Origin: Acidimicrobiaceae bacterium
GTDB taxonomy: Bacteria > Actinomycetota > Acidimicrobiia > Acidimicrobiales > RAAP-2
Direction: 5' to 3'
Length of the DNA: 64,000 nt
Assembly (NCBI GenBank): GCA_947455165.1
Contig: CANGMP010000001.1
Span: forward strand, 1-64,000
This document shows positions 1 to 64,000 of this stretch, piece after piece. Position numbers and translations under genes: made by a program. Within the stretch, counting starts at the first letter, position 1; every line of letters begins with the position of its first letter. The notes below the pieces were generated by a model. That model searched no databases and had not been told where the DNA came from. It saw only the letters and a list, made by a program, of their open reading frames with translations.

Positions 1-2
1 CC

Positions 3-1904
3 CACAACGCCACTCGCCTGGGATACCGCCCCGCTCTCGATGGTGTGCGAGCGCTCAGCATCCTGCTGGTTCTCTTCTTCCACGCTGGCGTCGCGGGCTT
101 CACTGGAGGTTTTTTCGGTGTCGATATCTTCTTTGTCCTCTCGGGGTTCTTGATTACTTCCCTCCTCCTCGAAGAACGAGTGGCCTCGGGCAGCGTCTCA
201 CTACTGCAGTTCTGGCGACGCCGACTTAAGCGTTTGATGCCGGCCATTGCCGTGCTCGTCGTGGGCGTAAATGTCGCGTCACTCTTCATGACCCCGGCCG
301 GGCTCTACGGCCACCTCGGCGCCGACACCGTGTCTTCGCTCTTCTTCTTTGCCAACTGGCACTTCATCACCGCGACCTCGTCATACTTTTTTTCGCTCGG
401 TGTGGCCTCACCGCTCAACCACATGTGGTCATTGGCCATTGAGGAGCAGTTCTATTGGGTCTGGCCAGTGGCGCTGTGGTTTGCGTTGCGCCGACGCGTG
501 AGCACCACGACACTCATTGGCGGAGTACTCCTCGTGGGCATCGCATCGCAGATGTGGATGACGCACGGTGCGACCAACCACGTCAATACCAATCGCCTCT
601 ACTTTGGATCTGACACCCATCTGCAGGGCCTTGTCGCCGGGGCGGTGGCCGCGCTGCTCTTCTTCACCTGGCGGCAAGATTCGTCGAAGCTCGAACGAGC
701 TTCGACGTGGCTGGCTCGCCTCGCACCACTCGCCCTCATGGGCCTCGGCCTTAGCTTCTGGCTCATCTCTGAAAAGTCGGCTCTGCTCTACCGCGGTGGC
801 TTTGCCATTGTGGCGGTTTGCGCCGCGCTGTTAGTCCTTCATCTCACGAGCGCTCCCACTGCGCTGCTCGGCCGACTATTCGCATTGCGTCCACTGGTCT
901 TTGTGGGCAAGATCTCGTTCGGTCTCTACCTGTGGCACTACCCCGTTTTCGTCTTTATCAACCGCAATAATCTCCATCACGCCCGATATTCGCTTTTGGC
1001 CATTCGACTTGCCGTCACCTTTGTCGTGACCGTAATCTCCTACTACCTCGTTGAGCGACCACTACGCCGAGGAGCCCTGCCATCACGACCCTGGCACTAC
1101 GTCGCCATCGCCGCGCTCGTGGGTGCCTTGGCCATTTCCAGCGTTCAACTCGAGCACCGCCAAAACCAGCGAGTTACCTACAGCCCTCCGGTCTCCGTTG
1201 CACCGACGCAAACTTCGACACTGCTCCTGGGCGACTCGGTAGCAATGACGCTCGCCGTGCAGATCAGCCCGTGGGCTCCGCACTACGGCGTTGACCTACA
1301 TTCGGGGGCTTACCTCGGCTGCGGCATCATCGGCACCATACGACCAGTCACCACCGGCCATCTCTTCCGAAACAATCCGGCCTGCCGTCTCCACGACGGC
1401 ATAGACCCCCTCCAAGGGCACTGGCAGCAGGCAATTGATCAGTACCACCCCAAGGTCATTGTCGTGCTCTCGGGACGATGGGAGTCCTACAACGTCTTCA
1501 TGCCACACGGGCGTCTCGAAAACATCTTCGGTACCGATATGCAGCACCGCATACGCAACGCCATGCGCAATCTCAACGACATGGCTACCACCGCTGGAGC
1601 CAAAGTCCTCTACCTCACGGCCCCTTGCTTCAACCCACAGCAAAACGCCTTTGGCGACACGCTGCCCGAGAGTGACCCCAAGCGCGTTGATGCGTACAAC
1701 TCGCTCATCACCAGTGAGGCCCACCAACTCGGCAACGACGTCTACGACCTCAATGCCCGGGTCTGTCCCACCGGAAAGTTCCAGTGGCGCGTGGCCGGCA
1801 AATTGGTCCGCCAGAGCGATGGGATTCACTTCGACACGGGGATTACGCCCCTCGTTGCCCCCGAGCTCTTCGCCCGAATCAACCAGCTCGCTACGACGCG
1901 CTGA
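3..1904 (+). CDS. Acyltransferase-3 (OafA/YrhL-type) membrane protein with fused C-terminal SGNH domain; 5' end lies outside the window
   Basis: Frame is open to the window edge and reads HNATRLGYRPALDGVRALSILLV; AT3 motifs (FFGVDIFFVLSGFLIT, SLAIEEQFYWVWP); C-terminal LLLGDS and SDGIHF SGNH motifs. Confidence 0.93.
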   Translation, partial: HNATRLGYRPALDGVRALSILLVLFFHAGVAGFTGGFFGVDIFFVLSGFLITSLLLEERVASGSVSLLQFWRRRLKRLMPAIAVLVVGVNVASLFMTPAGLYGHLGADTVSSLFFFANWHFITATSSYFFSLGVASPLNHMWSLAIEEQFYWVWPVALWFALRRRVSTTTLIGGVLLVGIASQMWMTHGATNHVNTNRLYFGSDTHLQGLVAGAVAALLFFTWRQDSSKLERASTWLARLAPLALMGLGLSFWLISEKSALLYRGGFAIVAVCAALLVLHLTSAPTALLGRLFALRPLVFVGKISFGLYLWHYPVFVFINRNNLHHARYSLLAIRLAVTFVVTVISYYLVERPLRRGALPSRPWHYVAIAALVGALAISSVQLEHRQNQRVTYSPPVSVAPTQTSTLLLGDSVAMTLAVQISPWAPHYGVDLHSGAYLGCGIIGTIRPVTTGHLFRNNPACRLHDGIDPLQGHWQQAIDQYHPKVIVVLSGRWESYNVFMPHGRLENIFGTDMQHRIRNAMRNLNDMATTAGAKVLYLTAPCFNPQQNAFGDTLPESDPKRVDAYNSLITSEAHQLGNDVYDLNARVCPTGKFQWRVAGKLVRQSDGIHFDTGITPLVAPELFARINQLATTR

Positions 1905-2280
1905 GCTTCTCGGCCGAGTGGCCATCGAGAGAGAGCCAGACCACGATTGGGGTGGGTGGAGCCGGACGGTTGTAGGCGTTCGTCAGCGTGCCGGCCGCGT
2001 TGCTCATGGTCACGGGCTCGTTCGTAAAGAGAGCGGCAATGAGTTCGGCATCGTCTCGCGTACCCGCGACGACCACATGGCGCAGAGGGGCGAGATGGGC
2101 CATCGTCGCTAGATCGCGAGCCACCAGTGCCGCGGGATACTCGGTTGACGGTGTCACCACCACGGCGTGCGGTGGATCAGTGAGTGCCGACCACAGAACT
2201 GGCAGTTGTTCCACTGGGGCCGAGGCGGCCTCGAGTTCGTGACCATCGGCCACGGTGAAGCGCCGGGTCGACATCGTCAT
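1891..2280 (-). CDS. Hypothetical protein, 129 aa
   Basis: ORF between AT3 gene and DUF2469 gene, 1-nt overlap with the upstream gene; no family recognised. Confidence 0.6.
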   Translation of the reverse strand: MTMSTRRFTVADGHELEAASAPVEQLPVLWSALTDPPHAVVVTPSTEYPAALVARDLATMAHLAPLRHVVVAGTRDDAELIAALFTNEPVTMSNAAGTLTNAYNRPAPPTPIVVWLSLDGHSAEKLSAS

Positions 2281-2579
2281 TAGGGGCGCAGCTCTTCTTC
2301 GGGGAGTCGCTCGATATTCACGTCACGCATCGTGAGCACCCGAACCGACGGGACGAATCGGGTGGTCCGATACATGTCCCAGACCCAGGCGTCGCTCAAG
2401 GTGACTTCGAGCAGGCTGGGAGAGCCGGGTACGCGCACTTCAACGTGCGCTTCGTTGGCGAGGTAGAAACGTCGTTCCGTCTCAATGGCGTAGCGAAACA
2501 TGCCGACAACGGCTTTGTACTCTTGAACCAGAGCGAGCTCTAGGCGAGCTTCATACTCGGTAAGTTCATCATCGCCCAT
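2280..2579 (-). CDS. DUF2469 family protein
   Basis: LTEYEARLELALVQEYKAVVGMFRYAIETERRFYLAN pattern typical of actinobacterial DUF2469; near rplS. Confidence 0.85.
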   Translation of the reverse strand: MGDDELTEYEARLELALVQEYKAVVGMFRYAIETERRFYLANEAHVEVRVPGSPSLLEVTLSDAWVWDMYRTTRFVPSVRVLTMRDVNIERLPEEELRP

Positions 2580-2591
2580 TGGCGCGTTGAA

Positions 2592-2948
2592 CTAGTCAGC
2601 GACGACGACGCGGCGCTCCTTGATCTTGGCGGCCTTGCCACGCAGATCACGGAGGTAGTACAGCTTGGCGCGACGAACGTCTCCGTAGGACTCAACTTCG
2701 ATCTTGGCGATCGTCGGAGCGTGGACGGGGAACGTCCGCTCCACGCCGATGCCGAAACTGATCTTGCGGACGGTGAAAGTCTCGTGGAGACCGGAACCCT
2801 GGCGACGGATAACGACGCCCTGGAAGACCTGGACGCGCTCGCGGGTACCTTCGACAACTCGGACGTGAACCTTCAAGGTGTCACCGGCACGGAAGGCGGG
2901 GATGTCGTCACGCATTGAGTCGCGGTCGATGAGGTCGGTCGGCTTCAT
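2592..2948 (-). CDS. rplS: 50S ribosomal protein L19
   Basis: [34 protein letters not shown]-like AAGGAAC upstream. Confidence 0.98.
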
Positions 2949-3055
2949 GGAAGTTCCTTTACTACGAACGGAAGTAGGGGTTCATCCTATCGGAAAATAG
3001 GCCCCTCCCCCGTTCGCAAGAGGCCCATGGGTCCGAAAGACCGAAAACGACGGGC

Positions 3056-3802
3056 TTAGCCCTCGTTTTGGACCTCATCGCCGGGAAACTCTCGCAAGGC
3101 CTTTTCGTCCTCTTTCGTCAAGACGTGCTGGGCGAACAGGTCGGGACGACGCTCCTTCGTTCGCCGCAGCGCCTGGGCGCGGCGCCAGCGCTCCACCTTG
3201 CCGTGGTCGCCCGATCGCAGGACGTCGGGGACAACCAAGCCCCGAAACTCGGCCGGCTTGGTGTAGTGGGGGTACTCCAAGAGACCCTCGCTAAAGGACT
3301 CTTCTTCGACCGAACTGTCATTGCCCAGCGCGCCGGGCAGCAGGCGCACGACGGCCTCGGTGATGCAGAGTGCGGCCAGTTCTCCCCCGGCCAGCACGAA
3401 GTCACCGAGGGAGACCTCATCATCGACAACGAGGTCAAGGGCGCGCTGGTCAAATCCTTCGTAGCGGCCGCAGAGCAGCGAAAAGCCTGAGCCCTGCGCC
3501 AGACGGCGGGCCGTGGTCTGGGTGAAGGGTGTACCCGACGGCGTTACCGCAATGAGTGGCCGGGGCAGGTTTGCAATTGCTTCGACGGTACGCACGATCG
3601 GCTCAGCACGCAGCACCATGCCGGCGCCGCCGCCGAAGGGTGTGTCATCTACCGTTCGGTGAGCGTCATCGGTCGCGTCCCGAAGGTCGTGGGTGTGAAG
3701 TTCCCAGACACCTCGTTGAGCGGCCCGGGCCAAAATCGTGTCACTGGCGTAGTGCTCGATGAGGCCGGGAAAGAGCGTCAGAACGTCGACGCGAAAGGTC
3801 AT
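3056..3802 (-). CDS. trmD: tRNA (guanine-N1)-methyltransferase
   Basis: [14 protein letters not shown]..., [22 protein letters not shown]. Confidence 0.98.
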
Positions 3803-4281
3803 TCGAAGAGCCCTTCAGGAACGTCAACGACGATGCGTTCGTTCGGTTCTACTTCGGTCACGAAGGTCAACGGCACCAGGTGACCCGTGTCTAGAACAAG
3901 AAGGTCTGACGCGGGGTTCTCCTCCACCGCCACCACTCGACCTCGCTCGATACCATCAGCGGTCACGACGAGGGCCTCAAAGAGATCGTCAATCCAGATG
4001 ACGTCTTCGTCTTCAATCTCAAGGCGCTCGGCGTGCAGCGTGACTCCGCGAAGGAGCTCGGCCGCGTTGCGGTCCGGGACGCCTTCAAAGAGAACGAGGT
4101 AGCCCTGCTGAAAGGGCTTGGCCTTTGCGATGGTCAGCGTGCCCTTGCTGGTTTCGTACTGAACGCCAGGGGCCACACGGTCGGGGTGGTTGACCGAAAA
4201 GACGACGGCCACTTCGCCGCGAATGCCGTGGGCCTTAATAATGCGACCCACTTCGAGAAGCGAGCGGTCGCCCGCGTCCAT
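3799..4281 (-). CDS. rimM: Ribosome maturation factor RimM
   Basis: [18 protein letters not shown]; 4-nt overlap with trmD. Confidence 0.95.
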
Positions 4282-4283
4282 AC

Positions 4284-4595
4284 CTAGTCGACGATGTCGA
4301 CGTTGGTCACCACGCCGTCACGAGCACCAGCGGCACCCACGATCGTGCGAATGGCCTGCGCGGTACGACCGCGGCGACCAATGATGCGACCCATGTCGTT
4401 TGGTCCAACGTGCAAGGAAAGCTTGACGCCACGGGCCGAGTCGTCGATGTCGACGCTGACGGCTTCGGGCTCATCGGCCATCGAGGTGGCCAGGTACTTC
4501 AAGACGCTGGCGGAGTAGACAGCGCGGTCGACGTTTGACTCAGTCGCCTCGTCTTTGGAGACGACGTTGATGTCGCCGGCCTCGTACTCGCTCAC
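4284..4595 (-). CDS. KH-domain RNA-binding protein (KhpA-like) with N-terminal extension
   Basis: GPNDMGRIIGRRGRTAQAIRTIV; located between rpsP and rimM. Confidence 0.92.
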   Translation of the reverse strand: MSEYEAGDINVVSKDEATESNVDRAVYSASVLKYLATSMADEPEAVSVDIDDSARGVKLSLHVGPNDMGRIIGRRGRTAQAIRTIVGAAGARDGVVTNVDIVD

Positions 4596-4879
4596 TTAGC
4601 GGCCTTCGCGGCTTCGAACGCGTCGAGGGCGCCCGAGGTCTTCAAGATCTTGGCGACGCGCTCAGTGGGCTGGGCGCCATTCTGGAGCCAACGGACAGCC
4701 TTGTCGTTGTCGATGGCAATAACGGTCTCGGGGTTGGCCTGGCTGGCGCCACGCGGGTGGTAGGTGCCAACGATTTCGAGGAAGGCGCCACCACGGGCAC
4801 GACGACTGTCGGCAGCGACGACACGGTAGGTCGGCTGCTTCTTCTTACCCATACGCACCAAACGGAGCTTGACTGCCAC
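4592..4879 (-). CDS. rpsP: 30S ribosomal protein S16
   Basis: VAVKLRLVRMGKKKQPTYRVVAADSR; GTG start at 4879 preferred over ORF-track start 4894. Confidence 0.96.
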   Translation of the reverse strand: MAVKLRLVRMGKKKQPTYRVVAADSRRARGGAFLEIVGTYHPRGASQANPETVIAIDNDKAVRWLQNGAQPTERVAKILKTSGALDAFEAAKAAK

Positions 4880-4942
4880 AACGATTCCCTTCAAACAAAA
4901 CTGGAGACGGGTCCCATAGGGCTCCCGTACAGAATGGAAATC

Positions 4943-6421
4943 TTAGCGGTTCTTGGGAGGGGTAACTCTCCCACCCTTCTTTTTCTTCTTTCCGCCGCCA
5001 CCCTTGGGGGTCGCCAGGGTCGGTGAAGCGCCACCAAATCCGCCCAAACCGCCCAAACCACTGGGCATTTGGCCACTGGCCTGAGCACGAGCAGCCATCG
5101 GGGCGAGCTTGGCCAGCGGTCCGGGGAGTGCTCCCCCGCCGGCCATCTGCTTCATCATCTTCTGCATTTCCTTGAACTGGTTGAGCAGTTGGTTCACCGC
5201 GGCCACGTTGGTACCCGAGCCCTTGGCGATGCGCGTACGGCGCGATCCGTCGATGATGGTGGGGTTGGACCGCTCGGCCTTGGTCATTGACTTGATGATG
5301 GCCTCAACGCGGTTGAGGTCGCGATCGTCAATGTTGTCGGCGGCCTTGCGGATGTCCTTGGTCATGCCGGGCATCATCTTCATGAGGCCACCGAGCGAAC
5401 CCATTTTGCGAACCTGAGTCAGCTGGGCCAAGAAGTCATCCAGCGTGAACTGCCCGGCCATGAGACGTCCGGCCGTGTCGGCCATGACGTCTTTGTCCAT
5501 GGTCCGCTCGGCCTCTTCAATGAGGGTGAGGATGTCACCCATGCCGAGGATTCGCGACGCCATGCGGTCGGGGTGGAAGAGATCAAAGTTCTCAAGCTTT
5601 TCGCCGTCGGAAGCAAAGACAACCGGGCGGCCAACGACACCTCGGGCGCTCAATACGGCACCGCCGCGGGCGTCGTAGTCGAGCTTGGTGACAATCAGAC
5701 CGCTGAGCTCCAACGTGTCGTGGAAGGCTCGGGCCGTCTGCACGGCGTCCTGACCGGTCATCGCGTCAATGACGAGGAAGGTGTAGTGCGGATTCGTCGC
5801 ACCACTGACGGCCTTGACCTCGGCCATGAGGGCGTCGTCGATCGAGAGTCGACCGGCGGTGTCGATGATGACGACGTCACGGCCAATGCGGGCCGCTTCG
5901 GCCAGTCCGGCACGCGCGACTGAGACGGGGTCGGTGCTTTGACTAAAGACGTCAACACCAATCTGTGAACCAAGGACGCGCAGCTGCTCCACGGCGGCCG
6001 GACGCTGGAGGTCGGCCGCGATGAGGTACGGCTGGCGGCCCTGCTGCTTGAACCAGCGGGCCAACTTGGCGGCCGTCGTCGTCTTACCGGCACCCTGGAG
6101 ACCGGCCAACAAGATGACCGTCGGAGGTTGCGAGGCGTAGGTGACCTTCAGCGTCGTGCCACCGAGTACTTCAATCAGCTGGTCGTGAACGGCCTTAATG
6201 ACCTGTTGGCCGGGCGAGAGACTCTGGCTGAGCGCAGCGCCATCGAGGCGGGTGCGAACGGCTTCGACGAAGGCTCGAACGACACTGAGTTCAACGTCGG
6301 CCTCGAGCAGGGCGGTGCGAACCTCCCCGAGGGCCTCGTCGAGGTCGGCGGGGCTCAGGCGACCGCGCGACCGCAGCGACTGACTAATGCGTTCTAAGCG
6401 GTCCGAGAGAGCGTCAAACAT
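4943..6421 (-). CDS. ffh: Signal recognition particle protein Ffh
   Basis: GLQGAGKTTTAAKLA, DTAGRL, Met-rich C-terminal M domain. Confidence 0.98.
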   Translation of the reverse strand: MFDALSDRLERISQSLRSRGRLSPADLDEALGEVRTALLEADVELSVVRAFVEAVRTRLDGAALSQSLSPGQQVIKAVHDQLIEVLGGTTLKVTYASQPPTVILLAGLQGAGKTTTAAKLARWFKQQGRQPYLIAADLQRPAAVEQLRVLGSQIGVDVFSQSTDPVSVARAGLAEAARIGRDVVIIDTAGRLSIDDALMAEVKAVSGATNPHYTFLVIDAMTGQDAVQTARAFHDTLELSGLIVTKLDYDARGGAVLSARGVVGRPVVFASDGEKLENFDLFHPDRMASRILGMGDILTLIEEAERTMDKDVMADTAGRLMAGQFTLDDFLAQLTQVRKMGSLGGLMKMMPGMTKDIRKAADNIDDRDLNRVEAIIKSMTKAERSNPTIIDGSRRTRIAKGSGTNVAAVNQLLNQFKEMQKMMKQMAGGGALPGPLAKLAPMAARAQASGQMPSGLGGLGGFGGASPTLATPKGGGGKKKKKGGRVTPPKNR

Positions 6422-6439
6422 GGTGTTTGCAGGCTACCG

Positions 6440-7489
6440 TCAGGCGTCGAGCAGGGCGTCCACGAATGCGGCCGGCTCGAAAGGTCGCAGATCGGCCACG
6501 CCTTCGCCGACACCGACGAGTTTCACCGGCAGGCCAAACTCCTTAGCCAGAGCCACGACAATGCCGCCGCGAGCGGTGCCGTCGAGTTTGGTGAGGGCCA
6601 GACCCGACACGTTGGCGGCCGCCATGAACTCACGGGCCTGACTGACGGCGTTCTGGCCCGTGGTGGCGTCGAGGACCAAAATCGTCTCAAGCACCTGACC
6701 GGGTTCCCGGTCGGCCACGCGGCGCACCTTGCTGAGTTCGTCCAGCAGGTTCGAGCTGGTGTGGCGTCGTCCGGCCGTGTCAGCCAGCACGAGGTTGGCT
6801 CCGCGGGCCGCGGCGCGGCCAATGGCGTCGTGAATCACGGCACCGGGGTCTGATCCTTCGGCGCCTCGAACAATGTCAGCGCCGGTGCGCTCGGCCCACA
6901 TGGCGAGCTGATCGGCCGCAGCGGCACGGAAGGTGTCACCGGCGGCCAAGACGACGGAGGCCCCATTCGCAATCTCGCGCGAGGCCACCTTGCCAATGGT
7001 GGTTGTCTTGCCGACGCCGTTGACGCCGACAAAGAGCCACACAGCCACGCGACCATCGTCGGCAACGGAGTTCATCGTCGAACTTCCAACATTGAGCAGA
7101 GCGACGAGTTCTTGACGGAGCGTGGCGACCAGACCCTCGGGGGCCCCTTCGCTTCGCAGCTTCTCGAGAATGGCCGTCGTGGTGGCCACGCCGACGTCGC
7201 TTCGAAGCAACACCTCTTCAACCAGTTCGATTTGGTCGTTGGTCAGTGAACCACGAATGCCGCTGGAGCGGATGCGGTCAAAGACCCCACGACTGGCGCT
7301 TAGTCGACCACTGAGGGTCGCCGGCTCCAGGGTGTCAAGGTTGGGACGCTCCACCGGCGCCTCCACCAGGACCTCAGGCAGCGGAGCGACCGGCAGCGGA
7401 GCTGCGGGTCGACGTCGGGCCCGAACGACGCGGGTGGCGAGGCCGAGCACGACCAGCGCCACGACGGCGATCAGGACGTAGGTGATCAC
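6440..7489 (-). CDS. ftsY: Signal recognition particle receptor FtsY
   Basis: GVNGVGKTTTIGKVA, DTAGRRHTSSNLLDEL, LTKLDGTARGG; N-terminal TM. Confidence 0.97.
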   Translation of the reverse strand: MITYVLIAVVALVVLGLATRVVRARRRPAAPLPVAPLPEVLVEAPVERPNLDTLEPATLSGRLSASRGVFDRIRSSGIRGSLTNDQIELVEEVLLRSDVGVATTTAILEKLRSEGAPEGLVATLRQELVALLNVGSSTMNSVADDGRVAVWLFVGVNGVGKTTTIGKVASREIANGASVVLAAGDTFRAAAADQLAMWAERTGADIVRGAEGSDPGAVIHDAIGRAAARGANLVLADTAGRRHTSSNLLDELSKVRRVADREPGQVLETILVLDATTGQNAVSQAREFMAAANVSGLALTKLDGTARGGIVVALAKEFGLPVKLVGVGEGVADLRPFEPAAFVDALLDA

Positions 7490-10400
7490 GACTCTTTCTG
7501 ACGCTTAACGCGCTGGGAAACGACCTTCGAGGACGCTCCGGGAACCATGGTCACTCCGTAGAGGGCGTCAGCCGACTCCATCGTGCGCTTCTGGTGCGTC
7601 ACGATGAGCAGCTGGGCCTCGTCACGGAAGTCAGCCACCAACGACAAGAAGCGCTGGAGGTTGACGTCGTCGAGCGCCGCTTCGACCTCGTCCATCATGT
7701 AGAACGGACTGGGGCGCGAGCGGAAGACCGCAAACAGGAAGGCCAGTGCGGCCATCGAACGCTCACCACCGGAGAGCAGCGACACGCGACGCACATTACG
7801 ACCCATGGGGCGTACTTCGATCTCCACACCCGTGTTCAGCAAGTCCTCGGGGTCGGTCAAGATCAGGCGACCCTGGCCTCCGGGGAAGAGCATGGCGATG
7901 AGTGTCGAGAAGTGCTCGTTCACGTCGGCCATGGCCGAGGAGAACGTGGTCATGATCTCTTCGTCCAGGGCGCGCACGACTTCTTGGAGCTCACGGCGGG
8001 CGTGGCGCACATCGGCCACCTGCCCGTCGAGCTCTTGGTAGCGAACTTCGAGGGCCGTCAGCTCTTCGAGCGCCAGCGGATTAATCGGTCCGAGGGCGTT
8101 GATGCGCGTCTCGAGTTCGACGAGGCGATTTTCGAGAGTCACGCCTTCGGGCAGCTCGGGTGCGGCAACGAGACCGAGTTCATTGGGCTCAACTTCGATG
8201 TCGCGACGAATCGATTCGTGCAACGTCGTGATCTTGATAGCCAACTCGGCCTGTTCAATCTCGGCCTTGCGACCCGAGTCGCCGAGCTCGACCAAGCGAG
8301 CTTCGACGGTGGTGCGCTCACGGCGGAGCGCTTCGAGACGCTCAGCACCGGCGCGCGAAGCTTCGAGCTGTTCGCGATAGGTCGATTCGAGTGCCTCTTG
8401 ATTGGTGTGCACGTCCTCACCGGCCTGGCGAACAATGACTTCGAGGCGATCGAGCGACTCAAGGTCAAACTCCAACGACTGACGACGCTCCGCGGCCTCG
8501 GCACGCTCGGCGGCGTGGCCGGCCAAGCGACGCTCAACGTCGGCCTGACGCGTCTCAATCAAGCGACGACGCTCGCCGAGTTCGGCTTCGCGGCGTGCCA
8601 GTTCGTTGACCAGATTGGTGACCTGGCTGCGGTGCGCCTCCAAAGTCGTTCGGGCTTCATCGGCCCAGGCAGCACGCTGCGTAGCGTCAGCCACCGACTG
8701 TTCGAGGGCCGGCAACTGGGCGGTGAGTCCCGCCAGTTCTACTTCGAGCGAAGTCAGTGTCTCGGTGGCCTCGGTCGCTTCAGACTCAGTCGTGAGCACC
8801 AGAGTCTCAACCGTCTGCAGTTCCGCTTCGAGGCGGACCAGTTCCTTCATCCAGCGATCCAGGGCCGCTTCGGACTTAGTCAACGTGTTGAGAGATTCGC
8901 GAACTGCAGTGCGGGCTTCATGGTTCTGCGTACGAAGTCGCAGCGCTGCTTCGGTGGCTGGCTCGACCAGATCGGCGGCGGCACGCGCGGCGGCGTGAGC
9001 CTCTTCGACCGACGAGCGCGTAACGACCGCGCGACCGGAGGCGACTCGCCAACCAGTGGCGTCAAAGCGGTCGCCCTCTGCCGTGACGATGACGAGGTCG
9101 GGGTTGCTCAGGGCAACGTCAATTCCCGACTCCCAGTCATTGGCGACAAAGGCTCGGGCGAAGAGGGCGTCAAGGACGCGCACTACGTCGGCCGGAGCGC
9201 CGGAGCGGGCGCTAACGCGCTCGCGAAGCGACTGGCACCCTTGCGGTGCGCTCGGGCGAGCACTGCCACCGGGGACGACTGGCAAGATCAGGCCGGCGCC
9301 ACCTTCGCGGCGCAGGGCCGAAAGAGCAGCGTGGGCCGAGGTGCGTCCATCGACGACGACGGCACCTAGTGATGCACCGGCCGCCGACTCGACGGCCTTT
9401 TCCCAACCGGGTGCTACTTCGACGAGGTCGAGAAAGGCACCAAGAACACCTTCGAGTTCACCAATGAGCGCTCGACCGCCGCCACCGGAGAACTCTTCGA
9501 GGGCGCGAGCCAGTGCTTCGGCGCGGGCCTGGGCGCGGGCGGCGCCGTCGTTGGCTTCGCGCAGCGCCTGCTCAGCGGTGCGGAGTTTTTCGTCGACCTC
9601 ACGCTCGAGTGTGACGGCCTGACCGTGGGTCACGGTGGCTTCGGCAACAGCCCGCTCAGCCTCACCCTTACTCGAGGACGCCGTTTCGCGAGCGGCGCGA
9701 ACATCTTCGACCCGCTTGGTGGCGTTTAGTTGACGAGTCGTAATGCGCTCGGCGTTCTGACGTGCACTCGCGACGGAGCGACTGACAAGTTCGACCTGCT
9801 CGGTCACACTCTTGAGCGAAGCTTCGGCCTGACCGGCCACGGCATCACCCCATGTCGCTTCATACTGCGCTTCGGCTTCGACGAGCGATCCGCGCGCCGT
9901 TTCAACCTCTTCACGCTGCGGGGCGAGTTCGCCCTCCGCCGTGGTGAGCTCAACGAGATCGGCCGTCAACTTGGCGGCGTCGGCTTCGAGGTTGGCCACC
10001 ACGTTCTCGTCGGCCGAGGCCTCGAGGCTCGCGCGAACGCTGCGACGACGCTCGGCAATCAGACCGAGTGTTCCGCGGACACGCTCGGCCAGACCCTGGA
10101 GCTGACCGAGCGTGGAGGCGAGGTGCTCTTCACGACGGGAGGCCACTTCGGCCGCGGCGGCCGAGGCCTGGGCGTCGAGACGGACCAGTTCATTGCGGAG
10201 TTCCCGGCCGCGACCATCGGAGTCACGCAGGACCGTGTCGAGTTCGCTCCGACGAGCTTCAAAGACCCGCAGACGCTCCGAGTAGAGGGCGCGGCGAACG
10301 TTACGTAGTTCACTGTCCACGTCAGCAAAGTTGCGGGCGGCCGCGGCCTGACGTTCGAGGGGTCGCATTTGACGGCGCACTTCGCGCACGAGGTCGCCCA

Positions 10401-10971
10401 GGCGTTCGAGGTTCTCCTGAGTCTGGCCGAGGCGGCGCTCGGCGCGCTCCTTGCGACGGCGGTGCTTCAAGACTCCGGCCGCCTCTTCAATAACGGCACG
10501 GCGGTCTTCACTGCGAGAGTTGAGGACTGAGTCGAGCTGACCCTGCCCAATGATCATGTGCTGCTGACGTCCAACGCCGGAGTCGCTCAGCAGTTCTTGG
10601 ATATCGAGGAGTCGGCACGTGGTGCCGTTGATGGCGTACTCCGAGTCGCCATTACGAAAGAGGGTGCGCGAAATGGTGACTTCAGCGCCGTCGACAGGCA
10701 GACGACCGTCGGAGTTGTCGAGGGTCAGCGTGACTTCGGCGCGACCGAGGGCCGGTCGATTGGCCGTACCGGCAAAGATGACGTCTTCCATTTTTCCGGA
10801 ACGCAGCGCACGTGCACTCTGGGCACCGAGCACCCACGCGACGGCGTCCACGACGTTGGACTTACCTGATCCGTTCGGACCGACGACGGCCGTGACACCC
10901 TGCTCAAATTCGAGCGTGGTGGCGTCAGCGAAGGACTTGAAACCCTTCATAGTGAGACGCTTTAAAAACAT
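7486..10971 (-). CDS. smc: Chromosome segregation protein SMC
   Basis: Walker A GPNGSGKSNVVDAV, long coiled coil with hinge, LLSGGERSMAALAFLFA. Confidence 0.98.
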   Translation of the reverse strand: MFLKRLTMKGFKSFADATTLEFEQGVTAVVGPNGSGKSNVVDAVAWVLGAQSARALRSGKMEDVIFAGTANRPALGRAEVTLTLDNSDGRLPVDGAEVTISRTLFRNGDSEYAINGTTCRLLDIQELLSDSGVGRQQHMIIGQGQLDSVLNSRSEDRRAVIEEAAGVLKHRRRKERAERRLGQTQENLERLGDLVREVRRQMRPLERQAAAARNFADVDSELRNVRRALYSERLRVFEARRSELDTVLRDSDGRGRELRNELVRLDAQASAAAAEVASRREEHLASTLGQLQGLAERVRGTLGLIAERRRSVRASLEASADENVVANLEADAAKLTADLVELTTAEGELAPQREEVETARGSLVEAEAQYEATWGDAVAGQAEASLKSVTEQVELVSRSVASARQNAERITTRQLNATKRVEDVRAARETASSSKGEAERAVAEATVTHGQAVTLEREVDEKLRTAEQALREANDGAARAQARAEALARALEEFSGGGGRALIGELEGVLGAFLDLVEVAPGWEKAVESAAGASLGAVVVDGRTSAHAALSALRREGGAGLILPVVPGGSARPSAPQGCQSLRERVSARSGAPADVVRVLDALFARAFVANDWESGIDVALSNPDLVIVTAEGDRFDATGWRVASGRAVVTRSSVEEAHAAARAAADLVEPATEAALRLRTQNHEARTAVRESLNTLTKSEAALDRWMKELVRLEAELQTVETLVLTTESEATEATETLTSLEVELAGLTAQLPALEQSVADATQRAAWADEARTTLEAHRSQVTNLVNELARREAELGERRRLIETRQADVERRLAGHAAERAEAAERRQSLEFDLESLDRLEVIVRQAGEDVHTNQEALESTYREQLEASRAGAERLEALRRERTTVEARLVELGDSGRKAEIEQAELAIKITTLHESIRRDIEVEPNELGLVAAPELPEGVTLENRLVELETRINALGPINPLALEELTALEVRYQELDGQVADVRHARRELQEVVRALDEEIMTTFSSAMADVNEHFSTLIAMLFPGGQGRLILTDPEDLLNTGVEIEVRPMGRNVRRVSLLSGGERSMAALAFLFAVFRSRPSPFYMMDEVEAALDDVNLQRFLSLVADFRDEAQLLIVTHQKRTMESADALYGVTMVPGASSKVVSQRVKRQKES

Positions 10972-11043
10972 TCGGACGACGCTACCAATCTTTTGACGTG
11001 AGACTTTTCAGTTGTGGTCGTCCGACATACGACCGCTGTAAAT

Positions 11044-11949
11044 CTACGCCTGACAGCGCTCACAGTAAAATGAGAGGTATTCCTTCGTCTCTACGCGGGT
11101 TATTGGCGTCCGGCACTGGGTGCAGGGATCGCCCTCCCGACCGAAGACTTGGAGCTGCGACTGGTAGTTGCCACCCTTGCCATCAGGGTCGACCCAGTTC
11201 TCGGGGGCCACGGTGGCGCCACCGGTCTTGAGGGCTTCGGAGAGAACTTCAATCAACGCACGGTGCAGTCGGCGGGTCTCGATCGAACTAAGTGTCTCAG
11301 ATGACCGATGGCCCTGAATACCGGCCGTAAACAGTGACTCGGAGGCGTAGACATCACCGAGTCCAGCGAGAAAGCGCTCATCCTTCAACACGGCGTGAAC
11401 CGGCTCCTTGGCGACTTGCATCACAATGCCGAGGCGGTCCCAGCCAAACTGGTCGATGACCGGGTCCATGCCCAGCGGGGCCAGCTCGGGGATGGCTCGG
11501 CGAATGCCCTTGCCTTCTTCCGAGAGTGCGAGGCGGTCGACAAACTTGTTCAACTTGACCACCTCCCCATCGGCCGGACGCTCCGAGGCGTACATCTCGC
11601 TGGTGGGATTGGGGTCAATGAGGCGCAGCTCAGGACCCTGCGTGAAGGTAAAGACCACTTGCGTGTGCTTGGGCTTGGCGTCCTTGGCTCCCTGGGCGCG
11701 CAGCAGCTGACCGGTCGGGCCCGGGTCAATGACCAGCGTCGTCGTGTCGTCAAGGGAAATGAGGAGATTGCGACCCAGTCGGGCGACCGACTTGATAGCG
11801 CGGCCCTCAACCTTGGCCCGAAAGTCCTTGGCCGTTTTGTGGCGGCCCACGGTTCGGCCGTTGGTGATGGCCACGGTCTTTATCTTCTTGCCGGCCAACT
11901 CCTTAGCGAGTACTGCCCGGACAACTTCTACTTCAGGTAATTCAGGCAT
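11044..11949 (-). CDS. mutM: Formamidopyrimidine-DNA glycosylase
   Basis: MPELPEVEVVR N-terminus (ATG at 11949); zinc finger CTQCRTPITRVETKEYLSFYCERCQ. Confidence 0.97.
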   Translation of the reverse strand: MPELPEVEVVRAVLAKELAGKKIKTVAITNGRTVGRHKTAKDFRAKVEGRAIKSVARLGRNLLISLDDTTTLVIDPGPTGQLLRAQGAKDAKPKHTQVVFTFTQGPELRLIDPNPTSEMYASERPADGEVVKLNKFVDRLALSEEGKGIRRAIPELAPLGMDPVIDQFGWDRLGIVMQVAKEPVHAVLKDERFLAGLGDVYASESLFTAGIQGHRSSETLSSIETRRLHRALIEVLSEALKTGGATVAPENWVDPDGKGGNYQSQLQVFGREGDPCTQCRTPITRVETKEYLSFYCERCQA

Positions 11950-12631
11950 TGTCGCGCCCCTCCCACGCCATGAGGGCGGCCGATGCCTCGGCCACCTTCT
12001 TTGAACGTCCTGTTGCGGTGCCGCGTGCGACACCATCGATAGTCACAACCGCCGTATAGGTCGGGTCGTGGTCGGGGCCGGAGCCCACGACGTCATAGAC
12101 GGGCAGACCGCGGCCGGTCGTCGCGGCCCAGTGGCGCAACTGACTCTTGGGGTCGCTGTCTTGAGGCGAGGCGGCGGCGATACGCAGATCCTCGGCGAGG
12201 AGTTCTTGGGCCAGTGACGAGGCCGCCACGACACCCCGTTCGAAATAGACCGCGGCGATCAGCGCTTCGAAGGCATCGGCCAAAAGTGAGGGACGCGTGG
12301 CGCCGCCACTCTTGCGCTCACCCTTGCCCAGGCGAACTACCTCGCCCACTCCCAGGGCGAGGGCCACTCGGGCCAGCGTGGGTTCGTTCACGACGCGACT
12401 TCTGGCCAGCGAACCGGTCCCTTCGTCGAGCTCGGGATAGTCACGCAGAATTGCCTCGGCGATGGCGAGGTTCACCACGGCGTCACCGAGAAACTCAAGT
12501 CGCTCGTTGGACTCGGTGGAGTGCTCCGCGGCGAAACTCGAATGCGTCAGGGCTGTGAGGAAGTAGGAACTCTCCTCGTTAAGACCGAGGCGGTCAGCCA
12601 GCGCAGAAAGTGGCGAGGTCAGGACGACCAC
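11942..12631 (-). CDS. rnc: Ribonuclease III
   Basis: NERLEFLGDAVVNL, dsRBD at C-terminus; start approximate (GTG 12631). Confidence 0.96.
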   Translation of the reverse strand: MVVLTSPLSALADRLGLNEESSYFLTALTHSSFAAEHSTESNERLEFLGDAVVNLAIAEAILRDYPELDEGTGSLARSRVVNEPTLARVALALGVGEVVRLGKGERKSGGATRPSLLADAFEALIAAVYFERGVVAASSLAQELLAEDLRIAAASPQDSDPKSQLRHWAATTGRGLPVYDVVGSGPDHDPTYTAVVTIDGVARGTATGRSKKVAEASAALMAWEGRDNA

Positions 12632-12638
12632 GAACTCC

Positions 12639-12929
12639 CTAAGCGACCTGGAGCTTGGCAGCGACGTAGTCGACCGCATCCCCGACCGACTTGAGGTCCT
12701 CAAGGTCTTCGTCGTCGATGTGGAAGCCCGCAGCGCGCTCGGAGAGCTCGTCCTCGAGGGCTTCGACCAGCTCGATCAGGGCCAGCGAGTCGGCGCCGAG
12801 AGCCTCAAAGGTGTCGGACAACGAAATGGACGAGCCATCCTTTTCAAGAATTTCACCCAGTTGAGACTGAATAATGCTGAGAATCTCTTCCCGCGTAACG
12901 GGCTGATTGCTGTGCGTTTCGGCCGGCAT
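12639..12929 (-). CDS. acpP: Acyl carrier protein
   Basis: LGADSLALIELVEALEDEL phosphopantetheine site; ATG at 12929 with SD AAGGAG. Confidence 0.95.
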   Translation of the reverse strand: MPAETHSNQPVTREEILSIIQSQLGEILEKDGSSISLSDTFEALGADSLALIELVEALEDELSERAAGFHIDDEDLEDLKSVGDAVDYVAAKLQVA

Positions 12930-12993
12930 ATGCGCTCCTTTGCGTACCGTGAGTCTCAGACTACAGATTTTGAACCGCAAAACGCGGTTTCCC

Positions 12994-13974
12994 TTATGAA
13001 ATAGGGCGAATCGTGGTGCGAAGGGTCTCGACAATTCCGGCTGCGGACATTTCGGCACCCACGCGCAGCGCGTTCATGATTGCCGTGGCATTCGATGAAC
13101 CATGGCTAATGATGCAGATACCGTCGAGACCGAGCAGCATGGCGCCGCCCTGGTTGTCGGGACTTAGGTCGCCGGCGAGCGGCAACAAGTGGGGGAAGAG
13201 GACGTTGCCGGCTTCACGAGTGGCTTCGTCAGTTCCAATAACTTCAAGCAGCTTGCCCATAATGAACTTGAGGGAACCCTCGAGCGTCTTGAGGGCGACG
13301 TTGCCGGTGAAGCCGTCGGTAACAATCACGTCAACGGGCGACGGAATGAGATCACGGCCTTCGACGTTGCCCACAAAGTTAAGTTCGGCCAAAGCGGCCA
13401 GGAGCTGGTGGGTCTCCTTCACGAGGGGCGTGCCCTTGGTCGACTCTTCACCAATGGAGAGCAGTGCGACCTTGGGGTTTGCAATTCCAAAGCGCGCCTT
13501 GGAAAAGGCGTTGGCCATCTGGGCGAACTGGACCAGCATCTCTGGTGTGCACTCGGCATTGGCACCGGCGTCAACCATGACAGTGGGGGCCCGTCCGGGG
13601 TTCGGCAGCGGCGTAGCGATACAGGGGCGCACGACACCGGGCAGACGGCCCATGCGCAGCAAGGCTGCGGCCATCGTGGCGCCGGTGTTACCGGCCGAAA
13701 TCATGGCCGAGGCCTGGCCGTCACGGACGAGCTCAGCAGCTCGCACGAGGGAGGAGTCCTTCTTCTTGCGTACACCTTGGGCCGGATCTTCATCCATCCC
13801 GATTACTTCGGTGCAGGCAACAACGGGCAGACCCATGGGGTCGCCAATCAACTCAGGGGGTCCGACGAGTACTACGTCCAGGCCGAGTTCGTCGACAGCG
13901 CGTCGAGCTCCCGCCACCACTTCGTGGGGCGAGTGGTCCCCGCCCAGGGCATCCAGGGCTAGGGGAAGACTCAA
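12994..13974 (-). CDS. plsX: Phosphate acyltransferase PlsX
   Basis: LALDALGGDHSPHEVVAGA, ISAGNTGATMAAAL, VDAGANAECTPEML. Confidence 0.97.
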   Translation of the reverse strand: MSLPLALDALGGDHSPHEVVAGARRAVDELGLDVVLVGPPELIGDPMGLPVVACTEVIGMDEDPAQGVRKKKDSSLVRAAELVRDGQASAMISAGNTGATMAAALLRMGRLPGVVRPCIATPLPNPGRAPTVMVDAGANAECTPEMLVQFAQMANAFSKARFGIANPKVALLSIGEESTKGTPLVKETHQLLAALAELNFVGNVEGRDLIPSPVDVIVTDGFTGNVALKTLEGSLKFIMGKLLEVIGTDEATREAGNVLFPHLLPLAGDLSPDNQGGAMLLGLDGICIISHGSSNATAIMNALRVGAEMSAAGIVETLRTTIRPIS

Positions 13975-13975
13975 C

Positions 13976-14155
13976 TCAGTTGACCTCTATGGCAACACGG
14001 CCGTTGTACCAACCACACTGTGGGCAGACCACGTGGGGCAGCTTGGCCGTTGCGCACTGCGGGCAGATGCTGCGGCTGGGCAGCTCCAGACGCCAGTTCG
14101 AGGCACGACGAGCTCGCGTGCGGGCCTTCGAAGTCTTTCTCTTGGGAACAGCCAT
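13976..14155 (-). CDS. rpmF: 50S ribosomal protein L32
   Basis: MAVPKRKTSKARTRARRASNW...CPQC...CPQCGWYNGR (start 14155). Confidence 0.97.
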   Translation of the reverse strand: MAVPKRKTSKARTRARRASNWRLELPSRSICPQCATAKLPHVVCPQCGWYNGRVAIEVN

Positions 14156-14196
14156 CGTTCTTCTCTTTCGTCGCGACGAGCCGAACTCGTCGTTGC

Positions 14197-14742
14197 TTAG
14201 TTGCTTTCGGCCGACTGGTCGTCGTCGAAACGAAGTTCTGACAGTGTAGCCCAGCGCGGGTCTACCGGTGTCTGGCAGTCGCACGGGGTGATATTTCGGT
14301 CCACTCCGCAGATAGTGCAGAGTCCCTGGCACTCCTCGCGACAGAGTGGGGCGATCGGGAGTTCCAAAAAGACGGCGTCGTGGACCAAATGGCTCAAATC
14401 GACCGTATCGTCCGCAAACTCATAGGCCTCTTCGTCCTCACCGATCTTGTCGGAGAAGCGCTCATCGACGGGAATTTCAAGGATTCCCTGGATTTTTGAG
14501 GAGCACCGGCGGCACATGCCGTGCCACGGCACCTGCAGCACACCACGCATCCGCAGGCCCCCGCTGTAGCTATCGAGGCGGCCCTGGAGTGATACCTCGG
14601 CGTCAAAGTCGACGTCGCTCTCCCCTTCGCCACGGGCTTCGAACTCGTGGTGTTCGTCAAAGAGTCCGCGAACGCTGATCTCCTTGGTGGAGGGGATATC
14701 ACGCAGCAGATGCGCCACGGGGACGAGGTAGGGCGAAGTCAT
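14197..14742 (-). CDS. DUF177/YceD family protein
   Basis: Upstream of rpmF; CRRC, C-terminal CREECQGLCTICG motifs. Confidence 0.88.
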   Translation of the reverse strand: MTSPYLVPVAHLLRDIPSTKEISVRGLFDEHHEFEARGEGESDVDFDAEVSLQGRLDSYSGGLRMRGVLQVPWHGMCRRCSSKIQGILEIPVDERFSDKIGEDEEAYEFADDTVDLSHLVHDAVFLELPIAPLCREECQGLCTICGVDRNITPCDCQTPVDPRWATLSELRFDDDQSAESN

Positions 14743-14746
14743 TGAT

Positions 14747-15409
14747 CTAGAGGTCGTCGGGGTCGTAGAAGGCGTCCTCTACGACGGCGGGAGCCACGCT
14801 CAGTGGTCGGATGCCACCAACGAAGGGTTCCGGCTCGCGCGGACTACTCGGAACCGGCACGCTGATCTCTTCGACGTTGAAGGGGTTGGGATCGCTGCGC
14901 AGCTTCTCTCGCTGGGCCAGCGTCTGGGTGTGGAGACGTGAAAGGTGGTCATCAAACTTGAGCAGTTGGCTCTGAAGGTACTCGTTGGCCTCGTTAGTGA
15001 GAGTGCGCACCTGGGCGTGTGCGTGGCTCATGATCTCCTGAGCGCGCTCCTTGGCCCGCTCGACAATGGCCATACGGTCAACCAAAAGGCCGGCTTCGCG
15101 CTTGGCGGCACTGATGAGACGCTCACTCTCCTGACGCGCGTTAACCAAAATGGCCTCGCGCTCACGATTAGTCCGGTCAGCGAGACGGAGCTCTTCGGGC
15201 AGTGCCCGCGAAAGTTCATCGATGAGCTCGAGCACTCGCTCCCGGGGAATCATCACCGTCGACGAGAAGGGAATCTTCGAAGACCCTTCGAGCTCGGAGT
15301 AGAGCTCCTGGAGGATTGAATCGAACCCTCGTGATGGCGTCGAGGCGTAAAACGTCGCCGGCGCGGCGTCGCCTTCATCGCTGTAGTCAAAACCAAGGAA
15401 GTTGCTCAC
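14747..15409 (-). CDS. Coiled-coil (DivIVA-like) protein, function unknown
   Basis: Coiled-coil composition in the middle third; conserved position between coaD and DUF177 gene. Confidence 0.65.
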   Translation of the reverse strand: MSNFLGFDYSDEGDAAPATFYASTPSRGFDSILQELYSELEGSSKIPFSSTVMIPRERVLELIDELSRALPEELRLADRTNREREAILVNARQESERLISAAKREAGLLVDRMAIVERAKERAQEIMSHAHAQVRTLTNEANEYLQSQLLKFDDHLSRLHTQTLAQREKLRSDPNPFNVEEISVPVPSSPREPEPFVGGIRPLSVAPAVVEDAFYDPDDL

Positions 15410-15894
15410 AGGGTTCCCTCCGCAAATCGAATGTTGAATCGCTCCAGCACGGGGCGTGGCACGAAGGGGCTGACGTCACCGCCGAATCGGGCCACCTCGC
15501 GAAGAAGCTTGGATGCAATGAAGGAGTGAGCCGAGCTGGTCGGAATAAAGAGTGTTTCGACACCGGACAGCGAGCGGTTCATCTGCGCCATCTGCAGTTC
15601 ACTCTCAAAGTCCGACACGGCCCGCAGACCCTTGACGATGGCCGTGGCGTTGACGTCGCGAGCGACGTTGACGAGCAACGTCGCGATAGAGACGATACGA
15701 ACGTTCTTGATGTGTGCACAGGACTCGGCGATCATGTCGCGTCGCTCTTCGAGATCAAAGAGACCCTGGGACTTCTGCGGGTTGCGAATGGCGGCGACGA
15801 CGACTTCATCGAAGATTCGCGATGCCCGCTCGACAACTTCGAGGTGGCCGTTGTGGAATGGGTCAAATGACCCTGGAATCAAACCGACCGTCAT
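15406..15894 (-). CDS. coaD: Phosphopantetheine adenylyltransferase
   Basis: MTVGLIPGSFDPFHNGHLEVVERAS (ATG 15894). Confidence 0.97.
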   Translation of the reverse strand: MTVGLIPGSFDPFHNGHLEVVERASRIFDEVVVAAIRNPQKSQGLFDLEERRDMIAESCAHIKNVRIVSIATLLVNVARDVNATAIVKGLRAVSDFESELQMAQMNRSLSGVETLFIPTSSAHSFIASKLLREVARFGGDVSPFVPRPVLERFNIRFAEGTL

Positions 15895-16418
15895 GCCTCG
15901 TCCTCTCCGGTGGCGCTCAACACGGTGACAAGGGTAGTGCCGTACCGCTTCTCTTTCCCAACTGTCCATCCCGCAGGTGCCGGAGCGTATCGATCGTTTT
16001 CAATGATGGCCATGTGTGCTTGCGTACCGGCCAGGAGAGCCTCAACATCCAGTGGTCCGTACGGCGGATCGGCGAAAATCACACCGACTTCGGCGGGAAT
16101 GGTCCACTTGGGAAGCGACGCCTTCACGAAGTGAACGGTGCCCGGAAGGTTCAAATCTTCCCAGTTGGCTCGAGCCGCGGCCAAGCACTCGGCGTCGGCA
16201 TCCACGAAATAGCAGGTCACCGCTCCACGGCTCATGGCCTCAATACCCATCGCCCCAGAACCGCAGTAGAGATCCACGACTACTTCGCCCTCGACCCCAC
16301 CTCGGGCGTCGACCATGGAGAAGATGGCTTCACGGGCCATATCTGTCGTTGGGCGCACCGTAGGTGGCAACTTGGCCTTGAGCTGACGGCCGCGAGCGGC
16401 ACCACCGATAATTCTCAC
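15891..16418 (-). CDS. rsmD: 16S rRNA (guanine966-N2)-methyltransferase RsmD
   Basis: MRIIGGAARGRQL, DLYCGSGAMGIEAMSRGA, ADPPYG. Confidence 0.95.
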   Translation of the reverse strand: MRIIGGAARGRQLKAKLPPTVRPTTDMAREAIFSMVDARGGVEGEVVVDLYCGSGAMGIEAMSRGAVTCYFVDADAECLAAARANWEDLNLPGTVHFVKASLPKWTIPAEVGVIFADPPYGPLDVEALLAGTQAHMAIIENDRYAPAPAGWTVGKEKRYGTTLVTVLSATGEDEA

Positions 16419-16460
16419 GTGTTCAGGCTACTCACGGGGCATGACTGCCCCGAGGAGTGC

Positions 16461-17672
16461 TTAGTCCTCGGAGCGTCGACGTCCCAGCAGAACTGAGAGT
16501 GAACCCAGGATCATCAAGAAGCTGCCCAGCGCCACGAACGTGCGAACGTTTGAACCGGTGTGAGGCAAGACGGTCAACGTTGTTGTCGTGACCTCCTCGG
16601 TCGACGTCGTCGTTCCCGGTTCGGTCGTCGTCGTTACCTCTGACGTCGTGGTGGTCTCCGGCACGGTCGTAGTGGTTGGCGCCACCGTGGTCGTGGTCGT
16701 CGGTGGGACCGTCGTCGTCGTAGGAGCCACGGTCGTTGTGGTCGTTGGCGGGACTGTCGTCGTAGTCGTAGGTGCCACGGTCGTTGTGGTCGTTGGCGGG
16801 ACTGTCGTCGTAGTCGTAGGTGCCACGGTTGTAGTAGTCGTTGGAGCAACGGTCGTCGTGGTGGTTGCTGGGTTCAGCGTGAATCGAATAACGACACGGC
16901 CGCTTGCGCCATTGTCGCTGGCGCCAGTGACATAGTTGGCCGATCCGCCACCTCCGCTACCGGCAGTCGGCGCGACGAAGGAAGCGACATCGTTTGTTTG
17001 TGTCGCTGAACCACCGCCACATGAGGCAGTTCCAACAAACCACTCGTACTGCGATCCCACCGGTTGCATTCCGTTGTAGTTGTAGCCGATAGTTCCACCA
17101 CCGCCGCCGAAGCAGTCGTTGTCGCCATAAAAGAGCGAACCGGAAGTAACGAGCGAGTTGACCGTGACGCCGGCTCCGCCGTTGTAGCCACTGGCATCTC
17201 CACCAGCACCGGCACCGGCACCACCGCTGTAAGAGTCAGATGCGTAGTTGCCATTTGGCGGGGTCGCTCCATCCGCGCCCTGCATGGCCGACTCCAGCGG
17301 GTTCGATCCCTGTTGCACGCTCGAGGCAGTTGCGGCGGCACCAACCACGATCGACACACTGCCGGTATTCGACAAGTTGACGACCTTGACGGCGCCACCT
17401 TCGCCTGCGTATCCACCGACATACCAGTCGTGACCGTTACCACCACCACCAACGAGGAGTGCTTCGACCGTGTTGGCATTGGCTGGAGGTGTCCACGACG
17501 TCGACCCGGTGGTGGTAAAGACGGCCTCGCAGACCGTCGGCGAAATACTGGTAGCGCCCGCGCCACAGTTGAGAGGCGTAGAACTCATGGCGGTCGTGGC
17601 GAGACCGACGGTGCCACCGATCAGGGTGCCGGAAGCCACTGCAATACGAGTCGGGCGGCGAAATGAAGACAT
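16461..17672 (-). CDS. Secreted glycine-rich protein with Thr/Pro repeat stalk and C-terminal LPHTG sortase-type anchor
   Basis: N-terminal signal peptide, Gly-rich domain (WTPPANANTVEALLVGGGGNG...), (VAPTTTTTVPPTTTTT)n, LPHTG + hydrophobic helix + RRRSED; SD TTAGGAG. Confidence 0.88.
   Translation of the reverse strand: MSSFRRPTRIAVASGTLIGGTVGLATTAMSSTPLNCGAGATSISPTVCEAVFTTTGSTSWTPPANANTVEALLVGGGGNGHDWYVGGYAGEGGAVKVVNLSNTGSVSIVVGAAATASSVQQGSNPLESAMQGADGATPPNGNYASDSYSGGAGAGAGGDASGYNGGAGVTVNSLVTSGSLFYGDNDCFGGGGGTIGYNYNGMQPVGSQYEWFVGTASCGGGSATQTNDVASFVAPTAGSGGGGSANYVTGASDNGASGRVVIRFTLNPATTTTTVAPTTTTTVAPTTTTTVPPTTTTTVAPTTTTTVPPTTTTTVAPTTTTVPPTTTTTVAPTTTTVPETTTTSEVTTTTEPGTTTSTEEVTTTTLTVLPHTGSNVRTFVALGSFLMILGSLSVLLGRRRSED
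16590..16870 (-). repeat. Coding tandem repeat, about 48 bp per 16-aa unit (VAPTTTTTVPPTTTTT)
   Basis: cgttggcggg recurs at 16743 and 16791 (48-bp spacing) with near-identical intervening sequence; degenerate copies on either side. Confidence 0.85.
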
Positions 17673-17749
17673 TGATAACTCCTAAAGAATTATTTGAAAT
17701 CTTATAGGAAATAGCCTGTCGTCATGTACTTTTCTTCCGTGGCCCCAGC

Positions 17750-19219
17750 GTGAGCGCTCCTAGCGCTGCGGACACAGTCCGAACGCCGTCGGACTCCCTT
17801 CGCCACTGGGCAATCACCACCCCGTCAGCCGTGTGGATTGACACCGGCGACCAGGCTGTCACCTTCGCGGCGGCCGAACGAATGGCCGGCCAACTTCTGA
17901 GCTATCTGCGCACCTTGGGCTTTCAACGAGGCGACGTCGTGGCTCTCGATCTTCCGCCGACGCTCCACGCCGTCTTTACCGTGGCCTTGTTTCGGCTGGG
18001 CGCCATCTCCTGCGCCTACCCACGACTCGTGGTCCAAGGATCGTTCTCCTGCAATTGGCTGATCTCGGCCTCTGTCACTGAGTCCCCAGTGGCTGAACAC
18101 ACTCTTTATCTTGCGAGTCACAACATCTCGCTGATTGACGAACTCGAACCGATTGAAGCGACCGATCCACTTCAACATGACGAAGATTTTCGACTCATCT
18201 TCTCGAGTGGCACGACGGGCAAGCCCAAGCCGATCGCGGTGTCGTCAGACCTCATGGCCCAGCGTGCCGACCACTCGGTCGCCACCCGACCGGCCGGCTC
18301 CTCGTACTTCTGCGCTCTCGACTTTTCCACGACCGCCGGTTTGCGGACACTGTTGTGGTGTCTTCGCGAGGGGCTCTCCTATCTCGTCCCCGGCGATGGC
18401 GGGCGCAATCTGGCCCAGATGAAGCGACACCTAGTCGACGTGGCCACTATGTCACCAGACCAAATGAGAACGCTCTTGCAGGCCGCCGAGTCGGCCGGCG
18501 AACACCTCCCCGCGCTTCACTCGGTGGTGTACGCCGGCAGCTTCCTCGACCCGAAACTGGCAGAGCGATTCCGAAACTGGTTCGGTGTCAAGCTCTTCAC
18601 CAGCCTCGGCTCCACCGAGGCTGGCATCATCACCGTCCGCCCCTATGAATCAGACGACTCGAGCGATGTGGGCTATATCGTAGATGACCTCGAGTTCGAA
18701 ATCGTTGACGAAAACGATCAACCACTCCCCACCGGCACAGTGGGGAAGATTCGATATCGCCGGCCACGCGACCCCGTGGAGTACTTCCGTGACCCGGATG
18801 CCACGGCCCGAGTCTTTCGCCACGGTTGGTGCTATCCCGGTGACCTCGGTGAACTCACCGACGATGGTCGACTCCTGTTACGTGGGCGCGCCGATGACTT
18901 AGTAAACGTGGGTGGCGTCAAAGTTGATCCATCCATCTTTGACCCCGTGGCGCGCGAGGTCATCGGTGTCACCGACGCGGCCGGCTTTAGCTTCCGCGAG
19001 CCCAACGGCAGCGAAGTGCTCGCCGTCGCCGTGGTGACGACCTTCGGTTTTCGCGAACAGGAGTTGCTCGACGCTCTGGCTCAGGCCTTTGGCACTCGTC
19101 AGCCCACGGTCGTCGTGCAGATCGAAGCGATTCCCAAGACCGCCACCGGTAAGACCATGCGCAGCGAACTCGCGACTCTCGTCGAACAGGGCCTTGCCGC
19201 CACTCCCCCTACGACTTAA
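17750..19219 (+). CDS. AMP-binding enzyme (acyl-CoA/aryl-acid ligase family)
   Basis: LIFSSGTTGKPKPIAV, SLGSTEAGII, YPGDLGELTDDGRLLLRGRADDLVNVGGVKVDP, IPKTATGKTMRSEL. Confidence 0.92.
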   Translation: MSAPSAADTVRTPSDSLRHWAITTPSAVWIDTGDQAVTFAAAERMAGQLLSYLRTLGFQRGDVVALDLPPTLHAVFTVALFRLGAISCAYPRLVVQGSFSCNWLISASVTESPVAEHTLYLASHNISLIDELEPIEATDPLQHDEDFRLIFSSGTTGKPKPIAVSSDLMAQRADHSVATRPAGSSYFCALDFSTTAGLRTLLWCLREGLSYLVPGDGGRNLAQMKRHLVDVATMSPDQMRTLLQAAESAGEHLPALHSVVYAGSFLDPKLAERFRNWFGVKLFTSLGSTEAGIITVRPYESDDSSDVGYIVDDLEFEIVDENDQPLPTGTVGKIRYRRPRDPVEYFRDPDATARVFRHGWCYPGDLGELTDDGRLLLRGRADDLVNVGGVKVDPSIFDPVAREVIGVTDAAGFSFREPNGSEVLAVAVVTTFGFREQELLDALAQAFGTRQPTVVVQIEAIPKTATGKTMRSELATLVEQGLAATPPTT

Positions 19220-21419
19220 AGAGGAAGGCCGCTTCTTCTTCGTCCACGAAGAGTCGCAACTCTTCGATGAGTTCGGGATGATCACTCAGGCTGGGGCTCG
19301 TGGCTACGAGTTCATTGGCCACGTCACGCGCCAGCTCCAAGAGATCCTTATCACGAGCCAACGAGGCCAGCTTCAAGTCACTTCGACCTCGCTGTCGCGA
19401 TCCGAGAATGGTCCCTTCACCTCGCAGCTCTAAGTCCACCTCGGCCAGATAAAAACCATCGGTCGACTTCACGAGTGCCTCGAGTCGGGCATTGCCATCG
19501 GGCGTCGTCGGTTCACCAAAAAGAAAGCAGAAGCTCTCGAGCGAACTACGTCCCACGCGACCACGAAGCTGGTGCAACTGCGCAATTCCGAAGCGCCAGG
19601 CGTCCTCAATCACCATGACGGTGGCCTCAGGAACGTCCACGCCAACTTCAATGACGGTGGTGGCCACCAGCACCTGGAGATCGCCTCGGCGGAATCGCTC
19701 CATGGCCATCTCTTTTTCGACGTCCTTCATTTGGCCGTGCAACAGACCAACGCGCAGGCCGTTGAGTTCTCCCGCCTCAAGTCGGTCCCGTTCGGCCACC
19801 GCGCTGGCCGCCTCAATCTTTTCCGAACCTTCGACGAGCGGACAGACGACAAAGGCTCGCCGACCGGCCGCCACTTCGTCGCGCACCTTCTGCCACGACG
19901 CGGCCTCATCCTCTTCTGAACGGGCCCACGACGTGTGCACGGGACGTCGACCTTGGGGCATTTCGTCGAGAATGGTCGAGTCGAGATCACCAAAGAGCAT
20001 CAGGGCCGCGGTGCGGGGAATCGGTGTGGCCGTCATGACTAGCAGGTCGGGGTCGACGCGCTCATCACTACTGCCGCGACCCTTCTCGCGCAGAGCAGCG
20101 CGCTGCTCGACGCCAAAGCGGTGCTGTTCGTCAATAATCACGAGACCCAGCGATCGATACTCCACGTCGTCGGTTATGAGTGCGTGGGTGCCCACGATGA
20201 TGTCGGCATCGCCTCGGGCAATCGCCTCGAGAGCACGGCGGCGCTCCGGCGCCTTCAGTTTGCCCGAGAGGAGCAAGACGTTGATAGGTCGTCGTCCGCC
20301 GAGGACACGCTCGTCAGCCAGGGTCAGACCCTCTAGGTCAGAACGCAGTGAGGCAACGTGCTGTTCGGCCAGCACTTCGGTGGGGGCCATCAGGGCGGCC
20401 TGACGGCCGCCGTCGATGACCGCCAACATGGCAGTGAGGGCCACCACGGTCTTGCCTGATCCAACATCGCCCTGCAAGAGACGGTGCATCGGATGAATTG
20501 AACCGAGGTCCGTGAAGATGGCCGTAAGTGCCCGGCGCTGCGCGCCCGTGAGGGCGAAGCGGTGATTGGCGAGGAACTGACGAACGAGCGACGACTCCCC
20601 GGCCGCGAGCCCGCCGGGTGGCACGTCGATATCACTCGCACTCACGTGGTGCTGAATACCGAGGGCGTCGCGTTCAACACGCGCTCGGCGGAGGGCCAAG
20701 AGCAACTGCAGTCGAAGAAACTCATCAAAGACCAGCCGTCGTCGAGCCGGCGGCACGTCGCCGAGTTCGGCCGGTGCATGAATACCGCGAAAGGCGATCG
20801 ATCGATCGACGAGGTCGTGGCGCTGACGTAGCGAATCTTCGAGTGGGTCCGAAAGCTCCCCGGCTCGACGCAGCGACTCCTCGACGAAACCACCGATCTC
20901 CCAACTAGTAAATCCGGCCTTGCCCGAGGCCGGATAGATCGGCACCACTCGACCAACCCGGCTGGGGTCACGCTCAACGCCGGAAGCTCCGACGATGACG
21001 TCCACCACCGGGTTGGTCATCTGTCGTGCGCCCCGATACTCGGTGACCTTGCCAAAGAACATGGCCTGCGTGCCCGGGGGTAACTGGCGCTCCCGCCAGA
21101 CCTGGTTGAAAAAGACGATCTTGATGGTGTCGGTGCCGTCCGACACGGTCGCCTCCACCATGGCCTTACCGTTTTGGGTGCGACGAGAGCTGACCTTCTT
21201 GACTTCGGCAAAAATCGCAATCTCCTCACCGACGTTGAGGTCGCTGAGGTCGACTTGGCGAGTCCGGTCGACGTAGCGACGCGGGTAAGTCGTAATGAGG
21301 TCAAACACAGTGGTGATGCCCATCTGTTCGAGCGAGGCGGCTCGTTTTTCGCTGACGTGGCGCAGTTCACCAACGGCCACGTCGGCGAGACGACGTAACG
21401 GGCGTGACCCAGTGGTCAC
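19209..21419 (-). CDS. recG: ATP-dependent DNA helicase RecG
   Basis: LLQGDVGSGKTVVALTAML, DEQHRFGVEQR, QLRGRVGRS. Confidence 0.97.
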   Translation of the reverse strand: MTTGSRPLRRLADVAVGELRHVSEKRAASLEQMGITTVFDLITTYPRRYVDRTRQVDLSDLNVGEEIAIFAEVKKVSSRRTQNGKAMVEATVSDGTDTIKIVFFNQVWRERQLPPGTQAMFFGKVTEYRGARQMTNPVVDVIVGASGVERDPSRVGRVVPIYPASGKAGFTSWEIGGFVEESLRRAGELSDPLEDSLRQRHDLVDRSIAFRGIHAPAELGDVPPARRRLVFDEFLRLQLLLALRRARVERDALGIQHHVSASDIDVPPGGLAAGESSLVRQFLANHRFALTGAQRRALTAIFTDLGSIHPMHRLLQGDVGSGKTVVALTAMLAVIDGGRQAALMAPTEVLAEQHVASLRSDLEGLTLADERVLGGRRPINVLLLSGKLKAPERRRALEAIARGDADIIVGTHALITDDVEYRSLGLVIIDEQHRFGVEQRAALREKGRGSSDERVDPDLLVMTATPIPRTAALMLFGDLDSTILDEMPQGRRPVHTSWARSEEDEAASWQKVRDEVAAGRRAFVVCPLVEGSEKIEAASAVAERDRLEAGELNGLRVGLLHGQMKDVEKEMAMERFRRGDLQVLVATTVIEVGVDVPEATVMVIEDAWRFGIAQLHQLRGRVGRSSLESFCFLFGEPTTPDGNARLEALVKSTDGFYLAEVDLELRGEGTILGSRQRGRSDLKLASLARDKDLLELARDVANELVATSPSLSDHPELIEELRLFVDEEEAAFLFKS

Positions 21420-23065
21420 TACTCGATGCCGAAGAGGTACGGGTACAGCGGCTGACCACCCGGGTGGGTCTCAACAATCATGTCGGGGTAGGCCTCGTGG
21501 AGGTACTCCGTGATGCGGCGAGTGTTGGCCTGGGTGGCGCCCTCGCCTTCGATGATCGTGATGAGTTCGTGCTGCGGGGTAATCAACTTGTCGAAAAGGC
21601 GATTGGCGGCCGACGACACGGACTCGGCAATCGAGATCACGCCCTTGCCGGTAAGGCCAATCCAGTCGCCCACGCGCACTTCACCGGCGTCGGTCGTGGT
21701 GTCACGAACGGCCTGGGTGATCTCGGCGGCAATGACGCGACTCGCTGAAGCCGACATCTCACTGACGTTCTCTTCGGCCGAGGCACTCGGGTCGTAGGCC
21801 AGCAGGGCCGCGAAGCCTTCCACGATGGAGTTGGTCGGCACGACGGTGACAGGAAAGTCAACGAGGGCCGCGACCTGTTCGGCCACCGGTCGGATGTTCT
21901 TGTTGTTCGGAAGGATGACGACCTGCTCAGAACCGGTCGACTTGGCCGCTTCGACGAGCTCAGCCGTCGATGGGTTCATGGACTGGCCACCCTTGACGAG
22001 CGTGCGGACACCGAGCGAGCGGAAGATGCGACCGACGCCCTCGCCAACCACCACGGCGACAATGGCCGTTGGTGGTGCTGGTTCATCGGAGACCTCTTCG
22101 TTCAGCTGACCGGCGTGGCCCTCGCGGACCCACTTCTCCTCGACCACTTCATCGAGCAGGTCGGTGACGCGAATCTGACGGGGTCGACCAGCGTCGAGGG
22201 CTGCCTCAATGGCGGCACCGACGTCGTCGGTGTGAATGTGGCAGTTGTAGAGGCCTTCGCCACCGACAATCACGATCGAGTCACCAATACCGGCCCAGAC
22301 TTCCTTGAAGGCCGGCATCTTGGTGTCATCGGCGTCGAGCAGGTACATGACCTCGTAGCGCAGGTCGGCAATGCCGCCTTCGCCGTGCTCCTTACTCGGC
22401 TCCTGGGCGTGAACGTCGATGGACTCAACGGCCGGAGCGACCGGTAGGGCGTCCCCGGTTACGTGGTGCTGGAATGCGTCCAGCAAGAGCAAGAGTCCCG
22501 TTCCGCCCGAGTCAACGACCCCGGCCTGCTTCAGAACCGGGAGCTGCTCGGGGGTGTACGCCAGAGCGGCCGCGGCGGCTCCTCGAGAGGCTCGCACGAG
22601 GTTCTCGAGCGATCCGGTGGCGCTGGTCGCACCGACGGCAGCGGCCCGAGCGACCGAAAGAATGGTGCCCTCAATCGGACGGACGACTGCCTGGCGGGCC
22701 AGGACGTCGGCGTGCACCAGGGCATCGGCGAGGAGCGGGGCCTCAATCTCGGGCACGACGCGGAGTTTTTCCATGAGCCCGCGGAGCAACTGGGACAAAA
22801 TAACGCCGGAGTTGCCTCGGGCGCCCATGAGCGATCCGTGAGAAACGGCCTTACAGACGGCCATCATGTCGGCGTCGGCAGCCAGCTCGTCGAGCTCCTT
22901 GACGACCGATTCAATCGTCAGGGTCATGTTTGTGCCGGTGTCACCGTCGGGCACGGGGTAGACATTGAGGCGGTTAATTACCTCTTTGTGGGATCGCAGC
23001 AGGTCGGCAAAGGTGCCGATTACAGCGCGGAGGTCAGCGGCCGACAGTGTCGTTGGATTGGGCAT
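21419..23065 (-). CDS. DAK2 (DhaL)-domain protein, FakA-like
   Basis: NRLNVYPVPDGDTGTNMTLT, ARGNSGVILSQLLRG, C-terminal DegV-like half. Confidence 0.92.
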   Translation of the reverse strand: MPNPTTLSAADLRAVIGTFADLLRSHKEVINRLNVYPVPDGDTGTNMTLTIESVVKELDELAADADMMAVCKAVSHGSLMGARGNSGVILSQLLRGLMEKLRVVPEIEAPLLADALVHADVLARQAVVRPIEGTILSVARAAAVGATSATGSLENLVRASRGAAAAALAYTPEQLPVLKQAGVVDSGGTGLLLLLDAFQHHVTGDALPVAPAVESIDVHAQEPSKEHGEGGIADLRYEVMYLLDADDTKMPAFKEVWAGIGDSIVIVGGEGLYNCHIHTDDVGAAIEAALDAGRPRQIRVTDLLDEVVEEKWVREGHAGQLNEEVSDEPAPPTAIVAVVVGEGVGRIFRSLGVRTLVKGGQSMNPSTAELVEAAKSTGSEQVVILPNNKNIRPVAEQVAALVDFPVTVVPTNSIVEGFAALLAYDPSASAEENVSEMSASASRVIAAEITQAVRDTTTDAGEVRVGDWIGLTGKGVISIAESVSSAANRLFDKLITPQHELITIIEGEGATQANTRRITEYLHEAYPDMIVETHPGGQPLYPYLFGIE

Positions 23066-23150
23066 TAGCGGAAATGCTACAATCGAAAGTCGGATTTAGG
23101 TGGGTGCACAGCCCGCCCTCAGAACTCGAATTACCAGGAGAACGAACATC

Positions 23151-23360
23151 ATGGCCTCAGTTTGCGAACTTTGCGGTAAGAAGCCCTCATTCGGCATGAA
23201 CGTCTCCCACTCCCACCGTCGCACCAAGCGCCGTTGGAACCCAAACATTCAGCGCGTTCGTGCCGTTATCAACGGTTCACACACCCGAGTGAATGTCTGC
23301 ACTGGCTGCCTGCGCTCCGGCAAGGTCACCAAGCCGGTCCGCAGCACCTACACGGCCTAG
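23151..23360 (+). CDS. rpmB: 50S ribosomal protein L28
   Basis: [32 protein letters not shown] (ATG 23151, SD CCAGGAGA). Confidence 0.97.
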
Positions 23361-23371
23361 TCGCCTTCTTC

Positions 23372-24325
23372 TTACAGTTCGTGCTGCCAGCCAGCACGCT
23401 CGAGTGGCGCACCCTTTAACGTCCGCACGCCAACTTCACGTACGACGAGACCAATGGCGATTGGCGTCGAGAGGCCTCGACGATGAAACGTGTCAAGTAA
23501 CCGGTCGGGATCGGCCGTCGTCATGATCAGCTCGTAGTCCTCTCCCCCACCAATGGCTTCGGCCTCGGTGGCCCCGTCGGCGACCGGCAGTTCGGTCAGC
23601 ACAAAACCGACACGTGATGCATCGGCCAAACGGTTGAAGTCAAGACCAAGTCCGTCAGAGAGATCCATCATGGCGTTCACTCCGGCGTGGCGGGCCGCCA
23701 GGCCTTCGGCCAGTCGGGGCCACGGGCGCCGGTGAGCCACGACCAAAGGATCGTCGAGTGGTGCACCTTCACGGCGGCGGCGAAGCCCTGCCGCCGAGCG
23801 GCCCAATGGTCCGGTGACAAAGATTGTGTCACCGGGTCTGGCGTCGGCTCGAAGCACTGACCCCTTGCCAGGCGTCTCGCCGATCACGGTGACGGCTACG
23901 GAAACATCACGTGAACGGGTTAGGTCGCCACCGACGATTGGACAGTGGGTCATCGCCGCGGCGTCAGCGATACCGCGGTGCAACTCTTCGAGGTCGGTGC
24001 CGGGCGGCGAGGAGACTGCGATCACCGCCGCTCGGGGACGTCCGCCCATCGCGGCCAGGTCCGAGACGGCCGAGGCGACGGCCTTAAAGCCGAGGTCCTC
24101 GAGTGGGAAGAGCGAAGTGTCGAGGTGAACCCCTAAGACTGCAACGTCGGTCGAAATGAGAGTTTCGCCCACAATTGGGGCTAAAACAGCGGCATCGTCG
24201 CCAATGTGCACTTCGCCAGAGGGGATTGTGTGTCGCCCCACGATGGCAGCGATACGCTCCAGTACGGCATCCTCGCGCCTAACTGGTTCCTGAAAGGGAA
24301 CGGGTGGGAAGTTAGACGCGGGCAA
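23372..24325 (-). CDS. thiL: Thiamine-monophosphate kinase
   Basis: IGDDAAVLAP, STDVAVLGVHLDTSL, SDLAAMGGRPRAAVIAVSSPP, DLSDGLGLDFNRLA. Confidence 0.95.
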   Translation of the reverse strand: MPASNFPPVPFQEPVRREDAVLERIAAIVGRHTIPSGEVHIGDDAAVLAPIVGETLISTDVAVLGVHLDTSLFPLEDLGFKAVASAVSDLAAMGGRPRAAVIAVSSPPGTDLEELHRGIADAAAMTHCPIVGGDLTRSRDVSVAVTVIGETPGKGSVLRADARPGDTIFVTGPLGRSAAGLRRRREGAPLDDPLVVAHRRPWPRLAEGLAARHAGVNAMMDLSDGLGLDFNRLADASRVGFVLTELPVADGATEAEAIGGGEDYELIMTTADPDRLLDTFHRRGLSTPIAIGLVVREVGVRTLKGAPLERAGWQHEL

Positions 24326-24381
24326 CGCCTCGTCCTAACTGGGCGACGTGAGCAATCACGAAAGAAAAGGAAGAAGAACAG

Positions 24382-26172
24382 GTGTCAGCCCCAACCAACA
24401 ACCAGCGACTAATCCAATGGGTTGAAGAAGTCGCCGCACTCACTACCCCCGATCGTATCCACTGGTGCGACGGCTCGGCCGAAGAGTACGACGAACTCTG
24501 TCAACTGCTCGTGGACAACGGAACGTTCACCAAGCTGTCCGACGCCAAGCGTCCGAACAGCTACTACGCCGCCAGCGACCCAGGTGACGTGGCTCGTGTT
24601 GAAGACCGTACGTACATCTGCTCCGAAAAAGAGATCGACGCCGGCCCCACCAACAACTGGACCGACCCCACCGAAATGCGCAAGACCCTCAACGGTCTCT
24701 TCGCCGGCTCCATGAAGGGACGCACCATGTACGTGGTGCCCTTCTCCATGGGACCGCTCGGCTCCAACATCTCGCACATCGGTGTTGAGATCACCGACTC
24801 GGCCTACGTGGCCGTCTCGATGCGCATCATGACCCGCATGGGTAAGGGCGCGCTCGAGGTCCTGGGTGACAAGGGCGACTTTGTCCCCTGCCTCCACTCA
24901 GTCGGCATGCCTCTCGCCGACGGTCAGGCCGATGTGCCCTGGCCGAGCGACGCAGAGAATAAGTACATCGTCCACTTCCCCGAGACCAAGGAGATCATCT
25001 CCTACGGTTCGGGTTACGGCGGTAACGCGCTGCTCGGTAAGAAGTGCTTCGCCCTTCGTATCGCCTCGACGATGGCTCGTGACGCCAACTGGCTCGCCGA
25101 GCACATGCTCATCTTGAAGCTCACGAGCCCCGCTGGCGAGACCCGCTACGTCACGGGAGCCTTCCCGAGCGCCTGCGGTAAGACGAACCTCGCGATGCTC
25201 ATCCCGACCCTGCCCGGCTGGAAGGTCGAGACGGTCGGTGACGACATCTGCTGGATGAAGCCCGGTCCGGACGGTCGCCTCTACGCGATCAACCCCGAAG
25301 CTGGCTTTTTCGGTGTGGCTCCCGGTACCAACATGGAGACCAACCCGAACGCCATGTACACAGTCGAGGCGAACTCCATCTTCACCAACACGGCCCTCAC
25401 CGCCGACGGCGACGTCTGGTGGGAAGGCATGGGTGAGCCACCAGCAGGACTGACCGACTGGAAGGGCCAGCCTTGGACCAAGGAACTGGGTACACCCGCT
25501 GCACACCCCAACGCTCGTTTCACGACGCCCGCAGCGCAGGACCCCGCCATTGCCGCCGAATGGGAAGACCCCGCCGGTGTGCCAATTGACGCCGTCTTGT
25601 TCGGTGGTCGCCGCGCCAGCGTTATTCCGCTGGTCTTTGAGTCATTCGACTGGGATCACGGTGTGTTCCTCGGTTCGATCATGGCCTCGGAGACGACAGC
25701 CGCTGCCGCCGGTGCCGTTGGCAACCTGCGTCGCGATCCCTTCGCCATGCTGCCCTTCTGCGGCTACAACATGGCCGACTACTTCGGCCACTGGTTGAAG
25801 ATGGGGGCCGTCGCTGACGCCACCAAGCTGCCGAAGATTTTCTACGTGAACTGGTTCCGTAAGGGTGACGACGGTCGTTGGCTGTGGCCTGGTTACGGCG
25901 AAAACAGCCGCGTCCTCGAGTGGGTCTTTGAGCGCTGCGCCGGTCGCGGTGACGCTGAAGAGACTCCAATTGGATTTGTTCCGAAGAAGTCGGCACTCAA
26001 CGTTGACGGACTCAACGTCACCGACGCCGACCTCACCGAGCTGCTCACCGTCAACCTTGACGAGTGGCGTACCGAAGTCGGCAGCATCCGCGAGCACTAC
26101 GCCACCTTTGGTGACCGGCTGCCCGCCAAGCTGCACGCTCAGGTTGACGCACTGGAACAGCGTCTTAAGTAG
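24382..26172 (+). CDS. pckG: Phosphoenolpyruvate carboxykinase (GTP)
   Basis: [48 protein letters not shown]. Confidence 0.98.
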
Positions 26173-26183
26173 TCCACGTTCGC

Positions 26184-26213
26184 AAATGCCCCCACCGCAG
26201 GGTGGGGGCATTT
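26184..26213. terminator. Bidirectional-type hairpin between convergent pckG and MFS gene
   Basis: Perfect 13-bp stem AAATGCCCCCACC-gcag-GGTGGGGGCATTT. Confidence 0.88.
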
Positions 26214-26220
26214 CGCGTTT

Positions 26221-27519
26221 CTAGGGGCGCTTTCGAACGAAACGACGCCCGAGACCGTAGGTCAGTCCGGTGCCGAGACAAAAGATCGCCATGATGGCGT
26301 CACCGACTTGGAACCCCATAGAGATAGCCACCGGAATAATGGCCCCCATCACCCAGAGAAGTTGCTGACGAACGGCGAACTTCGCAAATGTGCGGCCTTG
26401 CTCCCCCGGCGGCACGTGCTGCTGGGTGATTGAGTCAAAGCTCGGTTGAGCAATGGCTCCGGCCAACCCGACGACGGCCGAGAGGGCAACCTGACCAACA
26501 ATTGATGGCTGCCACCAGAGATACGCCGTCGCAAGCCCCACCACGATGTGGGCCCACGCCAGCAACGTGGCATCTTCACGGGCGCCGTGGAGTCGCGTCA
26601 CAATTGCCAGGCCCACGAGCGATCCGACACCGGTGGCCGCCAGGGCTAGTCCAAACCACCCGAGCGATGCGTGGTGGTGGCGAAGACCAAAGACCAAAAG
26701 AAAACCTAAAAAGCCAGTGGCGAAGCGAAGAAAAGACATCGCCGTGAGACCCCACGCAACTTCGACTTCGTTGCGCTCACCCGTGGGGCTCTCCCAGGGG
26801 CTTTCCGTAGTGTCGTCGTGCTTGGCGCGCGGACGGGGTAGTCGAAAACTTGCGACACCAGCCAAGAAGAAGACGAAGGCCGCGACGTCCAGCACGGTGG
26901 CGGCGCCGAAGACTTTTTGCACTGCAGCACCAATAAGACCAAGGATGAGACCGGCACCGGTTCCGAGGAGTGTGAGCTGGGCATTGAAACCGGCAAAGCC
27001 CTTGGCCTTATTCGCCGCCGTTCCGGGCCAACCGGCCGCGTCTTGATTCTGCGTGGGAGCCGGCATCTGATTGGTTCGAGACATCTCGGGAACCAAGGTG
27101 CCTCGGGTAACCACGTACAGCTTTGATGCGACGAGCACCGCGAAGGCTTCGGGAAAGAGAAGCCACGAATTGAGATGGCGACTCATGAGCCAGCAGAGAA
27201 CGATACGACTTAGCCCCGAAACGGCAACGATGATTCGTCGACCATTGGCCGATCGGTCAATGAGTGGTCCAAGGAGTGGCGAGACAATCGCAAATGGGGC
27301 AAAGGTGAGGACGAGGTAGGCCAGGACCTTGCTCTTGGCCTCAGTTGGGCTGACCGAAAAGAAGAGCGACCCGGCGAGCGACACAGTGACGAGGGTGTCG
27401 CCGGCCACCATAGCCACGTGGACGGCCGCCAGGCGCCCAAAACTGGTCGTTTGGTCAAAGAGGTCAAGAAGGGCAACCCAAACGAGGGAGAAGAAACCGC
27501 GGCGCGCCATGACGACCAC
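26221..27519 (-). CDS. MFS transporter
   Basis: About 12 hydrophobic segments; MFS-type architecture. Confidence 0.85.
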   Translation of the reverse strand: MVVMARRGFFSLVWVALLDLFDQTTSFGRLAAVHVAMVAGDTLVTVSLAGSLFFSVSPTEAKSKVLAYLVLTFAPFAIVSPLLGPLIDRSANGRRIIVAVSGLSRIVLCWLMSRHLNSWLLFPEAFAVLVASKLYVVTRGTLVPEMSRTNQMPAPTQNQDAAGWPGTAANKAKGFAGFNAQLTLLGTGAGLILGLIGAAVQKVFGAATVLDVAAFVFFLAGVASFRLPRPRAKHDDTTESPWESPTGERNEVEVAWGLTAMSFLRFATGFLGFLLVFGLRHHHASLGWFGLALAATGVGSLVGLAIVTRLHGAREDATLLAWAHIVVGLATAYLWWQPSIVGQVALSAVVGLAGAIAQPSFDSITQQHVPPGEQGRTFAKFAVRQQLLWVMGAIIPVAISMGFQVGDAIMAIFCLGTGLTYGLGRRFVRKRP

Positions 27520-27567
27520 AGGCTAGAAGGTGGAGCGCGCCAGAAGCCTGACTGCTAGAACCTCGGT

Positions 27568-28413
27568 ATGCATCTTCAGTGGTTCTTTGCCAATCTTCCC
27601 CTCGCCTACGCCACGGCTTTGGCGTGGGCTCTTCTCGCCTTCGCAACTTCGTTTGTGGTTAAGCGCCACGCGATTATTGACGTCTTTTGGGGATCGGGAT
27701 TTCTCGTCGTTTTACTCGAGAGTCTGTTTGCGAGCCACCTCCACGGGGGCATGGACCACGAGACCATGCACATCTCGAATAGTTCGGTGAGCCACTGGGT
27801 CCACCTCAGCCTGCTCATTGCGGTGGCGCTATGGTCGCTACGACTTTCTCTCTACCTCGCCCTGCGTCAGCGTGGAACTGGCGAAGACACTCGATACGTG
27901 GCCATCTTGAAGAACGCCAAGGGTAAGAGCGATACCACGAAGGCGCTCAAAATCATCTACTTCACGCAAGGAACACTGCTCTTCTTGGTCTCAATCCCCC
28001 TACAGTTCGTGGCCTTTGCTTATCGCGTCTCCGTACCCGCGCTAACCATCATCGGCCTAGCACTCGCCCTCGTTGGCTTTCTCTTTGAAGCCATTGGCGA
28101 CGACCAACTTCGCCGCTTCATCGCCAATCCCGCTAATCACGGGACCACGATGAACCGCGGTCTGTGGAAATACACCCGGCACCCCAACTACTTCGGCGAA
28201 GCCGTTCTGTGGACTGGGTACTACCTCGTGGCCTGTTCGGTTCCCTGGGGATTCTTGACCATCGGATCATCGCTCCTGATGATTTACCTGGTTACATCAC
28301 TCTCCGGTAAGCCCATGCTGGAACGCAAGCTGAGCAAGACTCGAGAGGGTTACGCGGAATATATTGCTACCACTAGCTCCTTCATACCTCGCCCACCGAA
28401 GAAGCTGCACTAG
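27568..28413 (+). CDS. DUF1295 family membrane protein (steroid 5-alpha-reductase-like)
   Basis: HAIIDVFWGSGF, RGLWKYTRHPNYFGEAVLWTGYYL. Confidence 0.92.
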   Translation: MHLQWFFANLPLAYATALAWALLAFATSFVVKRHAIIDVFWGSGFLVVLLESLFASHLHGGMDHETMHISNSSVSHWVHLSLLIAVALWSLRLSLYLALRQRGTGEDTRYVAILKNAKGKSDTTKALKIIYFTQGTLLFLVSIPLQFVAFAYRVSVPALTIIGLALALVGFLFEAIGDDQLRRFIANPANHGTTMNRGLWKYTRHPNYFGEAVLWTGYYLVACSVPWGFLTIGSSLLMIYLVTSLSGKPMLERKLSKTREGYAEYIATTSSFIPRPPKKLH

Positions 28414-28424
28414 AGAGGACTGTC

Positions 28425-28895
28425 ATGTTCGATTTGATCCCCAAGGCTCTCCACGTCGGTCAAGACGAACTCCCCTTCGTCGACATCGGTGACGGCAGTT
28501 CCATGCAAGTCCTCCACATCGACCTCGACCGTGACCTCTGGGTCGTTCGCACACGTTTTCAGCCCGGCTACCAAGTCATGACCCACCGCCACACCGGTGA
28601 CGTCTACGCCTTCACCTTGAGCGGTTCGTGGCACTACCTCGAATACCCGGAAGTGAATCGCACCGGTTCGTACCTCTTTGAGCCGGCCGGTTCGACCCAC
28701 ACGCTCAACGTGCCAGCAGAAAACAGCGAGGTCACCGACGTCTTCTTTGCCATCTTTGGTAAGAACGAGAACCTCGATGCTGAGGGCAATGTCGTCTCCG
28801 TCTGGGATGCAGCCTTTATCAACCAGGTCTACCGATTGCTCTGTGAGGCCCAGGGTTATCCGGCGCCCAAGATTGTTGGCGTCGACATCGTCTAG
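28425..28895 (+). CDS. Cupin-family dioxygenase-like protein (2,4'-dihydroxyacetophenone dioxygenase-like)
   Basis: TRFQPGYQVMTHRHTGDVYAFTLSGSWHY...PAGSTHTL cupin motifs. Confidence 0.82.
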   Translation: MFDLIPKALHVGQDELPFVDIGDGSSMQVLHIDLDRDLWVVRTRFQPGYQVMTHRHTGDVYAFTLSGSWHYLEYPEVNRTGSYLFEPAGSTHTLNVPAENSEVTDVFFAIFGKNENLDAEGNVVSVWDAAFINQVYRLLCEAQGYPAPKIVGVDIV

Positions 28896-29260
28896 TTCGA
28901 AAAGCAGCCCTGGCGATAGATCGCTTCGGGCAAGACCCCCGCAACACAGGTAACCGTGCGGTCAGTCGGCCACCAGGCGTTCAGATCGGGTCGCCAGCGC
29001 AGCACCACCGTTACCCCAATGGTGTGACCCGCGTTTTCGACGTCGGCCCAAAGAAAAGACCACGGGCCGTTGCAGCCGAAACTGGTGACGCGAACGACCT
29101 TTCCATCCCCCATCTGGCTCAAGTCTCGGGCCAGGGTTGGTGCGCTGCACGATGATGACAATGGCTCGAAGGCGCTGGCCGCGGCTTGAGGTCGGGTCGC
29201 CCCAAGGAGCAGGAGCGTTGCTGCCAATACAAATGCTGCGGCGAGTCGTAGGCTCTTCAT
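28892..29260 (-). CDS. Small secreted hypothetical protein
   Basis: Signal peptide MKSLRLAAAFVLAATLLLLGATRPQAAA; Cys-containing mature part. Confidence 0.7.
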   Translation of the reverse strand: MKSLRLAAAFVLAATLLLLGATRPQAAASAFEPLSSSCSAPTLARDLSQMGDGKVVRVTSFGCNGPWSFLWADVENAGHTIGVTVVLRWRPDLNAWWPTDRTVTCVAGVLPEAIYRQGCFSN

Positions 29261-29314
29261 AACGACATTTGACCACGTTTTGAAACGAGTTCATGTTCAC
29301 TGCAAAGGACCACC

Positions 29315-29638
29315 ATGCTGATTGCCACAACCAACGACGCCCCCGGCTACAAGATCACCAAACTCATCGGTGAAGTCAGCGGACTAACGGTACGCACCCG
29401 CCACATTGGTGCCCAGCTCGGCGCTTCGCTGAAGTCAATTGTTGGCGGCGAACTGGCCGGCATGACTCGCCAACTGGCCGAGGCTCGAAGCGAGGCTATG
29501 GACCGCCTCAAGGAGTCGGCGGAGGCACTGGGCGCCAATGCCGTTATCGCCATGCGGTTTGACTCCAACGAGCTCGGTGGCGTCTACCAAGAGATCTTGG
29601 CCTACGGCACCGCAGTGGTTGTTGAACCTCTGAACTAA
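29315..29638 (+). CDS. YbjQ/UPF0145 family protein
   Basis: GEVSGLTVRTRHIGAQLGASLKSIVGGELAGMTRQLAEARSEAMDRL...LGANAVIAMRFDS. Confidence 0.93.
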   Translation: MLIATTNDAPGYKITKLIGEVSGLTVRTRHIGAQLGASLKSIVGGELAGMTRQLAEARSEAMDRLKESAEALGANAVIAMRFDSNELGGVYQEILAYGTAVVVEPLN

Positions 29639-30186
29639 TTTCCTTCAGCGGCAAAGAGCTCTTCAATGCGAGCTCGCCATGAGATCGACTCTGTCGAGAC
29701 ACCCGATTCGTGCATCGCGTCTCGCTCGGTCCGGAGCGACTTCGCCACCGAGGCGACGCCCCGTGGCAACGTGGCGCGAACGTGGTCTCGGAGATACTGT
29801 GCCAACGCGGGGGCCGAACCCTCGGATGAGACCGAAACCGTCACGGGACCCTCCCGGTGCACTGCGGTAAAGAAGAAATCGCATCGACCTGGGTCGTCGA
29901 CGACGTTGAGCCAGATTCCCCGAGCGTTTGCTTCAGCGACCACGAGATCATTGACCTCGGGCACGCCCGTTGCGGAGATGACGAGATGAAACCCTTCAAG
30001 ATCGCCGGGGGTATATCGCCGTGCTTCGTGGTGCACGCCCTCGGGCAAGGACACCAAGACTTCAGGGGAAATGACGGTGATGTTCGCCCCCTGCTCGAGG
30101 ACCAGGGCGATCTTGCTGGCCGCTACTTTCCCAGCGCCAAGGACGAGTACGCGCTTGTTGGTAAGCGACAGGGCGAGTGGCAGCAT
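29635..30186 (-). CDS. Precorrin-2 dehydrogenase / sirohydrochlorin ferrochelatase (Met8/CysG-N type)
   Basis: LPLALSLTNKRVLVLGAGKVAASKIALVLEQGANITVISPE; VNVVDDPGRCDFFFTAVHREGPVTVSVSSEGSAPALAQ. Confidence 0.92.
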   Translation of the reverse strand: MLPLALSLTNKRVLVLGAGKVAASKIALVLEQGANITVISPEVLVSLPEGVHHEARRYTPGDLEGFHLVISATGVPEVNDLVVAEANARGIWLNVVDDPGRCDFFFTAVHREGPVTVSVSSEGSAPALAQYLRDHVRATLPRGVASVAKSLRTERDAMHESGVSTESISWRARIEELFAAEGN

Positions 30187-30917
30187 TACCAGCTGGCGGT
30201 TGCCAGTTCGGCGCTGAGTCGAGAGAGCGCCAGTGCCGCCACCGCACCAATCACGATGATGGCGGGATTGGCGATCTCGGTATCGGCCAGTGCCGCAAGG
30301 TGAGTGCGAATCGTGCGCTGTGTTGACGTGTAGGCCCGCTCGATCACGGCGACCGGTGTGGCGTCATGCAATCCTCCGGCGATCAGCTGGCGCGCGATCT
30401 CGGCCCGATGCGCGACGCCCATCAGGACGACCAGTGTCAAGTCGGGATTGGCGAGCCGCTCAAACGAGTTGCACTCTCCGTCGAGAAGATGGCCCGTCAC
30501 GATGGTGACTCCACGAGACACTCCGCGGTGCGTCACGGGGATGCCCGCAGCCAGGGGGCCACTGAGCGACGACGAAAGGCCGGGGACAATGTCGCAGGCA
30601 TATCCGGCGGCGCGCAGCGCCATCATCTCTTCGCCACCTCGGCCAAAGACGAAGGGATCGCCACCCTTGAGGCGGACGATGCTCCTGCCAGTCGCCGCCA
30701 AGGCAACGAGGATGTCGTTAATCGACTCTTGACTCGAGGAACGACCTGGAGTTTTGCCGACGTCAATCATTTCTGCGTCGTCTCGCGCGAGATCGAGCAC
30801 CGATTGGTCGACCAGGCGGTCGTAGACAACGACATCGGCTTGGCCGAGGAGCCTCGCGGCCCGCACCGTGAGGAGATCGGCATCGCCGGGGCCGGCCCCG
30901 ATCAATGTGACGCTCAC
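30186..30917 (-). CDS. cobA: Uroporphyrinogen-III C-methyltransferase
   Basis: VTLIGAGPGDADLLTVRAARLLGQADVVVYDRLV, RLKGGDPFVFGRGGEE, PVTHRG. Confidence 0.96.
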   Translation of the reverse strand: MSVTLIGAGPGDADLLTVRAARLLGQADVVVYDRLVDQSVLDLARDDAEMIDVGKTPGRSSSQESINDILVALAATGRSIVRLKGGDPFVFGRGGEEMMALRAAGYACDIVPGLSSSLSGPLAAGIPVTHRGVSRGVTIVTGHLLDGECNSFERLANPDLTLVVLMGVAHRAEIARQLIAGGLHDATPVAVIERAYTSTQRTIRTHLAALADTEIANPAIIVIGAVAALALSRLSAELATASW

Positions 30918-32581
30918 TGCACACCTCGCCGGTGTGCGAAGTCACCAAAGGATTCGTTCTCGTCTCCACTGCTGGCCCACGCATCCAAGAGCGGTGCGAC
31001 AGTGGCGGCCAAGTCGACAACTTTCACCTTTTCAAACGCCAGGCTGGCCAGCCGGTCACCCCGCTTCGAACCACCGACGTAGATGTCATAGGTCGACTTG
31101 GTCCGGCCCACGATGCCGATCTCAGCAACGGCCGGACGGGCGCAACCATTTGGGCAACCGGTGACTCGCAGCGTTACCGGCCGCCGCGCCAGACCGCGCG
31201 TCTCGAGTGCTGACTCGAACTGCGAGACGATGTCGCTCAGAACTCGCTCAGACTCGGTAAGTGCCTGGCTGCAAGTCGGCAATGCCGGACAAGCCAGAGC
31301 GGATTTTTCAATTGGGCCCAAGTCCTCGGCACTGCGCACCCCGGCAGCCAGAAGCGCTTGTTGGACAAATGCCCGCTCGTCCTCTGTGATGCCGTCGATG
31401 ATGATGTCCTGCTGAGCCGTCAAGTAGAACCGGACCGGAAGAGCCGTGGCGAGTTGACGAAGTGCTGAGCGTGTTTGCGTGCGCTCGTCGTCGCGGATTC
31501 GACCAGCGGCGACCCGCACGCCAACTCGCCAGAGGCCGTCGCGGTGTTGCGACCAACCGAGGTGGTCGTGGCGGTCGAACTCAGTGGGTAGATCGAGCGG
31601 TGCCGCGAGACTCCGGCCGAGACGCTGCTCAATCTCGAGACGAAACGCGGGAAGACCGGCGTCGGCAACTACGTACTTCAGTCGCGCACGCTTTCGGTCG
31701 GTGCGATCACCAAGGTCCTTGTACGCATCGAGAACGGCCGCAATCACATCGTCCACGTCACTGCGAGGAACAAAAGCCAAGGGCTCACCGAGGCGCGCAA
31801 AGGTGTGTTCGTGGGCGTAATTTCTGCCGAGACCGCCGGCCACCACGAAGGTGTAGCCCTCCCCTAGTTCGGGGTGATTTCCAGGAATGAGTCCGAGGTC
31901 CTGGGCGTACACGTCGACACAGTTCTCACCGGGATTGGCAATGGCAATCTTGAACTTTCTCGGAAGGTACGTGTCACCGTAGAAGGCGTGTTCGGCCACC
32001 GTTTCGCGCGAAGCCGCCAACTGACCATCAACAAAGATCTCCCAGTGCGCCGTCGTCTTGGGGCGGAACTTGGTGGCGAGCGCCAGCGCTTGGTCGCGGT
32101 GCGAAGGGTCGTGGTGCGAGGCCTGCAGGTCTGGACACATGACGACATTGCGCACCACATCGCCACAGCCGCCGAAGGATGTCATCATGACTTCATCCAA
32201 TTCACGGGCGAGCTGGCGCAGATCCCCCTTCACCGTGCCGTGGTACTGGATGGCTTGTCGAGTGGTGAGTCGAATCGTGCCATCAGCGACCGAGTCGGCA
32301 ATGACGTCAATGGCAAGCCACTGTTCACTCGTCAGAAAGCCACCGGGAACGACGACACGAGTCATAAAGATGTGCTCGAGTTCCTCGCCGGCGAGCGATC
32401 GCTCTCGACGGACGTCTCGGTTGTCCTGGGCGTAGATGCCGTGGAACTTGAGGAGCTGCTCGCTATCGCCGTCGAACTTGGGCGACGAGTTCTCAAGCTC
32501 GTCATTCAGGGTGCCACGGAGGTAGTCGCTCGCGCGCTTAGCCACCTCAACGGCGGTCTCCTCTTTAACAATCTGCGTCAC
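30914..32581 (-). CDS. Siroheme [4Fe-4S] nitrite/sulfite reductase (assimilatory sulfite reductase hemoprotein type)
   Basis: LTTRQAIQYHGTVKGDL, CPALPTCSQALTESER, TGCPNGCARP; GTG 32581 preceded by AGGAGG. Confidence 0.93.
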   Translation of the reverse strand: MTQIVKEETAVEVAKRASDYLRGTLNDELENSSPKFDGDSEQLLKFHGIYAQDNRDVRRERSLAGEELEHIFMTRVVVPGGFLTSEQWLAIDVIADSVADGTIRLTTRQAIQYHGTVKGDLRQLARELDEVMMTSFGGCGDVVRNVVMCPDLQASHHDPSHRDQALALATKFRPKTTAHWEIFVDGQLAASRETVAEHAFYGDTYLPRKFKIAIANPGENCVDVYAQDLGLIPGNHPELGEGYTFVVAGGLGRNYAHEHTFARLGEPLAFVPRSDVDDVIAAVLDAYKDLGDRTDRKRARLKYVVADAGLPAFRLEIEQRLGRSLAAPLDLPTEFDRHDHLGWSQHRDGLWRVGVRVAAGRIRDDERTQTRSALRQLATALPVRFYLTAQQDIIIDGITEDERAFVQQALLAAGVRSAEDLGPIEKSALACPALPTCSQALTESERVLSDIVSQFESALETRGLARRPVTLRVTGCPNGCARPAVAEIGIVGRTKSTYDIYVGGSKRGDRLASLAFEKVKVVDLAATVAPLLDAWASSGDENESFGDFAHRRGVQ

Positions 32582-32605
32582 AGTGCCTCCTAATTGCAAC
32601 AAACC

Positions 32606-32624
32606 TTACTGATTTAGTCAGGAA
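32606..32624. promoter_or_regulatory. Candidate Rrf2/IscR-family operator in the divergent promoter region
   Basis: TTACTGATTTAGTCAGGAA; complement reads GACTAAATCAGT, close to the IscR type-1 core GACTRWWWYAGTC; imperfect dyad, 7 of 9 arm positions pair. Confidence 0.45.
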
Positions 32625-32773
32625 TTGGCACATCACCGCCTTCATCAGGGTTTTTGAGATTGAATGCCGTGGACAATTCGCCCATCTATGTCAATCTCAT
32701 TACAAAGGGCCGGGTCTGAACGTTCGGTTAGGGAATGACTACTACCTTCATAGAAATTGACGAAGGAGTCACC

Positions 32774-33667
32774 GTGTCGAATCAGAACTGGACCGTAGAG
32801 CCCATTACCGGCGCATTCGGTGCCGAACTCAGCGGACCGTTCTTGCGTGGCGTCACTGACCCCACCGAGATTCACGATCTCCTCGCCGAACACCTAGTGC
32901 TCGTCTTTCGCAACCAGAACTTGACTCACGCCGAACACTCTCGACTCGCCCACTTAATGGGTGAACCGACGCCGGCCCACCCCGTAGTGCCGGGACACCC
33001 CGACTACCCCGAAATGCTGATTCTCGACGCGGCGGCTGGTGGCAAGAACGCCATGTGGCACACCGATGTCACCTTCATTGAAAATCCGCCGCAGATGTCG
33101 ATCCTCGTCGCAGACGCGGTGCCACCGTACGGTGGCGACACGTTGTGGAGCGACACTCGCACTGCCTACGAGAAGCTGAACCCCGCCCTTCGCTCGGCAC
33201 TGACGGAGATGGAAGCCGTTCACCGCATCGCTCCCTTGGCGTACTGGGGCGAGCCCTTTGATACCGCACTCACGCGAGACGACGCCGACTACCTCTATGA
33301 ACTATCGAAGAAGCAGCCGCCGATCATCCACCCGGTGGTGCGCATTCACCCGAAGACCGGTCGGCCGTCACTCTTTGTAAACCCCGGCTTTACGAGCCAC
33401 CTGGTTGGTTGCTCGCGCATCGAAAGCCAGAATCTCCTCGCCCTTCTCTACGCACACCAGACCCAGCCGGAGTTCACTCTTCGCCACCGTTGGCAACTCG
33501 GCGACGTCTTGATGTGGGACAACCAAGCCACCATGCACTACGCAACCGACGACTACGTAAACGTCGATCGCCGCATGCGACGCATCACCTTGCGAGGCAC
33601 CAAGCCGACTAGCCCTACAGGAGTTGTTAGTCGTGTCGCGACCGATCCGCTGATTGCAGTTCGTTAA
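32774..33667 (+). CDS. TauD/TfdA-family Fe(II)/2-oxoglutarate dioxygenase
   Basis: NAMWHTDVTFIENPPQMSIL (HxD motif), distal His in QATMHYATDDY; SD GAAGGAG before GTG 32774 (ORF track starts 32735). Confidence 0.92.
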   Translation: MSNQNWTVEPITGAFGAELSGPFLRGVTDPTEIHDLLAEHLVLVFRNQNLTHAEHSRLAHLMGEPTPAHPVVPGHPDYPEMLILDAAAGGKNAMWHTDVTFIENPPQMSILVADAVPPYGGDTLWSDTRTAYEKLNPALRSALTEMEAVHRIAPLAYWGEPFDTALTRDDADYLYELSKKQPPIIHPVVRIHPKTGRPSLFVNPGFTSHLVGCSRIESQNLLALLYAHQTQPEFTLRHRWQLGDVLMWDNQATMHYATDDYVNVDRRMRRITLRGTKPTSPTGVVSRVATDPLIAVR

Positions 33668-34863
33668 GCCGTCTGACTCTTAGCGAGCGCAACGCCGGCG
33701 TAGAGCGCAATGCCGGCAGCCATGCCCGACTCATTGATTACCATGCGGTTTGAGTGGTTCGGTGCCGCCTCGAAGAAGTTGACGCCATCGGGGCAGAGCC
33801 CGAGAAAGACCATGGCCCCCGGCACCTTCTCCAGGACGTAACTGAAGTCTTCCGCTCCCATCACGGGAGTCGGCATCTCGAGGGCAAAACCTTCGCCAAG
33901 CACGCCGGTCGCCACCTGTCGAGACCAGTCGGCCACGGTGTGGTCATTGACGGTGACCGGGTAGCCGAGCTCAACATCAAACTCAGCCGTAGCGCCGTGA
34001 GCCGAGGCAATACCGTGCGCGAGCCGCTCGAGTTCGCCACGAACGTACTCACGCGTGAAGGCCGAGACTGTGCGAATCGTGCCGTGAATCTGCGCGCGTT
34101 CAGGGATGACGTTGCTGGTTGTTCCCGCAGTGACGTGCGCGATGGTGACTACCGCCGGGTCAAAGGCGTTGATCTTGCGAGTGACCATGGACTGAATAGC
34201 GAGAACGAGTTCACAGGCGATAGGAATCGGGTCGAGTGCGGCATGAGGTTGAGATGCGTGGCCGCCACGACCGACAATGTCGATGGTGATCTCGTCAGAC
34301 GACGCCATAATGGTGCCGCCGCGAGTGCCAATCACCTTGTTCGGTATTGAAGGTGTGACGTGGATAGCAAAGGCGAGGTCCGGCGTGCCAGCGACCTCGA
34401 GGAGTCCCTCTTCAATCATGATTTCAGCACCGCCGTGCCCTTCTTCACCGGGCTGGAACATGAAGACCACTCGGCCGTTTAGATCGTCCCTGCGGGCCAC
34501 CAGGAGCTTGGCAGCGTGGACGAGCATGGACGTGTGGGCGTCGTGGCCGCAGGCGTGCATGACGCCTTCGACCGTGCTCTTAAATGGCTCACTGGTGTCT
34601 TCGGGCATCGGGAGCGCGTCCATGTCGCCGCGCAGAAGCACTGTTGGCCCGGGGCGCCCCGTGTCGAGAACGGCCGTGACGCTGCTCAACGCCTTGCCCT
34701 TGATGATTGTCAGCCCCAAACCCTCGAGACCCTCAATGACTTTGGCCTGCGTCCGAGGCAAGTCGTTGCCGAGCTCGGGGTGCTGGTGAAGATCGCGCCG
34801 GAAGGCAATGGCGGCGGGAAGGAGTAGTTCAGCGTCGGCGAGAAGCCCAGTAAAAGTGTCCAT
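33664..34863 (-). CDS. M20 family amidohydrolase/peptidase
   Basis: RRDLHQHPELG, VMHACGHDAHTSMLV, FQPGEEGHGGAEIMIEEG, MGAEDFSYVLEKVPG. Confidence 0.95.
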   Translation of the reverse strand: MDTFTGLLADAELLLPAAIAFRRDLHQHPELGNDLPRTQAKVIEGLEGLGLTIIKGKALSSVTAVLDTGRPGPTVLLRGDMDALPMPEDTSEPFKSTVEGVMHACGHDAHTSMLVHAAKLLVARRDDLNGRVVFMFQPGEEGHGGAEIMIEEGLLEVAGTPDLAFAIHVTPSIPNKVIGTRGGTIMASSDEITIDIVGRGGHASQPHAALDPIPIACELVLAIQSMVTRKINAFDPAVVTIAHVTAGTTSNVIPERAQIHGTIRTVSAFTREYVRGELERLAHGIASAHGATAEFDVELGYPVTVNDHTVADWSRQVATGVLGEGFALEMPTPVMGAEDFSYVLEKVPGAMVFLGLCPDGVNFFEAAPNHSNRMVINESGMAAGIALYAGVALAKSQTA

Positions 34864-35032
34864 GCGCTAAGTGTACGAAGGGAGGTACGGAATTGAGGGT
34901 TTCGAACACCCCGTGAGAGGGCGTTAGACGAGATGTATTTTCTAGTAAATTATTCAAGTCTGTTGCGTTGCAGCAACCGGCAACGTCTCTCGAGTCTGTC
35001 GTGAAGCGTTCTACGAACCCCGAGTGTGAGCC

Positions 35033-36280
35033 GTGTCTACAGAAGAAGCGACAAAGACCGATACGTCATCGACCGTGAGTCGGTGGCACCCCAGTCAGTG
35101 GCAGTTGTGGAGTTACCCCACCAAGCCCAGTTTCCGTAACGACATCCAGGGCCTTCGCGCCATTGCCGTTATCTACACCGTCTTTTTCCACTTCGGTATC
35201 GCTCGCTACAGCACCGGTGTCGACATCTTCATGGTCATCAGTGGATTTGCGATTACCCGAGTTCTTCTGCGCAGCCGCCTGCAAAAGGGACAGGTTCTCT
35301 TTGACCTCAAGGGCTTTTACGCCCGTCGTGTTCGGAGAATTCTTCCCGTTTCCACACTCCTGCTGATTGTCACCATCCTCGCGGCCTACATCTGGCTCGG
35401 ACCCCTCGGTGGTGCGGGCGACGTCGCTACCGACGCCCAGTGGTCTGCCATTTTCCTTGAGAACTGGCACGCCATTGCCCAGAGCACGAACTATTTCGCT
35501 GACACTCAGACACCGTCGTTGCTCTTGCACTACTGGTCCCTGGGTTTTGACGAACAGTTCTATGTGGTCTACCCCATTGTCTTGATCGGCATCATGTCGT
35601 GGAGCCCTGAGCGCATTCGCCGCAAGGTCCTCGCCGGCACCCTGATGGCCGTGGTGGTTGCTTCGGCCATCTGGGCCATGATGCAGACCAGCAGCGACCC
35701 GCTCATCGCGTATCTTTCGACCTACACGCGCATCTGGGAGATTGCCCTCGGAGGCCTCCTGGCTCTCGTGCCCGAGGAGATCGCGTTCAAGAGCGAGAAG
35801 ATCAATGCGCTCATTGGTTGGATTTCGCTCTTCACCCTGTTTTTCGCCGGTTACTTCATCTACGCCGACGGGGTTCCGTGGCCCAACGCCATCTACCCCT
35901 GCCTGGGCACCCTGGGCATCATTTGGACGGGACGCCGTTCCGGCAAATGGGGCCCCAACGCATTCTTGATGCTCAAGCCGGTGGTCTACGTCGGCAACAT
36001 GTCCTACTCGCTCTACCTGTGGAACTACATCTGGCTCTACTTGCCGCTTCGCTTCGCTCTACCCGGAGTCACGATGTCGACCCAGGCCGTGGGACCCCGC
36101 CTTCTTCAGGTGGCCGCCGGGTTCCTCTGTGCGGTAATTACGTACCACCTCGTTGAGTGGCCGCTGCGTGAATCAACGCTGCTAGAGCGCAAGCTGTGGC
36201 TGAACATTCCAATTGGCTTTGGCATGATCGGCATTGTGTTCGTCGTGGCGTGGCTCTGCGGAACCTTCTGGCCCCTGTAA
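35033..36280 (+). CDS. Acyltransferase-3 family membrane protein, no fused SGNH domain
   Basis: SFRNDIQGLRAIAVIYTVFFHFGI, DIFMVISGFAITRVL, YWSLGFDEQFYVVYP; ends after the last TM. Confidence 0.94.
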   Translation: MSTEEATKTDTSSTVSRWHPSQWQLWSYPTKPSFRNDIQGLRAIAVIYTVFFHFGIARYSTGVDIFMVISGFAITRVLLRSRLQKGQVLFDLKGFYARRVRRILPVSTLLLIVTILAAYIWLGPLGGAGDVATDAQWSAIFLENWHAIAQSTNYFADTQTPSLLLHYWSLGFDEQFYVVYPIVLIGIMSWSPERIRRKVLAGTLMAVVVASAIWAMMQTSSDPLIAYLSTYTRIWEIALGGLLALVPEEIAFKSEKINALIGWISLFTLFFAGYFIYADGVPWPNAIYPCLGTLGIIWTGRRSGKWGPNAFLMLKPVVYVGNMSYSLYLWNYIWLYLPLRFALPGVTMSTQAVGPRLLQVAAGFLCAVITYHLVEWPLRESTLLERKLWLNIPIGFGMIGIVFVVAWLCGTFWPL

Positions 36281-36334
36281 CTGTTCTTAGCCATCCCCTC
36301 GGACTTATCCCCGAGGCGACTCTGTAGAGCGGCC

Positions 36335-37336
36335 TTAGAAGCCTTTGGCTCGCAAGACGGCCGTCCAGGTAGGGATAGTGGCCTTGCTGTACTCAATTGT
36401 GGTGTGGTCGACGTCTACGTAAATCAGCGTCGAACCCATTACTGGAGGACATATCTTGTTCTGGCAGAACCAGGTCGACGTGGGAATCAACGTGGCCTTG
36501 GCCGCCGCCGCTTCCGCAACATCTCGCGCCAACTTCTGGGTGTAACCACTGGCCACCGTGTTTGACGAGCAGACCTGAATGGCACTTGAGTGGAGCGCCA
36601 GGCACTTCGGTACGTCAGTCGGAAGAATTGGGCTCGTTCCAATGATGAAACGGCGCACCGCGGGCTGACCGGCAGTCATGGCGTTGAAGGCAGCGGTCAT
36701 GCCGGCGATCCACTGATTCTGAATGGCGGTGGTCTTGGTGACGAATGCGGCACCGCTGACCCCCATGATGGCGTAGGGGTTGAGCTTCTTGACAGCGGCC
36801 GGCAGGTTGGCGTGGAACGTGTTGCATGACACGTAGTTCGACGGGTCGGCAAATGGGCCAGTCTTGGTGGCGGTTACAAACGCCGTGGGGCAGCCGGGGA
36901 AGGTAAAAACGGCCAGCTTGTATCCGAGAGCAGCGAAGGCGCCGTCGAGGGCCGGCATCCAGTTGCCGGCGTTGGAGTCACCCCAAAGGACAACGGTCTT
37001 GGTTGCGGTCTTATTTCCGTAAATACACGGCTGGGGATTGGCAGCCTGCTCCGGGTGGTCATAGGGGTCACAGATTCGCTGGACGTAGCGACCACCAGAA
37101 AGAGCGAAGGGTGTTTGGGTGTGAATGTCGGCCAAGCTCGGCGTGAGGTTGGCCGGAACCTTTTGCAAATTGATCGATGCCAAAATGCGGCTCTCGAGTG
37201 ACGCGGGGGCTGCAACGGCATTGGCACCGGCCGCCAGGGTGAGCACACCGCAGCCGACCACTGCGGCGATCAAGGAGCGGAGGGACTTAGAGATTTTCAT
37301 CGGTTTCATTGCTTTCGATTGGGCCAATGTGTGCAA
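36335..37336 (-). CDS. Secreted SGNH-fold hydrolase/acetyltransferase-like protein
   Basis: Signal peptide MKPMKISKSLRSLIAAVVGCGVLTLAAGANA; VLWGDSNAGNW...; C-terminal YVDVDHTTIEYS (DxxH-like dyad). Confidence 0.8.
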   Translation of the reverse strand: MHTLAQSKAMKPMKISKSLRSLIAAVVGCGVLTLAAGANAVAAPASLESRILASINLQKVPANLTPSLADIHTQTPFALSGGRYVQRICDPYDHPEQAANPQPCIYGNKTATKTVVLWGDSNAGNWMPALDGAFAALGYKLAVFTFPGCPTAFVTATKTGPFADPSNYVSCNTFHANLPAAVKKLNPYAIMGVSGAAFVTKTTAIQNQWIAGMTAAFNAMTAGQPAVRRFIIGTSPILPTDVPKCLALHSSAIQVCSSNTVASGYTQKLARDVAEAAAAKATLIPTSTWFCQNKICPPVMGSTLIYVDVDHTTIEYSKATIPTWTAVLRAKGF

Positions 37337-37437
37337 CAGGCCAACATTCTAGAGATGAGAAGCTGCCTCTTTGAGTCAGCAGGGCGACCATCAGTCTCAC
37401 TCAGCTCGTGCTGCGACCGTGCCGTACGATTGCGTTA

Positions 37438-38442
37438 ATGACCCGTCGTCCTACCGCCCTGTTCGCCCTTGGCACGCTCCTCGTGGCCTGCGCGTTGCCA
37501 ATCAACTCCTCGTGGGCCGTCTCGTCTTCGGATAGACCGAGCCGGGCAGCGTTGGTTGCCATGGTTGCAAAGTCCGTCGGCCTGAGCTCGGTCGGGTCGC
37601 TTCAAGCCACCACGCCACCCCTGATGTCTCTAACGCCCGACGATGCATCGTTGCCGCCGCATCGTGTTGGGTGCTGGAGCAACAGCCTTTCCAACGCCTT
37701 GGCACGCAAGCCTGAAAAGACGTGTGCGTATGGAGATCTCAAGGCCAAGAATGTTCTGCTCCTAACGGGCGACTCAATTGCGGGCATGTGGCTACCCACG
37801 TTTAATGCCATTGGCCAGAGCCATCATTGGAAAGTTGTGTTTCTAGGGATGCGGGGATGCGCGCCGTGGGGCAGCCCGAACGATCCTTCGTTTGTGCTCT
37901 ACGGAACAATCACGACCCAGCAGTGCTCAACCTTTTCTGAGGAAGTGGCTCGCTGGGCCATTGATCACCGGCCGCGGGCGATTTTCTTGGCTGGTCGCGC
38001 CTACCCCAAGGGCAGAAACTTCGACAAGACGCCGGCCCTCGGGCCATTCAAGGTGGCGCTCGGCCAAGCGATGAAGAGACTGCGTCCGAGCGGTGCCTCG
38101 TTATTCATCATGGGGCCAACCCCTCGGTACAGCTACAAGACCGTAGGGCTCGAGCCGAAAGACTGCCTGGCCGGCCTGCGGGGGCTGAAGAGTTGCCAAC
38201 TCGCCCCGAAGGCGCTCATCCCCTCAACCGAGGCGACTGTTGAGCAGTACTACAACGACGCCAATCGCATTCACCTCGTCGACACCAGGCCGTTCTTTTG
38301 CACCAACAAAAAGTGCACCATCGTGGTGGCGGACCACAGTTCGCGACACCTCATCTACTTCGACGGCGTCCACATCAATCGGTACTACGCCGAGTGGATT
38401 TCCAATGCGGTTTGGGAGCTCCTCGCTCCCAACCTGAAGTAG
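37438..38442 (+). CDS. Secreted SGNH-fold hydrolase/acetyltransferase-like protein
   Basis: Signal peptide MTRRPTALFALGTLLVACALPINSSWA (ATG 37438, TACGAT 7 nt upstream); LLTGDSIAGMW; IYFDGVHINRYYAEW. Confidence 0.82.
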   Translation: MTRRPTALFALGTLLVACALPINSSWAVSSSDRPSRAALVAMVAKSVGLSSVGSLQATTPPLMSLTPDDASLPPHRVGCWSNSLSNALARKPEKTCAYGDLKAKNVLLLTGDSIAGMWLPTFNAIGQSHHWKVVFLGMRGCAPWGSPNDPSFVLYGTITTQQCSTFSEEVARWAIDHRPRAIFLAGRAYPKGRNFDKTPALGPFKVALGQAMKRLRPSGASLFIMGPTPRYSYKTVGLEPKDCLAGLRGLKSCQLAPKALIPSTEATVEQYYNDANRIHLVDTRPFFCTNKKCTIVVADHSSRHLIYFDGVHINRYYAEWISNAVWELLAPNLK

Positions 38443-38453
38443 TGACACACCTG

Positions 38454-38526
38454 TAGGGCCGGTGGGGATCGAACCCACGACCGAGGGATTATGAGTCCCC
38501 TGCTCTAACCACTGAGCTACAGCCCC
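38454..38526 (-). tRNA. tRNA with CAU anticodon, most likely tRNA-Ile2 (lysidine type); elongator Met not excluded
   Basis: GGGGCTGTAGCTCAGTGGTTAGAGCAGGGGACTCATAATCCCTCGGTCGTGGGTTCGATCCCCACCGGCCCTA; cloverleaf folds; A31-U39 pair, lacks the initiator GGG/CCC anticodon-stem signature. Confidence 0.93.
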
Positions 38527-38802
38527 TTTGACTTGGTACAAACTACCGCCGGTGACCGCGTCATCCTCGTAGCGGACAAAACCCCACCGTGCCAGGTGAG
38601 TCGCTCATCTTCTAGAGGCTGTCCGTAGCACTCAAGTGACGGCATCGTTTGCCTCGTTGGAGGAGCTTGCGCTGGCGCTTCGTGCAGTTCGCTAGGAGAC
38701 CACGGTTGCGGATGCAACGAGTCAAGAATCCGCCGCTTGCGACCATCCATTCGGTATTTTCGAAGTGGAGTGAGGATGTGAAGAATTTGAGGAAAATGGC
38801 CG

Positions 38803-38958
38803 ATGTCCCAGTGCCCAGAAGACCACAGTTCTAAAAGTGATCAAAACTCCTGCAAGACATGCGGGGAGCAGCTAAAGCCATACGGCACTCCTCGACCGGC
38901 CCAACCAGCCAACGGCTCGTCCCAGTCTTCAAGAACGGTGTGCTGTCTGGCTGCCTAA
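38803..38958 (+). CDS. Candidate small zinc-ribbon protein, 51 aa
   Basis: MSQCPEDHSSKSDQNSCKTCGEQLKPYG...; GAGGAA 8 nt upstream of the ATG. Confidence 0.4.
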   Translation: MSQCPEDHSSKSDQNSCKTCGEQLKPYGTPRPAQPANGSSQSSRTVCCLAA

Positions 38959-39110
38959 CTGCCTTGTTCATTGTTGGTGCAATTCTCGTTGGGCTGTTCA
39001 TAGACGGCTACCACATGTTTCGAGTGCAGAAAGGCGTAACAAACGCACCGAGAACTCCCCTTGGAATTCGAAACGCGCAGCGTGGGCTGGTGCAGCCCGT
39101 TGTACATTGA
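38940..39110 (+). CDS. Candidate small TM protein in the overlapping frame
   Basis: GTG 38940: MLSGCLTALFIVGAILVGLFIDGYHMFRVQK; overlaps the zinc-ribbon ORF in another frame. Confidence 0.35.
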   Translation: MLSGCLTALFIVGAILVGLFIDGYHMFRVQKGVTNAPRTPLGIRNAQRGLVQPVVH

Positions 39111-39116
39111 CGTCTT

Positions 39117-40031
39117 GTGGAAAGCCAACAGCGTCGTCGAACCAGTGGCGTCATACTCGCACTCACCACACTCGTCGCCGCAGCAACGTTGAGTGGTTGT
39201 GGAGCTCGTCAATCGATACCGCAGCAGAGCGGTTACGGCCTCCAGGGCGCACCGACACCGGCGCAGCAGCGAGCGACGTTGACTTCCTCGCACGCCTACC
39301 GAGCACTCATCGTGCAGTCCAGTCAGCATTTTGCGTCAGCGGCGACGGCGCTACGAGACGCTGTGCTCCGCAACGATCTCCCAGAGGCCCGGCGCCAATG
39401 GGCCATTGCGCAATATAACTTCGACCTCGTTCGCTCCCAGCTCACCGATCGGTCGACGACCGAACTCTCGATGGCAGGTCGACTCCAAGACCAGCCATTC
39501 TTCATTGGCCGAACTGGACTGCACGCCGTCGAAGCCGACCTCTTCGGCGCCTCCACCACCACGCTTCGTGCCGATGCCGAAACGCTGGTCACCTACGGGA
39601 CGGTCTTGGAGTTTGGACTACTTCGAGCCCAGCGCACGCCGTCCGCAATGTTGCTCACCACCGTTGAAAATCTTGGCTGGACCGTGACCAACGTTCTTGA
39701 CCACCCTCAAGAGCTCTACGCCAGGTGCAACCTGCTCGACGTAGCGGCGTCGATTGACTTAGCAACGTCGGTGCTCAACGCCTCGAAACCAATTGCCGAG
39801 CTGGTCTCGCCGCACGAGTTTGCCACGGCCACGAGGCGTCTCGCCGACCTCCAAGGCACGCTTCGGGCCGCTACCACCACGCAACACGACGGCGTCAACA
39901 GCACGCCGGATACTTCGGTCAGCGCGGCTCAGTGGCGCCTACTCGCAGTTCAGATCAACGCACTCATGACCCCGTTGTCGGCACTCAGCGGCGACCTCGA
40001 CGGCTACGGGACTGGAAGGACGTACGCGTGA
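39117..40031 (+). CDS. EfeO-like (imelysin/M75) iron-uptake lipoprotein, no cupredoxin domain
   Basis: Lipobox TLSGCGA; GLHAVEADLFG (HxxE motif of M75/EfeO); coupled to DyP peroxidase. Confidence 0.82.
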   Translation: MESQQRRRTSGVILALTTLVAAATLSGCGARQSIPQQSGYGLQGAPTPAQQRATLTSSHAYRALIVQSSQHFASAATALRDAVLRNDLPEARRQWAIAQYNFDLVRSQLTDRSTTELSMAGRLQDQPFFIGRTGLHAVEADLFGASTTTLRADAETLVTYGTVLEFGLLRAQRTPSAMLLTTVENLGWTVTNVLDHPQELYARCNLLDVAASIDLATSVLNASKPIAELVSPHEFATATRRLADLQGTLRAATTTQHDGVNSTPDTSVSAAQWRLLAVQINALMTPLSALSGDLDGYGTGRTYA

Positions 40032-41287
40032 CGAGCTACCCCCCACCCATGGACAGCCCTGCGGGCGACCTCTCACGGCGCGGACTTCTTCGTGGCGTCG
40101 GACTCTTGGCCGCCGGCGTCGCAGCCGGCTCTGTCATTACCCCACATGCCACGTCCTCGACACCGTCTGCCGACCCGCGGGGAACGGTGCCTTTCTTCGG
40201 CGTTAACCAAGCGGGTATCGCCACTCCCCCGCCCGACCATTTCATCCTGGCGGCCTTTGACGTCACCACGAGCGACGCCTCACTTCTTCGCTCGATGCTG
40301 AACGACTGGACCGATGCCGCGCACGCCATGTCCCTCGGACGCACCATCGGCGAAACCAATAATCCCTACCGACCACCAGTGGACTCTGGTGAAGCCGATG
40401 GACTCGGTCCGGCGAATCTCACGTTCACCATCGGCTACGGCCCATCACTCTTTGACGAACGGTTTGGTCTCGCCTCACAGCGCCCACTGTCACTGCAGGA
40501 GCTGCCTCCGTTTGTAGGCGACAACCTCAATCCACTCGAGAGCGACGGGGACGTCGTGATGCAGATCTGCAGTGACGACCCCCAGGTCAACTTTCACGCC
40601 GCGCACACCCTCGCCCGACTGGGCGAAGGTGTCGTGTCCGTGCGGTACATGCACATTGGCTTTGGCCGCACTTCGGCCGTCACGGCCGATCAAGAGACGA
40701 CGCGAAACCTGTTGGGCTTTAAAGACGGCACCAACAATTTGCAAGTCAACCGTGAGGCCAACTTCGACCACCACGTCTGGGTCGCGAACGATCAACCCTC
40801 CTGGATGGCGCACGGGAGCTACTTGGTCTCACGGAAGATCAGAGTCAATCTCGAACTGTGGTCGGCCAACTCTCTCGACACCCAAGAGGCCATCATTGGT
40901 CGAGCCAAGAAATCAGGGGCACCACTCAGCGGCACATTGGAACACGACACGCCGGACCTTAAGGCGCAGGATGCTCGCCGAAACTACGTCATTCCGTCCG
41001 ATGCGCATATACGGGTCGCCGCACCGAGCCAAAACGGCGGCCGCGTGATTCTGCGCCGAGGATTTGGCTTTGTCGACGGCATCGACCAAACCACGGGTCA
41101 GATTGCCTGCGGCCTTCACTTCGTCTGCTTCCAACGCGATCCCCAGGATCAGTTTGTCTCTATCCAGCAGAACCTGGCCGTGAACGACGCGCTGATGCGT
41201 TACATGTCACACGAGGCCAGCGTCGTAGTGGCCTGCCCCGGGGGACTTCACGTCGGTCAGCGATGGGGAAATCAACTCTTCGCGTGA
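40028..41287 (+). CDS. efeB: EfeB-like Dyp-type heme peroxidase, Tat substrate
   Basis: Tat motif SRRGLLRG, FGVNQAGIATPPPDH, GFKDGTNN (GxxDG); GTG 40028 overlaps efeO stop. Confidence 0.92.
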   Translation: MTSYPPPMDSPAGDLSRRGLLRGVGLLAAGVAAGSVITPHATSSTPSADPRGTVPFFGVNQAGIATPPPDHFILAAFDVTTSDASLLRSMLNDWTDAAHAMSLGRTIGETNNPYRPPVDSGEADGLGPANLTFTIGYGPSLFDERFGLASQRPLSLQELPPFVGDNLNPLESDGDVVMQICSDDPQVNFHAAHTLARLGEGVVSVRYMHIGFGRTSAVTADQETTRNLLGFKDGTNNLQVNREANFDHHVWVANDQPSWMAHGSYLVSRKIRVNLELWSANSLDTQEAIIGRAKKSGAPLSGTLEHDTPDLKAQDARRNYVIPSDAHIRVAAPSQNGGRVILRRGFGFVDGIDQTTGQIACGLHFVCFQRDPQDQFVSIQQNLAVNDALMRYMSHEASVVVACPGGLHVGQRWGNQLFA

Positions 41288-41343
41288 GTTACTGCGGTAG
41301 CAAAGGTTTTTTGCTACGTTAGAAAAAAACAAGGGGGGGCTTT

Positions 41344-43047
41344 GTGAAAATAGTGAAACATTTGTGTGCGGGGGCGTTCGCCCTCGCACTTCTCGCGGGA
41401 GGGTTCTCGGTGCTCGATGCGCCGAAGGCCAACGCGGGTAGCACCATCGGTCGGATTCTGACCGTTGGTACGTATAAGGGCATTGCGGGTGAGTACACCT
41501 CGATCCAGACCGCGGTAAATGCCGCTCAGCCGAACGACTGGATTCTGGTGGCGCCCGGCGACTATCGCGAAACGAATGACATGACGCACGTGCCGGCCGA
41601 CGCCGACCTCGAAAAGGGAAACTTCGGCTCCGTCTTAGTCACAAAGAAGAATCTGCACATTCGAGGTCTGGACCGCATCACGACCATCGTCGATGGCACC
41701 AGCTCGGGGGCGCCGTGCAACAACGTTCAGGGCAACCAGAACTTCGGCCCGCTCGACTCGAACAGCCGCAACATCGGTCGTAACGGCATTGTGGTGTACA
41801 AGGCCGACAACGTCGACATCTCCAACCTGACGACCTGCAACTTCCTCAGTGGTACCGGTGACACCGGTAACAACATTTGGTGGAACGGTGGTGCCGGAAC
41901 CGGCAAGAACGGCCTGACGGGCTATTCCGGTAGCTACCTGACGGCGACGAGCACCTACTACTCGGGTAACTCGACGTCCGCCACGTACGGCATCTTCTCG
42001 TCCGACGCCAATGGATCGGCCACCACCGTGTGGGATCACATCTACGCCTCGAACTTCAACGACTCGGGAATGTACGTCGGCGCCTGTCAGCAGAAGTGCT
42101 ACATCACCATCAACCACGCGTGGATGGAGAACAGCGCACTCGGCTACTCCGGCACGAACTCCGGCGGTGCGATTGTCATCAGGAACTCTCGCTTTGACAA
42201 CAACCAGGACGGACTAGACACCAATACTCAGATTGCCGGTGACCCGCCACCACCACAGAACGGGGCATGCCCAACGGGCGCTAAGCCATCGGTCAAGGGT
42301 GCGGCGACGTGCTGGGTCTTGACGAACAACATCTTCGACCACAACAACAATTCCCACGTCCCAAAGGCCGGCAACGCTGGCGTTGGTCCGCTCGGTACGG
42401 GTCTGACGATCTCGGGTGGTCGAAACGACACCATCATGAACAACACGTTCTCGGACAATGGCGCCTGGGGTCTGCTCATCGTGCCGTTCCCCGACAGCGA
42501 CACCCCACCGGTTGGCGTTACCTGCGCCAACTCGGGAGGTAACACGTTCCCGGGACTGGGCTGCGTCTACAACCCACAAGCCATTCACGTGCAGAACAAC
42601 AAGTTCTCCAACAACGGCTTCTACGGGAACGAGTCGAACGGCGACATTGGCGAAATCGTGCTGATGGCCGGCCAAACAATCAGCTGCTACAGCGGTAACA
42701 CCAACCTTGCCGGTGGCGCCGCTCACGCCTACCCAACCAACCTCCAGACGATCAAGCCCACGTGCAGTGGTGCCAAATCAACGGCGTCGGGTGTCTTGGC
42801 GGCCACCAGCCTCAGCAGCCCACTGCTGTCGCAGGTGCTGTGCGACACCGGCTTTGGTGGTTGCGACGGCGTCGGTACCTACCCGAAGAGCAACACGGTC
42901 ATTTTGGGCACTCTGCCCGCCCGTGGTGCAGCTACCGGAATTCCCGGGGAGAAGTACAACTCGATGCCCAACCCGTGCTTGGTCAACGGCGTTAGCGGCA
43001 CCGCGCTGCCCGACAACCGGTGGTGCAAGAAGGGCAAACTTAAGTAA
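41344..43047 (+). CDS. Secreted right-handed parallel beta-helix protein
   Basis: Signal peptide; YTSIQTAVNAAQPNDWILVAPGDYRET; repeated N-rich rungs (NNIFDHNNNS, MNNTFSDNGAWG, QNNKFSNNGFYGN). Confidence 0.88.
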   Translation: MKIVKHLCAGAFALALLAGGFSVLDAPKANAGSTIGRILTVGTYKGIAGEYTSIQTAVNAAQPNDWILVAPGDYRETNDMTHVPADADLEKGNFGSVLVTKKNLHIRGLDRITTIVDGTSSGAPCNNVQGNQNFGPLDSNSRNIGRNGIVVYKADNVDISNLTTCNFLSGTGDTGNNIWWNGGAGTGKNGLTGYSGSYLTATSTYYSGNSTSATYGIFSSDANGSATTVWDHIYASNFNDSGMYVGACQQKCYITINHAWMENSALGYSGTNSGGAIVIRNSRFDNNQDGLDTNTQIAGDPPPPQNGACPTGAKPSVKGAATCWVLTNNIFDHNNNSHVPKAGNAGVGPLGTGLTISGGRNDTIMNNTFSDNGAWGLLIVPFPDSDTPPVGVTCANSGGNTFPGLGCVYNPQAIHVQNNKFSNNGFYGNESNGDIGEIVLMAGQTISCYSGNTNLAGGAAHAYPTNLQTIKPTCSGAKSTASGVLAATSLSSPLLSQVLCDTGFGGCDGVGTYPKSNTVILGTLPARGAATGIPGEKYNSMPNPCLVNGVSGTALPDNRWCKKGKLK

Positions 43048-43057
43048 GCGCAGCATT

Positions 43058-43093
43058 CAAAAAACCCGGGCGCGTGAGCGCCCGGGTTTTTTG
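43058..43093. terminator. Strong Rho-independent terminator downstream of the beta-helix gene
   Basis: Perfect 16-bp stem CAAAAAACCCGGGCGC-gtga-GCGCCCGGGTTTTTTG. Confidence 0.95.
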
Positions 43094-43126
43094 TTGTCCT
43101 GACGCTCTCCCGAACAAAACGACGTC

Positions 43127-44248
43127 GTGGAGGGAACTAACTTCAGAGCGATGAATGCTCGAGCCGCTCGCACACAAGAAGCGCGAGCCACTCGACGATG
43201 GCCGCTCCGAATAGCCTTTGCCTTCACGCTCGGAGGCCTCGTAACCTCCGGTGTGAGTTTGGCGGGAGCTGGACACTTTTCTCTGGCGACGACCACCACC
43301 TCTGCCGACCACCACGTCGTGACAACTACGAGCTCCACCACCACGCCGGGCGAGCCGACCACGACAGCGGGCGGCACGCCATCGACCACGAAGCCACCCA
43401 CGACATCGACCGTCCCGAGGCCGATCACCAACCCGGCGTACTTCACTCCGCCGGCTCGAGGGTGCAATATGCAAACCGCCTCGTCGGTCGCGACGACGAC
43501 TACATCGACATCGACAACCGAACCAATGCCTTCGAGCACCATTCCCCCAGTGCTCCGCCCGCTGGTCGCCCAGGCTTCGAACCTGGGCCACTGCATCGTG
43601 CTCCAGGTTGGTGACTCGGTGGGTAATAACCTCGGGTACGGCCTCTCGGCGCAAGTTCAGGGCACGCCGGGACTTTCATTAGCCCTGCGAGGAAAGGCAT
43701 CCACGGGCCTCTCAAACTCCTGGTACTACAACTGGCCCAAGGAGTTAACGGCGTATCTACAACAGTTTCATCCCCACCTGGTCATCATCATGCTCGGGGC
43801 CAACGATGAGCAGAGCATGGTAGTTAACGGTCACGCCGAACAGTTCGGATCCGCGGCATGGAAGCGGGCCTACCTCGATCTCGTTATCAAGATGGACCAT
43901 CTCGCCACGAGCGCTGGGGCCCAAGTTCTCTGGGTGGGAATGCCGATCATGGGCCCATCGGGATACAGCGACGGCATGAAGATCCTGAACAACCTCTACG
44001 TCGAAGGGGCTCGCTCAGTTCCGGGGGTCACCTACGTGTCGACGTGGAGTCTCTTTGCGAATGGCGCCGGGGTCTACCGGCCCAATGGCTACGTCAATGG
44101 AAACTATGTCGGGCTTCGCCATCCGGACGGTATCCACTTCAGCAGCCCCGGACAAGCGGTGCTCGGGACGTTTGTCGCCCGTCAACTGGGATCTATCTAC
44201 CACGTACCGATCTTTCCCCACGCGCCGGCGATGATCACCGGCTGGTAG
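43127..44248 (+). CDS. SGNH hydrolase-type protein with N-terminal TM and Thr-rich linker
   Basis: TTTTSADHHVVTTTSSTTTPGEPTTTAGG linker; VLQVGDSVGNNLG, VIIMLGANDEQ, HPDGIHFSSPG. Confidence 0.87.
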   Translation: MEGTNFRAMNARAARTQEARATRRWPLRIAFAFTLGGLVTSGVSLAGAGHFSLATTTTSADHHVVTTTSSTTTPGEPTTTAGGTPSTTKPPTTSTVPRPITNPAYFTPPARGCNMQTASSVATTTTSTSTTEPMPSSTIPPVLRPLVAQASNLGHCIVLQVGDSVGNNLGYGLSAQVQGTPGLSLALRGKASTGLSNSWYYNWPKELTAYLQQFHPHLVIIMLGANDEQSMVVNGHAEQFGSAAWKRAYLDLVIKMDHLATSAGAQVLWVGMPIMGPSGYSDGMKILNNLYVEGARSVPGVTYVSTWSLFANGAGVYRPNGYVNGNYVGLRHPDGIHFSSPGQAVLGTFVARQLGSIYHVPIFPHAPAMITGW

Positions 44249-45436
44249 CTACTTCGAAACGAAGTAGCCCACGAGCAGGGTCGCATTCCACGACAACGCA
44301 ATACAGACAGCCGCCAGGAGAGCCACTGAGAGGCCGTCTCGGTCGAGCCGCTTGGAACGACGGACGGGGTTCTCTAACAGGTGATAGGAGAGCACGGCAC
44401 AGAGGAAGGCTCCGGCAATCTCGATGATGCGCCACCACCACCCAACTGGGGGTGCCACCATCTGCAGCGGTATCTGAATCCACGCGAAGTGAAAGAGATA
44501 GAACGAATACGAGACGTCGCCGACGTATCGCACCGGCGCAAACTCCAGCAGACGCGCCGGTCCGAACTTCGACCCATGACCGCCCGACCAGAGCATCACA
44601 GCCGTGGCCCCACACGGCCACCAGGCCAGCAGTCCCGGAAAGTTTGTGACGTGCTGAAGACGCCAGACGGCGAGGCCGAGGGCCACCATGCCAACAAGGG
44701 TAAGGAGCGATGCCAGCCAACGCGCTCGGGCCAAGACCAACGACGGCATGAGAGCGACGAGGGCGCCGAGCGCTAGCTCAAAGAATCGGGTCAGCGGCGA
44801 GTAGTAGGCCGACACGGTGTGCGTGCTGAGCCCGCTGTGCCAACTCCACCACGCCGAGGTGGCGATGGCAACAACGACCACGGCCCCCAGGAGCCACGTC
44901 CGGCCTCGTCGTGGAGCCAGCCAGGTGAGTGAAAAAACTAGAAATGGAAAGAGGACGTAGAACTGCTCCTCGACTGCCAACGACCAAAAATGGGTCACGA
45001 GCGAAGGGGCGATGCCGGGAATGAAGTAGTCACTGGACGTCTTGATCAGACGAAAATTGGCCCCGAAGAGCGATGACCAACGAACGTCACCGAGCAACGT
45101 GTCGGGAAAGTTGGCTCCGAGGAGCCACCAAGCGACCAGGACCGTGGCAACCATGGTCAACGTGGCGGCGGGCAGAATTCGTCGAACGCGTCGGGCGTAG
45201 AACACCCCGAGGTTGCGCCATACCTGGCGAGGTGGCTGGCGATGCAGAAGGCGCGTAATGACAAATCCACTAATCACAAAGAAGACGTCAACACCGATAA
45301 ATCCGCCACCCATTCCAGGGACCGATGCGTGTGCGAGCACGACCAGTACGACCGCGACGGCTCGGAGCCCTTGAATGTCAGAACGAAACGCTGGAGTAGC
45401 TAGCGGTTCGGATTCCGAAGATGCGAGGGAAGTCAC
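44249..45436 (-). CDS. Acyltransferase-3 family membrane protein, no fused SGNH domain
   Basis: AFRSDIQGLRAVAVVLVVLAHASVPGMGGGFIGVDVFFVISGFVIT, SLAVEEQFYVLFP. Confidence 0.95.
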   Translation of the reverse strand: MTSLASSESEPLATPAFRSDIQGLRAVAVVLVVLAHASVPGMGGGFIGVDVFFVISGFVITRLLHRQPPRQVWRNLGVFYARRVRRILPAATLTMVATVLVAWWLLGANFPDTLLGDVRWSSLFGANFRLIKTSSDYFIPGIAPSLVTHFWSLAVEEQFYVLFPFLVFSLTWLAPRRGRTWLLGAVVVVAIATSAWWSWHSGLSTHTVSAYYSPLTRFFELALGALVALMPSLVLARARWLASLLTLVGMVALGLAVWRLQHVTNFPGLLAWWPCGATAVMLWSGGHGSKFGPARLLEFAPVRYVGDVSYSFYLFHFAWIQIPLQMVAPPVGWWWRIIEIAGAFLCAVLSYHLLENPVRRSKRLDRDGLSVALLAAVCIALSWNATLLVGYFVSK

Positions 45437-45488
45437 TCAGTGAACGTAGTTGGCATCGCCACAGAATGCGGGTCAAACGGAGCAAAAG

Positions 45489-45561
45489 CTCCCAGAGCAG
45501 GACTCGAACCTGCAACCTAGCGGTTAACAGCCGCTTGCTCTGCCAATTGAGCTATCTGGGA
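45489..45561 (-). tRNA. tRNA-Asn (GTT)
   Basis: TCCCAGATAGCTCAATTGGCAGAGCAAGCGGCTGTTAACCGCTAGGTTGCAGGTTCGAGTCCTGCTCTGGGAG; G discriminator. Confidence 0.97.
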
Positions 45562-45614
45562 TTGCGATGGAGCGATTTAAGTGTATCAGCGCCGCCACTC
45601 AACCTCGAAGCCGA

Positions 45615-47447
45615 CTATTCACCTTCGTTCTCGAGTGAGGACAGCCAGAAACGAAGGTCCTCTTCAACGTCGATCTGACTCGGCGTACCGAGAAGTTCGA
45701 GGCGCTGACGGACGTCTCGAATCACCGACAGGCCTGATTCGGCAGTGATGGAGCCATCTCGGATGTGGCGATTTATGTCGTGTAGCGCCTCTTGCGCAGC
45801 AGCCCGCAGAAGTTGCGCAACAAGTTCATCAATGGCACTCTCTTCGGCGCTTGGCGTGAGTGTCGACACGGTGTGATCTTCGACCGAAAGCATGGAGAGC
45901 AGCATCACTGGCCACTCTTCACCACGCCGCTCCAAATCGGCCAAGACGTTCACCATAAGTTCGCCTGAATCCAAGGCCTCAAAAGCCGTGCGCTGGACGG
46001 TGTCTAAGAACATGGCCGGGACGAGTCGACCACCGATGAGGTCGGGGTCACGCAAGAGTCGTCGCAATGCTTCGACACCCGGGCGATATGCCATGAAGTC
46101 GGGAGCGCGGGTAGGCATCGAGGGAGTAGGGGCATCCTCGCGCACCGGCCCGCCGCGGCGGGCCGCAACAACCTTGGGGCGAAGTACGTCGATTTCGACG
46201 CGGCACTTGTCAGCCACCTCTTGGAGGTACTGATCACGCACTAAGTCACTGGGGTGCTCTGCAATGACCACAACGGCCGCTTGGGCCACCCTCGCCCGAC
46301 TTTCCGGCGTGGCAAAGTTCCCTGCTTCGAGCACGCGCCGCAGTCGAAACTGCAAGAAGGGCTCAGCGCTAGCCAGAGCCTGGCGGAGCGCTTCGGGGTC
46401 CTTCATCGCCAGTTCCGCTGGGTCCATGCCCTTGGGGAAACTGGCCACCGCAACTTCGGCGTCGAACTGCTGCTCCCACTGATACACCGAGGCAGCGGCA
46501 TTTTGCCCGGCGTTATCTCCGTCGTACGCGAGGACGATGCGACTGGCGAAGTTTCGCATGGTGCGAAAGTGCTCTTCACTGAGCGCCGTGCCACACGTAG
46601 CAACGGCCCTTGGAATACCGGCTCGGAAGAATGCAATGACGTCGGTGTAACCCTCGCAGACCACAATTTCGCCACTCTTCACGACGTCGGCCTTGGCCCA
46701 GTTCAGGGCGTACAGGGTTCGGCGCTTCGAGTAAATGGGCGTCTCGGGTGAGTTCTTGTACTTCGCTTCCTCTCGGGCCGGCTGATCTGGAGCCGGCGGC
46801 AAGATTCGACCACCGACGGCAATGGCGTGTCCGCTGGGATCAAAAATAGGAAAGATGATTCGTGCGCGGAGGGCGTCTTGCTTGCGACCCCGCTTGTTGA
46901 CGAAACCAAGTCCCGTGCCTTCGAGCTCTTTGGGACTTACGTTGAGCGCTTGGCTCAATGCATCCCAGTCGTCGGGCGCCCAGCCCAATTTGAACTGGCG
47001 AACCGTTTCGCCGTCGTAGCCGCGCGAACGTAAGTAGTTACGAGCGGCTCCAGCGTCGGGTGATTCGAGAAGCTGCTGGTGATACCACGTAACGGCCCGT
47101 TCCATCACGTCGAGGAACTGTTTGCGCTGCTGACGAGCGGCACCGGAATGTTCGTCGTGCTGCAGCTCGACGCCAGCACGTCCGGCCAGATACTCAACGG
47201 CCTCCATGAAGTCGAGGTGTTGGGTTTCGCGAACGAAGGTGATCGCATCTCCCTTGGCGTGACAGCCAAAGCAGTAGTAAATACCGTCGACGGCATTTAC
47301 CGAAAAGGATGGTGAACGCTCGGTGTGAAACGGGCACAAGCCGCTCCAACGGGTTCCGGCACGCTTCAGCGCGGTGCGCTCGGAGATGATCGCGACAATG
47401 TCGGTCGCCGCCCGAACCCGCTCAATCTCCCCGTCTGCCAATGCCAC
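45615..47447 (-). CDS. dnaG: DNA primase
   Basis: Zinc motif CPFHTERSPSFSVNAVDGIYYCFGC; EGYTDVIAFF; GTG 47447. Confidence 0.97.
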   Translation of the reverse strand: MALADGEIERVRAATDIVAIISERTALKRAGTRWSGLCPFHTERSPSFSVNAVDGIYYCFGCHAKGDAITFVRETQHLDFMEAVEYLAGRAGVELQHDEHSGAARQQRKQFLDVMERAVTWYHQQLLESPDAGAARNYLRSRGYDGETVRQFKLGWAPDDWDALSQALNVSPKELEGTGLGFVNKRGRKQDALRARIIFPIFDPSGHAIAVGGRILPPAPDQPAREEAKYKNSPETPIYSKRRTLYALNWAKADVVKSGEIVVCEGYTDVIAFFRAGIPRAVATCGTALSEEHFRTMRNFASRIVLAYDGDNAGQNAAASVYQWEQQFDAEVAVASFPKGMDPAELAMKDPEALRQALASAEPFLQFRLRRVLEAGNFATPESRARVAQAAVVVIAEHPSDLVRDQYLQEVADKCRVEIDVLRPKVVAARRGGPVREDAPTPSMPTRAPDFMAYRPGVEALRRLLRDPDLIGGRLVPAMFLDTVQRTAFEALDSGELMVNVLADLERRGEEWPVMLLSMLSVEDHTVSTLTPSAEESAIDELVAQLLRAAAQEALHDINRHIRDGSITAESGLSVIRDVRQRLELLGTPSQIDVEEDLRFWLSSLENEGE

Positions 47448-47517
47448 GCCTGCAGGGTAGTGCCCGCCAGCGACGCCGGGTTAGAAATCCTAGAAACTGT
47501 CGTAGAATTGAAGAACT

Positions 47518-48513
47518 ATGACCCAATTCGCTATTCAGGCACGCGACATCGTCCGGACATTCCGCGACGGTGGCGTCAAGGCCCTCGATGGCGTCTCACT
47601 CAACGTTCCGACCGGTGAAGTTTTTGGACTTCTCGGGCCGAATGGTTCGGGCAAGACGACCATGGTTCGCATCCTCTCAACGATCTTGGCCCCCGACTCG
47701 GGTAGCGCCACCGTGGACGGCAAGGACGTTGTTACCCAGGCCGACGCCGTTCGCCGTTCCATTGGTCTCGCCGGACAATACGCCACGGTCGACGAAAACT
47801 TGACTGGCTTCGAAAACCTGCGCATGGTCGGTCGCCTCAATCACCTGACCAAGCCAGTCGCCAGCGAGCGAGCCCACGAACTGCTCGCACAGTTTGGCCT
47901 CTCCGACGCCGGTGCTCGCCCAGCCAAGACCTACTCCGGCGGTATGCGCCGTCGTCTGGACCTTGCCGCGGCACTCGTCGCGAAGCCCCCCGTGCTTTTC
48001 CTGGATGAACCCACTACGGGCCTTGACCCCCAGAGTCGCCAAGACCTCTGGGTCATCATCGAAGACTTAGTGTCGACGGGCGTGACCGTGCTGCTCACCA
48101 CTCAGTACCTCGAAGAGGCTGACCGTCTGGCCAAGCAACTCGTCGTACTCGACCAGGGTCGCATCATCGCCGAAGGCACACCCGCGAGCCTCAAGGCGCA
48201 GCTGGGAACCACGGTGGTTGCCGTGACGTTCACCAGCTCTGCCGAAGCCAACCAGCACGTCGGGCTCATTCGTGACCTGACCACAAACGAGCCAAATATC
48301 GATGGGTCGATTGTTGAGCTCACGGTGAACTCGGGTCCGGCCGTGGCCGCTGAGGTGATCCGCCGCCTCGACACTGCCGGTGTCACGGTCGCTGGACTCG
48401 CGCTGCGCGAACCAAGCCTCGACGATGTCTTCTTGAACCTCACCGGCCACAAGGCCGAAGTCGCCGCCGAACCAGTGGCCGACGCTCCCGCTAAGCGAAA
48501 GGGTCGCTCATGA
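47518..48513 (+). CDS. DrrA-type ABC transporter ATP-binding protein
   Basis: LLGPNGSGKTTMVRIL, YSGGMRRRLDLAAALV, LFLDEPTTGLDP. Confidence 0.95.
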   Translation: MTQFAIQARDIVRTFRDGGVKALDGVSLNVPTGEVFGLLGPNGSGKTTMVRILSTILAPDSGSATVDGKDVVTQADAVRRSIGLAGQYATVDENLTGFENLRMVGRLNHLTKPVASERAHELLAQFGLSDAGARPAKTYSGGMRRRLDLAAALVAKPPVLFLDEPTTGLDPQSRQDLWVIIEDLVSTGVTVLLTTQYLEEADRLAKQLVVLDQGRIIAEGTPASLKAQLGTTVVAVTFTSSAEANQHVGLIRDLTTNEPNIDGSIVELTVNSGPAVAAEVIRRLDTAGVTVAGLALREPSLDDVFLNLTGHKAEVAAEPVADAPAKRKGRS

Positions 48514-49301
48514 GCACCACCACTCTCTCCCCCATCTCGCGACTTCGTTGGGCCTTTAGCGACGTCATGACTGTCGCCCAGCGAAACCTGCTGGCCGTCT
48601 TCCGCGTGCCATCAGCGCTGGTCTTTGTGATTATCCAGCCGGTGATGTTCGTGCTGTTGTTCCGCTACGTCTTTGGAGGGGCCATCAAGGCACCTGGCTC
48701 GAGCTACGTGAACTTCCTCATTCCGGGCATCTTGGTCCAGACCACCGTCTTTGGCGCCGTGGGAACTGCCATTGGTTTGGCCGAAGACTTGCAGCGCGGA
48801 CTCATCGAGCGTTTCCGCGCACTTCCCATGGCCCGCATGGCCGTACTCGCAGGCCGAACAATCTCGGACTTGGCTCGCAACGTACTTATCTTGGTCGTCA
48901 TTACGTTGGTCGGCTTTGGCGTCGGCTTTCGTCCCGGTGGCGGCGTTGTGGCCTACGTGCAGGCCAGCATTTTGATGCTGCTCTTCTCGTTCTGCCTGTC
49001 GTGGGGCTTTGCCTTTATTGGCCTGGCCGCGCCAAACAGTGAGACCGCACAGGCGATGACCTTCCCCTTGATCTTCCCCATCACGTTTGCTTCGAGCATT
49101 TTCGTGCCGGTGGCGACCATGCCGGGTTGGCTCCAAGTCTTTGCTCGTAATCAGCCGGTTTCACAGGCTGCCGAAGCGGTGCGCGGGCTCATGCTCGGGA
49201 CACCGCATGGCAACTCCAGTTGGATCACGCTCGGTTGGGCGCTGCTCGCTATTGCGACACTGGGGCCATTGGCTACTCGTCGCTACCGCCGCGCCGCCTA
49301 A
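48510..49301 (+). CDS. ABC-2 type permease (DrrB-like)
   Basis: VIIQPVMFVLLFRYVFGGAI, NQPVSQAAEAVRGLM; 4-nt overlap with ATPase gene. Confidence 0.93.
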   Translation: MSTTTLSPISRLRWAFSDVMTVAQRNLLAVFRVPSALVFVIIQPVMFVLLFRYVFGGAIKAPGSSYVNFLIPGILVQTTVFGAVGTAIGLAEDLQRGLIERFRALPMARMAVLAGRTISDLARNVLILVVITLVGFGVGFRPGGGVVAYVQASILMLLFSFCLSWGFAFIGLAAPNSETAQAMTFPLIFPITFASSIFVPVATMPGWLQVFARNQPVSQAAEAVRGLMLGTPHGNSSWITLGWALLAIATLGPLATRRYRRAA

Positions 49302-49306
49302 GCCCC

Positions 49307-49723
49307 ATGAGCGTGACCGAACCGGTCCTCTCAGCCTCAGAACTTCAAGAGATTCTCGTTGCCGCCTTCGGTGACGGCGTACCGGTAGTTGACGCGGTCA
49401 CCGACCATGGCGCCACGGTTCGCTATGTCGTCTCGGAGCGTAATATTCGCCCCGGTGGAACCCTCAGCGGTCCAACCATGATGATGCTGGCCGACACGGC
49501 CGCGTGGGTGGCGATCATGTCGCGGGTCGGGGCCGAACTCTTGGCCGTAACGACGAGCTTTCACATGAACTTTCTACGCAAGCCGGCGTTCGCCGATCTC
49601 ATTGCCGAAGCCACGCTCGACAAAGTTGGTCGCAAGCTTGCAATCGTTTCAGTACGCCTCCACTCAGCGGGCACCAACGAACTCGTGGCCAACGCTTCAG
49701 TGACATACGCCCGCCCCTCGTAA
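49307..49723 (+). CDS. PaaI-family hotdog thioesterase
   Basis: RPGGTLSGPTMMMLADTAAWVAIMS, VTTSFHMNFLRKPAFADL; ATG 49307. Confidence 0.88.
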   Translation: MSVTEPVLSASELQEILVAAFGDGVPVVDAVTDHGATVRYVVSERNIRPGGTLSGPTMMMLADTAAWVAIMSRVGAELLAVTTSFHMNFLRKPAFADLIAEATLDKVGRKLAIVSVRLHSAGTNELVANASVTYARPS

Positions 49724-49746
49724 AAATTTAAAGACTGTACTTTCGG

Positions 49747-49752
49747 TATAGT
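49747..49752 (+). promoter_or_regulatory. Candidate -10 element for a leaderless pLGIC transcript
   Basis: TATAGT, 6 nt before ATG 49759, no SD visible. Confidence 0.5.
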
Positions 49753-49758
49753 TACACC

Positions 49759-50832
49759 ATGAACAAGCCATCGTGGATGAAGCTCTCAGTACTCGCCAAG
49801 GTTGTCCCCGGCATCTTCGCTTTCAATATCGCCGTGGTGGTTCCCATCACCATCGCCGCTGGTAGCGACACCGTGGTCACCCGGGGAATCACCAAGACTC
49901 CACCGAAGCCACTCGCCACCACGGAGATCGTTCACCTCGGCGTCGAGCCAATGCAGATTGCCAATGTCGACCTTGGCCACGGCACTTTTGAAATGAGCTT
50001 TTACGTCTGGTGGCGCTGGAAGGGACCGATCGACCCGGTCACCTCGACATATTTCACCAATGCGACAAACGCCTCAACGAATCGAGTCATTGACTACTCG
50101 TTCCTTGACTCTCACAACAACCAGAAGCCGATTCTGTTGAAGGACGGCTACTGGTACCAGCAGGCCTACCTGTCGCTCGGCTTCTCCGACGCCTTCCCCC
50201 TCAATCGCTACCCGCTGGACGTCCAAGACCTGCAGGTTCGAGTTGAGAACACCACCTACGACTACAGCCAGCTGAACTACATCGTCGACCATCATGTGAG
50301 CAAGGACAAGGACCTCGTCGTGCCCGGTTGGACGACGAAGGATATTCAGTTCAAGGAGTACCTCCACCACTACGGCACCGACTTTGGATACACCGACCGT
50401 GGCGAATCGTTCCAGGACTACTCGCTCTTGACGTTCAACGTCCACATCGAGCGACCAATGTCGCATTTCTTGGGCAAGTTGATGTTGCCGCTGATGGTCG
50501 TCTTGCTGGCGGCCGTGACCTCACTCTTCTTGAAGGCCGGCAACTTCGATACTCGCCTGGCGCTTACTGGAACTGGCCTCTTGACCTTGATCTTCCTCCA
50601 GCAGGGTTACTCGGCCGAACTGCCTAGCCCAGTGCCGGTCGTCTTAATGGACAAGATTTATGCGCTGGCCTACGCCGCAGTGCTCGTCACCTTCTTCCGC
50701 GTCATCTGGACAACTGACCGCGTGCATCGCAAGCGTGATGAGGAAGAGCTCTTTGTAAAGAGCGACCGACGACTGGCCTGGATTATCTTCGCGGGCTTTG
50801 TCGGCGGCACCACGCTCTTCGTATTGTTCTAA
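49759..50832 (+). CDS. Pentameric ligand-gated ion channel (Cys-loop superfamily) homolog
   Basis: Signal peptide; beta-rich ECD with FPLNRYPLDVQDLQVRVENTTYD; TM block ERPMSHFLGKLMLPLMVVLLAAVTSLFL / FDTRLALTGTGLLTLIFLQQGYSAELPSPVPVVLMDKIYALAYAAVLVTFF / WIIFAGFVGGTTLFVLF in M1-M4 order. Confidence 0.85.
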   Translation: MNKPSWMKLSVLAKVVPGIFAFNIAVVVPITIAAGSDTVVTRGITKTPPKPLATTEIVHLGVEPMQIANVDLGHGTFEMSFYVWWRWKGPIDPVTSTYFTNATNASTNRVIDYSFLDSHNNQKPILLKDGYWYQQAYLSLGFSDAFPLNRYPLDVQDLQVRVENTTYDYSQLNYIVDHHVSKDKDLVVPGWTTKDIQFKEYLHHYGTDFGYTDRGESFQDYSLLTFNVHIERPMSHFLGKLMLPLMVVLLAAVTSLFLKAGNFDTRLALTGTGLLTLIFLQQGYSAELPSPVPVVLMDKIYALAYAAVLVTFFRVIWTTDRVHRKRDEEELFVKSDRRLAWIIFAGFVGGTTLFVLF

Positions 50833-52685
50833 GAAGCGGTCCGTACGATCCAGAACTTCACAGCTCCGTGGTCTCGCACGCGCGGTGGACCAAAAGCATC
50901 AGTGACGTATTGGGCCGCAACGTCGTACTCGGAACCATGTTTCGTAGCGATGATGATTGAGACTCGATAACGCCGCACGAATTCGCGGAAGGCCTTGACG
51001 GTTTCGGGACCACGTGGAGGCATGAGCTCGTCAAGCCCCGGTACGCCTTCCATAATGCCGGCGTTCGTAGCACCCCAGAATGGCCTCAGAAGGGCAGTTG
51101 ACACTGAGGTCGGCTCCAGCAGTGGAACGCCTTGATTGTGACCTTTCTGGTCGCCCACGATGGCCTCTCCCCCGATGAGCGAGAATCGCATCGACATTTC
51201 GGACTGAATCAACATCGCGTTGTTGAAGAGTGGGTTGGGGTACGGGTAAAAGAGTGCACGGTCACCGGGCTGCACAACCGCTCGATACTCCGGCGATCCA
51301 AACCATGAGCTTTGGTTGGTGGCGACCGTCGAGAAGCGAGCGGCGGGAACCAAGCACCACAAGATCAATGCGGCACCAAGGACCGAGGCGACTACGTGTC
51401 GGGGACGAAGACTTGATGGCGATTCACGCCAAGCCTTTTGAATGGTCGAGAGAAAAAGACCAGTGCCGAGAGCAACAACGACCCAGACCAAAAAGACATA
51501 CCGAGTCGGCAGAATTTCAGAGAGCACCGGAATTGAATGGACCCACGCCAAGGGCGAAGGTACGGAGGTGTCCCGACTATTGACCCAGATGGAGCCGCCG
51601 AGGCTCAACACGGTGAATATCGCGAACAAAATTGCGAGGACTCGGGCGGCCGCCTGCTGGCGATATCGCCATAACCCATACAAAAGCAAGGCGAGCAGGG
51701 GAATACCAACGTAAGCACCCCGCTCAAGGCTGGAGCCCACCAGCGGGTCTAGCAGGAGTCGGGGGCCGAAGCCCAGGGCGTGAGACCACGCATTGGGGAA
51801 GACGAACTCCGCGAGGTCAGTTCGAATGCGTTCGGTCCACGGGTGGGGATTGCCTCGGACGGCCCAAGGCCCAAAGAGGCTCACCGCAACCGGACCGGCC
51901 ATAAGGGTGGCAAAGAGCGCTGTGAAGGGCACGAGCGCCGCTCGGAGAGCTACCCGGGCCGACCTGCGCTGTTCGGCGGTAACGAAAGCGGCAGCGACAA
52001 CCGCTGCCAGAGCGATTGCTAGCAAATCAAGCACCACGCGCTCGGCCGAAATGAGGAATTCGGCACTCAGCAACACAGCGATCCAGCGGGCGAGGCGGCG
52101 AGGCGGACCCTCCTGACGCACGAGGCGCCAGGACAGCCAGAACAGCAGCGGCGGGAGTGGCGCAAACGTCAAGAACAGGTGAGCGTGTCCTTGGGCAATT
52201 GAGAAGCTCGAAAAGCCGTACAGCAGACCAACAACAAAACTCGCAAACCGCGTGAGTCCTACGCGAGTCGACACAAAGTAGGCCGAGGATGCACTCAGCG
52301 CTAAGGCCATAGGCATCAGGAAATTGAACACCGTCGTTGGACCCATGAGCCATGTGAACGGCGTCATCAAAATTCCGAGTAACGGCATGGAGGTGTTCGA
52401 GAGGAGATTTACGCCGTGGGGTACGGCAAGCGCCGAACTCCAAAGCGGATTCAAACCGTGGGCGATCGCGTACGCGGGCCACGCCAGGAACCACACCTCC
52501 TGTACTCCGTCACCCGACGGTGCCATAGGTACGTTTGATGCGTAAATCGTGATCTGTGAATTCTGAAGAAATCCAAGTTTGCTGTAGAGCAAATAGGCGT
52601 ACGCCGTGTAAATAATCACCACGAGCGATGAAGCTCGAGACGGCTTGCGGTGAAACTGTGAACTACGGTGCGAAAGCTTCCCCAC
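50829..52685 (-). CDS. Polytopic membrane protein, GT-C glycosyltransferase-like
   Basis: Multiple TM segments, early acidic motif in SGDGVQEVWFLAWP, C-terminal soluble domain. Confidence 0.7.
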   Translation of the reverse strand: MGKLSHRSSQFHRKPSRASSLVVIIYTAYAYLLYSKLGFLQNSQITIYASNVPMAPSGDGVQEVWFLAWPAYAIAHGLNPLWSSALAVPHGVNLLSNTSMPLLGILMTPFTWLMGPTTVFNFLMPMALALSASSAYFVSTRVGLTRFASFVVGLLYGFSSFSIAQGHAHLFLTFAPLPPLLFWLSWRLVRQEGPPRRLARWIAVLLSAEFLISAERVVLDLLAIALAAVVAAAFVTAEQRRSARVALRAALVPFTALFATLMAGPVAVSLFGPWAVRGNPHPWTERIRTDLAEFVFPNAWSHALGFGPRLLLDPLVGSSLERGAYVGIPLLALLLYGLWRYRQQAAARVLAILFAIFTVLSLGGSIWVNSRDTSVPSPLAWVHSIPVLSEILPTRYVFLVWVVVALGTGLFLSTIQKAWRESPSSLRPRHVVASVLGAALILWCLVPAARFSTVATNQSSWFGSPEYRAVVQPGDRALFYPYPNPLFNNAMLIQSEMSMRFSLIGGEAIVGDQKGHNQGVPLLEPTSVSTALLRPFWGATNAGIMEGVPGLDELMPPRGPETVKAFREFVRRYRVSIIIATKHGSEYDVAAQYVTDAFGPPRVRDHGAVKFWIVRTAS

Positions 52686-52701
52686 GGAGTCAGTATTCCA
52701 C

Positions 52702-54021
52702 TTAGTTCATGCGGTTAAAGAGCGTTCCTGTCAATTCGGAAATTGGGATACGCACCTGCTCCATCGTGTCACGATCGCGCAACGTGACGGCGTTGTCTTC
52801 CAGCGAATCGAAGTCCACGGTTACGCAAAATGGCGTACCGACTTCGTCCTGTCGACGGTAACGACGGCCAATTGACTGGGTTACGTCGTAGTCAACCATG
52901 AAGTGGTTCTGAAGGGTTGCCAAAACGCTGCGGGACAGCGCTTCGAGTTCGGGCTTCTTGGAAAGCGGCAAGACGGCCACCTGGTAGGGGGCGAGCCGCC
53001 AGTGGAGACGCAGCACGGTACGCACTTCATCGCCCACGGCTTCTTCTTCGTAGGCCGAGAGCAGGAACGCCATCATCGCGCGAGTCGCGCCGGCGGCTGG
53101 CTCAATCACGTGTGGCGTGTAGCGCTCGTTGGTGGCTTGATCGAAGTACTCGAGCTTGGTGCCGCTGGCCTCACTGTGTGCCTTGAGGTCAAAGTCAGTG
53201 CGGTTGGCGACACCTTCGAGCTCGCCCCAACCCCAGGGGAAGAGGAACTCGATGTCGGCCGTGCCCGTTGAATAGTGACTCAGTTCATCGGGATCGTGGT
53301 GACGGATGCGAATCTTGGAGGCGTCGATACCGAGGTTCTGATACCAGCTGTAGCGCTGATCAATCCAGTACTCAAACCACGTCGGTGATTCGGCCGGCGG
53401 GACGAAGTACTCCATCTCCATTTGTTCGAATTCACGGGTTCGGAACACGAAGTTCTGGGGCGTGATTTCGTTACGGAACGACTTGCCGACCTGGGCAATA
53501 CCAAATGGCGGCTTCTTGCGGGTCGTGGTCTGGACGTTCAAGAAGTTGGTGAACATTCCCTGTGCCGTTTCCGGACGAAGGTAGGCCACGGCACCGTCGT
53601 CTTCCACTGGACCGGCGTGCGTCTTGAACATGAGATTGAATGCGCGGGCCGGGGTCAGGTCGTGGCTGCCACACTTGGGGCAGATGCCGTCAATTTGGTC
53701 TTCCCGAAGTCGCTCATTGCACTGCTTGCAGTCGACTAGGGGGTCGGTGAAAGTGGCCAAGTGACCCGACGCAGCCCAAACGGCCGGGGGCGAGAGAATC
53801 GCGGCATCCAGGCCAACAACGTCGTCACGAAGTTGCACCATGGAACGCCACCAAGCGTTCTTGACGTTACGAAGAAGGAGGACGCCGAGTGGGCCGTAGT
53901 CGTAGGTGGAACGAAAGCCGCCGTAGATTTCGGCCGACGGAAAGACAAATCCCCGACGCTTGGCTAAATTGATGACCTTTTCTAAGAGTTCGGGATTGGG
54001 CGTTGCTTCGGCACTCGACAT
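52702..54021 (-). CDS. glyS: Glycyl-tRNA synthetase (single-chain class II)
   Basis: KRRGFVFPSAEIYGGFRSTYDYGPLGVLLLRNVKNAWW; LRPETAQGMFTNFLNV. Confidence 0.97.
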   Translation of the reverse strand: MSSAEATPNPELLEKVINLAKRRGFVFPSAEIYGGFRSTYDYGPLGVLLLRNVKNAWWRSMVQLRDDVVGLDAAILSPPAVWAASGHLATFTDPLVDCKQCNERLREDQIDGICPKCGSHDLTPARAFNLMFKTHAGPVEDDGAVAYLRPETAQGMFTNFLNVQTTTRKKPPFGIAQVGKSFRNEITPQNFVFRTREFEQMEMEYFVPPAESPTWFEYWIDQRYSWYQNLGIDASKIRIRHHDPDELSHYSTGTADIEFLFPWGWGELEGVANRTDFDLKAHSEASGTKLEYFDQATNERYTPHVIEPAAGATRAMMAFLLSAYEEEAVGDEVRTVLRLHWRLAPYQVAVLPLSKKPELEALSRSVLATLQNHFMVDYDVTQSIGRRYRRQDEVGTPFCVTVDFDSLEDNAVTLRDRDTMEQVRIPISELTGTLFNRMN

Positions 54022-54024
54022 GCC

Positions 54025-55125
54025 CTACAGGCTACCGGACGCCCCATCGCTATTCGAAGAGCGCAACCGGACAATTACCTGATTGGCCAACAGTCGGCCC
54101 TTTTCATTCAGAGTCACCTGACCGCTCTCGATGGCAATGAGGTGTCGGACTTCATTGAGCGACTCGAAGGCCTCGAGCGGAACGCCACGGCGCGTTCGCA
54201 GGGCCAACGATTCGGCTTCGAAGGCCTGCGACTGGGGGCTGACGACTTCCTCGCCGCCACGCGGTGATGTACCACTGGTAACGAGCGAGATGTATCGATC
54301 CGGCGTGCGCACATTCCACCAGCGCAGGCCGTCTTGGTGAGAATGTGCGGCCGAGCCGAATCCGATGTAGTTGCCGTGATCCCAGTACACGTGGTTATGA
54401 CGACACTCGTGGCCCGGGCGAGCCCAGTTGGAGATCTCTTCCCACTCGTACCCGGCCTCATCGAGAAGTTCACCGACGACGTCGTACGCGTCGGCCGAAT
54501 CGTCCTCATCGGGGTGGCGACTTTCATCGCGACCGAGAGGTGTTGCCGGTTCTGGCGTCAAGACGTAGCAACTGATGTGGGGCGGCGGAAACGGCAGCGA
54601 GGTGATGTCTTTCACGGTGGCACGAACATCATCGAGCGATTCGGCGCGAGATCCGACGATGAGGTCCATATTCCATGTCGCAAAACCGGCTTCGGTAACG
54701 GCGCGACTGACCTGTTCGTGCGCCATCGTGCCGTGTCGCCGTCCGAGATCGGCGAGCACAGCGGCCTGCGTTGACTGCACGCCAAAGCTCATACGAGTCA
54801 CGCCGCCCTGGCGATAAGCGCTGAGTCGCTCTAAGGATGCGTCTTCGGGATTGCACTCAACCGTTACCTCGGCATCGTCGGCACGTGGAATGGCATGCAA
54901 GATCTCCAAGAGCTGGCTAACGCTGAGGCGAGACGGCGTCCCACCACCGAAAAAGACGGTGTCGGCCACCGGCATTCCCGCGTCGACGGCGTCGTGGATC
55001 TCTCGCACGACACACGTGACGTACTCCTCCATGAGATGATCGCGGTCTGAGTAAGTGGCAAAGGCGCAGTAGTCGCAGCGATGTGCGCAAAATGGCACGT
55101 GGACGTAGACGCCAAAATCAGCCAC
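54025..55125 (-). CDS. hemW: Radical SAM HemW / coproporphyrinogen III oxidase-like
   Basis: VADFGVYVHVPFCAHRCDYCAFATY (CxxxCxxC), FGGGTPSRLS; GTG 55125 preferred. Confidence 0.95.
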   Translation of the reverse strand: MADFGVYVHVPFCAHRCDYCAFATYSDRDHLMEEYVTCVVREIHDAVDAGMPVADTVFFGGGTPSRLSVSQLLEILHAIPRADDAEVTVECNPEDASLERLSAYRQGGVTRMSFGVQSTQAAVLADLGRRHGTMAHEQVSRAVTEAGFATWNMDLIVGSRAESLDDVRATVKDITSLPFPPPHISCYVLTPEPATPLGRDESRHPDEDDSADAYDVVGELLDEAGYEWEEISNWARPGHECRHNHVYWDHGNYIGFGSAAHSHQDGLRWWNVRTPDRYISLVTSGTSPRGGEEVVSPQSQAFEAESLALRTRRGVPLEAFESLNEVRHLIAIESGQVTLNEKGRLLANQVIVRLRSSNSDGASGSL

Positions 55126-56539
55126 GGTTCGCCGCGGTCTCGCGGGCAAGCGCAAATCGGCGGAGCGCCTCATCGCGCTCGGTCTTTGCGTCAATGATCG
55201 GGCGCACGTAGTTCGGCGGAGCTAAGAGCCCGTCACCACCCCCGGGCTGAAGACACTGCGGCGCGGCCACACCCGATAGTTCCGGAATGAACTGGTGCAC
55301 AAAAGCACCATCGGGATCAAACCGCTCTGCTTGAAGTGTTGGATTAAAGACTCGGTGATAGGGCGCGGCGTCGGTCCCCGTCCCGGCCGCCCACTGCCAG
55401 CCGTGCTGATTCGAGGCCACGTCGCCGTCGAGGAGACGCCACATAAACCACTTGGCCCCCCATCGCCAGTCGAGGTGTAGATGCTTTACGAGGAAAGATG
55501 CGGCCACCATTCGTACGCGGTTGTGCATCCAGCCGGTGTCGAGAAGTTGTCGCATGCCGGCGTCAACGAGGGGATATCCAGTTTCGCCTCGGGCCCAAGC
55601 GCGAAATCGCTCGCGGGCCTTGGCGTCGGTATCGACTGGCAGGTGGTTCATCGTCGGCTGAAGCACGTCATAACTCGAGTGGGGATTATGAAACAACACG
55701 TCGGCGTAGAACTCGCGCCAGGCAATCTCGGAGACAAAGACTCGCCGGTCATCGCTGTCACCGAGCACAGAGTGCACCACTTGGCGTGGGTGTATCGATC
55801 CGAAGCGCAGGTGCGGACTCAGCTGAGACGTTCCCGGCACGCTGGGGATATTGCGGTCCGTCCCGTACTGGTCGACGCGTGGCGCAAACTCGGCCAGCAT
55901 CTGGGCTGCTGCGCGCTCCCCCGCGGCCGGCGTCGGCGCCGGCGCAAGTTCGACTATGTCTCCGAAGTACTCAGGCCATGCCCGTCCGGCCAGTTCAACC
56001 ATTCGCGCGAGAGACTCAGTGGAGGCTGAGACCCACTGAGGCGTGCTCGGTGGCGCAAGTGGTTCAGGAATTTCAAAGGTGTCCCAGACTCGGCGAAATG
56101 GGGTGAAAACCTTGTAGGGCTCGTGGGACTGAGAAAAGACAGAGCCGGGACGCACTATGTACGGCGAATCGATCAACCGGAGAGGGACGTCGCCGAGCAG
56201 CTGAGCGACCCGAGCATCACGATCTCGAGCCGCCGGGGTGAACTCTTCAGTGGCGAAGACTTCCGTGACGCCAAGTTCTTTCACGAGAGCCGGAAGAACG
56301 ACACGCGGGTCACCGTAGCGAACTACCAACGCACCACCCAGCAACGAGTCCAACGAGTCCAACGTCTCAGCGAGAAAGCCAACCCGAGTGGGACCAGCGC
56401 CTCGCAGCAGCGTTTCGTCGGCGCAGAAGAATGGCACGACACCCGACACACCGGCACTCTCGAGTGCTTCCAGGAGGGCTCGGTTGTCGGCGAGGCGTAG
56501 GTCTCGACGAAACCAAAAGAGAGCAGGACCACGCGACAT
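55118..56539 (-). CDS. phr: Class I deoxyribodipyrimidine photolyase
   Basis: ALFWFRRDLRLADN; YPLVDAGMRQLLDTGWMHNRVRMVAASFLVKHL; GDVASNQHGWQWAAGTGTDAAPYHRVFNP; ATG 56539. Confidence 0.95.
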   Translation of the reverse strand: MSRGPALFWFRRDLRLADNRALLEALESAGVSGVVPFFCADETLLRGAGPTRVGFLAETLDSLDSLLGGALVVRYGDPRVVLPALVKELGVTEVFATEEFTPAARDRDARVAQLLGDVPLRLIDSPYIVRPGSVFSQSHEPYKVFTPFRRVWDTFEIPEPLAPPSTPQWVSASTESLARMVELAGRAWPEYFGDIVELAPAPTPAAGERAAAQMLAEFAPRVDQYGTDRNIPSVPGTSQLSPHLRFGSIHPRQVVHSVLGDSDDRRVFVSEIAWREFYADVLFHNPHSSYDVLQPTMNHLPVDTDAKARERFRAWARGETGYPLVDAGMRQLLDTGWMHNRVRMVAASFLVKHLHLDWRWGAKWFMWRLLDGDVASNQHGWQWAAGTGTDAAPYHRVFNPTLQAERFDPDGAFVHQFIPELSGVAAPQCLQPGGGDGLLAPPNYVRPIIDAKTERDEALRRFALARETAANRG

Positions 56540-56549
56540 CAGTGCGACC

Positions 56550-57296
56550 CTACCGGTGAGGCTCGGCAGGTAGGGCCTGGTTGAGCGATCGCGCCACCCG
56601 AAGCCGCTTACCGAAGTGCTGCTCGATGGCCTCGCTGGCCAGCGCGGCGACTTCGGCCGTTCCGGCGACCTGTCCATCTCGGAGTACTCCGGCAAGGTCT
56701 CCAAGTAGTAACCGACGCAACAGCACGACGGCATCGCCAGAGACGGGACGGCCCGAACGACAGGCCACGCACAAGAGTCCACCAGCTTCGGCGTTAAAGG
56801 AAACCAATGGACCTTCAGCACCGCAGTTCACACACTCATCGAGCTGGGGTGCCGAGCCGTCGATGGCCAACATCTTGAAGTAGAAGGCCGCCGGCACGAG
56901 ATGAGGGGCGAAGTCGGGATTCTCTAGTGACTGAAGGGCTCGAGCGAGCATCGTGAAGATTTCAATGTCCGGTTCATTGTCGGTCGGGATGGCATCAACA
57001 ACTTCCACGAGGGCCAGCGCCGCCGACAATCGATCGAAGTCTTGGCGCAGTGCGCTGAAGCGATGGACGTGTTGTACCTGGCGTACCTGGAGAAGCTCTC
57101 CGCGCCCTTCGGCCAGGAGGATGTCCACGTGAGCCATAACCTCAAGACCACTGCCAAGTTTGCTCGTGGTCTTGCGAACACCTCGGGCAATGGCCCGAAG
57201 CTTGCCGTGCGACTTTGACCACAACACGACGACTCGATCGGACTCCCCAGACTTATACGTACGGAGAACGATGGCTTCGTCCCGAAGGGTGTTCAC
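56550..57296 (-). CDS. recO: DNA repair protein RecO
   Basis: RDEAIVLRTYKSGESDRVVVLWSKSHGKLRAIARGVRK; CVNC...CVAC zinc motif. Confidence 0.95.
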   Translation of the reverse strand: MNTLRDEAIVLRTYKSGESDRVVVLWSKSHGKLRAIARGVRKTTSKLGSGLEVMAHVDILLAEGRGELLQVRQVQHVHRFSALRQDFDRLSAALALVEVVDAIPTDNEPDIEIFTMLARALQSLENPDFAPHLVPAAFYFKMLAIDGSAPQLDECVNCGAEGPLVSFNAEAGGLLCVACRSGRPVSGDAVVLLRRLLLGDLAGVLRDGQVAGTAEVAALASEAIEQHFGKRLRVARSLNQALPAEPHR

Positions 57297-57502
57297 TGGT
57301 CGTCGTTGCGCTTCCGAAACTGTTGTGGCTTGCGCTCAATACCCATAAACCGGTTCAACCAGTTCCCTCCGCCGACTAAGACGCCGAGAATGAGGGGCAG
57401 CATTAACGGTGGCACCCAGCGACTGGCTCCGTTGAGGGCAATGACCCAAAGGCCGATATAGATCAGTCCTCCGAGAACAATGGCGAGGCGGCGATAGGTC
57501 AC
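57293..57502 (-). CDS. Small two-TM membrane protein, unknown function
   Basis: 69 aa, 4-nt overlaps with uppS and recO. Confidence 0.75.
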   Translation of the reverse strand: MTYRRLAIVLGGLIYIGLWVIALNGASRWVPPLMLPLILGVLVGGGNWLNRFMGIERKPQQFRKRNDDQ

Positions 57503-58239
57503 TTTTCAAGCCCTCCGTAACGGCGTTCACGCTGCTGGAATTCACGAATGGCCTCATACAAGTGCTCGCGGCGAAAGTCGGGCCACAGCACATCAGTGAA
57601 GACGAGCTCGGAGTAGGCAATCTCCCAGAGCAGATAGTTCGAAATACGGAACTCACCAGACGTTCGAACCATCAGGTCGGGGTCGGGAAACTCGGGATGG
57701 TAGAGACGGGCGCGAATGGCCTTTTCGTCAATCTTGTTGACGGGTACCTTGTCGGCCACCAGCTGCTTGACGGCGTCCACGATCTCGGCACGGCCTCCGT
57801 AGTTAAAGGCCATGTTGAGCGTCATCACCTTGTTGTTCTTGGTGAGCTCGGCCGCCTCGTCCATGTTCTTTAAGACACGGCGTGGCACGCGCCAATCGCG
57901 ACGACCACTAAACGTGATCTTCACACCCTCGGCATTGAGCTCGTCACGGCGACGCTTCAACAGCGACTCGTTAAAGCCCATGAGATAGCGAACTTCATCG
58001 ACGGGGCGGCGCCAGTTCTCTGTTGAAAAGGCGTAGACCGTCAATACTTCGACCCCGGCGGCGAGTGCGCCGTAGGCGGCATCCACGAGCGCCTCTTCGC
58101 CGGCGGCGTGGCCATCGGTTCGAGGCAGTCCCCGTTGCTGCGCCCATCGTCCATTGCCATCCATCACTACCGCAACATGTCGCGGCATTCGGTCAAGATC
58201 CAACCATTGAGGAAGCGGGACGGGGCGAGGATCTGGCAC
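57499..58239 (-). CDS. uppS: Undecaprenyl diphosphate synthase
   Basis: HVAVVMDGNGRWAQQRGLPRTDGHAAG; DLMVRTSGEFRISNYLLWEIAYSELVF. Confidence 0.97.
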   Translation of the reverse strand: MPDPRPVPLPQWLDLDRMPRHVAVVMDGNGRWAQQRGLPRTDGHAAGEEALVDAAYGALAAGVEVLTVYAFSTENWRRPVDEVRYLMGFNESLLKRRRDELNAEGVKITFSGRRDWRVPRRVLKNMDEAAELTKNNKVMTLNMAFNYGGRAEIVDAVKQLVADKVPVNKIDEKAIRARLYHPEFPDPDLMVRTSGEFRISNYLLWEIAYSELVFTDVLWPDFRREHLYEAIREFQQRERRYGGLEK

Positions 58240-58245
58240 GTAAAA

Positions 58246-58251
58246 AACCTA
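58246..58251 (-). promoter_or_regulatory. Candidate -10 element for leaderless uppS transcript
   Basis: TAGGTT (minus strand), 6 nt before GTG 58239. Confidence 0.45.
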
Positions 58252-58288
58252 GTGGAGAGTGGACCCTCGCGACGTCGTCCTGGAGCCC

Positions 58289-58294
58289 TAGTGT
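58289..58294 (+). promoter_or_regulatory. Candidate -10 element for leaderless dinG-like transcript
   Basis: TAGTGT, 6 nt before GTG 58301. Confidence 0.45.
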
Positions 58295-58300
58295 TCCCTT

Positions 58301-60271
58301 GTGAAAAGCTTCGACCCCGACGAGGAGTTCCCCTACGTCGAACCGGCCGAAGATGGTGGCATATTTCTCGATGACGACCTCATCGAAGTCTCCGCCGAAG
58401 CCACGCTGGACCTCCTGGAATCGATCGCCGCCGCCCTACCTGGTGGGGGTGAAAGTCGTGAAGGACAACAGCAGATGGCCGGTGCAGTCGCGGCCGCTCT
58501 TTCGCGCAAGCGTCACCTGATTGTCGAAGCCGGTACCGGCGTTGGCAAGTCCCTCGCCTACCTGACGCCGGTAGCCCTGTCGGGGCGTCGCACCGTCATT
58601 GCTACGGCCACCAAAAACCTGCAAGACCAGTTGGCTGCCAAGGATGCGCCGTTGGTGGCCGCCAGGGCACCCGGACTTCGGACGGCGGTGCTGAAGGGTC
58701 GAAGCAACTACTTCTGCCTGCAGCGAGCCGAAGAGGTCGGCCCGGCCGGCGGTCAGGCCAGTTTCGACGATGACGCCGAGGTTCCCAAGACCATGGTCGA
58801 CCAAGTGCGTCGAATTATGGACTGGGCCGAAGAGACCTCCACTGGTGAACGAGACGAGCTCCCCTTTGAGGTAGATGAGCGGGCATGGCGCACCGTTTCG
58901 GTGACGCCGCAACAGTGTCTCGGCCGAATGCAGTGCAAATTCGGCGAGGAGTGCTTTGCCGAAAAGGCGCGTGAGCGGGCTGCGTCATCGGACATCATCA
59001 TCGTAAACACGGCGCTCTACGGCGCCCACCTCGCTACCGACGGCAATATTCTTCCGACACACGACGTCGTCATCTTTGACGAAGCTCACGAGGTCCAAGA
59101 CATTCTGGCCCGCCTCCTCGGCACCAGCATCGAGCCATCTCGCATCCGCGCTACCGCCGGGCTGGTGCGCCAAGCGCTGCCCCCGTCGCAGCGAGATGAC
59201 ATCAAGCCCCTCACAGACGCCGCCGACCAGCTGAGTGATCAGCTCGACCTCGCCGTCGAGCTCGGGGTCGTCGAAGGACTCACTCCTGAGCTCACCCTCA
59301 CTCTCGGCAACATCGGTGCGCTGTTGAATGCCTTGCAGACAGCCGTCAAGCCATCGGGTGCAGACGCCGCCACCGAAGCGCGACGAATTCGCGCGACTCA
59401 GGCCATAACGCACCTCCTCGGTGACCTCGACCGCCTCGTCAAGCTCGGCGCCGACGAACTGATCTGGATCTCTAAAGAAGGCACGGAGACCATCATCAAC
59501 TTGTCGCTCATTACGGTCGGTGACATCTTGCGTGAATCACTCTGGCCCAGCGTGACGGCCATCTTCACCAGTGCCACCATTCCCGACACCCTGTCAAAGA
59601 ACCTCGGACTGCCGACCGACCAGACCGACATTCTGAATGTGCAGAGCCCCTTTGACTACCCCAACAATGCACTGCTCTACGTGGCCAAACATCTTCCCGA
59701 CCGCAAGGACGAAACGACGTACACGCCCAAGATGATTGACGAACTCGTCACCCTCATCGAGGCGGCCGGCGGCCGGACATTGGCCCTCTTTACCAACCGG
59801 CGGTACATGGAGTCCGTGGCCGCCGAAGTGGCCAAGCGAATCGACACACCGGTCCTCGTCCAGGGCGATCGAGCCAAGGCCAAACTGCTCGACATGTTCC
59901 GCTCCGACGAGTCGGCCAGCCTCTTTGCGGTGGCTTCGTTTTGGCAAGGGGTCGACGTTCCCGGAAAGTCTCTTTCGCTCGTGACCGTCGATCGACTGCC
60001 GTTCCAACCACCCACCGATCCCGTCGGTAAAGCGCGTCGCGAACGGGCAGGCGACCGCGGTTTTTACGAGGTCGATCTCCCTCGGGCCACGATGATGCTG
60101 GCTCAGGGCGCGGGGCGACTTATTCGAAGCGCCGAAGATCGCGGCGTGGTGGCCGTCTTTGACAACCGGTTAGCGACCGCCACGTATCGACACCAAATCC
60201 TCAAGCGCCTCCCGCCCATGAAGCGGACCGTCACCATAAACGACTGCGTCGACTTCTTAAAAACGATTTAG
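58301..60271 (+). CDS. DinG-family Fe-S DNA helicase
   Basis: VEAGTGVGKSLAYLTP; Cys set (NYFC...QQCLGRMQCKFGEECF); DEAH. Confidence 0.95.
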   Translation: MKSFDPDEEFPYVEPAEDGGIFLDDDLIEVSAEATLDLLESIAAALPGGGESREGQQQMAGAVAAALSRKRHLIVEAGTGVGKSLAYLTPVALSGRRTVIATATKNLQDQLAAKDAPLVAARAPGLRTAVLKGRSNYFCLQRAEEVGPAGGQASFDDDAEVPKTMVDQVRRIMDWAEETSTGERDELPFEVDERAWRTVSVTPQQCLGRMQCKFGEECFAEKARERAASSDIIIVNTALYGAHLATDGNILPTHDVVIFDEAHEVQDILARLLGTSIEPSRIRATAGLVRQALPPSQRDDIKPLTDAADQLSDQLDLAVELGVVEGLTPELTLTLGNIGALLNALQTAVKPSGADAATEARRIRATQAITHLLGDLDRLVKLGADELIWISKEGTETIINLSLITVGDILRESLWPSVTAIFTSATIPDTLSKNLGLPTDQTDILNVQSPFDYPNNALLYVAKHLPDRKDETTYTPKMIDELVTLIEAAGGRTLALFTNRRYMESVAAEVAKRIDTPVLVQGDRAKAKLLDMFRSDESASLFAVASFWQGVDVPGKSLSLVTVDRLPFQPPTDPVGKARRERAGDRGFYEVDLPRATMMLAQGAGRLIRSAEDRGVVAVFDNRLATATYRHQILKRLPPMKRTVTINDCVDFLKTI

Positions 60272-60726
60272 AAGTAGTCGAGGCCAATTTCGTCGGCCCA
60301 CCGTGGCGCAACAACCTCGCCCCGCGGTCCGTTCCAGCGAAATACGGGCTTAATGTCCAATACCGGAGTGCCGTCAACTCCATCGAGCCCTTGAACAAAC
60401 AGCGTTCGGCCGTCAATTCGTTCGAGTCGAGCGATTGAGACCAAAAGACGATTCGGACGATCTTTGTTCCGTTGAGCGAAGATTCCAACATTCGGCCACT
60501 CGGCATTGCCACGTGGATGGCGCCGCCAAGGCGCAGGGGGAACCTCGGCAGCCCGGTCGGCTACGAGCACGAACTCCAGGTGGCTGAACTGCTCTAACCC
60601 AATTAGGGCTTCACTCGGAACATCGTCGTCCAGCTCGACGGTAGTGGACACGCCGTCCCACTGGTCATCAAGCAGCTCGACTCGTAAACTTCGAACCCAG
60701 GCAACCGGCCGCAGCTCGAAAACCAT
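60268..60726 (-). CDS. TrmO/TsaA-family tRNA methyltransferase
   Basis: NVGIFAQRNKDRPNRLLVSIARLERIDGRTLFVQGLDGVDGTPVLDIKP. Confidence 0.88.
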   Translation of the reverse strand: MVFELRPVAWVRSLRVELLDDQWDGVSTTVELDDDVPSEALIGLEQFSHLEFVLVADRAAEVPPAPWRRHPRGNAEWPNVGIFAQRNKDRPNRLLVSIARLERIDGRTLFVQGLDGVDGTPVLDIKPVFRWNGPRGEVVAPRWADEIGLDYF

Positions 60727-61628
60727 TAGTAACCCAATCGGTCCAGTACGTCGTTGCGCTGCTGCCAGCCCGGCTCGACCCGAACGCGAAGTTCCAAGAA
60801 AGCACCTTCGGGCATCTGCTTGCGAACCTCTGTACCAACGTCCTTCAAAATCAGACCACCCTTGCCGATGACCATTCCCTTTTGGGAGTCACGCTCGACA
60901 AGGATCTCGACCGTGACATTCGGCCATTCAAAGTTGGAAACTCGGCAGTGGATGGAGTGGGGAATCTCTTCGCGCATCTTGCGGAAGAGTTGCTCGCGAA
61001 CCAACTCGGCGATGTATTCGGCCTCGGGGATATCCGACACTTCATCCTCAGGGTAGAAGAAGGGGCCGTCGGGCATCCGTGCTGCGACGAAGTTCACGAA
61101 TTCCGGCACGCCTCGACCGATCTTGGCCGAAAGTGGGAAGAACTCAACCCGTGTAGCGGCGGCCTGGGCGTTTAACTTGTCGGCGAGCTCATCGATCACC
61201 TTGGAAGCAGCCAGAAGGTGCTTGGCAATCTCTTCGTGTGGCGTTCGGTCAATCTTGTTCACCAGCACAATGGGAGCGGGCCCGTGGGCACCACAGGCCT
61301 CGAGCATGGCGCTCAACACCTGGCGATCACCGGGCCCGATTTCACCACGAGCTTCAATCACTGCGACCACCACGTCAACGCCTGAGGCGGAGGAGCGGGC
61401 CGTGTTGTTCATTCGACCACCCAGTGTTGACTTCGGGCGGTGAATGCCCGGCGTGTCAACGAAGATGATCTGCGTTTCATCCTCGGTCCAGATACCCCGC
61501 ACTGCGTTGCGCGTGGTGTGCGGAGTCGACGAGGTGATGGAAACTTTGGCCCCAACGATGGCGTTGAGGAGGGTCGACTTTCCAACATTGGGTCGCCCGA
61601 GGATGGCGACAAATCCCGACTTGGTCAC
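60726..61628 (-). CDS. era: GTPase Era
   Basis: ILGRPNVGKSTLLNAIVGAKVSITSSTPHTTR; VNKID; C-terminal KH. Confidence 0.97.
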   Translation of the reverse strand: MTKSGFVAILGRPNVGKSTLLNAIVGAKVSITSSTPHTTRNAVRGIWTEDETQIIFVDTPGIHRPKSTLGGRMNNTARSSASGVDVVVAVIEARGEIGPGDRQVLSAMLEACGAHGPAPIVLVNKIDRTPHEEIAKHLLAASKVIDELADKLNAQAAATRVEFFPLSAKIGRGVPEFVNFVAARMPDGPFFYPEDEVSDIPEAEYIAELVREQLFRKMREEIPHSIHCRVSNFEWPNVTVEILVERDSQKGMVIGKGGLILKDVGTEVRKQMPEGAFLELRVRVEPGWQQRNDVLDRLGY

Positions 61629-62917
61629 GAGGGGTCTGCGGTCAGCAGAATAGAAACTTGCTCAATGCGGTGGCGATCCATCTTGTCCACCGTAATTGAG
61701 TAGTGGTCCGCTTCGAAAACGTCGCCCACTTCTGGTACCCCGCCCGAGAGATCGAGCACGAGGCCAGCCACGGTGTCGTAGTTGCCCGTTGGTAGGTCGA
61801 GTTGGAACTTGGTATTGACGTCGTCAATATTCAGGCGAGCATTCACGATGCGAGGCCACGTCAGCTCGACGTTCTCATCCACATCGACTTCGGGTGACTC
61901 GTCGTCGTGTTCATCGATAATCTGTCCGACGACTTCTTCCAGGACGTCCTCGAGTGTGACGATGCCCGCAGTCGACCCGTATTCATCAACGACAATAAAG
62001 AGGTGCTTCTTGGCCTTACGGAAGTTTTGGAGAAGGGAGTCGACTTTGCGGGTTTCCGGGATGAAGTTGGGTTCGTCCAGCGTGACTTCGGCGAGCTTCT
62101 TGTCGGCGTTGCCTCTCTTTATTTCCTTTAAGAGGCCACGCAAGTTGACGACTCCGACGATGTCGTCAATGTCTTCGCCCAGTACCGGAAAGCGGCTTCG
62201 GCCTTCGGCTACGGCGCAGTCCAGAGCTTCTTGTACCGTCTGATCCGACCGGACCGTCAGCATGTCGATACGGGGCATCATGATTTCACGCACAATCGTG
62301 TCGCCCATGAGCAGCATCGAACGAATGAAGTCACGCTCACGAATATCAATTGAGTCATCCGAGTGGGCCACGGTCGCCATGGCGATAATTTCCGATTCAG
62401 TTACCTTGTGACTGTCGTCGGGGTTACCAAAGGGCTTCAGGACAAGGTGGGCCAAGCTGAGCAAGACCATTGAGATCCACTTGATGGGCCAAAAGCGCAG
62501 GATGACTTCAATAATCGGAGCTGCCAGTAGTGCGGAACTGTCGCCGTGCATAACGGCAAAATTCTTAGGAATCGCTTCGAAGATGACGAAGATGACAATG
62601 ACTTCCAGCGCCGTGGCTACAGCCAAACCAGCGGCGCCGAACTGGTGCTCGGCCAACACACCGACCAGGGTCGCCGAGACCAGCTGGCAGACCAAGATCA
62701 AGAGCAGCAGTGGATTGAGGAACTTGTCTGGTGACACTGCCAAGCGCTCCAGCGCGGCCGCGCCTCGACGCTTTTCGTCGTGCAGGGCCGCAGCCTTGCT
62801 GCGCGACATGCGAACGAGTGCTGTTTCGGCCAGGGCAAAAAACCCGGACAGGGTGAGAAGAATCATGACCGTCAACAACAACGTGGTGTCGACCGTCCTC
62901 CAGGCAGCAGCAATCAC
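61625..62917 (-). CDS. CNNM/CorC-HlyC family transporter/hemolysin-like protein
   Basis: DUF21 TM domain, CBS pair, CorC_HlyC C-terminal domain (RFPVLGEDIDDIVGVVNLRGLL, VVDEYGSTAGIVTLEDVLEEVVGQI). Confidence 0.94.
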   Translation of the reverse strand: MIAAAWRTVDTTLLLTVMILLTLSGFFALAETALVRMSRSKAAALHDEKRRGAAALERLAVSPDKFLNPLLLLILVCQLVSATLVGVLAEHQFGAAGLAVATALEVIVIFVIFEAIPKNFAVMHGDSSALLAAPIIEVILRFWPIKWISMVLLSLAHLVLKPFGNPDDSHKVTESEIIAMATVAHSDDSIDIRERDFIRSMLLMGDTIVREIMMPRIDMLTVRSDQTVQEALDCAVAEGRSRFPVLGEDIDDIVGVVNLRGLLKEIKRGNADKKLAEVTLDEPNFIPETRKVDSLLQNFRKAKKHLFIVVDEYGSTAGIVTLEDVLEEVVGQIIDEHDDESPEVDVDENVELTWPRIVNARLNIDDVNTKFQLDLPTGNYDTVAGLVLDLSGGVPEVGDVFEADHYSITVDKMDRHRIEQVSILLTADPS

Positions 62918-63423
62918 TTAACAATCCTTAGTCGGTAGTAGCGATTCAAAATCTCTTGTTCGCGCGCTTCCATGCGCTCAGCTTCTTCATCGATCATGTG
63001 ATCCCACCCCAAGAGGTGGAGAACGCCGTGCACGACGAGGAGGGCGATTTCATCTTCGAAGGTCACTTCGTGGTCAACGGCATTTCGTTCCGCTACCGAT
63101 GGGCAGATAACGATGTCGCCAACGAGTTGCGGGATCTCGGGGACGAGTTGCTCCCCCGGTCCCGTGCCGCCCGCGTCAGGGAAGCGTCCAGCGAAGAGGG
63201 GTTCGTCGTCGATTGGGAAACTGAGTACGTCGGTTGGTCCTGACTTACCCATGAACCGCTCGTTGAGATCGGCGATTGTGGCTTCGTCAGCAAAGATCAG
63301 AGATACTTCGGCGGCTCCGCGAACTCCTTCTTCACGAAGAGCGGCTTCGGCCAATGTCGACCACTTGGCAATATCCATGACGACGTAGTCCTGCTCGTCA
63401 GTTACGAAGAGATCAATGCTCAT
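62914..63423 (-). CDS. ybeY: Endoribonuclease YbeY
   Basis: [25 protein letters not shown]. Confidence 0.96.
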
Positions 63424-64000
63424 GAGGAGTGTCGGTCGTAGGCAGCCACAATGTCGGCCACAATCTTGGCACGAACGACGTCCCGAGCAGTGAGATGGAT
63501 GAAACTGACACTCTCAACGCCTTCGAGAATCTTTTCGACTTGACTCAGGCCACTTCGACCGCCGCCGAGGTCGACCTGGGTGAGGTCGCCCGTAACAACG
63601 GCCTTGGAGCCGTAGCCAATGCGCGTTAGGAACATTTTCATCTGTTCGGGAGTGGTGTTCTGGGCTTCATCAAGGATGATGAACGAGTCGTTCAAGGTGC
63701 GCCCACGCATAAAGGCGAGTGGCGCCACTTCGATGGTCCCCTTCTCCAAGAGTCGCATCGTGCCTTCCGGCCCAAGCATTTCGTAGAGAGCGTCATAGAG
63801 GGGGCGTAAATATGGATCGACCTTGGCCATGAGGTCACCGGGTAAGAAGCCGAGACGTTCTCCGGCCTCAACGGCTGGGCGGGTGAGAACGATTCGCTGA
63901 ACCTGACGGTGCTGGAGCGCCTGTACGGCCGCGGCTACTGCGAGGTAGCTCTTGCCGGTACCAGCGGGGCCGATTCCGAAGGTGACGGTCGACGTGGCGA
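63420..64000 (-). CDS. phoH: PhoH-family ATPase, 5' end beyond the window
   Basis: Frame open to the window edge: [56 protein letters not shown]... Confidence 0.95.

Follow-up and report, generated by a model that had tools for sequence, protein, structure and literature searches.

An uncultured actinobacterium carries a channel gene of the superfamily that includes the acetylcholine and GABA receptors. The gene occupies positions 49759–50832 (+) of the window, the whole stretch of 64,000 nucleotides analysed here; it runs from ATG to TAA and encodes a Cys-less protein of 357 residues which, judging by the open reading frame call, phmmer against the PDB and profile search, is almost certainly a subunit of a pentameric ligand-gated ion channel (pLGIC). 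The original prediction of a pLGIC homologue had the reading frame exactly, and the stretches it quoted are present in order. Searched alone with phmmer, the protein matches a glycine receptor best (4.3e-8, from the Cys-loop region to M3), a GLIC–GABA-A chimera at 5.3e-8 and ELIC from 4.6e-7, and the best 60 PDB matches listed are only pLGICs and pLGIC chimeras. With a family profile built from nine acidimicrobial relatives of the same class (alignment A2), ELIC (2vl0) is matched at 1.7e-27 over profile positions 58–343, comprising the extracellular domain (ECD) and M1–M4, and GLIC (3eam) at 4.6e-21; matches to ELIC, GLIC and chimeras range from 1.5e-28 to 1e-20 over residues ~47–343, and the best 60 PDB matches listed are again pLGICs or their chimeras, without exception. 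DeCLIC and sTeLIC are absent among the best 60 matches listed for the protein or its profile. For a far relative from another family, a search with that sequence alone aligns most of the protein to ELIC (4e-13).

Screening with the Neur_chan models, proposed originally as a check, gave a divided answer, with the family profile being decisive: Neur_chan_LBD scores 15 bits on the window protein, short of its cut-off of 26, and Neur_chan_memb finds no match in the Pfam search. Neur_chan_LBD matches all nine members of the family weakly, Neur_chan_memb matches two of them (best 2.4e-6), and none of the 12 pLGIC genomes exceeds the Neur_chan_LBD cut-off. The NCBIfam LIC model matches the window protein at 5e-13, which is under that model's strict cut-off. 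A Pfam gathering score sets a limit of detection and does not describe a biological trait, and because the profile comparison is decisive the shortfall on this branch is a sensitivity limit. Among the papers searched, none pairs pLGICs with Actinobacteria in a relevant way, the main text of two pLGIC inventories being silent on Actinobacteria, and the reported distribution in Actinomycetota is probably too sparse, since the Pfam cut-offs leave this branch undetected. Within a known superfamily, the acidimicrobial sequences appear to form a new branch that standard annotation overlooks.

Residue register supports the same assignment. Jaiteh et al. (2016) list the most conserved residues of the superfamily, and all seven of the set in their Table 1 (PMC4795631) are found in register in the window protein. 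The motif that defines the superfamily there, [F/Y]PxD at beta6–beta7 with an invariant Pro (PMC4795631, Table 1), is present as the Pro-loop YPLD (residues 151–154; 50209..50220, +) within FPLNRYPLDVQDLQVRVENTTYD, the stretch that had been placed at the FPFDxQ position; in a GLIC-anchored alignment, Y151-P152-x-D154 corresponds to GLIC 119–122. The same alignment equates W191, R232, P244 and P289 with GLIC W160, R192, P204 and P247, that is, with the beta9 aromatic (W/F/Y), the pre-M1 Arg, the M1 Pro and the M2–M3 Pro, and M2 has a basic 0′ (R266) and a Leu, the alternative being Phe, at 9′ (L275). P152, D154, R232, P244 and R266 are invariant in all nine members of A2. Prokaryotic pLGICs are Cys-less Pro-loop receptors. 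The window protein contains zero cysteines, in agreement with the predicted lack of the Cys-loop pair, and it is thus a Cys-less Pro-loop receptor, the earlier label 'Cys-loop receptor' being wrong.

The domain layout follows the order expected of a pLGIC. A hydropathy peak at residues 15–33 and AxA-type sites (AQA, AGA, ATA) before the mature part in relatives make a predicted N-terminal signal peptide plausible (~residues 1–35; 49759..49863, +), and since a signal peptide is indicated the ECD should face outside. The ligand-binding-type ECD (~residues 56–232; 49924..50454, +) aligns to the ECDs of ELIC and GLIC, is beta-rich in a low-confidence model and ends with the pre-M1 R232 (50452..50454, +), which by alignment is the salt-bridge partner of the Pro-loop Asp. 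The membrane block comprises M1 (residues 235–259 with P244; 50461..50535, +; low-confidence model, alignment and hydropathy), the M2 pore helix with the M2–M3 Pro (D264 at −2′ to P289; 50548..50625, +; alignments and profile match), M3 (residues 294–324; 50638..50730, +) and M4 (residues 332–356; 50752..50826, +), the last two from the low-confidence model and hydropathy. The predicted transmembrane block in pLGIC order is thus reproduced by hydropathy for M1, M3 and M4, which exceed the cut-off together with the N-terminal hydrophobic stretch, but not for M2, which falls below it and may in this respect fit an amphipathic pore helix. The suggested structural check was similarly partial: the AlphaFold2 model, computed from three sequences only, has a pLDDT of 39.9 and a pTM of 0.31, too low to use, though its layout at that pLDDT consists of strands followed by four helices (235–259, 265–285, 294–324 and 332–356).

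Ahead of the start codon, a putative −10 element, TATAGT (49747..49752, +), lies 6 nt before the ATG, and similar boxes (TCGGTATAGT, TCGGTATGAT) are kept before the start in the relatives G016 and G013 despite a differing spacer, which suggests a leaderless transcript from the gene's own promoter. The promoter consensus scan did not report the TATAGT box, and the site that it did propose was rejected, being in a different place and at chance level.

Patchiness and origin from a MAG might point to an artefact of assembly, contamination or a chance ORF, a reading whose probability is negligible and which is refuted by shared synteny: the gene sits inside a 91.8-kb contig, its flanks are collinear in three genomes, relatives of 60–77% identity are intact, and GC3 is 0.78. 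By Nei–Gojobori comparison dN is 0.05–0.34, whereas dS is at least ~1.6 and close to saturation; the gene is under strong purifying selection. In a tree of 16 sequences, where long branches limit deeper inference, the window's family (seven members) forms one clade (98/95) set apart from GLIC, ELIC and the Legionella homologue (97/96), which upholds the view of an under-sampled branch. At least one further pLGIC lineage in the phylum is suggested by two divergent pLGIC-like genes of another actinobacterial family (f87), at loci L021 (1160–2299) and L022 (1177–2391), whose products join the Azospirillum plasmid proteins in the tree (98/98); the L021 sequence reads FPRD at the Pro-loop and is devoid of the M1 Pro and the pre-M1 Arg.

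Distribution is patchy, as had been expected: profile searches found the channel in 7 of 99 genomes of the genus, 9 of 296 sampled genomes of the class and 5 of 397 sampled genomes of the phylum, where two more divergent members belong to another family. In its own genome (a 1.54-Mb draft in 94 contigs, ~90% complete) the gene is the sole match. A candidate second copy in G016 was rejected as the overlap of a contig-end strain variant (91% DNA identity).

The genomic site is variable. Its left border is a 4HBT thioesterase gene (49307..49723, +; Pfam and locus comparison), which is not part of the channel, and its right border is glyS, encoding a class II glycyl-tRNA synthetase (52702..54021, −; locus comparison). 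The thioesterase precedes glyS in most congeners, with a spacing of 21–44 bp at the empty site in eight inspected ones; others have an MFS transporter or a methyltransferase at this site (49723..52702 in the window). In the window, G016 and G013 the channel follows the thioesterase, and the interval up to glyS contains a convergent gene for a 618-aa multi-span membrane protein in the window (50829..52685, −) and nothing in G013, the G016 contig ending within the 618-aa gene. The 618-aa protein has no Pfam match at 1e-5 and occurs with or without the channel; its gene and that of the pLGIC overlap by a few bases at their stop codons. In G739, whose flanks are nearly as window-like as those of G016, it stands at the site with a 34-bp junction and no channel, and a profile search found no channel elsewhere in that bin (65% complete). 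In G040 and G759 the channel lies at a different locus, beside a nuclease-like gene. Patchy carriage and the variable site across congeners argue that the gene has been gained or lost near the tips, yet it is under selection where present.

No conserved operon partner of the channel was seen among the loci inspected. In G309 (L013, 1495–4037) a solute-binding-protein gene immediately precedes that of the pLGIC in the same orientation, an arrangement that recalls the PBP neighbourhoods described by Tasneem et al. 2004 (PMC549065); no such neighbour occurs at the other inspected loci. As for a mobile origin, no match was found among the viral contigs or phages searched, and the plasmid matches comprise only distant relatives from Azospirillum and, when ELIC was the query, a Legionella plasmid. 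Locus L003 (JAGWWX010000018.1) bears the title 'Acidobacteria bacterium', but its gene order follows that of the window across primase, ABC transporter, thioesterase, glyS and other genes; given this collinearity the title is probably wrong and the MAG actinobacterial. Elsewhere in the window, a gene for a Ser/Thr-rich secreted DUF459/GDSL-hydrolase protein (43127..44248, +) adjoins a gene for a multi-span protein similar to acyltransferase-3 proteins (44249..45436, −); the two may together modify surface glycans.

The gene product would form a pLGIC as a homopentamer. Each of the five subunits would be exported via the N-terminal signal peptide, with its beta-sandwich domain outside the plasma membrane and its M2 lining the central pore; a small extracellular ligand, most likely amine- or amino-acid-like, would bind between neighbouring ECDs and open the pore through a coupling core made of Pro-loop D154, pre-M1 R232 and M2–M3 P289, after which cations would run down their own gradient. 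Pentameric assembly is the family rule for pLGICs, and a homomer is suggested by the single gene copy in the genome; while the analysis shows homology, residue register, selection and distribution, the pentamer, the cation permeation and the amine-like ligand are inferred. The protein is very probably a working channel, and a ligand-gated, cation-permeable one, its ligand class left unfixed, is favoured with some confidence.

For the pore, the GLIC-anchored alignment agrees with the M2 that had been recognized by eye (FDTRLALTGTGLLTLIFLQQGYSAELP, with Thr at 6′ and Leu at 9′) and with the predicted D/T at −2′/−1′, giving D264 at −2′, T265 at −1′, R266 at 0′, T272 at 6′ and L275 at 9′. Counting from R266, the positions expected to face the pore are D−2′, A2′, T6′, L9′, F13′ and Q16′. 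By prime count D−2′ matches GLIC E222 (E−2′), the MAFFT gap being placed differently. The −2′ residue is acidic in seven of nine members (the window, G016, G013, G040, G054, G301 and G141), and in G309 and G215 the acidic residue is at −3′ instead. GLIC is a cation-permeable channel with E−2′ (E222), but Jaiteh et al. 2016 regard this site as insufficient to predict selectivity in prokaryotes (PMC4795631), a caution that applies to these positions, and −1′ is Thr here, not Glu. Selectivity, treated as open originally, is accordingly only tilted by the GLIC count, and permeability to cations is a likely consequence of the acidic D−2′ ring. The gates of ELIC are L9′ and F16′ (PMC12637682), and F13′ with Q16′, unlike ELIC and GLIC, might narrow the pore; together with carriage by so few congeners this could indicate a non-conducting pLGIC-fold sensor or a degenerate receptor, which is most improbable given strong purifying selection and the full retention of the coupling residues and of M2 0′ and 9′.

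The ligand site of the proposed cation channel shows a mixture of retained and replaced positions. ELIC has the aromatics Y175 and F188 in loop C. In the alignment, Y82, E163 (50245..50247, +), Y205 and Y221 of the window protein stand at ELIC Y38, E131 (loop B), Y175 and F188, with a shift of one in the numbering allowed past ~residue 164 of 2vl0, which is short of one residue there. Among the ELIC ligand contacts Y38, I79, E131 and F133 (PMC9674596), the first and third are kept (Y82 and E163), F133 is replaced by T165, and the I79 region is poorly aligned; in addition, ELIC F19 is replaced by E63. The loop-A WxP, whose W and P are among the fairly conserved positions according to Tasneem et al. 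2004 (PMC549065), is present in GLIC, ELIC and the Legionella homologue and absent from the window clade and the Azospirillum relatives; a WKP string in G215 lies at the end of beta2, not in loop A. The pocket therefore looks partly ELIC-like, and an amine- or amino-acid-like ligand is the leading guess, a tentative one of somewhat less than even probability, against which stand T165, E63 and the missing WxP. Control by divalent cations as in DeCLIC, or a non-ELIC ligand at a remodelled site without WxP, is possible but rather unlikely: loss of WxP throughout the branch and in the Azospirillum relatives, with the gating core kept, fits remodelling, but the pocket aromatics and E163 are retained, and the extra N-terminal domain of DeCLIC (PMC9897478) has no counterpart in the window protein, where only ~55 residues precede the ECD.

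Gating by protons, as in GLIC, would be attractive if the habitat of the host were acidic, and the fold class and acidic −2′ ring are common to both proteins. However, the GLIC sensors are all replaced in the alignment (E26 by Q66, E35 by G75, D88 by N120, H235 by L277, E243 by S285 and H277 by T319), including E35, the key one (PMC5760087). In GLIC, proton sensing is spread over several loci (PMC5760087), which leaves room for other residues to do the same, yet a proton-gated channel is improbable here.

Concerning the cellular role of the ligand-gated channel, the proposal of Tasneem et al. 2004 (PMC549065) for the bacterial forms is that of a chemotaxis receptor. MCPsignal and flagellin were detected in none of the eight genomes carrying the window clade (seven of them ≥90% complete), with positive controls, and because neither was detected the channel must act other than in chemotaxis in these cells. 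A ligand-triggered cation leak that alters membrane potential or ion balance would be the simplest reading; the last inventory records no prokaryotic pLGIC with a known role in a living cell (PMC4795631). It is conceivable, though doubtful, that the acidimicrobial clade constitutes a functional type of its own among pLGICs: an extracellular site devoid of loop-A WxP would bind a different environmental solute, F13′ and Q16′ rings would lie above the L9′ gate, and the channel would serve a non-motile cell in a role unconnected with chemotaxis, such as ion balance or membrane-potential signalling. Since small-genome bacteria in which neither flagellin nor chemoreceptors were detected keep this branch under strong selection, another function is called for in these cells, and orthologues that keep the gating core without loop-A WxP and with an unusual 13′/16′ pore offer a natural experiment on the requirements of the coupling machinery.

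Among known systems, the animal Cys-loop glycine and GABA-A receptors resemble the window protein from the Cys-loop region to M3 (phmmer, 4e-8), but the latter has no Cys-loop cysteines and a short M3–M4 linker. The Azospirillum plasmid pLGIC-like proteins (e.g. WP_042444967.1; tblastn, 6e-9) likewise have no WxP; they differ in sharing 23–26% identity and in grouping with the actinobacterial G645 and G579, not with the window clade. DeCLIC and sTeLIC are comparable as prokaryotic pLGICs. GLIC shares the profile match (4.6e-21), the acidic −2′ ring by prime count and the coupling residues, whereas its E26, E35, H235 and E243 are not kept, its WxP is absent, its A13′/I16′ is F13′/Q16′ in the window protein, and it lies on a separate tree branch. 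ELIC differs in having E−1′ in place of D−2′/T−1′, A13′/F16′ in place of F13′/Q16′, a loop-A WxP, and F133 and F19 where the window protein has Thr and Glu, and it is alike in the profile match over ECD and M1–M4 (1.7e-27), the loop-B Glu, the loop-C aromatics and the hydrophobic gate position L9′.
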